Source: Sedimentisphaerales bacterium (GTDB taxonomy: Bacteria; Planctomycetota; Phycisphaerae; Sedimentisphaerales; Anaerohalosphaeraceae). From it: 50,263 bases of DNA. The position numbers and the translations under genes are program-made. The DNA is taken from positions 1 through 50,263 of the forward strand of contig JAFGPC010000161.1 in the NCBI GenBank assembly GCA_016926155.1. Reading direction: 5' to 3'. The notes below the pieces were generated by a model. The model did no database searches, was not told the DNA's origin, and saw only the letters and a list, made by a program, of their open reading frames with translations. Below are positions 1 to 50,263 of the stretch, in pieces. Within the stretch, counting starts at the first letter, position 1, and each line of letters begins with the position of its first letter.

Positions 1-3
1 GAC

Positions 4-76
<73 letters not shown>

Positions 77-227
77 GCAAGTTTTGATGTTCCTGTAATC
101 TATCAGGGATGTACAGGCCAGCTCTATTCACGTGAATGCTGATTTTTACCCAACTGACAGGCTTTTTGCAAGAGGAAGTTTAGATTTTTCGATCACAACA
201 CTGTTTCACCAAGATTTATATCGGTAT

Positions 228-278
228 TAAGGATCATCCTTAGTTGTCCTTGACATAGACCGGAATTTGCTGTATCAG
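228..278 (+). promoter_or_regulatory. mla operon promoter with upstream palindrome
   Basis: A sigma-70-like promoter is visible: TTGACA at 250-255, a 17-base spacer, and TATCAG at 273-278, about 50 bases before the mlaE-like start. Directly upstream lies the palindrome TAAGGATCATCCTTA at 228-242, which could be an activator or repressor site or chance. The rest of the 77-326 interval shows nothing I recognise. Confidence 0.55.
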
Positions 279-326
279 AAGGACCGACAGGGCAAACTCA
301 AGGTATAAGGGAGTGATTCAACGTTC

Positions 327-1469
327 ATGGAGGTATTTGAGAAACAGGAAACAGCCGTTCTTTTCGTCCAACCAATGGATGGAGAATCGCTTATTTTAAC
401 TTTGGAGGGCCACCTGGATTTTCGAAACAGTGGACGGCTGTGGAACAAAGTGCTTTCAGTCTTATCCCATCATTCTTTCCGACAAATCGTGATTGACACC
501 CAAAACATACATTCTTGCGACAGCAGCGGACTAGCGTTGCTGTTTGAAATTCAACTATGGGCTAAAGAACATGATACATCAATCGAAATACTGAATTTAA
601 AAAGGGAATATGCAGAGTTTCTGAATAACTTTTCTACGGAGAGATTCACTCAACCTCATCTATCTCAACATAAACATATCCATGTCGCTGAAGAAATTGG
701 ACGGGCCACTGTCATTTTATGGCATGACTTCCAAGGTCAGGTCAACTTCGTTGGTCAGGCTGCCACCGCTCTGGCCGGAGCGGCGGCCCGCCCCTGGCGA
801 ATTCGCTGGAAAGATCTATTTCTGGTAGCCGAACAGGCCGGAGCCAACGCAGTTGGTATCGTGGTCTTACTGGGTTTTTTATTTGGTTTAATTATCACAT
901 TCAGCTCCGCCTTGCCACTGCGCCAATTCGGCGTGGAAGTATATGTATCAGACTTGGCGGCACTGGCCCTGGTACGTGTGCTGGGACCGTTTATTACAGC
1001 GATTATTCTTGCGGGACGAAGTGGTTCCGCTTTTGCCGCCGAAATAGGAACGATGAAAATAAACAACGAGATAGACGCTCTCGAAACCATGGGGCTGGAT
1101 CCCATTCGTTTTTTGGTTGTACCTCGCATAATAGCGACTACACTGGTTACGCCGCTGCTGGCAATCCTTGCCAATCTTGCCGGAATGGTAGGTTCGGCGG
1201 TGGTTATGATCTCGCTGGGTTTTACCTTGCGAACATTTGTTTCTCATGTGAATTCGGCCATCTCTCCTGAAGATGTGTATTCGGGATTAATGAAGTGTTT
1301 TGTATTTGGCACACTGGTTTCGGGTGTGGGTTGCTTTCGCGGCCTGCAAACGGAAACCGGAGCCAGCGCTGTCGGGATCTCCACAACAAGAGCGGTGGTC
1401 AGCGGAATTGTATTGGTCGTCATAGCGGAAGGTGTTTTCGCTGTCCTATATCATTTTCTGGAAATCTAA
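327..1469 (+). CDS. mlaE: MlaE-family lipid ABC transporter permease with N-terminal STAS domain
   Basis: Inner-membrane permease of an Mla-type ABC system that moves phospholipids between inner and outer membrane. Residues about 1-110 look like an MlaB-like STAS domain, with the conserved DSSGLALL turn around residue 65. The rest is the MlaE fold, with hydrophobic segments and the EIGTMKINNEIDALETMG region typical of the family. At 380 residues it is about 120 longer than a plain MlaE, which fits a built-in MlaB. A GGGAG Shine-Dalgarno lies about 12 bases before the ATG. The mlaF ATG follows the stop codon directly. STAS-MlaE fusions are known in other phyla, so the architecture itself is not new. 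Confidence 0.93.
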   Translation: MEVFEKQETAVLFVQPMDGESLILTLEGHLDFRNSGRLWNKVLSVLSHHSFRQIVIDTQNIHSCDSSGLALLFEIQLWAKEHDTSIEILNLKREYAEFLNNFSTERFTQPHLSQHKHIHVAEEIGRATVILWHDFQGQVNFVGQAATALAGAAARPWRIRWKDLFLVAEQAGANAVGIVVLLGFLFGLIITFSSALPLRQFGVEVYVSDLAALALVRVLGPFITAIILAGRSGSAFAAEIGTMKINNEIDALETMGLDPIRFLVVPRIIATTLVTPLLAILANLAGMVGSAVVMISLGFTLRTFVSHVNSAISPEDVYSGLMKCFVFGTLVSGVGCFRGLQTETGASAVGISTTRAVVSGIVLVVIAEGVFAVLYHFLEI

Positions 1470-2258
1470 ATGAGTCATAAAGAATCCATTATCTGTGTGG
1501 AAAATCTTACCGCATCATACGAAGATATGGTCGTTCTACAGGACATCTCTTTCGAAGTTCAGGAAGGAGAGGTCTTTGCTATATTGGGAGGCAGCGGGTG
1601 TGGGAAAAGCACTCTTCTTAAGCACATGATCGGATTATTGGAACCGGAGAAGGGACATGTATGGATCGACGGAGATAATATAATCGGGGCCGATGAGAAA
1701 CTGCGAGCCCGGATTCTCAGCAAGATCGGTGTCACCTTTCAGGGAGGGGCGCTATTTGGCTCCATGTCCCTGCTCGAAAACGTTCGATTACCTCTGGAAG
1801 AGTATACAACACTGCCAAAAGCCGCTATAGACCTAGTCGCTTTAATGAAACTGGAACTGGTTGGGCTTCGTGAAGCTTATCATCAAATGCCCAGCGAGCT
1901 ATCCGGTGGGATGCAGAAACGCGGAGCCATCGCACGGGCAATGGCTCTCGATCCGGCGATTCTTTTTTTGGACGAACCATCGGCTGGACTGGATCCGATC
2001 ACTTCCGCTGAATTGGACCGTTTGATTCTGCACCTGGCACGACATCTACAAGTGACTTTTGTGATTGTAACTCATGAATTACCTAGTGTATACGCTGTAG
2101 CCGATCGTGTGATTCTACTGGACAAGGAAACGCGGGGAATTGTAGCCACAGGTCCTCCCGCTCAATTGAGAGATAACCGGAAGAATCCGACAGCATGGCA
2201 GTTCTTTCATCGGCAAATCGGGGATCAGTCGATGAACATAGAGAAAGGGAGAACCTGA
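1470..2258 (+). CDS. mlaF: MlaF-like ABC transporter ATPase
   Basis: Cytoplasmic ATPase powering the neighbouring MlaE-type permease. All ABC hallmarks are visible: Walker A GGSGCGKST near residue 42, signature LSGGMQKR near 145, Walker B ILFLDEP followed by SAGLDP near 166, and a switch histidine in IVTHEL. At 262 residues it is the usual length. The ATG abuts the stop of the permease gene, so translation is probably coupled. The LSGGMQKR form of the signature is typical of the Mla/MCE-associated subfamily. Confidence 0.95.
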   Translation: MSHKESIICVENLTASYEDMVVLQDISFEVQEGEVFAILGGSGCGKSTLLKHMIGLLEPEKGHVWIDGDNIIGADEKLRARILSKIGVTFQGGALFGSMSLLENVRLPLEEYTTLPKAAIDLVALMKLELVGLREAYHQMPSELSGGMQKRGAIARAMALDPAILFLDEPSAGLDPITSAELDRLILHLARHLQVTFVIVTHELPSVYAVADRVILLDKETRGIVATGPPAQLRDNRKNPTAWQFFHRQIGDQSMNIEKGRT

Positions 2259-2296
2259 AACAAATACCTTTGAAGAAGCTGAAAACAAGGTAACCA

Positions 2297-3313
2297 ATGA
2301 AAACCAAAGCCAATTATTTCAAGATCGGAATGTTCGTGATCCTGGCGATATTGATTCTGATCATCGGTCTAATCGCCTTAAGTGCTCGAGCTCTTATTCA
2401 GGATGTCGTATATATCGAGACATATATCGATGAATCGGTTCTGGGTCTGAGTGTGGGCTCTTCTGTAATTCAGCGCGGTGTGCAAATCGGGACGGTCGAA
2501 CAGATTACCTTTGTTTCCCATGAATATTTCGATCAGTTAAATGACCATGATTTTCAAACATTCAACCGATATGTCATGGTGATCAGTAAAGTCAATGCCA
2601 AGAGTTTTCGCGGTCTGGGACTGAATGATAATCTAAAGACCATTATTCAACAGAGTATCGACAATGGTCTTCGTCTGAGGTTATCTCCACAGGGAATTAC
2701 AGGGATTTATTATCTAGAAGCCGACTATGTGGATCCCGAACGGTATCCTCCCCTGCAACTCAAATGGAATCCCAAGTATTATTATATCCCTTCCTCTCCG
2801 AGTACATTAACCAGTTTCACACAATCTCTGGATATCGTCCTGCAAGACCTGACAAAGGTCAACTTTGAACAAGTCGCACGATCCCTGGAGCAAACTCTAC
2901 AATCGATGAGACAACTGCTGGAAGATGCCAAGATTGGGGAAACGCGGGCGGAACTGTCTGAACTGATGGCAACTCTTAAACAGGCTATTACCGATGCCAG
3001 GATAACAGAGTTGCGTCAACAGCTCAACGAACTGCTGAACAGCCTGGGACAATCCAGCCAAATGTTTCAGGATGCGATAGGACCGGCACCGCCCGGGCAA
3101 GCCAAGACGTTTCGTGAAACAATCGCTCAACTACATTCATCTCTGCGCCAGATGGAAAGGCTGGTTGCCATGGAGGAATCGGACATCGATGAAATGGTCG
3201 ACAATTTAAAACGGGCATCGGAAAATCTGCGCGAAGCTACGGAAAAGGTCAAACGCTATCCTTCCCTGCTTTTATTCAGCGAACCCCCTCAGAAATCGGA
3301 GGTCACCCAATGA
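2297..3313 (+). CDS. mlaD: MlaD-family MCE protein
   Basis: Periplasmic lipid-binding component, anchored by one N-terminal transmembrane segment (about residues 10-32). An MCE domain follows (about 38-150), including a typical VLGLSVGSSVIQRGVQIGTV stretch. The C-terminal half (about 175-330) is helical and Gln/Leu/Glu rich, likely coiled coil, as in longer MCE proteins that form periplasm-spanning tubes or needles. It lies 38 bases after mlaF and overlaps the next gene by four bases (ATGA). A periplasmic shuttle of MlaC type is not present here. Confidence 0.9.
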   Translation: MKTKANYFKIGMFVILAILILIIGLIALSARALIQDVVYIETYIDESVLGLSVGSSVIQRGVQIGTVEQITFVSHEYFDQLNDHDFQTFNRYVMVISKVNAKSFRGLGLNDNLKTIIQQSIDNGLRLRLSPQGITGIYYLEADYVDPERYPPLQLKWNPKYYYIPSSPSTLTSFTQSLDIVLQDLTKVNFEQVARSLEQTLQSMRQLLEDAKIGETRAELSELMATLKQAITDARITELRQQLNELLNSLGQSSQMFQDAIGPAPPGQAKTFRETIAQLHSSLRQMERLVAMEESDIDEMVDNLKRASENLREATEKVKRYPSLLLFSEPPQKSEVTQ

Positions 3314-3939
3314 AACAAGAAAGGGTAATATTAATCCCCTGGAGTATATTCATAATTATAACCATTTTCCTGTACGGTTGTGGCAATTCAAACGGCCGCA
3401 TTACCGAACTTAGGCATTTTCTCTTGCAGGCAGAGCGACAAGTTCCTCCCTCTTCCACTTCAGTAGAAGGTGTCCTATGCATTCGTCCATTTCGTGTGGC
3501 CAGCCCGTTTGCCGGGGATCAATTGGTGTATCGTACCGACCAAGTAACGTTCGAAGCTGATTATTATAAGCGGTTTATGGTTCCTCCCGGTCCTATGATA
3601 ACAGACCAAAGCCAGAAATGGCTTTCACAAAGCGGTCTTTTCTCCAATGTTGTTGATGCCGGAAGCAAGGCGGATATCAACTACACACTGGAAGGATGGA
3701 TTTTTGCATTGTATGGAGATTTTAGTGAAAAAGACAATAAAGCTGTCCTTGAAATTCAAGCGGTTCTTTTTCGGGAAATCCCAGGTGAAAACAAAATTAT
3801 CATGGATCGAACATATAAGATTCAGGCTTCTGTGCGTTCTCGACAAGTATCTGATCTGATTGCAGGCATGAATGACTGTCTGCATCAGTTTTTAAGCCAA
3901 ATCGAAACTGATATGCTGGAAGCTTTACACAGTGAATAA
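3310..3939 (+). CDS. ABC transport auxiliary lipoprotein (PqiC-like)
   Basis: The N-terminus has a short hydrophobic segment ending in the lipobox LYGC (cysteine near residue 24), so this is probably a lipoprotein. The body resembles the ABC-transport auxiliary component family that accompanies MCE/Mla operons (PqiC-like), with a conserved-looking IRPFRVASPF stretch and a YRTDQVTFEADYYKRF stretch. It would complete the envelope-spanning transporter at the outer membrane. The ATG overlaps the mlaD stop (ATGA), so it belongs to the same operon. A run of nine T follows the stop, but no strong hairpin precedes it. A weak long-range inverted repeat (3968-3981 with 4017-4029) lies across the convergent junction. 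Confidence 0.8.
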   Translation: MKQERVILIPWSIFIIITIFLYGCGNSNGRITELRHFLLQAERQVPPSSTSVEGVLCIRPFRVASPFAGDQLVYRTDQVTFEADYYKRFMVPPGPMITDQSQKWLSQSGLFSNVVDAGSKADINYTLEGWIFALYGDFSEKDNKAVLEIQAVLFREIPGENKIIMDRTYKIQASVRSRQVSDLIAGMNDCLHQFLSQIETDMLEALHSE

Positions 3940-4011
3940 TTTTTTTTTCAGAGCACCTTCGTACAGAATAGCCTTTACAAGTTTTATACTAACGACTATT
4001 ACATGATAAAG

Positions 4012-5178
4012 CTATCCTTGTGAGGCTATAATAACGAGAGCTATTACAGCGGCTATTGCAGCCACACCAATGACAGCTAGGGCAATCTTCCAGAAACTCC
4101 AAGGACGCTCTCCCTGTACCTCCCCTGTTCGACCGTTGATCAGGAAACGAAAAACTTTGTTTTTATACCGATAGGCACTGATCCAGATTGGCAGCAGAAG
4201 ATGCTTGAAGGTGATCCTGTCGTGCTGAGTCCTAACAGAATGAATGCGTTGTTCATCTCCACCGATATCCTGACGAACGAGTTGACGAATTTTCACATCC
4301 ATTATTTTCTGGCCATACTCAAAGCCCTGCGCCAGATCGATCTGATAACTCTCCGCGCGAAAACCGCTGAGATATTCGTCTGTATAAGGCACAAGGTTCT
4401 GGAGATCCCAGGGTTCGAGCTTTTCCGTATAGTGCCGTGGCAGTGTATTGCTGGCAAGGACTAAAACATCGTCGAAGGAATGCCATACGGTACCGCTGGC
4501 CGGCCACCAGCGAGTCTTGCGAACCCGGCGGGTTTTATGGACAAGCTTGCCGTTTTGATGCGTCGTATAGTGCTCTGTCACCCAGTAGTGTTTCCCTCGC
4601 TGGCCTCGATAGAAGGACGTCGTATCACTATCATATGTCCAATAGGGTACATATATACCGGTAAGTTTTCCCTCTGATTGGGCCATTTTCCTGAGATCAT
4701 TCGGGGCAAACCAAAGCCCTGCAACCCACTTGCGGAACTGCTCCCAGCCCTGTTTACGATTCACGTGAAACGGCAATAGTGATTTTGGCTTGATCTGTCT
4801 GGTGGAATGAGCCGTTGCTACAATCGGCGAACCGCAAAATGGGCAATCCTGGCTGGTAATGTTGGGATCTGTTGTAGTCTCGGCAGCACAGCTCGGGCAT
4901 TTGATTGTGATAATTTCTTCTGTATCACTTGCTTCGGCCTGGCTGGCAAGAAAGGCTCGAAAATCCAATTCCCGGATGTCTTCCTCGGATTGAGGGATGG
5001 GATTCTCATGTCCGCAATAGGGACAGTTCTGGCTGTGTGTGCCGGGTTTGAACCCCATTTTAGCTCCACAGCCACCGCATTTAAAAGATTGCTGCAGTTG
5101 TCCTACGGTTTGTTCTTCATTCATAACCTCATCGTCAGTCGATGGATTATCTGCCGGCTGTAAAGAGTCCTCAACCAT
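4012..5178 (-). CDS. double zinc-ribbon protein with C-terminal membrane anchor
   Basis: I chose the ATG at 5178 (388 residues): an AAAGGA Shine-Dalgarno precedes it, whereas a longer frame would run back into the upstream gene. Two zinc ribbons occur near the N-terminus, each built from CxxC pairs (CGGC...CPYC at about 34-55, CPSC...CPFC at about 93-118). A long domain follows with no motif I can assign, then one hydrophobic C-terminal segment. Related proteins are often labelled TFIIB-type zinc ribbon or wrongly as primosomal-protein-like, and are commonly found next to SPFH proteins as here. The function is unknown; a membrane-associated partner of the SPFH protein is a reasonable inference. 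Confidence 0.82.
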   Translation of the reverse strand: MVEDSLQPADNPSTDDEVMNEEQTVGQLQQSFKCGGCGAKMGFKPGTHSQNCPYCGHENPIPQSEEDIRELDFRAFLASQAEASDTEEIITIKCPSCAAETTTDPNITSQDCPFCGSPIVATAHSTRQIKPKSLLPFHVNRKQGWEQFRKWVAGLWFAPNDLRKMAQSEGKLTGIYVPYWTYDSDTTSFYRGQRGKHYWVTEHYTTHQNGKLVHKTRRVRKTRWWPASGTVWHSFDDVLVLASNTLPRHYTEKLEPWDLQNLVPYTDEYLSGFRAESYQIDLAQGFEYGQKIMDVKIRQLVRQDIGGDEQRIHSVRTQHDRITFKHLLLPIWISAYRYKNKVFRFLINGRTGEVQGERPWSFWKIALAVIGVAAIAAVIALVIIASQG

Positions 5179-5200
5179 TGGAATTCCTTTGTAGGTACAC

Positions 5201-6316
5201 TTATTGTGGCGGCAGTGGTGGCGGAGCAACTCCAAATAGCGATGTTAAATCGCTGACTTGCGACGCAGGAGTCCAATTGGCCATCCCCTGGCACCAGATG
5301 AGTGTACCCCGAGTCAATTGACCGTTCTGGATATAGGGCTTGAGGGCATCCACTTCAAATGGTCCATATTGTTGTCCGTTAATAGCCAGATAGAACTGCT
5401 TTTTCTGCGGCAGTGGCGGAGGGGTGGCAGGTTGCTGTTGGGGCTGCTGGGTGGCCTGACCGGCACCCATGGCTGAACCCATCTGATTGGCCATGGCAAA
5501 TCCCATACCCATCCCCATGCCCCCAGCAGCCATTCCGCCAGGATTTTTGGCAGCTTCTTCCATGGCATTGGCTGTCTGGAATTGGGTGTATTTATGAAGG
5601 TCGCCGATGATACCCATACTGGCACGTTTGTCGAGAGCTTTTTCCACCTCTTCCGGTAAAGAGATGTTCTCGACAAGCATTTTAGTCACATCAATGCCAT
5701 AATCTGCAAATTCGGTGCCGATCTTGCTTGTGATAAACTGGCCTAATTCATCATAGTTGGCCGCCAGATCGAGGACTGGAATCTTGCTTTCCCCAATAAT
5801 ATCGGCAAATCGGGAAATGATCATATTGCGAAGCTGATCGGTCACCTCATCCGTGGTAAAGTGCCCATCCGTGCCGACAATCTGTCGAATGAACTTTCCT
5901 GCATCGCTGACCCGTATAGCATACGTACCAAAAGCCCTCAGCCGGACAGGGCCGAACTCAGTATCGCGAAGTGTGATCGGATGCTTGGTACCCCATTTCA
6001 GGTCGGTGAACTGACGGGTGCTGATAAAGTAGACTTCCGCCTTGAAGGGACTGTGGAAACCGTATTTCCAGCCCATCAGCGTCGACAGGATCGGCAGATT
6101 GTCGGTCTGCAGGGTATACATGCCCGGCTGGAACACATCGGCAAGCTGGCCTTTATTGACGAAAGCAGCCATCTGGCCTTCCCGGACGGTCAGTTTCGCC
6201 CCCATTTTAATCTCATTATCCAGGCGATTGAAACGATAGACCATCGTGTTGTTGCTAGGATCGGTCCACTCAATAATGTCAATCAATTCGCCGCGTAGTT
6301 TATCGAACAAGCCCAT
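5201..6316 (-). CDS. SPFH-domain protein with C-terminal GYF_2 domain
   Basis: Residues about 20-250 match the SPFH/band-7 type seen in YdjI-like ('virion core protein'-labelled) proteins. There is no N-terminal membrane segment. A Gly/Met/Ala/Gln-rich linker (about 255-305) leads to a GYF_2 domain (about 308-356) with the motif YGPFEVDAL and a WCQGMANWTPASQV stretch, predicted to bind proline-rich peptides. The protein ends in a proline-rich tail (APPPLPPQ) that such a domain could itself bind. It has a strong GGGAGG Shine-Dalgarno. The zinc-ribbon gene follows 22 bases after its stop, so they form a two-gene unit. Family members form membrane-associated oligomeric scaffolds; the exact role is unknown. 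Confidence 0.85.
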   Translation of the reverse strand: MGLFDKLRGELIDIIEWTDPSNNTMVYRFNRLDNEIKMGAKLTVREGQMAAFVNKGQLADVFQPGMYTLQTDNLPILSTLMGWKYGFHSPFKAEVYFISTRQFTDLKWGTKHPITLRDTEFGPVRLRAFGTYAIRVSDAGKFIRQIVGTDGHFTTDEVTDQLRNMIISRFADIIGESKIPVLDLAANYDELGQFITSKIGTEFADYGIDVTKMLVENISLPEEVEKALDKRASMGIIGDLHKYTQFQTANAMEEAAKNPGGMAAGGMGMGMGFAMANQMGSAMGAGQATQQPQQQPATPPPLPQKKQFYLAINGQQYGPFEVDALKPYIQNGQLTRGTLIWCQGMANWTPASQVSDLTSLFGVAPPPLPPQ

Positions 6317-6503
6317 AGTACACCTCCCTAAGGTAACATCTCCACCCGGAATGCCCGGTTGTCTGTATTTCCAATTCTAAGATGCAGAAACTACGTACAT
6401 ATTCTACTGACGTAGTAGTGTCTCCGCAAGAGATAGACGCAGAAAGGAGTAAAATGTGACAAATCGATTAAGAACCGGAAATGGCTTTAGTCTGTTGTTG
6501 AAT
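6317..6503 (-). promoter_or_regulatory. intergenic leader of the SPFH/zinc-ribbon pair
   Basis: This gap separates the Lnt-like gene from the SPFH gene. It holds a 7-bp inverted repeat, ACTACGT at 6390-6396 and ACGTAGT at 6410-6416, that could be an operator or a hairpin. On the minus strand TTGTCA is a possible -35 box, but no convincing -10 follows at the right distance. No gene is seen in it. Confidence 0.3.
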
Positions 6504-7904
6504 TTATATTCCTGCAAAATAGACCACAGTACATCCGATCAGAAATACAATACAAAAGACAACCGGCCAGTGGCCAAAGCGGCTGAAGAGAGAAATTCCT
6601 TCATAAACAGGAATCTCGGCCACAATCACGCCCGGCCCCTGACGAAAATGGTCCATGGATGCAAGGAGCTGACCATTTGGACTAACGATCGCGCTGATAC
6701 CGTTTGAGGCAGCCCTGACTATGCCATAATTAGATTCGATTGCCCGATGAATACTGTTTTGCAGATGTGCTTTTTTGACAGCACGCCAATCCAATGTAGG
6801 GACCGCAACTATTCCTATACCCTTCATTCCATAGCGACGAGACAAATCCGTAAAGTTGTCATCCTGACAGATCATCCCCCCTACCCGGATACCTTCAATA
6901 TAGATCTCTTGCAGTTGGCCATCCCCGGCTGGAAACGGCTCAAAGGGAGTCAGATGTGTTTTCACATAATTGCAAAGGACATGCCCTGTGTCCGACAGGA
7001 ACAGAATTCGATTATCCTGCTCATCATAATTGTAGTATCCGATAATTTGGAAGATGTGATGCTTTTGGGCTAAATCAGCAAATCGCTTCAGCCACTCTGT
7101 TCGGTTTTTTTGGCCAAATTCGAAGGCCATTTCAGGAGAAACCACCAAACGTGCTCCCTGCTGGGCAGCCAGAGCCACTTTTGATGCGTATAATTCCTCA
7201 AATCCTTCCGGGGAGGTTGGATCAGCCAATTCAGATGTTTCTTCATGAGCCCATCCGATGGCTGCTACGACAAGTTTTGACTTAGCCAAATCTGTTCGAA
7301 GTAATACGATCGGCCCACCGCCCAAAACAGCCATAATACCCACTAAGAGAAATACATGGACTCTTGAAATACTTTGAAAAAGAAGATTTACAAATGAAAC
7401 CTGTAGAAATCCCACGAAAAATACGATCCCCGTGATTCCGGTTATACTGGTGAACCAGATCAACCGAGGATAAGCGGACCAGCAGCGACCCAGAGACTGG
7501 GCTGTGCCCCACATGGGAACCAGCGTAAAATTCAACCAATCGATCACGACAAGTACCGAAGCAAAGGCCATAGAACCAATGATCGTTCCATGTCTTGCCA
7601 GAGGAACACCAAGCATGACATCCGCAACCATAACAGTTGTCAATACAGCTATTAAAATTGCGGTAATAGGCGCTGGCAGTCGCAAAACCAGCATCTGAGG
7701 CAAAGTGAATGCCAAACCCATATAAAGGCCCATCAGAAAAAGTCCTTGACGTCCCGGTTTGTACTTCTTGTCAAGGATCAGAATCCCAAGAAATCCCATC
7801 AATTGCAACGGAGCCAGAATTCCCCAGAGATTTCCCGCTGCCATAAGCATCCCCCCGCCGCATCCCGCCGCACGATACCTCCACTCCTCATGTGTCCGAC
7901 TCAT
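6504..7904 (-). CDS. apolipoprotein N-acyltransferase-like membrane protein
   Basis: The first 205 residues contain about six hydrophobic segments. A carbon-nitrogen hydrolase (nitrilase) domain spans about 210-440, and one more membrane segment closes the C-terminus, which is the Lnt layout. The catalytic triad is visible: Glu258 (SPEMAFE), Lys315 (NYVKTHL) and Cys346 (MICQDDN). Lnt adds the third acyl chain to lipoproteins in the inner membrane. At 466 residues it is slightly shorter than E. coli Lnt. It lies under an apparent MarR operator next to an SGNH hydrolase, so it may be a specialised paralogue rather than the housekeeping Lnt. A strong GGAGG site precedes the ATG. Confidence 0.85.
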   Translation of the reverse strand: MSRTHEEWRYRAAGCGGGMLMAAGNLWGILAPLQLMGFLGILILDKKYKPGRQGLFLMGLYMGLAFTLPQMLVLRLPAPITAILIAVLTTVMVADVMLGVPLARHGTIIGSMAFASVLVVIDWLNFTLVPMWGTAQSLGRCWSAYPRLIWFTSITGITGIVFFVGFLQVSFVNLLFQSISRVHVFLLVGIMAVLGGGPIVLLRTDLAKSKLVVAAIGWAHEETSELADPTSPEGFEELYASKVALAAQQGARLVVSPEMAFEFGQKNRTEWLKRFADLAQKHHIFQIIGYYNYDEQDNRILFLSDTGHVLCNYVKTHLTPFEPFPAGDGQLQEIYIEGIRVGGMICQDDNFTDLSRRYGMKGIGIVAVPTLDWRAVKKAHLQNSIHRAIESNYGIVRAASNGISAIVSPNGQLLASMDHFRQGPGVIVAEIPVYEGISLFSRFGHWPVVFCIVFLIGCTVVYFAGI

Positions 7905-7928
7905 GGCTACCTCCTTATTACGTCTTAT

Positions 7929-7946
7929 TAGTTTATATATGAACTG
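7929..7946 (-). promoter_or_regulatory. candidate MarR operator, Lnt-like gene promoter
   Basis: On the plus strand the site reads TAGTTTATATATGAACTG, two changes from the perfect palindrome at 9017-9034, and is followed by the same TTAAA tail. It lies 25 bases before the Lnt-like ATG. On the minus strand TTAACA precedes it and TAAGAC follows with a 17-base spacer, so it probably covers the core promoter. Confidence 0.55.
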
Positions 7947-7964
7947 TTAAATCATAAAAGGGGG

Positions 7965-8933
7965 TTATATTTTCTCATCAAGTAAATCCTTTTGAATAAT
8001 GCCTACGATCTGTAATAAAAACAACCGCCGAATTGCATCATAGCCTCGTACATTGGGATCTTCGATATTGGTATGGTACCAATGCCCCGGATCCTCCTTA
8101 CGATATGTATTTCGCCACCAATCCGTACAATGGAAACCATGTCCCATGAATTCAGCATGCAAATCCACCAGATGGACATTGGCATACTCATCACACAACT
8201 CTCGAATCTTCTGATTGGTCAATGCCAATACTATTATACAATCAGGCCATCGTGGCAGACCGACAATCTGAGGATCACCCACCCCATCCGTCGGATCGTA
8301 GATATTGGCCAGGAATATCTGACAGCCCCCGGGAAACTTTTCGGTTACTCTCTGAAGTATTGTTCGTAGGCGTTTCTTGATATTACCTGTCCATTCAATG
8401 GCCTGTTTAGAAGTGCAGCCATACATCGCTCCATCCACCGGTTTGCTTCGACCATAATCATGTATCAGGTCATTCCCACCGGACGTGATTACGACAATAC
8501 CATACACCTCTGAATCATATTGTGGTATGCATGGTAATTGCTGATTTATGTGCTGTTGCGTAGTCGTATAATCCTGCGCCAAGTTCAACATTTTCAAATG
8601 GGGAAGGATTACGGATAGATCTTTCCCCTTCATGTCCGGATAGAATGTATCTAAGTTGCTAGAAAGAAGTTGGATATAACTTTTTTCTTCGGGCACACCA
8701 AATCCCCTGGTCACACTATCTCCCAATCCCAGCAAGACAACCTGCCGCTGAGTCCAGGGAGTGTTAAAAGGTCCGGAAGGAACACTCGGGCCGGCCGGAC
8801 CGGATCCTATTGGTAGTCGGCGAGTAGCCAGATGTAATCGCCAGCCTATGTATCCGCCAAATGTCAAAATCGGAAGAAGTGTCAGGATCAGTATACGCCA
8901 CCGGAAAGAATACCATCGTAACTGTGTTTTCAT
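7965..8933 (-). CDS. SGNH/GDSL-type hydrolase, membrane-anchored or exported
   Basis: An N-terminal hydrophobic segment (about residues 13-29) anchors or exports the protein. A linker rich in Gly, Pro and Ser precedes the SGNH fold. Block I is LGLGDSVTRG with nucleophile Ser73, block III is SGGNDL, and a DPGH motif near the C-terminus can supply the catalytic Asp/His pair, followed by DPNVRGYDAI. Such enzymes are esterases, lipases or deacetylases; the substrate cannot be read from the sequence. Its promoter region carries the perfect copy of the palindrome shared with the marR and Lnt-like genes, so the three probably respond to one signal. Confidence 0.85.
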   Translation of the reverse strand: MKTQLRWYSFRWRILILTLLPILTFGGYIGWRLHLATRRLPIGSGPAGPSVPSGPFNTPWTQRQVVLLGLGDSVTRGFGVPEEKSYIQLLSSNLDTFYPDMKGKDLSVILPHLKMLNLAQDYTTTQQHINQQLPCIPQYDSEVYGIVVITSGGNDLIHDYGRSKPVDGAMYGCTSKQAIEWTGNIKKRLRTILQRVTEKFPGGCQIFLANIYDPTDGVGDPQIVGLPRWPDCIIVLALTNQKIRELCDEYANVHLVDLHAEFMGHGFHCTDWWRNTYRKEDPGHWYHTNIEDPNVRGYDAIRRLFLLQIVGIIQKDLLDEKI

Positions 8934-9016
8934 GATCCGCCCCTTTCCTTTATCCCGGAAACCAATCTATGTGAATGGTTAACAAATAATTCTTTACACG
9001 CAGAACCATCGGATAT

Positions 9017-9034
9017 TAGTTCATATATGAACTA
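9017..9034 (-). promoter_or_regulatory. candidate MarR operator, SGNH hydrolase promoter
   Basis: A perfect 18-bp palindrome, TAGTTCATATATGAACTA, lies 84 bases before the hydrolase ATG. On the minus strand TTAATA precedes it and TATCCG follows with a 17-base spacer. It is the best copy of the three-site set (7929, 9017, 9585). Confidence 0.65.
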
Positions 9035-9086
9035 TTAAAGCCGGAAAACACAATTTCGATTCCTAATGAGTTCCCTTTGTAATTTT

Positions 9087-9566
9087 CTACGCCAACGTAT
9101 TGATGCATGTGCGTATTTTTTCCAGCATTTGAATTAGTTTTTTTTGCTCAGCAGGCTTGAGTACGGCGATCACATCCCGGACCTTGCTTGCGTATTCCGG
9201 CTCCACACGCTCCAGAACACGTCGGGCCTTGGCAGTCAAAAGGATGTTATTATAACGCCGATCCTCGGGATCCGTCGTGCGTTTCACCAGTCCATCTCTT
9301 TCGAGCCGATTCACAAGGGAAGTTATATTGGCCCGGTTGACCAGCATCATGTTGCTCAGTTGGGCCTGGGTAAGTCCTTGGTCAGATACAGACTGATATT
9401 TTAAAAGCATGAGAAGGTTGAGTTGCACATCCGTCAGCGCGTATGGTTCCAGGAAACGGACTGCCTGTTTTTTCATGCAGGTACTGGTAAAGTAAATATT
9501 CAACAGGGCTTCATGTTCCCGGGAGGCAAACGGTTTTCGAAGTCCTAATTCACGCGCTAATGTCAT
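9087..9566 (-). CDS. MarR-family transcriptional regulator
   Basis: A 159-residue winged helix-turn-helix protein. The recognition region LTQAQLSNMMLVNRANITSL and the wing around LVKRTTDPEDRRYNN with the DxR signature are typical of MarR. Long helices at both ends would form the dimer interface. No cysteine pair of OhrR type stands out, so a small-molecule ligand is more likely than peroxide sensing. The ATG at 9566 follows a GGAGG site; an earlier ATG out of frame lies between them. A palindrome related to those before the two downstream genes overlaps its own promoter, implying autoregulation. Confidence 0.93.
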   Translation of the reverse strand: MTLARELGLRKPFASREHEALLNIYFTSTCMKKQAVRFLEPYALTDVQLNLLMLLKYQSVSDQGLTQAQLSNMMLVNRANITSLVNRLERDGLVKRTTDPEDRRYNNILLTAKARRVLERVEPEYASKVRDVIAVLKPAEQKKLIQMLEKIRTCINTLA

Positions 9567-9584
9567 GACATACCTCCACTTATA

Positions 9585-9603
9585 TAGTATATATCATTTA
9601 CTA
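9585..9603 (-). promoter_or_regulatory. candidate MarR operator, marR-type gene promoter
   Basis: The plus strand reads TAGTATATATCATTTACTA followed by TTAAA, a degenerate version of the palindrome at 9017 with TAGTA/TACTA ends and the same tail. It lies 19 bases before the regulator's ATG. On the minus strand TTAATA and TATAAG flank a 17-base spacer, although that -10 sits so close to the ATG that the exact core promoter is uncertain. Confidence 0.5.
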
Positions 9604-9652
9604 TTAAATTATAATCTGAACACAATACCCCTTCAAACGGGATCGGCCAGAT

Positions 9653-10906
9653 TCACTGTAATGGATTTTCGTACCAGAAAACACCCAGGCCTTTTCTTTT
9701 GCCCTGCGAATCAGGCTCACTTTCTTCACAGGTCAGAACATCCAGATCTCCATCGTCATCCAGATCCAGCAGTTCCAACCGGTCAAATTTGATTCCCTCC
9801 GATCCGCTGATATCGTGGGCCGTCCATTCGTTTTCCGCCGGCTCCTTTTCATAAGACAGCCACATCACACCTCGACGGACGCCATCCGCTCCTTCACAAC
9901 TGAAAACAACATCCATTCTTCCATCCCGGTCAATATCACCTACCGCTGGGGCTTTAGCATTCCCTGTTCCGGTTGGAAAAATAATCTCCTGCTCAGTCCA
10001 TCGCAAGCCGGTCTTATCCAACCGTCGAAACCAGAGAATCCTCTGCTTATCAGGAGTCCGGGCGGCCACAACCGCATCAGAAAATCCATCCCAATCCAAA
10101 TCCGCCAGTCGCATGAACATTACTTCCCAATCCTGTCCACCGATAAAATGATTCTTCCACGGTTGAGACTGGGAAGGACCGCGACCGGGATTGTCCAGCC
10201 AGCGACATCCACGCAGATGTCCCTTTCTGTCCGTTGTTACAATGTCCTCATCCCCATCCCCATCCATATCCGTGGTAATCAAAGACATAATCCACCCGGC
10301 TGGACATACAGGATGCCATTGATATTGATCCACATCCCGTGGATCCTCGGGAGATTCCAGCCAGCCGATTTGGGCCCCCTGCCCCTTGGCGCCGACGACA
10401 AGGTCTGTCCCCCTTTGTCCATCTACCTGCATCGGAAGACAATACATGTAGGCCATCTTGCCCTCGATTCTGCCCAACGGTTGTTGTCGCCAAGCAAACG
10501 AATTAAGCCATTGCCGTCTATCCGCAGGCCCCCAGTGCACAAACATTGTTTTCGTATTACCTTCACAGCACGTAACCACATCCATCGATCCATCTTTATC
10601 CAGATCGACAAAAACCGCATCCTCAACTGATGGAGTCATCCCAACCGTAACCGCAGGCCATGGTGCTCGTACCTTTCCCGGCCCAGGATGGAGATATAGC
10701 CTTGTAATCCCCCCTTCTTCCCAGCCGGTAACCATATCCATATGACCATTCTCATCGATATCTGCCAATCGCACCCCATCGGCTCCTTTGGAGATGTCGT
10801 CGATTACATGACGGTTCCATGCTCCCTCCAAAAAAGCCACCCTACTATTCATCATTATTAAAAAAATAATGGTTCTTACGAACTTGAGATGTCGAATGCT
10901 TGCCAA
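9653..10906 (-). CDS. secreted FG-GAP/VCBS repeat protein
   Basis: A beta-propeller protein built from repeats carrying the calcium-binding DxDxDG loop: DIDENGHMD, DLDKDGSMD, DMDGDGDED, DLDWDGFSD, DIDRDGRMD and DLDDDGDLD are visible, with one degenerate copy between the second and third. It ends in WYENPLQ, a usual ending for this family in Planctomycetota. I prefer the TTG at 10906 (417 residues): a GGAAGGG site sits about 8 bases upstream and the product begins with a basic then hydrophobic signal peptide. A TTG at 10927 is the alternative. Likely exported; possibly adhesion or polysaccharide binding. It diverges from the serine hydrolase gene with only 58 bases between starts. Confidence 0.82.
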   Translation of the reverse strand: MASIRHLKFVRTIIFLIMMNSRVAFLEGAWNRHVIDDISKGADGVRLADIDENGHMDMVTGWEEGGITRLYLHPGPGKVRAPWPAVTVGMTPSVEDAVFVDLDKDGSMDVVTCCEGNTKTMFVHWGPADRRQWLNSFAWRQQPLGRIEGKMAYMYCLPMQVDGQRGTDLVVGAKGQGAQIGWLESPEDPRDVDQYQWHPVCPAGWIMSLITTDMDGDGDEDIVTTDRKGHLRGCRWLDNPGRGPSQSQPWKNHFIGGQDWEVMFMRLADLDWDGFSDAVVAARTPDKQRILWFRRLDKTGLRWTEQEIIFPTGTGNAKAPAVGDIDRDGRMDVVFSCEGADGVRRGVMWLSYEKEPAENEWTAHDISGSEGIKFDRLELLDLDDDGDLDVLTCEESEPDSQGKRKGLGVFWYENPLQ

Positions 10907-10964
10907 AATACGGCCCTTCCGATACAATAGAATGACAATGAGGGAACACCATAAGGATGCGTTT

Positions 10965-12110
10965 ATGCTAGCAATACAACCGAAGAATTACAAGATCATG
11001 TTAGGGCTTTTACTCCTTCTGGACACTACGTTACAGGCCCAAACCATCCGCTCCATTCTGATCGCCACGCGAGACAAGTATAATCTGCCCGCTGTTGGAG
11101 CCGCTGTAATTCGACAGGGCAAGGTCGCCGCTTTGGATGCCATTGGAGTTCGAAAAGACGGCAGTGATATTCTTGTGACACGAAACGATCAGTTTCACCT
11201 CGGCTCCTGTACCAAAGCCATGACCGCCACAATGGTCGCCATGCTTGTCGAACAGGGTAAACTCAATTGGGACAGGCCCCTGTCAGAAACATTTCCCGAT
11301 ATGGATATGCATCCGGACTATAAATCTGTCACTTTACGCCATCTATTCATGCATCGGTCCGGTCTGCCCAAGGAAAGCTGGCCTAAGGGAATGGGATTTA
11401 TGGATGTCCATCGCATGGAGGGTAATCCACGTACACAGCGCCGACAATACACCGAACAAATCTTGAAGCAGGAACCTGTCTCCAAACCGGGCACACAATA
11501 CATTTACTCCAACGCCGGCTACACGGTGGCCGCCGTGATTGCCGAAGAGGCCACGAATCGATCATGGGAAGACCTGATGACCAACATGCTCTTTAAACCA
11601 CTGGGCATGAAAACAGCCGGATTTGGCGCCATGGGCCAACCGGGTAAAATCGATCAGCCCTGGCAGCACAAACGAGCAGGCAATCATCTTATCCCCATTT
11701 CACCGGGGCCTTTCAGCGACAATCCCCCTGCCATTGGTCCGGCCGGTACGGTACACTGTTCCCTGAGTGATTGGGTTCGCTTCGTTCAGCTACATCTGGG
11801 TGTTCGTGGCCAAAGGCTTCTCCGTCCCGAAACTTTACAATACCTGCATACCCCCTCTTTTCGAGGCGATTATGCTTTGGGTTGGGTTGTAGTCGAGCGG
11901 TCATGGGCCGGCACAAAAGTACTCACCCATGCCGGCAGCAATACCATGAACTACGCCATGGTCTGGGTTGTTCCTGAAGCCCAATATGCCGTACTTGTAG
12001 TCACCAATTGCAATGGGGATCAAAGCGAAAAAGCCTGTGATGAGGCAGCCCAGGCCCTGATTCATGCCTATTCGCCTCAGGTAGAGAATCCGCAGATCAG
12101 GAGAAGATAA
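10965..12110 (+). CDS. serine hydrolase of the beta-lactamase (class C)/esterase family
   Basis: I place the start at 10965 (381 residues), where AAGGA lies 7 bases upstream; longer frames run into the divergent gene. A signal peptide covers about residues 1-25. All three active-site motifs of the penicillin-binding/AmpC-like family are present: SxxK as Ser81-Lys84 (SCTK), Tyr181-x-Asn183 (YSN), and HAG at 322-324 in place of the KTG triad, which is usual for the esterase-like branch. Likely a periplasmic or secreted esterase, D-peptidase or related hydrolase; antibiotic resistance should not be assumed. The deaminase gene follows with one base between stop and start. Confidence 0.9.
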   Translation: MLAIQPKNYKIMLGLLLLLDTTLQAQTIRSILIATRDKYNLPAVGAAVIRQGKVAALDAIGVRKDGSDILVTRNDQFHLGSCTKAMTATMVAMLVEQGKLNWDRPLSETFPDMDMHPDYKSVTLRHLFMHRSGLPKESWPKGMGFMDVHRMEGNPRTQRRQYTEQILKQEPVSKPGTQYIYSNAGYTVAAVIAEEATNRSWEDLMTNMLFKPLGMKTAGFGAMGQPGKIDQPWQHKRAGNHLIPISPGPFSDNPPAIGPAGTVHCSLSDWVRFVQLHLGVRGQRLLRPETLQYLHTPSFRGDYALGWVVVERSWAGTKVLTHAGSNTMNYAMVWVVPEAQYAVLVVTNCNGDQSEKACDEAAQALIHAYSPQVENPQIRRR

Positions 12111-12111
12111 C

Positions 12112-12693
12112 GTGGAGTTTCCATTGGTCCAACTTGAACTTCCTTCGTGGTTGTCTCTGCGATTTGAGGATGACTCGACCGTATGGACAACAAGAGAGGA
12201 ACGAATGCACCTAGTTATCGAACTGGCTCGAGCTAATGTAAAAAAACGCACCGGAGGTCCCTTCGGAGCCGCCATCTTTGAAAGGGATACTGGAAAACTG
12301 ATTGCCCCCGGAGTGAATCTGGTCACTTCCAGTCACTGTAGTGTCGCACATGCCGAAATCATCGCTATCATGATCGCCCAACAACACCGGAAACATTTCG
12401 ATCTGGGCGCTCCCGGTTTACCTCCCTGTGAACTGGTTACCAGTTGTGAACCCTGCGCCATGTGTCTGGGAGCCATTCCCTGGTCCGGTATACGAAGTTT
12501 GGTTTGTGGTGCTCGAGATGAAGATGCGAGGCAAATCGGTTTTGATGAGGGAGCAAAGCCTGTCGAATGGATTGCCGAATTACAACGGAGAGATATTTGT
12601 GTATATCGCGATATACTTCGAAACGAAGCAGTGAAGGAATTAATAGACTACCGAGATCAGGGAGGGCTTATCTACAACAGTCGAGAGGGATAG
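12112..12693 (+). CDS. cytidine/guanine deaminase-family zinc deaminase
   Basis: Zinc-dependent deaminase fold of 193 residues. The metal and catalytic motifs are H80-A-E82 and C112-x-x-C115 (CEPCAMC), with the GGPFGAAIF substrate-loop region around 48-56. The motif set resembles guanine deaminase and tRNA adenosine deaminase relatives, so a nucleobase substrate is likely but not fixed. The start is GTG with AGGAG upstream, inside the tail of the preceding gene, so translation is coupled to it. The first 30 residues extend beyond the usual family start. Confidence 0.88.
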   Translation: MEFPLVQLELPSWLSLRFEDDSTVWTTREERMHLVIELARANVKKRTGGPFGAAIFERDTGKLIAPGVNLVTSSHCSVAHAEIIAIMIAQQHRKHFDLGAPGLPPCELVTSCEPCAMCLGAIPWSGIRSLVCGARDEDARQIGFDEGAKPVEWIAELQRRDICVYRDILRNEAVKELIDYRDQGGLIYNSREG

Positions 12694-12724
12694 AATTGTA
12701 TGGTATGTAAACCGATCCAAGGCC

Positions 12725-14071
12725 TCAAAGACCATATTCCTTGATCTTCCGATACAGTGTACGTTCGCCGATCTTCAGGATGTTGGCGGCTTCGGCCCGA
12801 TTGCCATCCACTATTTTAAGTGTCTCGGCAATATGCCGCTTTTCTACCTCTTCCAGGGAAAGACCCGCCGTTTGACTCGTAGCGCTTGATTGAGACTGAA
12901 CCTGCCCGGAAAGCCGTTTGACATGGTGAATGTCCAATGGAATATCATTGACATCCAGCGTATCTCCATCACAAAGAACCACCATAGTCCGCACCATATG
13001 TCGAAGTTGACGAATATTTCCCGGCCAGTGATAGGCGATAAGAATGTTCATCGCCGGTTCGGTAATCCGATGGATATCACGGCCAAGATCCTCACAAGCA
13101 TGTTTGAGAAAGTACCCAAACAGTTCCTCAATGTCTTCCCGCCTTTGCCGTAACGGTGGAAGGATCACACTTACGCCTTTGATCCTAAAGTATAAATCCT
13201 GTCGAAACTTATTTTCCTCAACCAGCTTTGCCAGATCATGGTTGGTAGCGCTGATTACCCGCACATCTACCTTGCTCGGTTTATTGGAGCCTACCGGTAA
13301 AACCACCCCGTCCTCCAATACCCGCAACAACTTGGCTTGCATAGCCTGGGGCATATCTCCGATTTCATCCAGAAACAATGTCCCTTTATCGGCCACTTCA
13401 AACAGGCCTTTGCGATCGGCGGCGGCCCCTGTAAACGCTCCCTTGGCATGGCCGAACAATTCACTTTCCAAAAGGCTCTCGGTAAACCCCGCACAATTGA
13501 TTGGGCGAAACGGTTTGTCTTGACGAGAGGAATTAGCATGAATCGCACGGGCTGTCAGTTCTTTTCCTGTTCCGGACTCTCCTTCAATCAATACGGTAAT
13601 ATCCGTGGGAGACACCCGTTGGAGGATATGAAAGACGCGTTGCATGGCAGGACTTCGACTGAGAACTCCTTCGAAAACAAAATCCGAACGCTGGCGGCGC
13701 TGTTGACGAACGAGACGGGTAATGTATTGCCTCAGTTCATCTAAATTCAACGGTTTGACAAGATAATCCGCCGCCCCATGCCGTATCGCTTCCTTGCATG
13801 CCTCAATCGTCCCTGTGCTCGTCATGAGAATGACCGGGATATTTGGGCACTGCTTACGAGATCGATCCAGTAACTCAATACCACTTTCGCCATTGGCCAG
13901 GCTCCATTCGACTAGAACCAGATCAATCGTCTGTTGGTCCAAAATCTCCAACGATTCTTCCAGATGGTCCGTAGTCCATATCCTAGGGCAGCGATCTTTC
14001 AGCGCTTCCTGAAGCACTTGCCTATGTTCACTGTCCGGATCGACAACCAGAATGGTCGCATGGCTGTTCAT
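12725..14071 (-). CDS. sigma-54-dependent NtrC-type regulator with atypical receiver
   Basis: A 448-residue protein with receiver (1-120), AAA+ ATPase (about 135-370) and Fis-type helix-turn-helix (about 410-448) domains. The ATPase is intact: Walker A GESGTGKE at 164-171, the sigma-54 contact loop GAFTGA at 211-216 and Walker B LFLDEIGD. In the receiver the acidic pocket (Asp11/Asp13), Thr84 and Lys106 are kept, but the phosphorylated aspartate is replaced by Glu55 (LVEWSL). The family is normally switched by phosphorylation; here the receiver may be constitutive or respond to something else. I start at the ATG 14071 because the domain begins there; a TTG at 14095 is possible. No kinase gene is adjacent. 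Confidence 0.92.
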   Translation of the reverse strand: MNSHATILVVDPDSEHRQVLQEALKDRCPRIWTTDHLEESLEILDQQTIDLVLVEWSLANGESGIELLDRSRKQCPNIPVILMTSTGTIEACKEAIRHGAADYLVKPLNLDELRQYITRLVRQQRRQRSDFVFEGVLSRSPAMQRVFHILQRVSPTDITVLIEGESGTGKELTARAIHANSSRQDKPFRPINCAGFTESLLESELFGHAKGAFTGAAADRKGLFEVADKGTLFLDEIGDMPQAMQAKLLRVLEDGVVLPVGSNKPSKVDVRVISATNHDLAKLVEENKFRQDLYFRIKGVSVILPPLRQRREDIEELFGYFLKHACEDLGRDIHRITEPAMNILIAYHWPGNIRQLRHMVRTMVVLCDGDTLDVNDIPLDIHHVKRLSGQVQSQSSATSQTAGLSLEEVEKRHIAETLKIVDGNRAEAANILKIGERTLYRKIKEYGL

Positions 14072-14145
14072 CACCAAAGCATGTTCTCTGCACAAAACAA
14101 ATATGGGCTCTTAGAAATGCCCAACCTTCCAAGCCCGAACCAGTC

Positions 14146-14181
14146 CCCCTGATTTTCGGGGCATGTCGAACAGGTTCGACA
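14146..14181 (-). terminator. candidate terminator hairpins after the cold-shock gene
   Basis: Two stem-loops follow the csp stop codon on the minus strand: TGTCGAA/TTCGACA with a 4-base loop (14164-14181) and CCCC/GGGG around an A/T-rich loop (14146-14161). No clear U-tract follows, so intrinsic termination is uncertain. Confidence 0.4.
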
Positions 14182-14190
14182 CCTTCGCCC

Positions 14191-14457
14191 TTACTTTCCT
14201 CTACCTCGTCCGGATTTGGCCCCGGCCGGAGTTTTCGTTGGCGTTGTCGCCTTCAATTCAAGGATTTTTACATCTTGGCCCTGAAGTCCCTTGTCCGATG
14301 TGAACTCCTCATACTCGACGACTTGTCCATTCCGCAGGCATCGGAATCCATCCCCATTGATACAGGTATAGTGGACAAAAACATCCTGTCCCTTCTCATT
14401 GATGATGAATCCAAATCCCTTTTTCGGATCGAACCACTTAACCGTCCCTTGTGCCAT
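14191..14457 (-). CDS. cold-shock protein (CspA family)
   Basis: An 88-residue protein: a single cold-shock domain (residues about 1-68) with RNP1 KGFGFI and RNP2 VFVHY, then a basic Lys/Gly/Arg tail ending GRGRGK. It binds single-stranded RNA and DNA and melts RNA structure. The tail adds about 18 residues to the usual length and may increase RNA affinity. It has a strong GGAGG site and a structured leader of about 120 bases after pnp, so it may be made from its own promoter, from pnp read-through, or both. The proximity to pnp suggests a role in RNA metabolism. Confidence 0.95.
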   Translation of the reverse strand: MAQGTVKWFDPKKGFGFIINEKGQDVFVHYTCINGDGFRCLRNGQVVEYEEFTSDKGLQGQDVKILELKATTPTKTPAGAKSGRGRGK

Positions 14458-14577
14458 AACTGCCTCCTTACAACAACCCTCCGGCGTTCGTACCGGGCGT
14501 AATCGCCCAACTTTGTATACGCGTTTGCAGGACTCCTTGCTCTGCTGCGGGTTTCGCTCAGAACGGGTTTTTATCCT
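14458..14577 (-). promoter_or_regulatory. leader region of the cold-shock gene
   Basis: The 120 bases between pnp and csp contain a tight hairpin on the minus strand, GGGCG-ATTA-CGCCC (14495-14508), next to a second GC-rich stretch. Cold-shock mRNAs often have long structured leaders that change with temperature; that role here is inference. No clear promoter boxes were found. Confidence 0.35.
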
Positions 14578-16794
14578 TTATCGATTCTTGTTACGGGGAG
14601 GTCTCCCACGATCGCCACGGTCTCTTCGATCTTCCCTATCACCTCGTTTGCCCTGTTCTTCTCGTTCGGGCAATTCCTCTTCAATTCCCAGTTCCGCCAG
14701 AGCCGCCTTGCGGGAAAGCTTGAAACGACCCTGCTCATCAATCAAAATGAGTTTCACCGGAATAACATCACCTACTTTGCAGATATCTTCCACGGAACGG
14801 ACATACCCACCACTTAGCTCACTAATGTGGCATAAACCCTCAATCCCGGGGCTGATTTCCACAAACGCACCAAATTCCTTTATTGCTACGACCTTGGAGC
14901 TTTCATAGACACGGCCAACTTCAGGCGGAGTGGTCATCGCTTCAATAATGCTTTTTGCCTTCAGGTGACCATCTCCGCCGACACAACTGATGTTGATTGT
15001 GCCATCTTCTTCGATCTCGATAACCGATCCGGTCTGCTCCTGGATTCCGCGAACCATGGCTCCCCCGGGGCCAATCACTTTTCCAATATACTCCGGATCA
15101 ATCTTAATAGAGATGATTTTCGGAGCATATACGCTGAGTTCTGTTCTCGGCTCAGAAATGGTTTGCTTCATGATATTCAATATCTGTAACCGTGCATCCC
15201 GAGCTCGTTGGAGTGTTTCTTTCAAGATTTCAAAGGGAAGATTACGTCGTTTCAGGTCAAGCTGGATAGCCGTAATTCCCTTTTCAGTCCCGGCTACCTT
15301 GAAATCCATATCCCCACAATGATCTTCATCCCCAAGAATGTCTGTAAGCAGAACATATCGATTTCCCTCGCTGACCAGACCAATGCTGATTCCGGCCACA
15401 GGCATATGGATGGGAACTCCCGCATCCATCAGAGCTAAGCATCCTCCACAGACGGAAGCCATAGAACTGGAACCGTTGGATTCCGTTATATCAGATACCA
15501 ATTTCACTGTATAAGGGAATACATCTTCAATGGGAAAGACCTGCTGTAAGGCCTTTTCGGCCAGGGCCCCATGCCCGATTTCCCTCCGACCCGGGCCGCG
15601 AATTGGGCGTACCTCCCCAACGGACGATGGAGGAAAGTTATAGTGCAGCATAAACTTCTGACCATATTCCTCTAAAAGACCATCAACGGTCTGTTCATCC
15701 CGTCCAGTTCCAAGTGTCGCCGAGATCAGAGCCTGTGTTTCACCCCGAGTAAAAAGGGCCGACCCATGCGACCGAGGCAACAATCCGACTTCACAGGAAA
15801 TCGGGCGAATATCGGTCAAGGATCGACCGTCTGTCCGAATCCCTTCTTCGAGGATCATCTTACGGAATATTTTTTTCTCTATTTTTCCCAGAATGCGATT
15901 AAATAAACCCACACTAAACGACGGTTCCGTTTCCGCATCCAAAGGAAAATATTCCTCGGTAATCGCTGCACGGATATCTTTGATCGCCGTCATACGCTGG
16001 ACTTTTTGCGGTATTCGATACGCTTCTTTCAAAGAAGAAGTAACTTTAGCCTCCACAGCGGCTTCCAGTTGCCCCCCCTCATCTTGCTCGATTTCAGGAA
16101 TTTCTTTTTCAATTCCTACCTTGGATTGCAATTCCAGGATCAACGAGCAAATGTCCTGAATTGCCTTCAGTCCTTCGGCTACGCCGTCGGAAATTACATC
16201 TTCAGGGACTTCTTTAGCGTCCACCTCAATCATATTCAACTGGCCATCCACACCAGACAGTATCAAGTTGAGATCACTTTGCTCCCGTTGTTCATAGGTT
16301 GGGTTAATCACAAATTGACCGTCCACATGTCCCACCCGACAGGCGCCGATTGGACCTTCAAAGGGGAGTTTGCTGATGGCCAGAGATGCACTGGCGGCAA
16401 CCATCGCCAGCATATCCGGATCATTTATCTGGTCGAAACTCAGAACGCTAATCAAAATCTGCACTTCATCGAAATAGCCGTCAGGAAATAAGGGACGAAT
16501 GGGTCGATCAATCATTCGGGCGGTAAGAATTTCTTTTGTGCTCGGACGCCCTTCTCGTTTAATAAAACCCCCTGGAAATTTTCCTGCAGCGCTGTATTTT
16601 TCTCGATAATCAACACTCAATGGGAAAAAATCGGCATCATCAAATCGGGGGGGGGCCGAAACCGCCGTCGCCAGCACAATTGTTTCACCATACTGAACTG
16701 TTACTGAACCATGGGCTTGACGGGCTATTTTACCCGTCTCAATGATCAGTATCTCGGTACCAATTTGTCTTTCTACTCTTTGTACTTCAAACAT
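14578..16794 (-). CDS. pnp: polynucleotide phosphorylase
   Basis: 3'-to-5' exoribonuclease that phosphorolyses RNA and works in mRNA decay. The 738-residue protein has two RNase PH domains separated by a helical domain, including FFPLSVDYREK and GRREIGHGALAEKAL stretches. A KH domain (about 560-615, motif VIGPGGAMVRGI) and an S1 domain (about 630-700) follow. The C-terminus is an Arg/Asp-rich tail ending NKNR, the kind of low-complexity end that often contacts RNA or partners. It lies downstream of rpsO, the classic arrangement. The start at 16794 matches the family N-terminus; the Shine-Dalgarno (GAAAGAG) is weak. Confidence 0.97.
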   Translation of the reverse strand: MFEVQRVERQIGTEILIIETGKIARQAHGSVTVQYGETIVLATAVSAPPRFDDADFFPLSVDYREKYSAAGKFPGGFIKREGRPSTKEILTARMIDRPIRPLFPDGYFDEVQILISVLSFDQINDPDMLAMVAASASLAISKLPFEGPIGACRVGHVDGQFVINPTYEQREQSDLNLILSGVDGQLNMIEVDAKEVPEDVISDGVAEGLKAIQDICSLILELQSKVGIEKEIPEIEQDEGGQLEAAVEAKVTSSLKEAYRIPQKVQRMTAIKDIRAAITEEYFPLDAETEPSFSVGLFNRILGKIEKKIFRKMILEEGIRTDGRSLTDIRPISCEVGLLPRSHGSALFTRGETQALISATLGTGRDEQTVDGLLEEYGQKFMLHYNFPPSSVGEVRPIRGPGRREIGHGALAEKALQQVFPIEDVFPYTVKLVSDITESNGSSSMASVCGGCLALMDAGVPIHMPVAGISIGLVSEGNRYVLLTDILGDEDHCGDMDFKVAGTEKGITAIQLDLKRRNLPFEILKETLQRARDARLQILNIMKQTISEPRTELSVYAPKIISIKIDPEYIGKVIGPGGAMVRGIQEQTGSVIEIEEDGTINISCVGGDGHLKAKSIIEAMTTPPEVGRVYESSKVVAIKEFGAFVEISPGIEGLCHISELSGGYVRSVEDICKVGDVIPVKLILIDEQGRFKLSRKAALAELGIEEELPEREEQGKRGDREDRRDRGDRGRPPRNKNR

Positions 16795-16866
16795 TTCACT
16801 CTTTCACTGCTTTTATTTTGGCGTTTGCATGGGAATGATTACTGGAGGAACTCCATTGCACACCAC

Positions 16867-16891
16867 ATCCGGATATTCGGGAATACCGGAT
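16867..16891 (-). promoter_or_regulatory. stem-loop between rpsO and pnp
   Basis: An inverted repeat in the 123-base gap, ATCCGG-A-TATTC with GAATA-CCGGAT, forms about ten base pairs with one bulge and a tiny loop. No U-tract follows. In E. coli this gap holds a terminator and an RNase III site through which PNPase autoregulates; a similar role is plausible here but inferred from position. Confidence 0.45.
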
Positions 16892-16917
16892 CCGGTGTCT
16901 TGTCACATCCCTGCATT

Positions 16918-17184
16918 TTATTTCCGTAATCCTAGTTTTGATATAATCTGGCGATACCGATCTACGTCCTTGTTCCGGATGTATTTGAGCAGTGAAGACC
17001 GGGTTCCGACCATCTTGAGAAGACCGCGGCGAGAAGAATGGTCTTTCGGATGTGTCTGGAGGTGCTCAGTTAATTCGGAAATTCGTCCGGTTAAAATAGC
17101 GATTTGAACTTCCGGAGAACCCGTATCGCTGTCATTTATCTTGCTGTCGGCGATGATCTTGCCTTTCTTGTCCTTAGTCATCAT
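16918..17184 (-). CDS. rpsO: 30S ribosomal protein S15
   Basis: An 88-residue small-subunit protein that binds 16S rRNA early in assembly. The family core is visible: [18 protein letters not shown], the [20 protein letters not shown] stretch and a C-terminal [20 protein letters not shown]. Two ATG codons are adjacent (17184 and 17181), so one residue of the start is uncertain. It has its own promoter about 90 bases upstream and leads into pnp. Confidence 0.98.
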
Positions 17185-17269
17185 TGTCGGTACTTATCCT
17201 TTCAAAGCCTCGCAGCCGCTTGTCCAAGCAGCACTTACATCCATATACTCTCTTATGAACAATCGGGTG

Positions 17270-17297
17270 ATTATATCGGAATTGCATCTGTTTGCAA
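17270..17297 (-). promoter_or_regulatory. rpsO promoter
   Basis: On the minus strand a TTGCAA -35 box (17292-17297) and a perfect TATAAT -10 box (17270-17275) are separated by 16 bases, about 85 bases before the rpsO start. This leaves a leader of roughly 75 bases, long enough for S15 feedback control. Confidence 0.75.
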
Positions 17298-17349
17298 TGC
17301 ATTTTTTGGGTTTTTGGCCCCTTACGGCACCTATTTTAGATTTGAATCT

Positions 17350-17365
17350 TCCCTCTATAGAGGGA
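17350..17365 (-). terminator. candidate terminator hairpin after gspF
   Basis: A 16-bp palindrome, TCCCTCTATAGAGGGA, lies about 50 bases after the gspF stop and before the rpsO promoter, so it may end the pilus/secretion transcript. It folds into six pairs with a TATA loop. No U-tract follows. Confidence 0.4.
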
Positions 17366-17414
17366 GACTGCGTTTTTGTTCCGGAAAATAGGTATTTATC
17401 GGGCGTTCTGTGGG

Positions 17415-18530
17415 TCAATGAGCCATGACACTGGAGATTCGGAAAACAGGAAGCAACAAGGCCATAGCGATCGTTCCGATCACGGCTCCCATAATTAAAA
17501 TCATTAACGGTTCGATCAGAGATGTCGCTGTCCGTATGGAATTCTGGAGCTTTTTTTCATAAAAAATGGATACCTTATCGCAAACTCGACCTATTTGACC
17601 GCTTTTTTCTCCGGCTTTGAGCATCTGAATAATACTAGGAGCAACCATATCACTATTGGGAGCTAATACGATAGCATCGGAAAACTGATATCCATCTCTA
17701 ATTCGGGCGTCCGTCTCTGCCCATAAGGATCGGAAATAGTAATTATCACAGGATGTCCTCATCACACTCAGGGCTTCCAACAGGCTGACTCCGGTATTCA
17801 CCATTGTAGCCATAATACGCATACTTCGTGTTAAAACGGCATCTACGAACATGGTTCCCACAATCGGAGCATGTACTTTCAACCAGTCCAGGGTTTTTTG
17901 GCCACTAATCGTTCGTCTCCAAAAATGCAGTCCGATTGCGCCAACAGCCAGTACGGTTGACAGAACCGCCATGGTTTCTACATCTCCCAGAAAACTACTG
18001 CAATTAACCAGAAATTGGGTGATTTTCGGTAACGCAGCACCTCTTGCCTCGTAAATCTTGCTGAACCGCGGTAGTACAAAAAACATCAGCGATCCAGTCG
18101 CTGCCACAGCCATAAGAAGAATGACTACCGGATAGATCATTGCTCCCTTGATCTCTTTTCGGGTTTCAGCATCAGCATTCAGGTAGTTAGCCAGCGTTTC
18201 CAACATTTGTGCCATAGTACCCGATGCTTCCGAGGCACGAACCATACTTATAAACATCGCATTAAAAATACGGGGATATCGAGTCAAAGCCTCAGAAAAA
18301 CTATCTCCAGCTTTGATTCGTGCCGCAATATCAAGAATGACAGCACGAAATACACCTGGACGATCCTGATCGGCAATGGCTTCCAAGGCATCACTTAATA
18401 CGACACCACTATCCAACATGACCGAAAGCTGTGTAGTAAATAGAATCAGGTCAGATTGTTTGACACGTATATACGACACTTCATGTGCCTTGGTATATGA
18501 TTCCATTTGTGACATGACTGCCAAATCCAT
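17415..18530 (-). CDS. gspF: type II secretion/type IV pilus inner-membrane platform protein (GspF/PilC)
   Basis: Polytopic platform protein on which the ATPase acts to move pilin subunits. It has two GspF domains: the first starts near LILFTTQLSVMLDSGVVLSD, the second near TRSMRIMATMVNTGVSLLEA, with three strongly hydrophobic stretches, the last at the C-terminus. At 371 residues it is slightly shorter than typical (about 400), the N-terminal extension being reduced. Its ATG overlaps the gspE stop by one base (TAATG). It is the last gene of the locus. Confidence 0.95.
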   Translation of the reverse strand: MDLAVMSQMESYTKAHEVSYIRVKQSDLILFTTQLSVMLDSGVVLSDALEAIADQDRPGVFRAVILDIAARIKAGDSFSEALTRYPRIFNAMFISMVRASEASGTMAQMLETLANYLNADAETRKEIKGAMIYPVVILLMAVAATGSLMFFVLPRFSKIYEARGAALPKITQFLVNCSSFLGDVETMAVLSTVLAVGAIGLHFWRRTISGQKTLDWLKVHAPIVGTMFVDAVLTRSMRIMATMVNTGVSLLEALSVMRTSCDNYYFRSLWAETDARIRDGYQFSDAIVLAPNSDMVAPSIIQMLKAGEKSGQIGRVCDKVSIFYEKKLQNSIRTATSLIEPLMILIMGAVIGTIAMALLLPVFRISSVMAH

Positions 18531-20257
18531 TATACTACCTGATCACAAACATTGGTAACACGCAGGATTTCATCCACTGTTGTAATCCCGGCTTTGACTT
18601 TCTCGATTCCGTCTACATGTAATGGTTTCATACCGTTTTCGATAACGGACATTCGAAGCGCCTTCAAGGCAATACCTTGCGTTATCATGTCCAATATATC
18701 ATCATTCGGTACAAATAATTCATGGATTGCAATTCGTCCCAAATATCCTGTATTACGACATTTACGACATCCGACACCTCGGTAGAAAGTAGGCGTATTG
18801 CCCGACCAACGCTCTACGGCTCGGTGAATACTTGACTGAGGCTCGTACTGCTCCTTACAATTCGGGCAAATTTTTCGAACCAGTCGCTGGGCTAATACGG
18901 CGATTAAAGAAGCGCTAACCAGATAAGGCGCCACTCCCAGGTCGACCAGACGCGTCACAGCTCCCGGGGCATCGTTGGTATGGAGAGTCGATAAAACAAG
19001 ATGACCAGTCAATGCTGCCTGAACCGCGATATTTGCCGTGGCAGCATCACGGATTTCTCCCACCATGATAATATCCGGGTCCTGTCGCAAAAGACTTCGT
19101 AGGGCAGTCGAAAAGGCAAATCCAGCCGCATCATTAACCTGGAACTGGTTGATGGCGGCCATGTTGCATTCGATCGGATCCTCAACAGTACAAATGTTTA
19201 CCTCATCGCTGTTTAATTCAGCTAACGCTCCATATAGGGTGGTATTTTTACCCGATCCGGTTGGCCCGGTCACCAGGACAATCCCATGGGAAGAATTGAT
19301 GACCTGTTTGAAAGCCTGGAGGTTTTCATAACTGAATCCCAATGATTCCAGGTTTGTCAGTATCTTACGGGCATCAATGACACGAATGACGACCTTTTCG
19401 CCAAAGCTGCCCGGCATGGTGGAAACACGCAAGTCAATCGGTCGTCCTTCCATCAAGACGTGAATACTTCCATCCTGGGGCAGTCGGCGCTGGGCAATAT
19501 CGAGTTCGGCCATAATCTTCACACGCGACACAATTGCCGAATGCATTTGATACGGTGGGCTCATCTTTTCATATAACCGACCATCGACTCGATATCGAAC
19601 ACGTAATTTACGGTCATCCGGTTCGATATGAATATCACTGGCATTCTCATGTACCGCCGTATATAAGAGATAATTGACAAGCTTCACCACGGGTGACTGG
19701 CCGGCTACTTCTTCCAGATCGCCGATATCCTCGACAATCCGCTCAATCATGGCAAAATCTTCCAGCGCCACGTCATCGATGATATCGTCAATGACAAAAA
19801 CATTGGCGGCCGGCATATAGGTCTGAAGCGTAGCCTTGATGTCCTTGACGGTGGCGCAAACTATCTGCGGCTTACAATTACTGAGCCGTTCGATTTCCTC
19901 GATCAAGAATACATTCGACGGTTCGCTTACAGCGACCGTTAAAGTATCATAGACCTTGAAAAGAGGTAAGACCACATGCTCTTCCAGAAAATCTCGTGGC
20001 AGGATTTCCACCACAGCAGGATCGCAAATCTTGGGAGATATCTGGGCGTATGGAACTTCGTACGCCTCCGCCAGCGCAGAAGCAATCTGGTTTTCGGAGC
20101 AATAGCCCAGTTCAACCAGAAGCTCTCCTAACAGCTTGTGATGCCCGCCTTCCTTCTGGGCTTCCAAAGCGCGGTCGATCTGCTCGGTGGTCACAATCCC
20201 CCGCCCCAGCAGGACCTGCCCAAGCTGTAAACGTTTTTCGGTTAAAACTTCACCCAT
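18530..20257 (-). CDS. gspE: type II secretion/type IV pilus assembly ATPase (GspE/PilB)
   Basis: Hexameric cytoplasmic motor of 575 residues. An MshE N-terminal type domain spans about 1-145 and the ATPase about 185-560. The Asp box (TVEDPIE, 358-364), Walker B (DPDIIMVGEIRD, 393-404) and His box (TGHLVLSTLHT, 417-427) are intact, and the four zinc cysteines are Cys464, Cys467, Cys497 and Cys500. The Walker A reads GPTGSGKN (331-338), with Asn338 where Ser or Thr normally binds magnesium; the codon is AAT. Whether this is normal in the lineage or lowers activity is open. It follows the STAS gene by 21 bases. Confidence 0.95.
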   Translation of the reverse strand: MGEVLTEKRLQLGQVLLGRGIVTTEQIDRALEAQKEGGHHKLLGELLVELGYCSENQIASALAEAYEVPYAQISPKICDPAVVEILPRDFLEEHVVLPLFKVYDTLTVAVSEPSNVFLIEEIERLSNCKPQIVCATVKDIKATLQTYMPAANVFVIDDIIDDVALEDFAMIERIVEDIGDLEEVAGQSPVVKLVNYLLYTAVHENASDIHIEPDDRKLRVRYRVDGRLYEKMSPPYQMHSAIVSRVKIMAELDIAQRRLPQDGSIHVLMEGRPIDLRVSTMPGSFGEKVVIRVIDARKILTNLESLGFSYENLQAFKQVINSSHGIVLVTGPTGSGKNTTLYGALAELNSDEVNICTVEDPIECNMAAINQFQVNDAAGFAFSTALRSLLRQDPDIIMVGEIRDAATANIAVQAALTGHLVLSTLHTNDAPGAVTRLVDLGVAPYLVSASLIAVLAQRLVRKICPNCKEQYEPQSSIHRAVERWSGNTPTFYRGVGCRKCRNTGYLGRIAIHELFVPNDDILDMITQGIALKALRMSVIENGMKPLHVDGIEKVKAGITTVDEILRVTNVCDQVV

Positions 20258-20278
20258 GATTTCCGTAGAATAAGCTCG

Positions 20279-20614
20279 TTACACAATACTTTTTACCGCC
20301 TCGGACAATTCATCGTATGCATCAAACTGCTGTGACAATCGTGTAATATGCATAATTGTCGAGCAGTTTTCATCCACTCCGGCCAATTTGAGCTGACGGT
20401 TGTTTTCGTTACAATAATCTCGTAACCACAACAAATGTTCCAGACAGATGCTGTCGACAAAAATTACAGCCGACAAATCAAGTACAATTCCTTTGGCCCC
20501 GCTGGCGACGACACTGGTGACTGTATCCTGGAAGGCCTTCGCACTCTCCGCCGTGAATTCGCCCTGCAGCTCTACGACCGTCACATCATTGTAATTTTGC
20601 GTTTCGATCTTCAT
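20279..20614 (-). CDS. single STAS-domain protein (anti-sigma factor antagonist-like)
   Basis: A 111-residue stand-alone STAS domain. The characteristic loop DSICLEHL keeps the serine that kinases phosphorylate in SpoIIAA-type antagonists (usual form DSSGL). Such proteins act in partner-switching with an anti-sigma kinase and a phosphatase, neither of which is in the window. It lies 25 bases after the HD-GYP gene and 21 before gspE, inside the pilus/secretion operon, so it probably relays a signal to the machine or its expression. The IDs of its partners cannot be read from here. Confidence 0.88.
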   Translation of the reverse strand: MKIETQNYNDVTVVELQGEFTAESAKAFQDTVTSVVASGAKGIVLDLSAVIFVDSICLEHLLWLRDYCNENNRQLKLAGVDENCSTIMHITRLSQQFDAYDELSEAVKSIV

Positions 20615-20638
20615 GGTTATTGCCTTTACCGCCTTCTG

Positions 20639-22210
20639 CTAACGAATCAATGTACCAACGGCAACAGCACCATATTCACTAAAATTGCTGTAATCCCAGC
20701 TTTCAATGAATCCATCCTGGATAATGCTCCATAGTTTTCTGACATCACTTTCCAGGAAAATCCGTCCAATCTGCTCATCAAACTGCGTGCCAAGTCCTTT
20801 TTCGATTTCGGTCAGGGCTCGTTTGATACTCATCGCATCGCGATAAACCCGTTTTGAGGTCATTGCGTCAAAAGAATCGGCCAGGCTGAGAATCTTTCCT
20901 ATCATTGGAATCTGATCTCCCGTTAATCCTTCGGGGTAACCTTTACCATCGACACGTTCATGATGGTAGAGCACGCCGGGCACAATATCCTTCATTTGTT
21001 TGATGTCAGCCAGGATGGAAGCGCCGATTCGGGGATGCGCCTTGATCCGATTGCGTTCTTCTTCCGTTAAAGCGCCTTTTTTACATAATACTGCCTCGCC
21101 TACACCAATTTTTCCGATATCATGCAGCAAACCGGCCAGATAAATATGATGGATCTGGTCTTCCCGGATCGGCATGGTTTCCGCCAGTCGTTCGGCAATC
21201 CATCGAGAGATAAACGCCACTCGTTCCGAATGGCCACGTGTGTATCGGTCTTTGGCGTCAATGCTGTTTGTCAGGGCTTTTAGCGAGCCGATGAACAATT
21301 CCTTTAGATCGCCGAAAAGGCGGCCGTTCTCGATAAAAACGGTGCACTGGTTAGCGACACAATTAAACAGCTTTACGTCAATACTGTCAAAGTCGGGCTT
21401 ATTCAGGATGTTGGTGGCGACCATCATTCCGATCATTCTTTCGTTGCCCTGCATGGGCACAGCGATAATATTGCGAATGCTTTTGGGCCATTCGTATGTA
21501 AAAGGCGGATCGACTTCACTGTCGAGCAAGGCCTCTTTCCCCTGGCGCAATTCGGCCAGTAGATTCTGCTGCAACAGGTCAACCGTCACTTGGTCAATGG
21601 CAACCAGACCCGCACCGGCCGTCAGGACGAACCGCTCAATCCCATCGATCTTCTTTTCCAGAAATATAGCTATTCCCTCTACATCCACAAGCTGGGTGAC
21701 CTGATCGACAGCCATTTGCAGATAATTGGCGTTGGACTGCGTAACCTTCATGTGCGTGCTCATATTGTAGACGAGCATCAATTCTTCATAGGTCAACGCC
21801 AGCTCAGAGCTGAATTTCTCGATCTGTGCGGTTGTTTTTAAGACCTCCGTATAGTTTTCCGCAAAGAGCGCAAGGATTTCCCGTACATAATTTTCAGGAC
21901 AATTAGGATTCTCCGAAGATCCTACTTCGGCCACCAGAACCGCATGGCTCTGCTCTTGATTGCCCAATCCCAGTGCAAGTAGGTTTTCAAAGCGAGATAT
22001 CGTACCGGGATGATCTGAGCAGACCCGACCGGCTAGACTGGCCAGAACATCTCCAGGCGTTTCCAGCATTCCCAAAGGTGGATCGATCAAACATCGACCG
22101 TTTCCATTCAATACGGCTGAAGGCACCCCCAGTTCGTTCAACCGGCGGAGAAATTTGCGCAGCCGATCTGTCTCCATCGTTGTCAGCGTTATCTCTGTCG
22201 TCCGGCCCAT
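20639..22210 (-). CDS. GAF/HD-GYP domain protein (putative c-di-GMP phosphodiesterase)
   Basis: A 523-residue cytoplasmic protein. An N-terminal region (1-130) of unknown fold is followed by a GAF domain (about 160-300) and an HD-GYP domain (about 305-500). The metal motif is complete: HD at 363-364 (LLHDIGKIG) and HHExxDGxGYP at 416-426. HD-GYP proteins hydrolyse cyclic di-GMP to pGpG or GMP. Cyclic di-GMP commonly controls pilus motors, which fits its position between the receiver and the STAS/gspE genes. The GAF domain could sense a ligand or redox state. Confidence 0.93.
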   Translation of the reverse strand: MGRTTEITLTTMETDRLRKFLRRLNELGVPSAVLNGNGRCLIDPPLGMLETPGDVLASLAGRVCSDHPGTISRFENLLALGLGNQEQSHAVLVAEVGSSENPNCPENYVREILALFAENYTEVLKTTAQIEKFSSELALTYEELMLVYNMSTHMKVTQSNANYLQMAVDQVTQLVDVEGIAIFLEKKIDGIERFVLTAGAGLVAIDQVTVDLLQQNLLAELRQGKEALLDSEVDPPFTYEWPKSIRNIIAVPMQGNERMIGMMVATNILNKPDFDSIDVKLFNCVANQCTVFIENGRLFGDLKELFIGSLKALTNSIDAKDRYTRGHSERVAFISRWIAERLAETMPIREDQIHHIYLAGLLHDIGKIGVGEAVLCKKGALTEEERNRIKAHPRIGASILADIKQMKDIVPGVLYHHERVDGKGYPEGLTGDQIPMIGKILSLADSFDAMTSKRVYRDAMSIKRALTEIEKGLGTQFDEQIGRIFLESDVRKLWSIIQDGFIESWDYSNFSEYGAVAVGTLIR

Positions 22211-22231
22211 ATTTCCCCACTCTCCTAGCAG

Positions 22232-22615
22232 TTATGCGGCGGCACTATGACCAATGACTTCCTCGATACACTGCAGGACTTCGCGAGGACTGAAAGGTTT
22301 ACTCAAACAGGCTGCAATTTTCAGGCTTTCCCGCTGCTGATCGTCAATCGCAAAACCACGAGCTGTGAGCATCACGACAGGAATTTCGGCCGTCTCACTT
22401 TTTTTGCGAAGATTCTCCACCAGTTCCAAGCCAGTCATCACCGGCATCTGATAGTCGGAGATAATCACATCCGGCCTTTCTTTCCCGGCCAAATCCAGCG
22501 CTTCGGCGCCGTTTTCGGCGGTATAAACCTGATAGCCGTTATTACGCAATTTGATCGCCACAACCTGCACGATATGGATTTCGTCATCTACGACTAATAT
22601 TTTCTTGTCCGCCAT
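22232..22615 (-). CDS. single-domain response regulator (CheY-like)
   Basis: A 127-residue receiver domain with no output domain. All switch residues are present: Asp10/Asp11, phospho-acceptor Asp54 (IISDYQMP), Thr84 and Lys106 (LSKPF). It follows the histidine kinase gene by 14 bases, so that kinase is the probable phosphodonor. The targets are probably the HD-GYP protein or the motor next door. A clear GAGGAG site precedes the ATG. Confidence 0.94.
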   Translation of the reverse strand: MADKKILVVDDEIHIVQVVAIKLRNNGYQVYTAENGAEALDLAGKERPDVIISDYQMPVMTGLELVENLRKKSETAEIPVVMLTARGFAIDDQQRESLKIAACLSKPFSPREVLQCIEEVIGHSAAA

Positions 22616-22629
22616 TATTGTCTCCTCGT

Positions 22630-24084
22630 CTAAGCCTTTGTCGTTACAGGCTGACCGGCTGCCATGGGGATTTCAAAACCGAAAGTGCTCCCCTTGCCCA
22701 CTTCGCTTGAAACAAATACCCGTCCGCCATGTACTTTCTCGACGATTTGTTTGACCAGGTTAAGTCCAAGGCCGGTCCCTTTGGCTACTTTTTTGTTTTC
22801 TTCGACACGATAAAATTTGTCGAATACATGATCCACCGCTTCCGGAGGGATGCCTACGCCGGTGTCGGTGACGCTGATTCGAATGATCCCGTCGGCCTCA
22901 TTGACCTGGGAATCAATCGAGATCGAACCGCCCTGCCGGGTATATTTAACCGCGTTGCTAAGTAGATTAATGATAACCTGGCTAATCATGTCCTTATCGG
23001 CATATACCTGGTCATACAGGATGGCGGGCGGATTGTGGACGGTAATATTCTTTTCCTGGGCATAGCTGGTAATCATCTCAACGGCATCACGCACCAGCAG
23101 CGCCATACTCAGGTTCTGTTTGTCCACTTTAATCAAGCCGGATTCGATTCGAGAAATATTTAAAATATCCTCGATAAGTCGATTGAGTCGCTGGGCCTGG
23201 CTTTGAATTACCGTACAAAACTGACGGATGGCTTCCTCGTCCTGCGCCTCTCCGTCAACCAGCATTTCCGCATAGGCGTTGATACTGGCCAGCGGCGTTT
23301 TCAGCTCATGGCTGACATGACTGACAAAATCATTTTTCATCTGCGAGACTTCTTTCTCTCGCGTGATATCATGCAGAACGGCAACGACGCCCGATATCTC
23401 CTGTTGTTCGTCACGAATACAGGAAAGGATACAATCATAAATGTGTTTCTCATCTTCTTTTTCGATGGTCAACTCGTGTTTGAGATGGGGCAGCTTGCTC
23501 TGGCGAATATGACTCATCATAGCCACGAATTCATGGTGGTTGATAACTTCGCTGATGGGCCGGGAAGGAGCAGTTTGGGCCGAAAAACGAAAGACTTGTT
23601 CGGCGGCAGAATTAGCCAGGACAATTCGATCAAAACTATCGACCACAACCACGGCATCTCGAATGGTATGAATGATCTGCTCAATGCTGTGCTTTTGTTT
23701 TTGAACAAGCTGAAATTTCAAACTTATATCGTTTTGTCGTTCCGTTGATTCCTCTATTTTGCCTTGGGAATTCCGCATGGTCTCAGTACACTGTTTGGCC
23801 AGAATGGAAGCCGGACTTGAATCACGGGCAATACTGAGTCCGGGTTGTCCCTTGCCCAGATTTTCACTCAACCTTTCCAGGTTGCGTAAAATCCGGATCC
23901 ACCCAATCGCCGACCAGAGCAGGGCCGCAATCCCCAGCAGCCCGACTAGGATCGGTACATAGCCTGGCATGGTGGTCATAGGGAAAATGGTGCACAATCC
24001 GAACGAAAGAAATAGGACCACATAGCAGGTGATATGCACAAAACGGTATCGCCGAAACGCCAAACTGTAGTTCTTAGTGTTCAA
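22630..24084 (-). CDS. membrane sensor histidine kinase with PAS domain
   Basis: A 484-residue kinase. Two hydrophobic segments (about 15-35 and 42-63) are joined by a very short loop, so it has almost no periplasmic sensor. A PAS domain (about 133-245) follows, then HisKA with His259 (VSHELKTP) and an HATPase domain with N box (NLLSNAVKYT), G1 (DTGVGIP) and G2 (GTGLGL) motifs. Sensing is probably in the membrane or PAS domain. The start is TTG with AGGGA 8 bases upstream, overlapping the TPR gene stop (TTGA). The cognate receiver is the next gene. Confidence 0.93.
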   Translation of the reverse strand: MNTKNYSLAFRRYRFVHITCYVVLFLSFGLCTIFPMTTMPGYVPILVGLLGIAALLWSAIGWIRILRNLERLSENLGKGQPGLSIARDSSPASILAKQCTETMRNSQGKIEESTERQNDISLKFQLVQKQKHSIEQIIHTIRDAVVVVDSFDRIVLANSAAEQVFRFSAQTAPSRPISEVINHHEFVAMMSHIRQSKLPHLKHELTIEKEDEKHIYDCILSCIRDEQQEISGVVAVLHDITREKEVSQMKNDFVSHVSHELKTPLASINAYAEMLVDGEAQDEEAIRQFCTVIQSQAQRLNRLIEDILNISRIESGLIKVDKQNLSMALLVRDAVEMITSYAQEKNITVHNPPAILYDQVYADKDMISQVIINLLSNAVKYTRQGGSISIDSQVNEADGIIRISVTDTGVGIPPEAVDHVFDKFYRVEENKKVAKGTGLGLNLVKQIVEKVHGGRVFVSSEVGKGSTFGFEIPMAAGQPVTTKA

Positions 24085-25274
24085 TTCATCGATCCCTGAT
24101 TGCCGACCAACATGGAAACCAACTTGCTGTTGGGAGTGAGCTTAGCTGCTTGTTCGTAGGCTTTTTGTGCCTGCGTCAACTGACCGATCTGCTGATAGCT
24201 GCGCCCCATCATCAGCCAGGCAAAACCGCCAAGTTTTGCGCTGGAAGTAATGGAACGAAACGTGTTAATCGCGCCAACATAATCGGCATTCAGATATTGT
24301 GCACACCCCTTAAGAGCGATGGCGTCCTCCCAGTTGGGATGAAGAGTCAACGCTCGTTGTGCGCACGACTGGGCACGCTCCGGTTCATTGCTGCCCAATG
24401 CCGCCCTTCCCATCTGCAACCAGAGCTGAGCATCGTCGCGATACTCAACACTGAGATCATTATAGAGACCGACCGCCTTACCATATTGCCCGGCATTCAT
24501 GTTGCACATGGCAAGGATTTGCTGATGAGCCGTCTTGCGAGCACCGGAAGAGTTTCCGACCAGTCTTTCAAACATCTGAGCCGCCTCCGGCCAGCGATCC
24601 TGTGCTATATAACAATAGCCGAGCGATTCCACGACCTCCATGTTATTTTCGTCCAGAACCAGAGCCTGGCGATATTCCGCAGTGGCGCCGGTCATGTCTC
24701 CTATACGATGCTTGATGTCGGCCACAGCAATACGCAAGCGTACTTCACTGGGAAGCATCTGTATTTTGGCACGTAACACAGACAGGGCTAGATCATAGTC
24801 GCCCTGTAACGTATGACTTTCCGCTATCGCCAGTACATATTCTGTATTAAGAGGTTCCAGTTCGAGAGCCTTGTTGTAACACTCGATTGCCCGCATGGAT
24901 TGCTTTTCCTCTTGCGCAATGGAACCCAGATACGCCCATGCCTTGTGCAGTTCCTGATCCGTTTCGAGGGCGTTTTCAAAACATATCTTTGCTTCGCCTG
25001 TACGCCCCTGAGTCATCTGGATTTCACCCATCAACAGGTTGGCCTGTGAATTGGTCGGATCGGCGATCAGACAGTTGTCCAGAATTTTTCGGGCGTCTTC
25101 TATACGGCCTTCTTCAAAATAGTCTCTGGCCAGAGGAACTTTAGCCTTGGCGGTAGCACGTTCATAGCGCAATCGCGCCTGTTCCTTCCGCTTTTGATAG
25201 CTTTCACATCCTACCGTTGCTACAATCATCCACAACGCCACTGTTGTTATTATAATTCGTCGTGCTCTATCCAT
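24081..25274 (-). CDS. TPR-repeat protein, putative lipoprotein (PilF/PilW-like role)
   Basis: I start at 25274 (397 residues), where GAGGAAG precedes the ATG; the longer frame crosses the hairpin at 25310-25341. A signal segment ends in TVGC, so lipid attachment is plausible though the -3 position is unusual. About nine tetratricopeptide repeats follow, for example AWAYLGSIAQEEKQSMRAIE and EVVESLGYCYIAQDRWPEAA. Downstream of a secretin gene, a TPR lipoprotein is likely to be a pilotin-like assembly factor; this is inferred from context. It overlaps the kinase gene by four bases. Confidence 0.82.
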   Translation of the reverse strand: MDRARRIIITTVALWMIVATVGCESYQKRKEQARLRYERATAKAKVPLARDYFEEGRIEDARKILDNCLIADPTNSQANLLMGEIQMTQGRTGEAKICFENALETDQELHKAWAYLGSIAQEEKQSMRAIECYNKALELEPLNTEYVLAIAESHTLQGDYDLALSVLRAKIQMLPSEVRLRIAVADIKHRIGDMTGATAEYRQALVLDENNMEVVESLGYCYIAQDRWPEAAQMFERLVGNSSGARKTAHQQILAMCNMNAGQYGKAVGLYNDLSVEYRDDAQLWLQMGRAALGSNEPERAQSCAQRALTLHPNWEDAIALKGCAQYLNADYVGAINTFRSITSSAKLGGFAWLMMGRSYQQIGQLTQAQKAYEQAAKLTPNSKLVSMLVGNQGSMN

Positions 25275-25309
25275 GATCACTTCCTCGTTCCATAACCTGT
25301 GCAATTTAG

Positions 25310-25341
25310 AACTCCGACCGGGTTCAAGCCCGGTCGGAGTT
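25310..25341 (-). terminator. strong intercistronic hairpin after the secretin gene
   Basis: A perfect 13-bp stem, AACTCCGACCGGG with CCCGGTCGGAGTT, encloses a 6-base loop. It lies 16 bases after the secretin stop and 35 before the TPR gene start. No U-tract follows on the minus strand, so it may be an attenuator, an mRNA-stability element or a processing site rather than a simple terminator. Confidence 0.6.
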
Positions 25342-25357
25342 GGGATATCCATTTCGC

Positions 25358-27112
25358 TTAAAAGCGATTCCACTTCTTGGTATCTTCCTTCTGGATGGCA
25401 TCAATCATAATCCGCTCGATCACATCATCGCCGGCGCTGCCGCGATATTGGACAATTCGCTCACGGAGACGAATGGCTTCCAGATAAGTAGGTCGCAGAT
25501 GCAGCGCCCAATTCAGTTCTTCCAGGGCGGAGTGACTGTCGCCGTTGCTGAAGAACTCGGCGGCGCGGGCATAACTGTTTTCGGCCATACGAGCTGTCGT
25601 GATCCAGTTCAATCGTTCGTATGTACCCCAGCGTTTGCGCTTGACGTCTTCGGCTCGTAGGTGGCCGTCTACTTCATGAGGCTCATTGATGATATGAGGG
25701 GTCAACAGAACCATAACTTCCTGACGCTTGACAATATCGTCGGTTTTACGGAAGGCTTCACCGATGAAGGGGATGTCTCCCAGGAGAGGCACCTGTGTTC
25801 TGGTATTGTCGATCTGATCCCGGAACATACCGCCAATCACAATTGTTTCCCCATCCCGGACGACGATATTCGTCAATAGTTCGGCGCTGATTTCATCAGG
25901 CACACCTTGTGCATTCAAAGAACCGGTGCTGTCTTTGGGATGGATGTCCATCCGGATGTAACCATCGTTGCCGATGTAAGGACGGAAGGACAGTTTGGTA
26001 CCGGTATCGAGGAACTTGACGGCACCCTGTTGAGTAGCGCCGCCGTCGGTGATGACATCTCCTTCCCGATATCCAAGCTTGGTGCCGATATAGACCTGTC
26101 CCAACTGTTTGTTAATTGCCAGGATCTTTGGATTGGCCAGAATTGTCACATCGGTTAATGTTTCCAATGCCGTAATAAACATGGAAATATCACCGGCAGT
26201 AACTCCAATTTTCAATCCTGTCTGACCGGTCCCGGCAAAGCCGCCGATATCGATGGGACTTCCTGCTTGTCCTCCATTGGCCCAACCGGCGGCAGTGGTC
26301 TTGGTGATACTTGCACCGGCAGCAAAGTTTAAATCAAATCCCATCTCAAAGTCTTCGGTCAGCGTAGCACTGAGGATCGTCGCTTCGATCAGGACCTGTT
26401 GAGGTCGAACATCCAGCGTATTGAGAAGATCTTCGACCTCGATCAGCTTTTCAGGATAATCCCGCACTACAATGGTATCCGTGGTCGCCAGATTGTCGCC
26501 GCCACTGGCATCGGAACTGATCGAATCACCGGTGGGAACACCGGTTTTGGCGGGTGAACTGGTCGCTACCGAACCATCCTGACTGAGGATAGCCGTCACC
26601 ATTTTCTTGGCTTCTTCGGCCGTCAGGTAATACAAATTAAAAAAGCGGTATTCCATCCGGCGTTTGTCGGCCTTAACCTGTTCAAACTCTTCCGGCGTAT
26701 AAACGCGGATGAAGTTTCCCTGGATTTCATACTTATTAGTCCCGATCACGGCCTGCAGGGCTTCTTCAAACGATACATCATACAAATTGGTAACCGTAAC
26801 CATGCCTTCGACGCGCGATGTGGGAACGATATTCTTTTGATACTTCATCGCCAGAAAACGCAATGCATCGTTGATGGTCATATCTTTCTTGAATGTGATC
26901 GTCTGGATCGCCTGCCCCATTGTATCGGTGGTGATCCCCTCGACGGCCGGCTCCGTATCGGAAGCCGTTGCAGCCCGGCCTGCCGTCGCCGCAGGCATAA
27001 CAGGTGGATTGACCTGGCCGATAACCAGCGTGGTAAGACATACCACTCCGGTTAACCAAACCGCCAGGATTTGGGCTACTCTTTTCGTTCGGCTTTTCTT
27101 GCTGTGCACCAT
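25358..27112 (-). CDS. gspD: secretin (GspD/PilQ family)
   Basis: Outer-membrane channel of the type IV pilus/type II secretion machine. I start at 27112 (584 residues), where AAGGAG is 7 bases upstream; the ATG six bases earlier is too close. After a signal peptide (to about residue 33) come N-type domains (about 65-145 and 145-240) and the secretin core (about 240-480), with VRDGETIVIGGMFRDQ and VPLLGDIPFIGEAFR near its end. The last 100 residues form a TPR-like helical extension that is not part of standard secretins. The linker near 170-195 is Ser/Gly/Thr rich. Confidence 0.93.
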   Translation of the reverse strand: MVHSKKSRTKRVAQILAVWLTGVVCLTTLVIGQVNPPVMPAATAGRAATASDTEPAVEGITTDTMGQAIQTITFKKDMTINDALRFLAMKYQKNIVPTSRVEGMVTVTNLYDVSFEEALQAVIGTNKYEIQGNFIRVYTPEEFEQVKADKRRMEYRFFNLYYLTAEEAKKMVTAILSQDGSVATSSPAKTGVPTGDSISSDASGGDNLATTDTIVVRDYPEKLIEVEDLLNTLDVRPQQVLIEATILSATLTEDFEMGFDLNFAAGASITKTTAAGWANGGQAGSPIDIGGFAGTGQTGLKIGVTAGDISMFITALETLTDVTILANPKILAINKQLGQVYIGTKLGYREGDVITDGGATQQGAVKFLDTGTKLSFRPYIGNDGYIRMDIHPKDSTGSLNAQGVPDEISAELLTNIVVRDGETIVIGGMFRDQIDNTRTQVPLLGDIPFIGEAFRKTDDIVKRQEVMVLLTPHIINEPHEVDGHLRAEDVKRKRWGTYERLNWITTARMAENSYARAAEFFSNGDSHSALEELNWALHLRPTYLEAIRLRERIVQYRGSAGDDVIERIMIDAIQKEDTKKWNRF

Positions 27113-27130
27113 GATCATTCTCCTTCTTGG

Positions 27131-27742
27131 TTAGTCACCCGTGACGGGCTCTGACATTTTCATTTCGTATTTCACTGTTTCCCATGCTACTGTAACTCGA
27201 TTTCTCACAATCGATTCGACTGTGAACATGAAGGTGCGATCCGCCTGTTTGATTCGGAAGGTTTGTCTTTCCTGAACAAGAAAGTACTTGCCCTCATATT
27301 GAATCATGGTTTCTGATACCGTCCCATTAATCATAATCCCTTCGACAACCATCCGTGACAGAATCTGTCGCACTTGAGACTCCGTATCGTCAACAGGAAT
27401 CGGATCTGCAACCGGCTCCAACGGAGGTGTATTCCAGGGACCATCCCAATTGTCCGTCGAAAAGACATCCACCCCCAATTGGTCATGCCGGCCGCTTGTG
27501 AAAGGAAGTCCGACATATTCACTACGAGCTTGTAAATCGGCGCTCGTTTTTAATGGATCGACACTTGAATTGGGCGCGGCTCCCGCTTTTCCGGGTCCGG
27601 CCGCACTCTTCCAGAACACACGTACCCACATCCCTCCCATGAGAAGAACAAGAATACCCGCCATCACGACGCGGTTCTTTTTAATAGGTTCATGAGCAAT
27701 GAGCCGAGGCTCTGTTGCTCCTTGTTTTATTATCGTTTTCAT
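27131..27742 (-). CDS. single-pass pilus/secretion protein in the PilP/GspC position
   Basis: A 203-residue protein started at 27742, where GGGAG is 9 bases upstream. One transmembrane segment (about residues 20-37) is followed by a disordered Pro/Ser-rich stretch and a small beta-rich C-terminal domain (about 115-200) with GIMINGTVSETMIQYEGKYF-like strands. It sits between PilO and the secretin, where PilP (or GspC) normally joins the inner-membrane complex to the secretin. Sequence similarity to PilP is not obvious to me, so the role rests on position and topology. Confidence 0.7.
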   Translation of the reverse strand: MKTIIKQGATEPRLIAHEPIKKNRVVMAGILVLLMGGMWVRVFWKSAAGPGKAGAAPNSSVDPLKTSADLQARSEYVGLPFTSGRHDQLGVDVFSTDNWDGPWNTPPLEPVADPIPVDDTESQVRQILSRMVVEGIMINGTVSETMIQYEGKYFLVQERQTFRIKQADRTFMFTVESIVRNRVTVAWETVKYEMKMSEPVTGD

Positions 27743-27747
27743 ACGTC

Positions 27748-28296
27748 TTATCTCCCTACCAATGGATCGGCTTGACAATACACTCGAGCATCGGCAATCA
27801 GCTTAAGCCGGCCTGAAAACTCTTCATCGTTCTGCAACTCCAGTTTCCGAAACCGGATTAACCGCTCAAAACGATCCAGGGCCTGTAAAAAAGCGAACAT
27901 CTGAGGCAGAGAACCGGTACACTCCAGACTGATTGTGTTGCATTGAACACCATTGGTCTCGGTTTGTTCTCGAGGCTGAATCACCTGATCCTGCAGACCA
28001 TGTGTTTTCATCTCATCGGCAATCTGTCCCCATACCTCACTGACGTCCTGGCTGTTGATACTGATTCGCCGATTGTATTCTCGTTCAACTTCCTCCAGTT
28101 GTTCGAGGCGGGCTTGTATGGTCGCCAGTTGAACCACCAGATCATCGGTTTTTTCCATATACTGGCGCCGTTGCTCGACAATGCGATTGATCCGATGTGT
28201 CTTATGAATCAGCGGGTAATACCCGACCGCACCGAATCCGGCAATGACCGCCAGCGCCAGCAGGCCGATGACAAGTTGTTGTCTGTCAATCCGCAT
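27748..28296 (-). CDS. pilO: PilO-like inner-membrane alignment protein
   Basis: A 182-residue bitopic protein: a short cytoplasmic N-terminus, one membrane segment (about 9-27), a periplasmic coiled coil (about 30-80) and a small alpha/beta domain with the stretch SLPQMFAFLQALDRFERL, typical of PilO/GspM. It pairs with PilN in the inner-membrane alignment complex. The gene overlaps the end of the pilN-like gene by 11 bases and is followed within 5 bases by the PilP-like gene. Confidence 0.85.
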   Translation of the reverse strand: MRIDRQQLVIGLLALAVIAGFGAVGYYPLIHKTHRINRIVEQRRQYMEKTDDLVVQLATIQARLEQLEEVEREYNRRISINSQDVSEVWGQIADEMKTHGLQDQVIQPREQTETNGVQCNTISLECTGSLPQMFAFLQALDRFERLIRFRKLELQNDEEFSGRLKLIADARVYCQADPLVGR

Positions 28297-28954
28297 TCGT
28301 TCGATGTTCTCCCGCTTGATCTCGTATATTGGCCAGATAGCAGATCACTTCAAATTCGATATAGTCATGGCCTTTGATGGCCTTATTCCGCATATATCCG
28401 GGATTGATTTGATGAAAGTAGAACGAGTCTTTCAGGTTGCCGATCAGACGGGTGACTTGGGATGTGTCCATGCTCAAACCGGACATGACAAGCTTAAATC
28501 GCTGACCGGTCTCGGACAGCACGGTTGGTTCTTCTTTTTGTGTAGGACTCAGGACAACCTTTGTTTTCGTTTGCGCTTGTCCGGTTGTCTGTTCGGCCTG
28601 GATCGTCAAGCGTTTCAGCATGATATTGGAAGGAACCAGGTGGGTGATCTCCGAGACCACGGCCCCGTATTGTAATTGCGGATCAAGCGTATTCAGCAAT
28701 TGTCGTTTATGGGTCAGATTCTGAAACCGGGCATGGGTCTTTTGGAAACGATTCTGGATCGTCTCATACGTCCCCTGCACCGTTTCGGTCCGCTCGACAA
28801 ATTCCTCCCCTTTTGAAACCGATAATCCCAGAGCCAGACTACCGACTATCATGGCCCCGAACAGGCAGCCAAGGATCACGTATTGCCGGCGGTAATTCAT
28901 TTTCCGTCGTCGGCCTGACTTATACCATTCTGGAATAAAATCGACTTCTTTCAT
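28286..28954 (-). CDS. pilN: PilN-like inner-membrane alignment protein
   Basis: Started at 28954 (222 residues) with GGAAG 8 bases upstream. The N-terminal motif MKEVDFIPEWY is the PilN signature that binds the cytoplasmic protein PilM. A membrane segment (about 28-48), a coiled coil and a periplasmic ferredoxin-like domain with VPSNIMLKRLTI follow. The pilM-like gene ends 4 bases before it. Confidence 0.88.
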   Translation of the reverse strand: MKEVDFIPEWYKSGRRRKMNYRRQYVILGCLFGAMIVGSLALGLSVSKGEEFVERTETVQGTYETIQNRFQKTHARFQNLTHKRQLLNTLDPQLQYGAVVSEITHLVPSNIMLKRLTIQAEQTTGQAQTKTKVVLSPTQKEEPTVLSETGQRFKLVMSGLSMDTSQVTRLIGNLKDSFYFHQINPGYMRNKAIKGHDYIEFEVICYLANIRDQAGEHRTNAD

Positions 28955-28958
28955 AGTT

Positions 28959-30056
28959 CTATCTTCCGGCCGTCGCCAGATCATATCCTTTCATGCTCAG
29001 GCCGATCGCCACAGCCCATTCACTCAATTCCTCTTGTTCCCCGTCTCCCAGGTCCACATGGCTCAAATCAAAACCCCGCAGGGGCTGGGCAATTCGAATC
29101 TCGACGCCCAGATGCCGTCGCAGGGCATTAAGCAACGTGACCTCACAGGCCTCCCGCCCTGAAAAAACCATTTCTTCAGGACGCTCACCTCGGAACGTCA
29201 CGGCGTAATAACGGAAGCAGAGCGACACCTCCTTGGCCAGTTCTTCAATGGTATGGCTCATCGCATCGATCACGGTTTGCCGGGTTGCCGGATCCACATC
29301 GGTCTGTTCGGCATGACGCAGCTTGGAACGAAGCACACCGGCTTCGGATAAACTGATCTCAAGCCGAGTCGCTACGTCCTTATTGAGTTGCTGGCCGGCG
29401 ATGGGGATCTGCTTGATAAATGTCACTTCCTGCCCCCGGCCGATGATGACCGTGGTATATAGACTGCCCACATCCACAAAAACACTGACCAGATGCTGGT
29501 CTTCCTGCCGTCGGTGTGAGATTTGGAAACTGCGAAAAAGGGCACAAGGTACTGCATCCAGAGACACCGGCGTTAATCCGACTTCCTCGGCCAGCGTAAT
29601 ATGTTGTTTAATCGTGTTTCGATCGGCGCCGAAAAAGATTACCTCGTTTTTAATCTCGTCTCCATGATGGGCATTCCCGGCAATCAGATAACGAATTTCA
29701 TCGGTTTCATAGTTGAGCCCGAAGTGATGAACCACCTCCTCCCGCATGAATTTCTCAATCTGTTCCGGTTCCACCGTATCGAGACGAAGACTCTTGATCT
29801 TGAGGGAATCATTGGGAAGACAGGACACCACATCCCGCCGGTAAAAATCGCTGCGGGCCAGCATTTCACGAATCGCCGAGACGGTAAACTCGCGACGCAG
29901 CGCTGCATCACTTCCCAAATCCGGATCAAACCGCATCTGATCGACCGCCCGTACGTACAGGCTCTCCTCCTTCTGAGCCACCTGAATCATTCGGATGGCA
30001 TTAAAGCCGATATCTAATCCAATCGGCCTTGTATTGTCTCGATGAAATCCAAACAT
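28959..30056 (-). CDS. pilM: PilM-like actin-fold assembly protein
   Basis: A cytoplasmic actin-like ATPase-fold protein of 365 residues that recruits PilN and links the alignment complex to the motor. The N-terminal GLDIGFNAIRMIQV and the phosphate-binding-like VSVFVDVGSLYTTVIIGRG stretches fit PilM, as does FIKQIPIAGQQLNKDV. I use the ATG at 30056 with GAGGA upstream; a TTG one codon earlier is possible. It opens the pilM-N-O-P-Q-type segment. Confidence 0.9.
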   Translation of the reverse strand: MFGFHRDNTRPIGLDIGFNAIRMIQVAQKEESLYVRAVDQMRFDPDLGSDAALRREFTVSAIREMLARSDFYRRDVVSCLPNDSLKIKSLRLDTVEPEQIEKFMREEVVHHFGLNYETDEIRYLIAGNAHHGDEIKNEVIFFGADRNTIKQHITLAEEVGLTPVSLDAVPCALFRSFQISHRRQEDQHLVSVFVDVGSLYTTVIIGRGQEVTFIKQIPIAGQQLNKDVATRLEISLSEAGVLRSKLRHAEQTDVDPATRQTVIDAMSHTIEELAKEVSLCFRYYAVTFRGERPEEMVFSGREACEVTLLNALRRHLGVEIRIAQPLRGFDLSHVDLGDGEQEELSEWAVAIGLSMKGYDLATAGR

Positions 30057-30076
30057 CAATGATTGATCCTCATGGA

Positions 30077-30619
30077 CTACTGTATCGTCACATATCCGGT
30101 CACAGGCTCCACCGTCACGGTCAGGTTGAATGTATCGGCCGACAACGCGACGATCCCACCGTTCAACATCTCCAAACCTGTAGCAGGTGTCCCGGCATAG
30201 GGAGTTCCCAGATAATCAAAGGTCACCGCCTGCACGGTTCCCGAGGCGCCGGAAAAGTTCGCCGATACGATATCCACTTGTCCGGTGCGATTATCAGCGG
30301 TAAAATCAATAAGAAAGGTGACGCCGGGATTGGTAGGATGGGTAATGACAGCGCCGGTTTGATCCTGTACCTGGTATTGTTCGGAACCGGGTACAAAGAC
30401 CAGGCTGTAGTTTTGCTGGAAGGTAATTGCCATGCTCTTGGCATATTCCAGATCGGCCGCGATCATGTTGGCCGCCGTGCGGACCTGAATATCGGCCGCC
30501 GAACTGAACATGGGAACCGCCATCAAGGCCGCAATGCCCAAAATCACCATTACCACAATGATTTCGATAAATGTGAAGCCATTGTCCCGACTTCTGATTC
30601 TCTTATTTTCCGTATTCAT
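30077..30619 (-). CDS. GspH/FimT-like pseudopilin
   Basis: Started at 30619 (180 residues) with GTGGAG upstream. The prepilin peptidase site is RDNG^FTFIE (cleavage after Gly14), followed by the hydrophobic helix IIVVMVILGIAALMAVPMF. The C-terminal globular domain is beta-rich, as in minor pseudopilins of GspH type. It begins the second half of the locus after a 354-base gap and lies 20 bases before the pilM-like gene. Confidence 0.85.
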   Translation of the reverse strand: MNTENKRIRSRDNGFTFIEIIVVMVILGIAALMAVPMFSSAADIQVRTAANMIAADLEYAKSMAITFQQNYSLVFVPGSEQYQVQDQTGAVITHPTNPGVTFLIDFTADNRTGQVDIVSANFSGASGTVQAVTFDYLGTPYAGTPATGLEMLNGGIVALSADTFNLTVTVEPVTGYVTIQ

Positions 30620-30973
30620 GTTTGTTGCTCCACCACTGCAAGGATAGAGTCTCTGCAATACACTGCTGTCTTTTCGTCCGGGTCAAAGGCCCGCTTAATC
30701 TGCAGAAAGTGCCCCTCCGATAAGTTTGTGCAAATTATCAAGCCATAGTATGGTCCTCCCTCCGAAGAGGTGTGATTACGTCATGGTCTACCGGCTTGAA
30801 GTCCCTTTTTTTCAATCAAAAAGAGGGGTAAAACCGAGTCCCAGACATCGTGACCGGCACAATCGTTACAATCCGAACCATACTCTGATCGTATAATGGA
30901 TTCTTCCCGAATTGTCCTGCCATGGCGCACATTGGCAAAAGAGCATCACTCTATCTGGTTATCGGACCGGCAA
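30620..30973. other. 354-base gap in the pilus locus; leader region with hairpin
   Basis: No convincing gene is present on either strand. It probably carries a promoter or processing site for the GspH-pilM-secretin segment, but I find no confident -35/-10 pair. A hairpin of ten positions with one mismatch lies at 30803-30827 (CCCTTTTTTT with AAAAAGAGGG), without a following U-tract on the minus strand. Confidence 0.4.
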
Positions 30974-31462
30974 TTACTGCCGTTTAATCGAGGTATATTG
31001 AGCGGTTTGATCCGAACTGCTTATAAATGTATGCTCAAGCGTCGCTGTGATCCGTGTTTCACCGACCTTTGTACTATCAGCCGTCTCTCGATATGCACTG
31101 ACAGTAATCGTTCGATAATAATCATTGGGATCGGTTACGCTTTGTACGGAATTGCCGATCGTCAGATCGTAGTACTCACGAGTGCCTGTTTTGAAAGGAT
31201 GGGTCATCCGAGGAATGGGAGAGAATACATATTCGGGAGTATTATAGATTTTACTGTATTGAAGCACATAAAAACGTCCGTAAAAGAGCCCCGACATGGC
31301 GATATCCGTGCTGGTCCGGGTTTGCAGGATCATGTTGTTGCCGCAGGCCAGTTCCGAATCGCTCTTGGTCAGAAAACCCAGACCGATGATCGTAATGACC
31401 ATCACCACGACCAGCACAATCAACAGGGCCGCTCCGGAACGAGTTTTTCGCATGTGTGCCAT
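30974..31462 (-). CDS. PilX/GspK-like minor pseudopilin
   Basis: A 162-residue protein whose N-terminus is TRSG^AALLIVLVVVMVITII. It has a glycine at the prepilin cleavage site but no glutamate at position 5 of the mature helix, the known peculiarity of GspK/PilX proteins that sit at the pilus tip. The globular part is smaller than a full GspK. Two ATG codons are possible (31462 and 31453). It follows the PilW-like gene by 15 bases. Assignment rests on the N-terminus and neighbours. Confidence 0.75.
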   Translation of the reverse strand: MAHMRKTRSGAALLIVLVVVMVITIIGLGFLTKSDSELACGNNMILQTRTSTDIAMSGLFYGRFYVLQYSKIYNTPEYVFSPIPRMTHPFKTGTREYYDLTIGNSVQSVTDPNDYYRTITVSAYRETADSTKVGETRITATLEHTFISSSDQTAQYTSIKRQ

Positions 31463-31477
31463 AGTACAAATATCTCT

Positions 31478-32017
31478 TTAATAGCATTGCGACCTGAGGG
31501 CTCCACAAATCTGGTAACCGTTGGTTTGCCCGTTCATATCCAAATCAAAAAGCAGGCCGACAAATTTGGTGGCAGGAGGATTTACATCCAGTACGAATCC
31601 ACTAAAGGTCATACTTACAGAAGTATCAGAGGAATAATTTCCCAGCAATATTGTGCCGGTTGCCGAAGTGGACGATCGATACTGGATCGAAGGAAGGCTC
31701 TGCACATCGTCGGCTATTTCAATAAAGAAACGTTCGGACGCATCCTGCACGCCATCGCCATTATCATCGGACCAAAGCTCGATCCATTGTCCTGTAGCAC
31801 TGTCATAGTCCACTACTTCATCGCTGTATTGAATCAAGTCCGTAATCCGGCGGGTGGCATATCGCAGCAGGGTCTGGTTTTCCGAAAGGTTTTCTGTCTC
31901 GTGCTGGGCGGCATTCAGGGCGAAACTCAGCGAAACCACCGCCGAGAGGATGATGGCTGTAACGATCAGCGCCATCTGTAATTCCACCAGCGTGAAAGCC
32001 TTAAGTAAACAAGACAT
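31478..32017 (-). CDS. PilW/GspJ-like minor pseudopilin
   Basis: A 179-residue prepilin from the ATG at 32017 (a TTG at 32038 would add seven residues). The cleavage site is LLKA^FTLVE: Ala instead of the usual Gly at -1, with Phe+1 and Glu+5 kept. The hydrophobic helix runs through about residue 30. The C-terminal part contains WSDDNGDGVQDASERFFIEI, a possible calcium-binding loop as found in GspJ/PilW. It lies between PilX-like and PilV-like genes. Confidence 0.78.
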   Translation of the reverse strand: MSCLLKAFTLVELQMALIVTAIILSAVVSLSFALNAAQHETENLSENQTLLRYATRRITDLIQYSDEVVDYDSATGQWIELWSDDNGDGVQDASERFFIEIADDVQSLPSIQYRSSTSATGTILLGNYSSDTSVSMTFSGFVLDVNPPATKFVGLLFDLDMNGQTNGYQICGALRSQCY

Positions 32018-32050
32018 GTTTTTTCTACAATGTTTCAACGTACCGACCCG

Positions 32051-32494
32051 CTAATAAGAATAGACCGTAGTGCCAATCTCCGCCAATTGCATACCTTTAT
32101 AATAAATTCGAACTTTCACGTACGAATAACCAAATGTAACATTTTCGGTCACGGTTACTTCACGCCGGAAAAAATCATAGATAGATCCGCTCAGATAAAC
32201 AGGACTTGCAACCGTAGAGGCACAATTTTTAACCTGTCCTTCGGTCTCGCTATAGCCATTCCAGGTAGAATACACCTGGGTATACTCCGTGGCGATGATC
32301 TCCTCCAGCAGGTCCGAAGCCAGTTTGGCCGCCATTGTCCGGCGGGCGCCTTCCACCTGAACCGCTGCGCCGGAGGCAAAGGGCAGGAGAATTCCCGCTG
32401 CCGCGGCGGCCAGGATTGCTACGGCCAGCATCGCCTCAATCAACGTAAACGCATATTTATTTTGTTTCATCTTCATCGATCGCATCTTTTCCAT
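32051..32494 (-). CDS. PilV/GspI-like minor pseudopilin
   Basis: A prepilin of about 147 residues. The leader holds four ATG codons (32494, 32485, 32476, 32470) with GGAAAAG between them, so the start is uncertain by up to eight residues. The cleavage site NKYA^FTLIE again has Ala at -1. The mature helix AMLAVAILAAAAAGILL is followed by a small domain of GspI/PilV size. Confidence 0.8.
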   Translation of the reverse strand: MEKMRSMKMKQNKYAFTLIEAMLAVAILAAAAAGILLPFASGAAVQVEGARRTMAAKLASDLLEEIIATEYTQVYSTWNGYSETEGQVKNCASTVASPVYLSGSIYDFFRREVTVTENVTFGYSYVKVRIYYKGMQLAEIGTTVYSY

Positions 32495-32530
32495 AATTGA
32501 GATCAGGCACACCCCTGTCAAACGAACTGG

Positions 32531-32573
32531 ACCCCGGACCCAACCTGCTTCTACCGAGGCAGGCGTCCGGGGT
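32531..32573 (-). promoter_or_regulatory. intercistronic hairpin between pilin genes
   Basis: A 9-bp perfect outer stem (ACCCCGGAC with GTCCGGGGT) encloses an inner 5-bp stem (CCTGC with GCAGG). It lies between the second GspG-like gene and the PilV-like gene. No U-tract follows, so mRNA stabilisation or processing is more likely than termination. Confidence 0.55.
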
Positions 32574-32609
32574 GACAATCCGTCTATCCCCTAATCTGTC
32601 CGGAAAACA

Positions 32610-33068
32610 TCAGTACAGACTGTTTTGTGTACAATCGTTGGCCCTAAACTCACCCGTAGCCCCGTTGAGCCACCATCCGGTATTCACCTGACAGCAGGGT
32701 TCGGCTTCGGGATCATTCACGAACTGAATCGTATCGAGACCGTTGAACACATTGCGGGGGATCCGTTTAAGATAAGGACCAAATCCATCCTCGTCTTTAC
32801 TTGTCAGACCCGCCACAAACTGTTCGGCGTCCACCGCCCCGCCCTGCTCAGCCTGCCCGGGAAGCAAGTCGTCATGCTGAATCTTGTACAGTTCCAGTTG
32901 ACTCCGCACCTTCTGCAGGTCGCTCAACATCTCGCTCAAGCGGGCCTGCTGACTGGCCCGGCTGAATTGGGGCACCACAACCGCCGAGGTAATGCAAAGG
33001 ATGATCACTACAATGAAGATCTCCATCAGGGTGAATCCGCGTTTTTCCGTTTCGATTCCAGCTTCCAT
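32610..33068 (-). CDS. second GspG-like prepilin
   Basis: A 152-residue prepilin from the ATG at 33068, which has AGGTGG 8 bases upstream. The cleavage site is EKRG^FTLME with the helix IFIVVIILCITSAVVVPQF. The globular domain shares its layout with the upstream GspG: an LQKVRSQLELYKIQHDDLLP stretch and GPYLKRIPRNVF, so it looks like a diverged duplicate. A CCQ...DC pair of cysteine sites near the C-terminus could form a disulphide absent from the first copy. Confidence 0.85.
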   Translation of the reverse strand: MEAGIETEKRGFTLMEIFIVVIILCITSAVVVPQFSRASQQARLSEMLSDLQKVRSQLELYKIQHDDLLPGQAEQGGAVDAEQFVAGLTSKDEDGFGPYLKRIPRNVFNGLDTIQFVNDPEAEPCCQVNTGWWLNGATGEFRANDCTQNSLY

Positions 33069-33101
33069 TGTTCTATCCACCTATCGCCTTGGCCCTGGTT
33101 C

Positions 33102-33147
33102 AAAAAAAGAGCCGACCAGTGTTCGACGTTGGTCTTGACTGGTCGGC
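33102..33147 (-). terminator. intrinsic terminator/attenuator after the major pseudopilin gene
   Basis: On the minus strand a perfect 10-bp stem, GCCGACCAGT with ACTGGTCGGC and a 17-base loop, is followed by TCTTTTTTT (33102-33110). It lies 31 bases after the gspG stop and before the second pilin gene. It should end many transcripts there, leaving gspG in excess over the minor pilins. Confidence 0.75.
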
Positions 33148-33177
33148 CCGCATTGAATCATCTCTCCCAATCGGAGA

Positions 33178-33615
33178 TTAGTAACTTGACAATACTAAAG
33201 CACCGGTATAGTCTGTTGTGGCTGCAGTGATTGTTCCCTCTGCGGCGTCATAGACCCAGCCGACTCCAGCGGCGTCCGCGGCAGCAACAACATCACTGTT
33301 GACAAACTGATTGGTGGGGATACGTTCCAGATAGGGACCGTAATCCAGCGCACCGGTTGTACCACCGTTGATGTCGGTTTCATCCGTCATCTGAGCTTCA
33401 AAAGCTGCCACTGTGGGCAATTGCCCCAGGTGCTGTACCTTGTACAGCTCGATCTGAGAACGCATGGTCTGAAGATCGGCCCGCAGGCTGTTGACACTGG
33501 CTTCCTCGCTGGCATTCGTGAACTGAGGAATCACGATCGCCGCCAGAATACCCAGGATCACGACCACGATCAGAATTTCAACCAGCGTGAACCCTTTTCT
33601 CATTCTACGTTTCAT
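33178..33615 (-). CDS. gspG: major pseudopilin GspG
   Basis: A 145-residue type II secretion major pseudopilin. The leader MKRRMRKG is cut before FTLVEILIVVVILGILAAIV, with Gly-1, Phe+1 and Glu+5 all canonical. The globular part has the GspG-type stretch DLQTMRSQIELYKVQHLGQL and GPYLERIPTN. GGGAG lies 8 bases before the ATG. It opens the locus; the following intrinsic terminator suggests it is the most abundant product. Confidence 0.92.
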   Translation of the reverse strand: MKRRMRKGFTLVEILIVVVILGILAAIVIPQFTNASEEASVNSLRADLQTMRSQIELYKVQHLGQLPTVAAFEAQMTDETDINGGTTGALDYGPYLERIPTNQFVNSDVVAAADAAGVGWVYDAAEGTITAATTDYTGALVLSSY

Positions 33616-34007
33616 GTTCAGTCTCCCTAAAAATTTCCAGTACCACTCGGACAGTTTTCTTTCGTTCCCTGCTTACGCCAACGCCTCCCTGCCGCACCTT
33701 GTTTTGTCTTCCAGAGCCGATGCTGACGCCACAGAGAACATCGTTCTTCGCTTCGGCTCAACCGTCTTTACGCGACGTGCACGAAGTACCTTTAATGCGG
33801 CCGAACATCGGTCTGTTCTGTTTCGATATAGCTGTTCCAAAGAGCTGAATCAGACTAAGGAAAAGATAAGAAACAAATCCAATCCCGCCCAAACGTGGAA
33901 CCGATTCATAGAGAGAAATTTACTTTGGGATTTCTGTGCGGAACGGACAGGCGATACAAACGGCACAACCGACGCATCGACCGATAAGGAGACCGGAAAA
34001 GACCGGT
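33616..34007. other. 392-base gap upstream of gspG; likely promoter and leader
   Basis: This separates tsaE from gspG and should contain the promoter of the pilus locus. A plus-strand frame of 157 codons crosses it but has no protein-like features. On the minus strand 33746-33786 can form a three-stem structure (outer CTTCG/CGAAG, inner CGTC/GACG and CGG/CCG). A small ACCGG/CCGGT hairpin at 33992-34007 directly follows the tsaE stop and may help end that operon. Confidence 0.4.
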
Positions 34008-34496
34008 TTACGAAGGCCTTAAAACATCCCGAAGATGGGAGGGAAGATGAGAAATTTTGATTTGCCGTTTTGTGGGATGAATATGGTTCAACGTAACCAT
34101 AATAGAAGGAACACCTTTTATGGCGGAGGCGATTTTATCGGCCCATTCGATGAGGACAACTGAGCGTAGATGGCACAAATCATCGAAACCGAGCATTTCA
34201 AATTGCCGTATCGACTCAAGACGGTACGCATCCAGATGATACAGCTCCAGACCGGATTTCGTGACGTATTCGTTGATCAGCACAAACGTCGGACTGTTGA
34301 CCAGATCATCATCCGGCACGCCGGCGCCGACGGCAATGCCTTTAATCAGGTGTGTCTTGCCGCTGCCCAGCGGACCGACCACACAGAATACTTCACCGCC
34401 CTGCAGCGCTGTGCCAATCGGCCTGCCCAAAGCAATCGTTTCCTGCGGCCCCTCCGTCACGATGACGATTTCCCCATTGTCCGCCCAATCGCTCAT
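34008..34496 (-). CDS. tsaE: tRNA threonylcarbamoyladenosine biosynthesis ATPase TsaE
   Basis: A 162-residue P-loop ATPase required with TsaB and TsaD for t6A37 modification of ANN-decoding tRNAs. Walker A is GPLGSGKTHL near residue 40. The family motifs SPTFVLINEY and LYHLDAYRL follow, and VLIEWADKI is the switch/Walker B-like region. The length is normal. It overlaps thiL by four bases (ATGA), so its translation depends on the preceding gene. Confidence 0.94.
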   Translation of the reverse strand: MSDWADNGEIVIVTEGPQETIALGRPIGTALQGGEVFCVVGPLGSGKTHLIKGIAVGAGVPDDDLVNSPTFVLINEYVTKSGLELYHLDAYRLESIRQFEMLGFDDLCHLRSVVLIEWADKIASAIKGVPSIMVTLNHIHPTKRQIKISHLPSHLRDVLRPS

Positions 34497-35398
34497 AGAT
34501 GATCATATCCCCCCGGCGTCAATTCACATGTCGAACCATCGGGCATAACAATCCGCATGCCGCATAAATGGGTGACTGCCCCTATTTTAAAAATGGGGAC
34601 AGTCACCAATTTTTCGTAGTCTTGCGGCGTAATGGTAAACAACAGCTCAAAATCTTCCCCATCATGCAATGCGCCGGCCAAAGGATCCGGCTGTTGTCGA
34701 GCTGCATCTGAGATAGGAATCTGAGCGGCTTCGAGAATCGCCCCGACACCGCTTTGTGTGCAAATCCGGTTCAGATCGGTGCTTAATCCGTCGCTGATAT
34801 CCATCATGGCGTGAATCGGAACCTCTTTCGCAAGGGTGATCGCTTCGTGCACCCGTGGCGTAAACGTGAGATGTTTTCCCGCTCGTGACCCTCCCAATGC
34901 CCCGGTGACGCAAATGATATCGCCAACTTGCGCTCCGCTGCGCCGGACCGGTTCGACGCCTTCAACCGGCGTGCTCAGCATGGTAATATTAATCGCCAAT
35001 CGCTGCGCATCATCCTTCCAAACCGTGATATCTCCCCCGATCAACGGACAGTCGAACGCCTCGGCGACCCGCTGCACCCCCCGATGAATCTGCCGCAATT
35101 GTTCGGCTTCAAATCCCCTCGGCAGCGCACTGGCTCCGACCGCACACAAGGGACGCGTCGCCATGGCTGCACAGTCGCTGAGGTTGACTTTCATCGCCTT
35201 GGAACCCACCTGCTCCAGGGTATGAATATTCAGGTCGAAATGCGTTCCATCCAGCAGCATATCGGTGGTGATCAGGACCGATCCGCCATCGATACACACC
35301 TGGGCCATGTCGTCCCCGATGCCAACAGGAAACCGTATCGGATCAAGGAATGACTGAGCGGCAAACCATGCCGTGATCTGGTCTTCTTGGGGGCTCAT
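34493..35398 (-). CDS. thiL: thiamine-monophosphate kinase
   Basis: Phosphorylates thiamine monophosphate to the active cofactor thiamine diphosphate. The 301-residue PurM-like fold shows GIGDDMAQV, a DMLLDGTHFDL metal-binding stretch, GGDITVW and DISDGLSTDLNRI. The length is typical. It overlaps argH and tsaE by four bases at each end, so all three form one transcript despite unrelated pathways. Confidence 0.94.
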   Translation of the reverse strand: MSPQEDQITAWFAAQSFLDPIRFPVGIGDDMAQVCIDGGSVLITTDMLLDGTHFDLNIHTLEQVGSKAMKVNLSDCAAMATRPLCAVGASALPRGFEAEQLRQIHRGVQRVAEAFDCPLIGGDITVWKDDAQRLAINITMLSTPVEGVEPVRRSGAQVGDIICVTGALGGSRAGKHLTFTPRVHEAITLAKEVPIHAMMDISDGLSTDLNRICTQSGVGAILEAAQIPISDAARQQPDPLAGALHDGEDFELLFTITPQDYEKLVTVPIFKIGAVTHLCGMRIVMPDGSTCELTPGGYDHL

Positions 35399-36783
35399 CG
35401 CTCGCTCAGCTTCCGCGTCCAGTAGGCCACCTGCTCGGCTGTCTGTACAGGCCCCGCGGCCCCTTCGGCCTTGTACTGCGTCACAACCTTGCCGGGATCG
35501 AGAATCTCGACAATATCGGCCTCGATCCTATTGCAGGCGACTTGAAATTGCTCAAGGGTCAGCTCGACCAGTCGTATGTCCTCTTTTTCACACTGTGCCA
35601 CCAGAGAACCGACGATGCCATGTGCCTCCCGGAAGGGAACACCCTTTCGAACCAGGTACTCAGCCAGGGCCGTAGCATCGAGAAAACCCCGATCCATGCC
35701 AGCGGCGATCCGGGTCGTATTGAATCGGGTGCCATGGACAATCGCCGCGGCCATATCCAGAGACAAATCGACCGTATCGGCGGCCTTAAAGACATGAATC
35801 TTATCTTCCTGCAGGTCACGATTATACGTGGAAGGCTGGGCCTTAAGGATCGTCAGGATTGCTATCAATGCTCCGTAAACCGAGCCGGTCTTGCCCCGAA
35901 TCAACTCAAGCATATCCGGATTTCGTTTCTGTGGCATCATACTCGATGACGTACAGTACTTGTCGTCAATCGTAATAAAACCGAACTCGTTTGAGCAGTA
36001 GAGAATCCAGTCCTCCGCCAGTCGCGATAGATGTGTAGCGATCAACGAGCAAACAAAGATAAATTCAGCACAAAAGTCCCGGTCGGCTACGGCGTCGATA
36101 CTGTTATATGTAATTCCGGCAAAGCCCAGCAGTGCTGCCGTCGCTTCCCGATCCAGCGGCAGAGTGGAACCAGCCACAGCGCCCGAACCCAGCGGCGAGA
36201 CATTGAGCAGGTCCCGACAGTTTTTCAGCCGCCGCCAGTCCCGCTCGAACTGCTCTACAAAGCTCAGTAAATACGCCCCAATCACAATCGGTTGGGCCCG
36301 CTGCAGGTGTGTATAAGCGGGCATGATATCTGTCTTATACTGATCCGCCAGTTTCACAAGTGCCTTCTGCAACAATGTAATCCGGGCCTGCATCAGCTCA
36401 ATTTCATCCCGCATCCAGAGCCGGATATCCGTTGCGACCTGATCATTGCGGCTTCGGCCTGTATGCAGTTTTTTACCGATATCGCCGATCTTGCGGATCA
36501 GTGCGTCTTCAACAGCCATGTGTATATCTTCGTGGATCTTGTTAAATTCGAAGGTTCCCGCGGCAATTTCATCGCCGATCTCAAATAGGGCCTTTTTGAT
36601 CTGGCCGTATTCGGCCTTAGTGATCAGGCCCTGATCGGCCAGCATCTGCGCATGAGCAATCGATCCGGCAATATCTACCTTGTAAAGCCGCCGGTCATAC
36701 GATAACGACTCCACAAACTCGACTGCCAACTCATCGATCTCACCGCTAAGCCGCTTTTCCCAACTCTTTTCGCTATTGGCCAT
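35395..36783 (-). CDS. argH: argininosuccinate lyase
   Basis: Last enzyme of arginine synthesis: cleaves argininosuccinate to arginine and fumarate. The 462-residue protein matches the fumarase/aspartase superfamily, with the signature SSSMMPQKRNPD near residue 277, the HTGRSRNDQVATD region near 107 and THLQRAQP near 158. The length is typical. It has its own strong promoter and overlaps thiL. Confidence 0.97.
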   Translation of the reverse strand: MANSEKSWEKRLSGEIDELAVEFVESLSYDRRLYKVDIAGSIAHAQMLADQGLITKAEYGQIKKALFEIGDEIAAGTFEFNKIHEDIHMAVEDALIRKIGDIGKKLHTGRSRNDQVATDIRLWMRDEIELMQARITLLQKALVKLADQYKTDIMPAYTHLQRAQPIVIGAYLLSFVEQFERDWRRLKNCRDLLNVSPLGSGAVAGSTLPLDREATAALLGFAGITYNSIDAVADRDFCAEFIFVCSLIATHLSRLAEDWILYCSNEFGFITIDDKYCTSSSMMPQKRNPDMLELIRGKTGSVYGALIAILTILKAQPSTYNRDLQEDKIHVFKAADTVDLSLDMAAAIVHGTRFNTTRIAAGMDRGFLDATALAEYLVRKGVPFREAHGIVGSLVAQCEKEDIRLVELTLEQFQVACNRIEADIVEILDPGKVVTQYKAEGAAGPVQTAEQVAYWTRKLSER

Positions 36784-36833
36784 CCATCCGCTCCAAAACC
36801 CGCTTTGCTACACAGATTATCATGAATCAGTGA

Positions 36834-36862
36834 ATCATAAAGAATCAGAACACTCCTGTCAA
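36834..36862 (-). promoter_or_regulatory. argH-thiL-tsaE promoter
   Basis: On the minus strand a perfect TTGACA (36857-36862) and TATGAT (36834-36839) are 17 bases apart, about 50 bases before the argH ATG. The -10 overlaps an imperfect palindrome ATGATTCACTGATTCAT, which loosely resembles an ArgR box, so arginine control is possible but unproven. Confidence 0.75.
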
Positions 36863-36920
36863 GACAACCACAATCGGCTGGTCTTTTGGGAAACTCTCTT
36901 TTTTTACGATTTGCAGAGGA

Positions 36921-39900
36921 TTATTTACGGAGATTCTCAAACAGGTACAATCCACTTTTACCGGGGGCCAGAACGTCGATATCACCATCACCGTCGATAT
37001 CGGCAACGGCTGTGTTAATTCCGAAACCGACCTGTCCACCCTCGTGCATGAGGTGGCGTGTCCATCGCTTTGTGCTGTAGTCATAGGTATAATAGTACAC
37101 GCAGACCGGGTCGTTGCCGCCGGGATCATGGCCATTGTGGGCATGATAGCGTTTACCGGTAAGTAAATCATCGATCCCGTCGCTATCAAGATCAACAAAA
37201 AGCATATAGTGCGGCTGGGACCATGATTCGTCAATCGTATGTTTGGTCCAGGTTCGTTTGCCGTCGGCATCCTTACCCTGCTCGAGCCAATAAATACCAT
37301 AGTTGTGTCCCATGCCCCAAACGATATCACTGTCCCGGTCACCATCCACATCATGGACAAGAATCGGGATGCTGGTTGAGCCAAGTTGAAACTCGGCCAG
37401 CCAGTTCCAGGAACCATCAGCTTTCTGCTGTGCCCAGCCATTGGGCGCGACGATATCGCAGCGGCCGTCGCTATCCACATCGCCGGCCCCGATCCCATGC
37501 CCGGCAACCGGCTGCGGCAATTCGTGCTTGGTCCATTGAACACCCTGAGGCGCCGAAGCGTCCCGTCTATACTCGTACCACGCCGCGGCCGTCATGATGT
37601 TGGGCAGTATGTCGTCCTGTCTGTCCCCGTTGATATCGATCGCAATCGCTGTTTCCATGTTGCCGGGAGTATCTACCTCAAAAACCTGCCATAGCCCCCC
37701 CGTCCGACCGGGATTTCGTACCCAGTAGACCATTTTATTATGCCAGGCCGCCCCACCGGTATCCATCCAGCCGTCTCCATCCACATCCATCGGAAGATTC
37801 GCAAAATCATAGTGATACTCCCCTTCCTCACGGATTTCTCGAACAACGTGTTTTTCCCACGTCGGGGCTTCGTACCAGAAACCTCCGCTGAGGATGTCCA
37901 ATTCCCCATCATTATTGACATCCATGATTGTACCCGCCTCGAACCGCGACTCCGCATTGATCACATGCAGTTTAAAACCCTCACCCAGTTTCGGTCCATC
38001 AACGCCGGCGGCTTTGGCCTCCTGCAAACGCACAATCGCTCCCCAAGGCAGGTTGTTCTGCGTCACCTTGAGCATGAGCGTGTTTTGGCCTTTTTTCAGC
38101 GTCACATTGACGATGTCCGGCTCAGCCATAATCGGCCGGGCAATATTGTTGCTGTGTACAATGGCTCCATTAAGCCATGCCTTGACGCCGTCATCACTGT
38201 AAATTTCCAGGCGGGCGGGTTTTTGCTGCTCCGATTCAATTGTCACCCGCAGATACGCCACCCGCTGCTCGCCGCCGTCGAGTTCCTTAAGCAAATCCAG
38301 ATAAGCCGGATGATTGTCCAGTTTGCTGATAGGCATGGGCTTCCATTGTACCAAAGTATCTGTTTTTTCGGGTCCGAAGGGAATGTCAAACAACTGCGCG
38401 TGGGTCTTACCATCTTCAACATACGGCCCGGCCACTTCCCATTGTGTCAGATAGCTCCGCACCGATTCGACTTCCAGCAAAATCTCCCGGGCTTGTTTTT
38501 TCAGGTCTTCACCCACCGGCTCATCTACGATTTGCTTCATCGCTGCTGCAACTGCCTTTGTTTCATGACTATAAATGTCACGCGCGATAGTTACCGTTGC
38601 CAAGGCTGCCTCAGCCCCCAGTCCCGGACTCTTAAGCTCACTTATGGCTAATTCCATGGCCTCAGTCGTCTTAATATTCGACACAGCACTTAGAATCGCT
38701 CGTTTTTCCTGGGTTTGTTCGGCTAGTTTCATCGTTTCAGCATATTTCTTGAGTTTCTCCTCTGAACTGAAACCGCCCTTCTCAATCAGACCGATCATTC
38801 CTCGAACAGCAAGAACCCGATGGACTTTGTTGTCGGAAGTGCGGGCAATGCCTTCCAACTCGCCAATCGGTGAGGCATCCGGCCAGTTGCTGACCGCCTG
38901 AATTGCTGCATAGCGAATCTCGGCAATGTCAGACTGTCGAAGAGCTTTCCGTAATGTCGGTATAGCCTCTTTCGATCCGAGTTGCCCTAGTACATCGATT
39001 ATAACGAGTTGTTCCTTAGGTCTGGCCTGATCGAGCTTGTCCAGTACCAATTTTGTTGTCCGATCCTGGGCCGAGCAACGCCGCGCGGTTGCAACCAAAG
39101 CCCTCACGGCATTAACTGATTCCTTGAAATCTGCAGTATTGGAAACCAAGTCCACCAGTGCGGGGATTTGCTCTTCACCGGCCAGGTCACCCAACGCCTC
39201 GATTGCCGCCTGTCGAACCCGGGGTGATTCATTTCGCGCCTCTTTCAACAGTCGATCCGTTGCAGAAAATTCTTTCCGTTCACATAAGGAATGGATCAAC
39301 TCCACACAGACCTCCGGCTTGGAGGAATCCATCGCGGCCAGAATTGCCTGTACAATGTCTTTCCCCGGCATACGGCTCAAGCTCTGTCGAGCGGCTGTCT
39401 GCTCCGCTTGTGCGCCATAGGCAGCATGCTCGGCCAGGCTTGTAACCAGGGAGCGATCACCCATACTCCCAGCCGCATCCAGGGCGGCAACACGAATAGC
39501 TGGATTAGGACTGCTGATTGCGGTTCGGACCATAGCGAGTGCTGCTTTCCCCTGCCTGATATGAGCATCTAACACAGCCAATTGTGAGTCTACCGGCAGA
39601 GAATCCCATCCTTGTTTACAGGCTTGAAGCATCTGCTTGTCATCGATTATACGAATCAGTTTCAGGGCAGCTTGGTGTTCCGGTCGATTTGTATCTTGAA
39701 GTGCTTTGTGAATAAGGTCCTGCCGTTGACCAGAATCCGAAAGAACCAGACCTCGCCAGGCCGCTACACGAATGCGTGTCGGAAACTGTTCTTTCAACAG
39801 CTTTTGGTAGACAATAACTGCATCTGAATAGTTACCACTGCTTTGGAATCTTGCAGCACATTTCAGGAGAGCTTCCAGCACATCAAGCTGAACGTCTGCC

Positions 39901-40379
39901 GCAACCTTGTCGACAACGTTTGAAAGTGCAAGAGTAGCTTCTTTCCCACCGATCCTTCCTAGAGCCGATGCCGCCGCCGAAGCTATAACGGCGTCGTTGT
40001 CCGACAGTAGTGGTGTCAGGAGAGGAACGGCCTGTGTATCTCGACGCCAACCAAGTGAGTCAATCAAACCGGCCTTGAGCAAACCGGAACTCTTATCCAA
40101 GGCCGTATGCAAAGCTTTGCCGGCTTCCGGACAGGGCATTCCCTCAAGTGCATTGCGAGCAGCGTGAGACAACCGTTCTTCTCCCCTAAGTAACGCCTCT
40201 AGAGCAGGAACCGACGCGGCCGATCCGACAATACGAAGTCGGAAGCAGGCATTGCATTTCTGGGGAATATCGGCTTGCGATTGCAGAATATCGATAAGAT
40301 CCTGTTCCTCGTCGGCATGGACCGTGCTATTAAAAGTAAAGAAGCACAAGAGTAAACAAAACAGGAAACGCATTTTCAT
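36921..40379 (-). CDS. large secreted HEAT-repeat / beta-sandwich / FG-GAP protein
   Basis: A 1152-residue protein with a clear signal peptide (residues 1-22, ending VHA). HEAT-like repeats fill about 30-635, for example AIEALGDLAGEEQIPALVDL. A beta-sandwich of carbohydrate-binding or PA14-like type follows (about 645-800; EIYSDDGVKAWLNGA). An FG-GAP/VCBS propeller with repeated DVNNDGELD, DVDGDGWMD, DVDSDGRCD, DVDGDRDSD, DLDSDGIDD and DIDGDGDID loops fills about 815-1152. The N-terminal pattern is typical of Planctomycetota. It follows the oxidoreductase gene by 46 bases and may act with it in the cell envelope on carbohydrate; no catalytic domain is visible. Confidence 0.88.
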   Translation of the reverse strand: MKMRFLFCLLLCFFTFNSTVHADEEQDLIDILQSQADIPQKCNACFRLRIVGSAASVPALEALLRGEERLSHAARNALEGMPCPEAGKALHTALDKSSGLLKAGLIDSLGWRRDTQAVPLLTPLLSDNDAVIASAAASALGRIGGKEATLALSNVVDKVAADVQLDVLEALLKCAARFQSSGNYSDAVIVYQKLLKEQFPTRIRVAAWRGLVLSDSGQRQDLIHKALQDTNRPEHQAALKLIRIIDDKQMLQACKQGWDSLPVDSQLAVLDAHIRQGKAALAMVRTAISSPNPAIRVAALDAAGSMGDRSLVTSLAEHAAYGAQAEQTAARQSLSRMPGKDIVQAILAAMDSSKPEVCVELIHSLCERKEFSATDRLLKEARNESPRVRQAAIEALGDLAGEEQIPALVDLVSNTADFKESVNAVRALVATARRCSAQDRTTKLVLDKLDQARPKEQLVIIDVLGQLGSKEAIPTLRKALRQSDIAEIRYAAIQAVSNWPDASPIGELEGIARTSDNKVHRVLAVRGMIGLIEKGGFSSEEKLKKYAETMKLAEQTQEKRAILSAVSNIKTTEAMELAISELKSPGLGAEAALATVTIARDIYSHETKAVAAAMKQIVDEPVGEDLKKQAREILLEVESVRSYLTQWEVAGPYVEDGKTHAQLFDIPFGPEKTDTLVQWKPMPISKLDNHPAYLDLLKELDGGEQRVAYLRVTIESEQQKPARLEIYSDDGVKAWLNGAIVHSNNIARPIMAEPDIVNVTLKKGQNTLMLKVTQNNLPWGAIVRLQEAKAAGVDGPKLGEGFKLHVINAESRFEAGTIMDVNNDGELDILSGGFWYEAPTWEKHVVREIREEGEYHYDFANLPMDVDGDGWMDTGGAAWHNKMVYWVRNPGRTGGLWQVFEVDTPGNMETAIAIDINGDRQDDILPNIMTAAAWYEYRRDASAPQGVQWTKHELPQPVAGHGIGAGDVDSDGRCDIVAPNGWAQQKADGSWNWLAEFQLGSTSIPILVHDVDGDRDSDIVWGMGHNYGIYWLEQGKDADGKRTWTKHTIDESWSQPHYMLFVDLDSDGIDDLLTGKRYHAHNGHDPGGNDPVCVYYYTYDYSTKRWTRHLMHEGGQVGFGINTAVADIDGDGDIDVLAPGKSGLYLFENLRK

Positions 40380-40425
40380 TGAAATACCCTCTCAATCAAA
40401 GGGATTGGTTTAAATCCGTATCCAC

Positions 40426-41733
40426 CTAAATCCGCCATGGAGCGCGAGGACTGTACGAAAGGAGACGGTTTGCCTCATTGTCGCCGATAAATTCACACTT
40501 TACTGGATCCCATGTTACAGATCGCTTCAAGGCCAGTGAAATGCCACCAATCAGAATCGCGTTCATGGAATATACAGCAACGTCCGGATTACAGATCGTT
40601 AAACGACGCGTCCGAACGCACTCAAGGAAATTCCCCGAATGACTGTCAGCATGGTATACCCGGGAATCCTCCGAACGCAGCGGTTGTGAAAGAATATCAG
40701 ACGGGTAGGAAACCAGATTGGACCGATCCACGGCAATGCGTCCTTCGGTTCCCACAAAACAGGCACCACCCTCTCCGCCAATGGATTCTCCTGGATAATC
40801 CATAGAATGAACCACTACCCCGTTTGTGTAATGATAGTGAACGTTGCCGTTATCAAACTTAACTCTGATCGGTGCTGTCGGATCGGGATTGACCGTCCAC
40901 TGGATGATATCGTAATGATGAGGGCTCCAATTCACGTCCCCGACAAACAATCCTGACAGGGTATGACCGGCTTCACCGCCGAACGGACGCCAAGGCAACG
41001 GTCCAAGCCACATGTCCCAGTCGAATCCGTCAGGCACAGGTACACTATGATTGCTCGTCCATTCGGAAGGCACAAAGGCGCCCGGAAGACGATAGGCATA
41101 GACTTCTTTAAGTTGACCGATCCGACCATTACGAACCAGCTCGCAGGTGATGCGGAACTTTCCCTCGTATTCTGATCGCTGCTGTGTACCCGCTTGATAA
41201 ATACGATTATAGCGATTACAGGTTTCGATCAGATTTCGTCCCTCACGAATCGTAATCGCTGCTGGTTTTTCACAATACACATCCTTGCCCGACCGCAAGG
41301 CCATGGTCGCCATCGGCGCCGCCCAGTGATAGGGCAATGCCAGCAGTACGGCATCAATGTCCGACCGACCAAGAACTTCGCGAAAATCATTAAAAGCCTG
41401 TACGCCGTTATAATCGGCCTGGCCATATTTTTGGGCATACATCAGGTTGCACCGTTGACGGGCGGATTCCCGCCGTTCCCGACGTACATCGCATACGGCA
41501 AGGACCTGCACATCATCTCGGGCCACATAGCCCCCCGGAACATAGGTCCAGGCCCCGCCCAGAAGGTGTCCTGTGCCCTGCCCCCCGAGTCCAATAAAAG
41601 CCATCCTGATCCGTTCACTCGGAGCAACCATACCTGCTCGTCCCAGCGCCGTCGAGCGCACCACGAAAGGAAACGCCGATGCAACAGCCATACTTCCAAG
41701 AAAACCTCGTCGAGAAACAATCGAATCTGTCAT
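40426..41733 (-). CDS. Tat-exported Gfo/Idh/MocA-family oxidoreductase
   Basis: Started at 41733 (435 residues) with AGGAG upstream. A twin-arginine signal SRRGFLGSMAVASA targets the folded, cofactor-loaded enzyme across the membrane. The Rossmann dinucleotide motif is FIGLGGQGTG and the family EKP motif is YCEKPAAI near residue 155. Relatives oxidise sugars or sugar derivatives, some at C3 to keto-glycosides. It diverges from the XylR-like regulator gene. With the ThuA-like and isomerase genes it resembles the ThuA/ThuB-style keto-sugar gene sets, but the substrate is unknown. Confidence 0.92.
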   Translation of the reverse strand: MTDSIVSRRGFLGSMAVASAFPFVVRSTALGRAGMVAPSERIRMAFIGLGGQGTGHLLGGAWTYVPGGYVARDDVQVLAVCDVRRERRESARQRCNLMYAQKYGQADYNGVQAFNDFREVLGRSDIDAVLLALPYHWAAPMATMALRSGKDVYCEKPAAITIREGRNLIETCNRYNRIYQAGTQQRSEYEGKFRITCELVRNGRIGQLKEVYAYRLPGAFVPSEWTSNHSVPVPDGFDWDMWLGPLPWRPFGGEAGHTLSGLFVGDVNWSPHHYDIIQWTVNPDPTAPIRVKFDNGNVHYHYTNGVVVHSMDYPGESIGGEGGACFVGTEGRIAVDRSNLVSYPSDILSQPLRSEDSRVYHADSHSGNFLECVRTRRLTICNPDVAVYSMNAILIGGISLALKRSVTWDPVKCEFIGDNEANRLLSYSPRAPWRI

Positions 41734-41838
41734 TACACGCTCTCCTAGTAGGTTTCTATGAATGTCCAGGAAAAACCGAGACCCATCCAAAATAAGATCA
41801 TCTGGCCTGACCGAAAGCTTTTAATTAAGCAGCTTTGC

Positions 41839-41901
41839 ATTATACCAGCGTTTTTGACTTGCATTAAAACCATTTTAAGAATATAATTCACCATAATGCG
41901 A
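41839..41901. promoter_or_regulatory. divergent promoter region with GCATTA half-sites
   Basis: For the XylR-like gene, TTGCAT (41859-41864) and TATAAT (41882-41887) are 17 bases apart. On the minus strand TATAAT (41839-41844), with a poorer TTAATG box, could serve the oxidoreductase gene. Three related half-sites lie in the interval, GCATTAT near 41837, GCATTAA at 41861 and ATAATGC near 41895, and may bind the regulator. Confidence 0.6.
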
Positions 41902-41952
41902 ATTTGACTTTGATTCATTCCATTGCCATATTTCATTTGTAATGGTAGTACA

Positions 41953-43116
41953 ATGAGTAAGATCCCAAAAGTGATTCTTCTGGTCGAAACCTCGCGAGCC
42001 TTTGGTCGAGAATTGCTCTATGGCATTGCTCGGTACTCCCGAAGCCATGGACCCTGGACATTTTACAAAGAAACCGGAGGTCTGGAACGTTCTCTCTCCA
42101 AGCTCAAGAACTGGGGCGCCGACGGTATCATCATGCGCAATCCCAAACGCAGTGAAGAACTGACTTCCATGGGCCTGCCGACGATTCTGGTCATCCATCG
42201 GCGTGAAGATAATCTCCCCTTTCCTCGTCTGATCACAGACGGTGTCGCCACAGCCCGGGTGGCCGCCGAACATATGCTGGATCGTGGATTCCGAAATTTC
42301 GCTTTCTGCGGTTTTGACGACATGTCCTGGTCGACAGAACGTTCTGATGCGTTTTCAGAATACATTCAGAAAAAAGGATTTCCTGTTTCTATATACCAAC
42401 AGCCTAAATCGAAAAGTAAGCAGACCTGGGATCAGGAGCAGCCCATCCTGTTAAAATGGCTTCAAGACCAGCCTAAACCGGTCGCTGTATTTGCCTGTAA
42501 CGACGACCGGGCACTGCACGTAACCGAGGCGTGTAAAAGTGCGGGGCTGGATATTCCGGAGGAAGTGGCGGTCATCGGTGTTGACAACGATGAACTGGTC
42601 TGCGACCTGGCCGATCCCCCCATCACCAGTATTGCGCTGGATACCGAAATGGCCGGTTATCGTGCCGCTGAGATGCTGGATCGAATGATGCAGGGACAGA
42701 CAAAAGGTTTGCACGACATTCTGGTCAATCCTACACATGTGGTTACCCGGCGTTCCACCGATATCATGGCCATCGAAGACCCGGAGGTAACCCAGGCCAT
42801 CCGTTTTATTCGAGAAAATGCCCGTCGAGGTATTCGTGTCGATGACGTTGCCGAGGCGGCAGCCCTTTCGCGACGGGTGCTGGAAAAGCGTTTTCGCCAG
42901 ATTCTGAGCCGCTCCGTACATGAAGAGATTCGTCGTGTGCGAATCGATCAGATTGTGACCATGCTTCTCGAAACTGATTTATCTATCGCAGAAATCGCCT
43001 TTCGGCTGGGTTTTCCGGGCGTCGAACACATCGCTCGGTATTTCCGCAAGGAAAAATCCATCAGCCCGCAGGAATTCCGTAAAACTCACACCCACCGCTT
43101 AAACGAACGCACGTAA
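41953..43116 (+). CDS. XylR-like regulator (LacI-type sensor with AraC-type DNA-binding domain)
   Basis: A 387-residue regulator from the ATG at 41953. The first 270 residues form a periplasmic-binding-protein-like sensor, with KVILLVETSRAFGRELLYGI at the start and VAVIGVDNDELVCDLADPPI typical of the XylR branch. The C-terminal AraC domain (about 285-385) has two helix-turn-helix units, the second IAEIAFRLGFPGVEHIARYF. XylR-type proteins activate sugar-use genes when bound to a sugar. It is probably the regulator of the divergent oxidoreductase genes and perhaps the downstream pair. Confidence 0.93.
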   Translation: MSKIPKVILLVETSRAFGRELLYGIARYSRSHGPWTFYKETGGLERSLSKLKNWGADGIIMRNPKRSEELTSMGLPTILVIHRREDNLPFPRLITDGVATARVAAEHMLDRGFRNFAFCGFDDMSWSTERSDAFSEYIQKKGFPVSIYQQPKSKSKQTWDQEQPILLKWLQDQPKPVAVFACNDDRALHVTEACKSAGLDIPEEVAVIGVDNDELVCDLADPPITSIALDTEMAGYRAAEMLDRMMQGQTKGLHDILVNPTHVVTRRSTDIMAIEDPEVTQAIRFIRENARRGIRVDDVAEAAALSRRVLEKRFRQILSRSVHEEIRRVRIDQIVTMLLETDLSIAEIAFRLGFPGVEHIARYFRKEKSISPQEFRKTHTHRLNERT

Positions 43117-43164
43117 AATCAGCCTCCCCGCTATCATCCGAAGAGTGACATACCGGAAATTTTC

Positions 43165-43192
43165 GCGACAAGACTTGATTTGTCGCTATAAT
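43165..43192 (+). promoter_or_regulatory. thuA-like operon -10 box with 7-bp inverted repeat operator
   Basis: A perfect inverted repeat GCGACAA-N8-TTGTCGC (43165-43186) directly abuts a perfect TATAAT (43187-43192), 58 bases before the next gene. A protein bound there would cover the -35 to -10 region. No good -35 box is visible; TTTCGC at 43161 is too far. The symmetry suggests a dimeric repressor rather than an AraC-type activator. Confidence 0.6.
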
Positions 43193-43249
43193 GTCTTCGT
43201 AATCAGGTTGTTGAAAAGAGCCTAGTCATAACCTCTGGGGAATGGATTT

Positions 43250-44035
43250 ATGAAAACGGTAAAACATTGGAACGGTTTTCGTCGCACTTTTACACCCTTT
43301 TTACTACTGACAACGTTATTCTGTCTAACCGGCTGTCTGGACGTATACAAAGGGCATAATTCAAATACACAAAAAAAGATATTATTTGTGACCGGTGTGG
43401 ATTATCCCGGCCATAAATGGCAGGAGACCACACCGGTTCTGGCCCAAGGAATCTCCCAGGATAAGCGGTTGCTAGTCACAGTAACGGAAAATCCAGTCGA
43501 TCTGGCCGGCAATCTGGATCAATACGATGGAATCGTTCTGCACTTCATGGATTGGGAAGTACCCGATCCCGGACCTGCGGCACGTGAAAACCTTAAACAG
43601 TTCGTCGAGAATGGCGGTGGATTGGTACTTGTTCATTTTGCCTGCGGAGCGTTTCAGGAATGGCCTGAATTCGCATCACTGGCCGGACGTGCCTGGGATC
43701 CCAAGCTTCGCGGGCATGATCCGCACGGCAAGTTCACGGTAGAAATCGTGGATCATGAACATCCTATCACGAAAGAGATGCATGATTTTGAAACAGTCGA
43801 TGAATTGTATACCTGTCTTGCAGGAGATGCTCCGATTCATATTCTCGCTAAAGCCAGATCAAAAGTGGACAACAAGGATTATCCCATGGCCTTCGTCCTG
43901 AACTATGGCAAGGGCCGAGTCTTCCACTGCGTCCTTGGCCACGATGTTCAGGCCTTCGCCGAACCGAATGTTCTGGCCCTCTTTCGAAACGCCTGTTTAT
44001 GGGCTACAGGAGTAGATATAATGCAGAAGCCCTAA
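43250..44035 (+). CDS. ThuA-domain lipoprotein
   Basis: A 261-residue protein with a lipobox LTGC (cysteine near residue 29) after a hydrophobic segment, so probably a periplasm-facing lipoprotein. The rest is a ThuA-like glutamine-amidotransferase-type fold: ILFVTGVDYPGHKWQETTPV, then GGGLVLVHFACGAFQEWPEF and GKGRVFHCVLGHDVQAF. ThuA-like proteins are tied to trehalose and related keto-disaccharide use, and are frequent in Planctomycetota carbohydrate loci. The isomerase gene follows 19 bases later. Confidence 0.88.
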   Translation: MKTVKHWNGFRRTFTPFLLLTTLFCLTGCLDVYKGHNSNTQKKILFVTGVDYPGHKWQETTPVLAQGISQDKRLLVTVTENPVDLAGNLDQYDGIVLHFMDWEVPDPGPAARENLKQFVENGGGLVLVHFACGAFQEWPEFASLAGRAWDPKLRGHDPHGKFTVEIVDHEHPITKEMHDFETVDELYTCLAGDAPIHILAKARSKVDNKDYPMAFVLNYGKGRVFHCVLGHDVQAFAEPNVLALFRNACLWATGVDIMQKP

Positions 44036-44054
44036 TGAATGAAAGGACATATTC

Positions 44055-44924
44055 ATGAAAATCGGCTTTCATACGGATGCGTTCAATTCAGCCTATTTTA
44101 GTTTCGAAAAATGTCTGGCCTGGGCCAAAGACAACGATGTTTATTATATTGAATGCGGTCTGATCGACGGGATAAGTTGGATCCATGGTCTCGGCTACCA
44201 ACCCCATGTCGCTCTTTATGAAGATCCGATCCTTTTGCGACAGAAGATGGATTCTTACGGTGTGCAGTTTTCCCAGGTCGATGCCGCCTATCCATTAAGC
44301 GGCAAGGACGGCCCTCTTCGTGGCGTGCCCTACGTACTCAAGGCCATCGCCTGGGCCCATCTGATCGGCTGTCCCTGCGTGGACACGACCGACGGCATGG
44401 CCGCCCCCGAAGGATTGACCGATGAGCAGGCCATGGACCTGATGAAACGCAGCTATGAGCAGATTATAGAAGTCGCCGAGGCTCATAAAATCATCGTCAA
44501 TATCGAACCGCACGGCCATTTTACCACCCGCCCGGAAATGATGGCTCGAATGCTGGATTTCTGCGACAGCGAATACCTCGGTCTCAATATGGACACGGGA
44601 AACACCTTTATCGCCGGTCAGGATCCTGTCGCCTTTCTGAAATGTTTTCTTGATCGGGTTCGCCATGTGCATATCAAGGATGTCTCCGAATCGCTTGCGG
44701 CGGCGGTTCGGGGAGATGCTACGGGGATTGCCGTCAGCCAATGTGCCCTGGGCGATGGTGTCAATGCAGACAATATCCGGAGCTGTATCGGTCTTCTCCG
44801 CGACTATGGCTACAAGGGCGTTCTGAGCATGGAATGCGAAGGCCAGGCCGGGCCAATGATACAAAAATCGCTCCAATGGCTGCGTTCTGTTCTTGAGGAA
44901 CTGAATATCCCTATAGAGAAATAG
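44055..44924 (+). CDS. sugar phosphate isomerase/epimerase-like TIM-barrel protein
   Basis: A 289-residue xylose-isomerase-like TIM barrel. Candidate metal ligands of the family are visible in order: Glu in VNIEPHG, Asp in LNMDTGN, His in VRHVHIKDV and Glu in SMECEGQ. No signal peptide, so it is probably cytoplasmic, unlike its ThuA neighbour. Family members include sugar isomerases, epimerases and keto-sugar dehydratases or hydrolases, so the reaction is open. It is probably co-transcribed with the ThuA-like gene. Confidence 0.88.
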   Translation: MKIGFHTDAFNSAYFSFEKCLAWAKDNDVYYIECGLIDGISWIHGLGYQPHVALYEDPILLRQKMDSYGVQFSQVDAAYPLSGKDGPLRGVPYVLKAIAWAHLIGCPCVDTTDGMAAPEGLTDEQAMDLMKRSYEQIIEVAEAHKIIVNIEPHGHFTTRPEMMARMLDFCDSEYLGLNMDTGNTFIAGQDPVAFLKCFLDRVRHVHIKDVSESLAAAVRGDATGIAVSQCALGDGVNADNIRSCIGLLRDYGYKGVLSMECEGQAGPMIQKSLQWLRSVLEELNIPIEK

Positions 44925-45019
44925 CAGGTTTTCCATAGATTATACTTGCATAGTTTGGGTAATTTCTGGTAATAAGAGTCTTGAGACAGCAGATACGTTT
45001 CTCACAAGTTACTGGGATC

Positions 45020-45062
45020 CGGATGGGTGCTATTCCGGTCTTCCACACTGAAAACCCATCCG
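45020..45062 (+). promoter_or_regulatory. leader hairpin of the Rrf2-family gene
   Basis: A perfect 9-bp inverted repeat, CGGATGGGT (45020-45028) with ACCCATCCG (45054-45062), encloses 25 bases. It lies in the 189-base gap before the Rrf2 gene, ending 51 bases before the ATG. It could be a leader structure or a protein site. A weaker TGAGA/TCTCA repeat precedes it near 44983-45003. Confidence 0.4.
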
Positions 45063-45113
45063 TTAAGAAGAGAAATTCCATGTTCATCAGGATCGAATGT
45101 TTTGGAGGTGTCT

Positions 45114-45509
45114 ATGAAAATCAGCAGATCTGCAGGATATGGTTTGATGGCCACTGGTTACATCGCCCAGTCTCAGACCGATGGACTGGTTCTGGCTTCT
45201 CGCATATCTAAAGATTATCAGATTCCTCTCGAATATCTCCTTAAAATCCTGCAAAATCTGGTCCGCGCCCATGTCCTTCGCAGCAAACGCGGGCCGCATG
45301 GCGGCTTTTGTCTTGCCCGGCCGGCCGAGGAGATTTCGATTCTGGAGATTATCGAGGCCGTTGACGGACCGATACAAAGTCGGCTCCAACTGACTGAACT
45401 GACCAAGAATGCCCCCTTCAGTCTGAAGATGGAACAGGCTTGCAGTAAAGCGATGCAGGAAATGCGCGAGGTTTATGATAAAGCCAGATTGGCTGGAATG
45501 CTCAGGTAA
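45114..45509 (+). CDS. Rrf2-family transcriptional regulator
   Basis: Started at 45114 (131 residues), where GGAGGTGTCT precedes the ATG. The winged helix typical of the family is clear: MKISRSAGYGLMATGYIA, IPLEYLLKILQNLVRAHVL and KRGPHGGFCLARP. The three-cysteine cluster that binds Fe-S in IscR is absent; one cysteine remains in its place (EQACSKAM). It is therefore probably not an Fe-S sensor. Target genes may include itself and the MazG-like gene 34 bases downstream. Confidence 0.9.
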   Translation: MKISRSAGYGLMATGYIAQSQTDGLVLASRISKDYQIPLEYLLKILQNLVRAHVLRSKRGPHGGFCLARPAEEISILEIIEAVDGPIQSRLQLTELTKNAPFSLKMEQACSKAMQEMREVYDKARLAGMLR

Positions 45510-45543
45510 CATAATATGGCGGTTCTCCCTGCCTGTATAACAG

Positions 45544-45819
45544 ATGGAAAACAACATGGAAATCAGAGACTTTCAGCAGTGGATCAATGAAAAATACGGC
45601 AAACGGGACCGTGAACGAGGTACCGCCGGGACATTCATGTGGTTCGTGGAAGAAGTTGGCGAACTGGCAACTGCCCTGGCCGAAGATAATCAAGCCAACA
45701 AAACAGAAGAATTCGCGGATGTCCTCGCATGGTTGTGTACGCTGGCCAATATAAATGACGTCGACTTGGAGCAGGCCGTACGGAAATATCTGGATGGGCA
45801 GATCCAGGGATTCAAATAG
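45544..45819 (+). CDS. MazG-like nucleotide pyrophosphohydrolase
   Basis: A 91-residue all-alpha MazG-type protein that probably hydrolyses (d)NTPs, often non-canonical ones, to monophosphates. The metal motif is EEVGELATAL near residue 36 followed by EEFADVLAWL near 56. It has one MazG domain, compared with two in E. coli MazG. The ATG at 45556 has a better upstream GGAAAA and may be the true start. The gene may be co-transcribed with the Rrf2 regulator. Confidence 0.88.
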   Translation: MENNMEIRDFQQWINEKYGKRDRERGTAGTFMWFVEEVGELATALAEDNQANKTEEFADVLAWLCTLANINDVDLEQAVRKYLDGQIQGFK

Positions 45820-45835
45820 CCTAAAGCAATATCAC

Positions 45836-46003
45836 TCATTCCTTCAAAGACGCTCCATCATCAATCGAGGAATTGGAAGCTGGGCTTTTTTTGCTGAAGA
45901 CAGTGCTTTGTCCGGGGCTTAACGTCCGAACCATACAGAACACAAACAGCCCAATGATAGCAGTCCAGCTTCCCAGCATAAAAAGCCATCCACCCAGCGT
46001 CAT
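45836..46003 (-). CDS. small membrane subunit of the NSS symporter (MetS-like)
   Basis: A 55-codon gene with one membrane helix (MTLGGWLFMLGSWTAIIGLF) and a Ser/Lys-rich tail. Its ATG overlaps the symporter stop by four bases (ATGA) and has GGAGG upstream, so it is translationally coupled. Its size, topology and position match the MetS-type small subunits required by some bacterial NSS transporters such as the methionine/alanine importer MetPS. No sequence homology was tested. Confidence 0.75.
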   Translation of the reverse strand: MTLGGWLFMLGSWTAIIGLFVFCMVRTLSPGQSTVFSKKSPASNSSIDDGASLKE

Positions 46004-47568
46004 ATCGCAATTTCCTCCTGTTTTTCGGGTCTCCGTTTCCATACAATCCATACCATGAGCGCCAAAAAAGCAAATAATCCCAGTAATCCCACTCGCGTAA
46101 TCAGAATAAAAGGAACGTTTTCCGGATGTTCCTCTCGAATTTGTGTCATCAAAATAGCATCTTTCCATTTTTGCCAAAACCATATCGTTAGTATCGTCAT
46201 CAAAAATACAGGTGTGACATATTTGATGATATATCGATAGATCTTGGGAATCCTGATATCTGAGCCCACATGGAGTTCTGTCCAGGCTCTTTCCATACCG
46301 AAGACCCATCCAAACAGCACTGCCTCAATCGTGGCAAAAACCACAAGACATACCGATGTTCCCCAGAAATCCATTTCATCCAATACGCCATTCCCATAAA
46401 AGAAAATGGCCGGTTGACAAAGGATAAATGTAACCACGCCAAACATGACACAAGCCTCGCGCCGGCTCAGGTTGAACTCATCTTCCAGAAATGCAATCGC
46501 CGGCATCGCCAGAGAAATAGAGCTGGTCACTCCCGCTACAAACAAAAGGAAAAACCACAGAAATCCGAACATCTGCCCAAAAGCCATTTCCTGGAGGACC
46601 AGTGGCATTGTGACAAAACCCAGATCGAATATATTTTGCCCTGCGACTTTCTGAATCCCAGCTTGCCCCAAGAAGACAAAGGCCGCAGGTATAACCAAAC
46701 TACCCCCAATTACAACCTCGGTCATCTCATTGGCTGCTGCGGCACTGAGACCGGACAGGGCCACATCATCCTGTCTACGAAGATAGCTGGCATAGGTCAG
46801 GATTACTCCGAATCCACAACTAAGTGTGAAAAAGATCTGTCCTGCTGCTTCCAGCCATACTTTTCCTTTTCGCAGTTCTGACCAGTCTGGATTCCATAAA
46901 AATCCCAGCCCATTGGAGATGCTTCTTTCAGGATAGGCAGGATCCGGTGTGCCAAGGGTTAAAACCCGGATTACAAGCAACGCTGCGATTAGCAACAATA
47001 ACGGAAGTGCCCATTTGCAGAATCGTTCAATCCCCCTACTGACTCCAAATCCCACGATAACAATGTTAACCAGAAATGTGATCAGAAAGAATATGTAAGC
47101 CGGCCCCAGGTTTGTAAAATGCTCGTTCGACACCAATCCCTGATATCCCTTAAGAAACTCCGTCATTTGGATCTGGTCTGTACAAGCGGTATATTTGCCG
47201 GTTACCGCATATAGACTGTAACCCAGCAACCAGGATTCAATATAGGTGTAATAAGAGAAGATAATGACAGGGCCGAAGATGCCGATTACCCCAAAATATT
47301 TAATAAATCGGTTCTTACGCCACATAGTTTGAAAGATGCCCGGAGCCGTGCTGTGCTCAAATCCCCCGCCAAACCGGCCGATCGTCCATTCGATCCACAT
47401 TAGGGGCAGGCCCAGCAATAGAAAGGAAATAAAATAGGGAATCATGAATGCCCCGCCCCCGTTTCTGGCGGCAATCCCGGGAAAACGAAGGAAATTCCCC
47501 AAGCCAACGGCACTTCCCGCTACCGCCAGGATCACCCCCAATTTGCTGCCCCATCGTTCCCGGGTCAA
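46000..47568 (-). CDS. sodium-dependent transporter of the NSS (SNF) family
   Basis: A 522-residue inner-membrane sodium symporter with about twelve hydrophobic segments. The family's first-helix motif is intact: AVGLGNFLRFPG preceded by LAVAGS, which binds sodium and the amino-acid substrate. TYIESWLLGYS lies in the third helix. The start is TTG with GGGAG 6 bases upstream. The substrate is likely an amino acid, not further defined. It is followed by an overlapping small-subunit gene. Confidence 0.94.
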   Translation of the reverse strand: MTRERWGSKLGVILAVAGSAVGLGNFLRFPGIAARNGGGAFMIPYFISFLLLGLPLMWIEWTIGRFGGGFEHSTAPGIFQTMWRKNRFIKYFGVIGIFGPVIIFSYYTYIESWLLGYSLYAVTGKYTACTDQIQMTEFLKGYQGLVSNEHFTNLGPAYIFFLITFLVNIVIVGFGVSRGIERFCKWALPLLLLIAALLVIRVLTLGTPDPAYPERSISNGLGFLWNPDWSELRKGKVWLEAAGQIFFTLSCGFGVILTYASYLRRQDDVALSGLSAAAANEMTEVVIGGSLVIPAAFVFLGQAGIQKVAGQNIFDLGFVTMPLVLQEMAFGQMFGFLWFFLLFVAGVTSSISLAMPAIAFLEDEFNLSRREACVMFGVVTFILCQPAIFFYGNGVLDEMDFWGTSVCLVVFATIEAVLFGWVFGMERAWTELHVGSDIRIPKIYRYIIKYVTPVFLMTILTIWFWQKWKDAILMTQIREEHPENVPFILITRVGLLGLFAFLALMVWIVWKRRPEKQEEIAI

Positions 47569-47628
47569 AGCTCACTCCCTTTCAAGTCTTGTCGATGTTC
47601 TCCTTGACGGCGGCCATATGAAATTATC

Positions 47629-48405
47629 TTATCGTGTCAATCCAAGTATGCCTAATGTATCACGCTCAATGATACTGCGAAGCTGTTCGCGCGGCACGGT
47701 TGGCAATTTGGTATCGGCCAATAACCGGTTAAAGCCCAACAGGGTCTCGATACACTGGCCGGGATCATTTTCCGGATAACCACTGCCAAACAGAAGCTTG
47801 TCCATGACACCCGCTTCTGAAGCCCGAACAACAATGTTATATACTTCCCAGATCCGTGGAGGTCGAATGCTCAGATCCGCAAATACATTCTCATGTTTGA
47901 CCAGCATACACAGGGTTTGATCGATAAACGGCAATCCCATTCGACCGATGATGATACGCAGTGAGGGGAACTGACGTGCCACCTCATCCAGAAGAAATGG
48001 CTGGGCATAATCCAGTATTGAATTCCGTTCAAACGGGGCTGTATTGTGAAAAAACACCGGCATACCCAGTTCTTCGGCGGCACAGTAAAACCGCATTGCC
48101 CGACTGTGAGTCGGATGTAACTGATCCTCACAGCAGTATAGCACAGCCCCCTTGATCCCTGTTTCCTTCAGGGCGGTCATACTGCGCATCCCAATCTTGT
48201 CTTCTACCGGATTTATTGCCGCAAATCCGATCATCTTGCCATTACGGCCGACATAGTCGGAAAGCTGTTTCTGGGCTTTTTTTGCATCCTCACAACGACC
48301 ACTGAGCACAAGCGCCGTATCGACCTTGGCGCAAACTTCCGTATGTCTGGTAGCCTCGGTCTCAGCCAAAGGAAACGCCAAATGCGTATGACAATCAATG
48401 ATCAT
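47629..48405 (-). CDS. amidohydrolase-fold (Amidohydro_2-like) protein with altered metal site
   Basis: A 258-residue TIM-barrel protein beginning MIIDCHTHLAF, where His6 and His8 form the first HxH motif. A later metal or catalytic histidine is kept in VFFHNTAP. Two other family positions appear lost: the usual AHxGG-type His reads IIIGRMGLPF (Arg), and the FGSDYP-type Asp reads FGSGYPENDP (Gly). It may use a single metal, a different chemistry or bind without catalysis. The next gene on the left is the symporter. Its start faces umuD. Confidence 0.85.
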   Translation of the reverse strand: MIIDCHTHLAFPLAETEATRHTEVCAKVDTALVLSGRCEDAKKAQKQLSDYVGRNGKMIGFAAINPVEDKIGMRSMTALKETGIKGAVLYCCEDQLHPTHSRAMRFYCAAEELGMPVFFHNTAPFERNSILDYAQPFLLDEVARQFPSLRIIIGRMGLPFIDQTLCMLVKHENVFADLSIRPPRIWEVYNIVVRASEAGVMDKLLFGSGYPENDPGQCIETLLGFNRLLADTKLPTVPREQLRSIIERDTLGILGLTR

Positions 48406-48556
48406 AGCCGGTCACACTTCCCTTTACGACAACAGAAATTCAGCAATCTCGGATGTCGATTATCATATCCCTCTATCCGGGCCTGTCAAGGCCAATCCTT
48501 ATGGTTACCTACTCGAATTTGTGGAGTTATTCAACAGCTTCAATCATCGGATTCTA

Positions 48557-48586
48557 TTGGTATTGAAGTCCCGGCGGTTATATAAT
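48557..48586 (+). promoter_or_regulatory. umuD promoter, possibly leaderless
   Basis: TTGGTA (48557-48562) and a perfect TATAAT (48581-48586) are 18 bases apart. Only 6 bases separate the -10 box from the umuD ATG at 48593, so transcription would begin at or beside the start codon. No Shine-Dalgarno is visible. No obvious LexA box was found in the 187-base gap. Confidence 0.6.
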
Positions 48587-48592
48587 GCGGCC

Positions 48593-49027
48593 ATGAAGAC
48601 CAAAGTGGGAATCGTCTATCGGCCGGGTATGGACACGGAAATGCCGCTGCCGTTTTTCGAGGCACGAGTGGCGGCAGGCTTTCCCTCCCCGGCCGCCGAC
48701 TATGAGGAAAGCCGCCTGGATCTGAACCGGTATCTGATCCGCAATCCGGCCGCCACATTTTTCGTACGGGTGACTGGCGATTCGATGGTCGGAGCGGGAA
48801 TCCACCATGGCGATCTGCTAATCGTGGATCGTTCTCTTGATCCGAAAGATAGAAATGTGATCATCGCCCTTCTCGATGGGGAACTGACCGTCAAACGGAT
48901 CCGAATCCGAAAACGGAAAATCTATCTGGCCCCGGAAAACGATGATTATCCGACTCAGGAAATCTTGGAAGGAATGGGCTTCGAGGTATGGGGCATTGTG
49001 ACCAATGTCATTCATGCACTGTTATGA
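48593..49027 (+). CDS. umuD: UmuD-like S24 protease subunit of DNA polymerase V
   Basis: A 144-residue S24 (LexA-like) peptidase. The catalytic Ser64 (GDSMVG) and Lys101 (LTVKRI) form the dyad, and Ala28-Gly29 is the probable self-cleavage site in the context VAAGFPSP. After RecA-stimulated cleavage UmuD' joins UmuC to form an error-prone polymerase. The ATG at 48593 gives the normal length; a longer frame to 48398 adds unrelated residues. It overlaps umuC by four bases (ATGA). The base composition is visibly GC-richer than the genes to the left. Confidence 0.93.
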   Translation: MKTKVGIVYRPGMDTEMPLPFFEARVAAGFPSPAADYEESRLDLNRYLIRNPAATFFVRVTGDSMVGAGIHHGDLLIVDRSLDPKDRNVIIALLDGELTVKRIRIRKRKIYLAPENDDYPTQEILEGMGFEVWGIVTNVIHALL

Positions 49028-50263
49028 AAAAAGTCTTCGCCTTAGTGGATTGCAATAACTTCTATGCCTCGTGCGAACAGGTCTTTGCGCCACGGCTGCG
49101 CGGTAAGCCCATCGTGGTACTCAGCAACAACGACGGCTGCATCGTGGCTCGCTCCAAGCAGGCCCGGGCCCTGGGGATCGGGATGGGCGTTCCCGCTTTT
49201 GAGGCCGAGGACATCCTCAAAAAGCACAACGTCGAGGTGCTGTCCTCCAACTATGCCCTGTATGCCGACATGTCCGGGCGGGTGATGGAGACTCTAAGCA
49301 CCTTGACACCCCGGCTGGAAATCTACTCGATTGACGAGGCTTTCCTTGACCTGACGGGGATGACCGAAGACAGGCAGGCCTATGGGCATAAAATTCGGGA
49401 CCGGGTCAGGAAATGGACGGGGCTGGAAGTATCGGTGGGGATCGGCCGGTCCAAAACACTGGCCAAGGTAGCGAACAAATTAGCGAAGCGTTCCGCAAAG
49501 GCCGATGGCGTGCTGGACCTGACCGATTCGCCCTGGCTGGATCAGGCTCTGGAACAGATCAAGGTCGAAGATGTGTGGTGTATCGGACATGCGAGTGCCA
49601 AGGCTCTGCAAAGCAGAGGAATTACAACGGCCCGAGCTTTACGGAATACAGACATCGCCTGGATCCGAAAACGCTTCGGCGTCAACGGCGTCCGGACCGT
49701 TTACGAACTCAGACAGGTAGACTGTTATAAAATCGACGACAATCCCCCTGCCAAGCAGGGAGTGACGGTCTCGCGGTCGTTCGGGCAGGCGGTCGAGCAG
49801 TTTGAGCCGCTTTGCCAGGCGGTGGCGACCTTTGTCACACGGGCCGCCGAGAAGCTTCGCCAGGAGCGTCAGGCCGCCCAGTACATGACGATCTTTGTCA
49901 TGACCAACCGGTTTTCTCGGATTGGGCGGTATTTCAATTCCGAGACGGTACGGTTTCTCCGTCCAACCAGCGACACAGGGGAATTGTTACAGGAGGCCAT
50001 GGACAGCGTGCGGCGGCTGTTCCGTGAAGGATACCGGTTCAAGCGCGCCGGGGTCATCCTGCAAGGATTAGTGGACGAAAACAAGGTACAGGGACTTCTG
50101 TTCGATCCGGTGGATCGGTTCAAGTCCCACCGCCTCATGCAGGCCATTGACGGCATCAACAACCGCCCCGATCTTTCGATCCGCTGGGCCGCTCAGGGGC
50201 TCGAGCAGCCCTCCTGGCAATCCCGCTGCTGTCGCCGGTCCAAACGGTATACCACCTGCTGGA
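49024..50263 (+). CDS. umuC: UmuC-like Y-family DNA polymerase (truncated by window end)
   Basis: Translesion polymerase of the Y family; the reading frame is open for 413 codons from the ATG at 49024 to the window edge with no stop. Catalytic acidic residues are Asp9 (ALVDCNNFY) and Asp104/Glu105 (YSIDEAF). The VSVGIGRSKTLAKVANKLAK stretch covers the palm/thumb region. The UmuC C-terminal little-finger region reaches INNRPDLSIRWAAQG, near the normal end of about 420 residues, so probably only a few codons are missing. It is translationally coupled to umuD and GC-rich. Confidence 0.94.
   Translation, partial: MKKVFALVDCNNFYASCEQVFAPRLRGKPIVVLSNNDGCIVARSKQARALGIGMGVPAFEAEDILKKHNVEVLSSNYALYADMSGRVMETLSTLTPRLEIYSIDEAFLDLTGMTEDRQAYGHKIRDRVRKWTGLEVSVGIGRSKTLAKVANKLAKRSAKADGVLDLTDSPWLDQALEQIKVEDVWCIGHASAKALQSRGITTARALRNTDIAWIRKRFGVNGVRTVYELRQVDCYKIDDNPPAKQGVTVSRSFGQAVEQFEPLCQAVATFVTRAAEKLRQERQAAQYMTIFVMTNRFSRIGRYFNSETVRFLRPTSDTGELLQEAMDSVRRLFREGYRFKRAGVILQGLVDENKVQGLLFDPVDRFKSHRLMQAIDGINNRPDLSIRWAAQGLEQPSWQSRCCRRSKRYTTCW

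Follow-up and report, generated by a model that had tools for sequence, protein, structure and literature searches.

To our knowledge, few regulons are known in Planctomycetota. The DNA analysed here (the window, 50,263 bp) is a single contig from the 5.0-Mb genome assembly of a planctomycete and encodes on its minus strand, in this order, a MarR-family regulator, an SGNH hydrolase and a Lnt-like membrane protein, each gene preceded by a palindromic sequence. The locus raises the question of whether the three genes form one small regulon under the control of their own MarR protein, as a first-pass annotation of the sequence had proposed, and, if so, what such a regulon might be for. The features on which the argument turns are as follows.

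6504-7904, minus strand: Lnt-like membrane protein with a carbon-nitrogen hydrolase domain (466 aa; CN_hydrolase 1e-21)
7929-7946, unstranded: predicted Lnt operator, TAGTTTATATATGAACTG on the plus strand, two mismatches to TAGTTCATATATGAACTA, 24 bp before the start of the Lnt-like gene (23.3 bits)
7965-8933, minus strand: SGNH/GDSL-like hydrolase, conserved second gene of the cluster (322 aa, hydrophobic N-terminus; Pfam Lipase_GDSL_2 4.5e-13)
9017-9034, unstranded: predicted operator of the SGNH gene, TAGTTCATATATGAACTA, an 18-bp palindrome without mismatch, 83 bp upstream of the SGNH start (25.0 bits)
9087-9566, minus strand: MarR-family regulator, first gene of the cluster (159 aa; Pfam MarR_2/MarR 1e-12)
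9585-9603, unstranded: predicted marR operator, imperfect 19-bp palindrome TAGTATATATCATTTACTA with one extra base and an ACTRTTAAA tail

Predicted operators confined to one gene cluster

Operator scores were obtained with a symmetric weight matrix built from relatives only, the window being excluded, and applied to the window and to the regions around orthologues of the regulator; the genome-wide scan was done by pattern matching. The first-pass annotation had correctly identified the perfect palindrome at 9017, no match to which appeared in 100 dinucleotide shuffles of the window. It had also described three near-identical sites, which is true of the copies at 9017 and 7929 and untrue of the one at 9585, a 19-mer by virtue of its extra base. 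The marR site has poorer symmetry and fits the family motif once one base is dropped, whereupon it scores 21.1 bits, the highest-scoring unrelated gapped position in the window reaching 13.3 bits. The asymmetric tail noted at all three sites proved to be common to them and peculiar to them: the genome contains the tailed form TAGT-N9..12-ACTRTTAAA at 7929, 9017 and 9585 and nowhere else.

Many random copies of the palindrome elsewhere would have spoken against a regulon. With up to three mismatches allowed, the whole 5.0-Mb genome holds no copy beyond those at 9017-9034 and 7929-7946, and the proposal of a regulon survives this search; the identity of the sites and their genome-wide uniqueness are direct observations. 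Further members of the regulon in this genome were sought with a relaxed two-mismatch pattern, which matched at 11 places compared with 17 for a control pattern, and two near matches with a single mismatch elsewhere in the genome were rejected as members, both lying inside coding sequence. We also rejected a terminator or RNA hairpin at the palindromes, which are AT-rich and are followed by TATATA instead of a run of T, the marR sites moreover lying at the predicted start of transcription.

Cluster proteins and a probable link to membrane lipids

The regulator contains a MarR winged-helix domain (Pfam MarR_2, 48 bits with a cut-off of 27; MarR, 46.6 bits with a cut-off of 24.6). Orthologues (48-59% identity, E <= 1e-26) are present in 41 of 98 genomes, this one counted, and among them the recognition-helix region, residues 74-89 (MLVNRANITSL..R.E), is near-invariant. 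Two metagenome-assembled genomes (MAGs) labelled Deltaproteobacteria and Syntrophorhabdus also hold an orthologue, with the same operator.

In the SGNH protein, GDS of block I and GGND of block III are invariant in 10/10 orthologues (the window protein and those at L102, L105, L107, L117, L118, L121, L124, L125 and L073). Block V reads EDPN in all ten, Asp taking the place of the expected catalytic His of DxxHPN, and DxxH is absent; in this SGNH-like family the catalytic His would either be supplied from elsewhere or the chemistry would be different. The Lnt-like protein scores below the equivalog cut-off for Lnt (TIGR00546, 83.7 versus 132.9 bits), and contig C53 of this genome encodes a canonical Lnt that scores above it. 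Judged by these scores, the cluster protein is a second, diverged Lnt paralogue. Its residues E258, K315 and C346 are invariant in 10 orthologues, and from their positions we take them to correspond to the catalytic Glu-Lys-Cys triad of E. coli Lnt.

What the regulon might be for is best approached through the genes that accompany the regulator across species, namely those for Lnt-like proteins, SGNH and alpha/beta hydrolases, and PlsY-like, Aas/LplT-like and plasmalogen-synthase-like proteins. Behind marR in planctomycetes are found alpha/beta hydrolases similar to the phospholipase BipL, a PlsY-like glycerol-3-phosphate acyltransferase and an LplT-Aas-like fusion. Among the genes behind marR in relatives there is also a FeeM-like acyltransferase domain, and marR of the deltaproteobacterial MAG is immediately followed by a gene for an Aas-type acyl-ACP synthetase/acyltransferase. 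Seven relatives have in this place a protein of one family, ∼1,350-1,565 aa long and split in one of them. The four members scanned contain BcrAD_BadFG in two stretches together with DUF2229, and one also HGD-D; judged by domain content, these giant proteins are possible plasmalogen synthases. Four such BcrAD_BadFG/DUF2229 proteins, of 1,471-1,565 aa, lie at L104:2364-7061, L106:6988-11577, L129:466-4959 and L103:2052-6467, in the same direction as the MarR orthologue. Lipid acyl enzymes recur in differing combinations, with phospholipid acyl turnover as the common thread, and since lipid-type genes recur behind the regulator across species, we favour, at somewhat better than even odds, a role for the regulon in membrane phospholipid acyl-chain turnover, probably as part of membrane-lipid upkeep.

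Phenolics, antibiotics and oxidants are often sensed by MarR regulators, which lends some weight to another reading, that of a generic MarR system for xenobiotics or oxidative stress, with the lipid genes as incidental neighbours. The regulator reaches no NCBIfam equivalog cut-off, and its best PDB and NCBIfam matches are a low-scoring mixture of just such phenolic-, antibiotic- and oxidant-type MarR regulators. Neighbours with no obvious lipid link do occur in some relatives, among them an M28 peptidase, DUF2339, ankyrin repeats and small membrane proteins. However, no recurring efflux or detoxification gene was seen behind the regulator, whereas lipid acyl enzymes recur there across phyla, and comparison of the orthologues shows that the regulator is without any invariant cysteine. 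We consider a generic stress system unlikely.

One of the small membrane proteins encoded behind marR is strongly conserved (MFITLL..FVVSTIVVLFF..KYLKFAIYVTGISSG; L111:611-1006, L126:7237-7638 and six more), the one member scanned giving no Pfam match.

Among known MarR repressors the closest theme to a lipid-linked regulon is that of FabT, although by its profile score the regulator is not FabT. FabT of streptococci, enterococci and lactococci is an autoregulated MarR-family dimer encoded beside the lipid genes that it controls and binding palindromes in the promoters, an arrangement predicted here as well, and acyl-ACP enhances its binding (PMC9083066). In contrast to FabT, our regulator scores 31.1 bits where the NCBIfam FabT cut-off is 200, a distant similarity only, and fab genes are absent from the window cluster and from those recurring neighbours of orthologues that were scanned. 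With MarR, SlyA, HpaR, MhqR and PchR it shares a winged helix, a length of ∼160 aa and, by prediction, a local regulon and a near-palindromic 16-18-bp operator in the promoter of its own gene.

Two further lipid systems bear comparison with the genes behind marR. Plasmalogen synthase belongs to the 2-hydroxyacyl-CoA dehydratase enzyme type (PMC12838417), and in the four giant proteins scanned the BcrAD_BadFG and DUF2229 domains are of this type, which invites comparison with the PlsA/PlsR loci of Clostridium and Enterococcus. The regulator neighbouring PlsA/PlsR in facultative anaerobes is, however, TetR/AcrR-like (PMC9702350), whereas here it is a MarR protein, and the window cluster has no gene of plasmalogen-synthase type. 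The Aas-type protein behind MarR in the deltaproteobacterial MAG and the LplT-Aas-like fusion of planctomycetes recall lysophospholipid reacylation by Aas/LplT, but the proteins behind MarR score below the NCBIfam equivalog cut-offs. In the literature searched we found neither regulation of aas by a MarR protein nor a MarR link to plasmalogen genes, and none of four exact operator variants appeared in its open-access part, 5.39 million papers, which leaves out most subscription journals.

A wider and decidedly tentative proposal is that this MarR family, in Planctomycetota and Desulfobacterota-type bacteria, could be a lipid sensor coordinating deacylation, reacylation (Aas/LplT, PlsY), acyl transfer by a second Lnt-like protein and, in some species, plasmalogen synthesis, and that at second promoters it may act inside a long spacer. 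Planctomycetes of the Sedimentisphaerales type widely carry this MarR clade, which matches no curated family and for which an operator and a regulon are now predicted. Its apparent tie to membrane phospholipid turnover, which extends to plasmalogen-type genes, offers a testable entry into the control of membrane lipids in Planctomycetota.

Promoter architecture

The position of the operators relative to the promoters bears on how the MarR protein might act. The likeliest promoter of marR lies just upstream of its operator.

9608-9636, minus strand: probable marR promoter TTGAAG-17-TATAAT (10/12 consensus bases), the operator starting 4 bp downstream of the -10 hexamer

This is the only 10/12 match in 6300-9800, a region in which the overall number of consensus hits equals chance. 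The marR promoters of 28 relatives combine a TTGACA-like hexamer with a spacer of 15-17 bp and TATAGT or TATAAT as the -10 hexamer, which the operator overlaps, the first TAGT (or TAAT) of the operator being the end of the hexamer. The second site in relatives has a different setting: in the consensus, TTTTTTTGRNAAAA precedes the operator and TATATA follows it, and a conserved T-tract containing TTG lies at its flank. Over 20 aligned second sites this TTG (15-19/20 per base) stands ∼19 bp from a conserved WATATA abutting the palindrome, and the whole looks like an operator within a long spacer.

The first-pass annotation had offered a uniform geometry, in which 17 bases separate TTAAYA from a TA-rich hexamer at each of the three genes, the palindrome filling this promoter spacer and the repressor sitting between -35 and -10. 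The spacing holds at marR only, where TTAATA-17-TATAAG matches 9/12 consensus bases; 17 bp after TTAAYA stand TATCCG at SGNH and TAAGAC at Lnt, and the TA-rich hexamers of these two genes (TAATAT/TAATAA) are only 14 bp away. Even at marR this arrangement would put the start of transcription in the ribosome-binding site, with the better promoter just upstream, and the overlap of the operator with the -10 hexamer in the 28 relatives also speaks against it. The look of a ∼19-bp spacer at the second operator, lying as it does between T-tract and WATATA, is a point in its favour, and on balance we regard a palindrome-filled 17-bp spacer at all three genes as improbable.

The same second sites are what might be expected if the regulator were an activator, or a dual regulator, at some promoters, with the palindrome in a long spacer after the fashion of MerR-type promoters. 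Against this, the marR promoters have normal spacers of 15-17 bp, in this window neither SGNH nor Lnt retains the -35-like TTG, and MarR proteins repress mostly by occlusion; activation of this kind would be surprising here. The simplest mechanism would be that RNA polymerase is occluded around the -10 hexamer and the start of transcription, and we infer both direct binding and repression rather than activation.

Comparative support for a local regulon

Strong evidence comes from scoring the relatives. An operator is present before marR in nearly all holders of the orthologue, and a second before the next gene in about half. With a leave-one-out matrix, 29/34 marR upstream regions reached at least 13 bits, compared with 0/34 when the same stretches were read backwards. 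The stretch just behind marR, which lay outside the training set, reached this score in 19/35 genomes, compared with 1/35 backwards. Other upstream regions did so in 12/232 cases, 11 of which belong by position to cluster genes or the marR promoter region, leaving one elsewhere. Both operators are present in the Syntrophorhabdus MAG (24.6 and 23.8 bits), and a single one, of 23.3 bits, in the deltaproteobacterial MAG. The gene order marR-SGNH-Lnt is kept in eight relatives and marR-Lnt in six. That the palindromes are chance AT-rich repeats or functionless copies of a duplicated promoter is very unlikely given their location and conservation across genera and phyla, compared with the backwards-read controls, even though the sites are AT-rich and a reversed control pattern, at up to three mismatches, also gives a few matches per genome.

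Regulator, operator and neighbour genes thus travel together, the usual comparative evidence for a regulon, and this coupling is itself observed. Because the pairing of regulator and operator is kept across dozens of related bacteria, a local regulon is very probable, and with this strong comparative support we put the probability that marR, SGNH and Lnt form a local autoregulated MarR regulon at roughly 0.85. The proposal of the first-pass annotation, a single small autoregulated regulon with sites before all three genes, is in this respect strongly supported by comparison of sequences. Features weighing against it are the degenerate, 19-bp operator of marR itself in this genome, the weak promoters of SGNH and Lnt (at most 8-9/12 consensus bases) and the lack of a second operator in some relatives. 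The circuit, very probably real, is of the ordinary autoregulated MarR type, and we did not find this one described in the literature searched.

In the scheme that we propose, a MarR dimer would bind the AT-rich palindrome TAGTTNATATATNAACTA (core AGTT-8-AACT) in its own promoter and in the promoters of the genes directly behind, and would there block RNA polymerase. In relatives the bound dimer would cover the -10 hexamer of marR (TTGACA-15..17-TATAGT), and in this genome the sequence just downstream of TTGAAG-17-TATAAT. A small amphipathic ligand would alter binding and so adjust deacylation, reacylation and acyl transfer in the turnover of membrane phospholipids; that the ligand is probably an acyl compound or a lysolipid is a guess, and its existence, like the physiological role, is inferred.

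Candidate sites found away from the cluster in relatives (G047:C31, G045:C37, G061:C20, G097:C69, G035:C207 and G039:C2) were rejected, being in genes or weak-scoring, and among the out-of-cluster sites examined there were no consistent further members of the regulon. One relative (G023, L122:6934-11128) retains the SGNH and Lnt genes, but a MarR orthologue was sought there and not found; upstream of its cluster lie genes for a DNA methylase-like protein and for what may be a restriction-type protein, and an operator-like site lies farther away. Near marR in L103, L105, L107, L116, L126, L131, L137 and L139 two operator matches overlap, shifted by exactly 15 bp and with a half-site in common, an arrangement that might accommodate two adjacent dimers.
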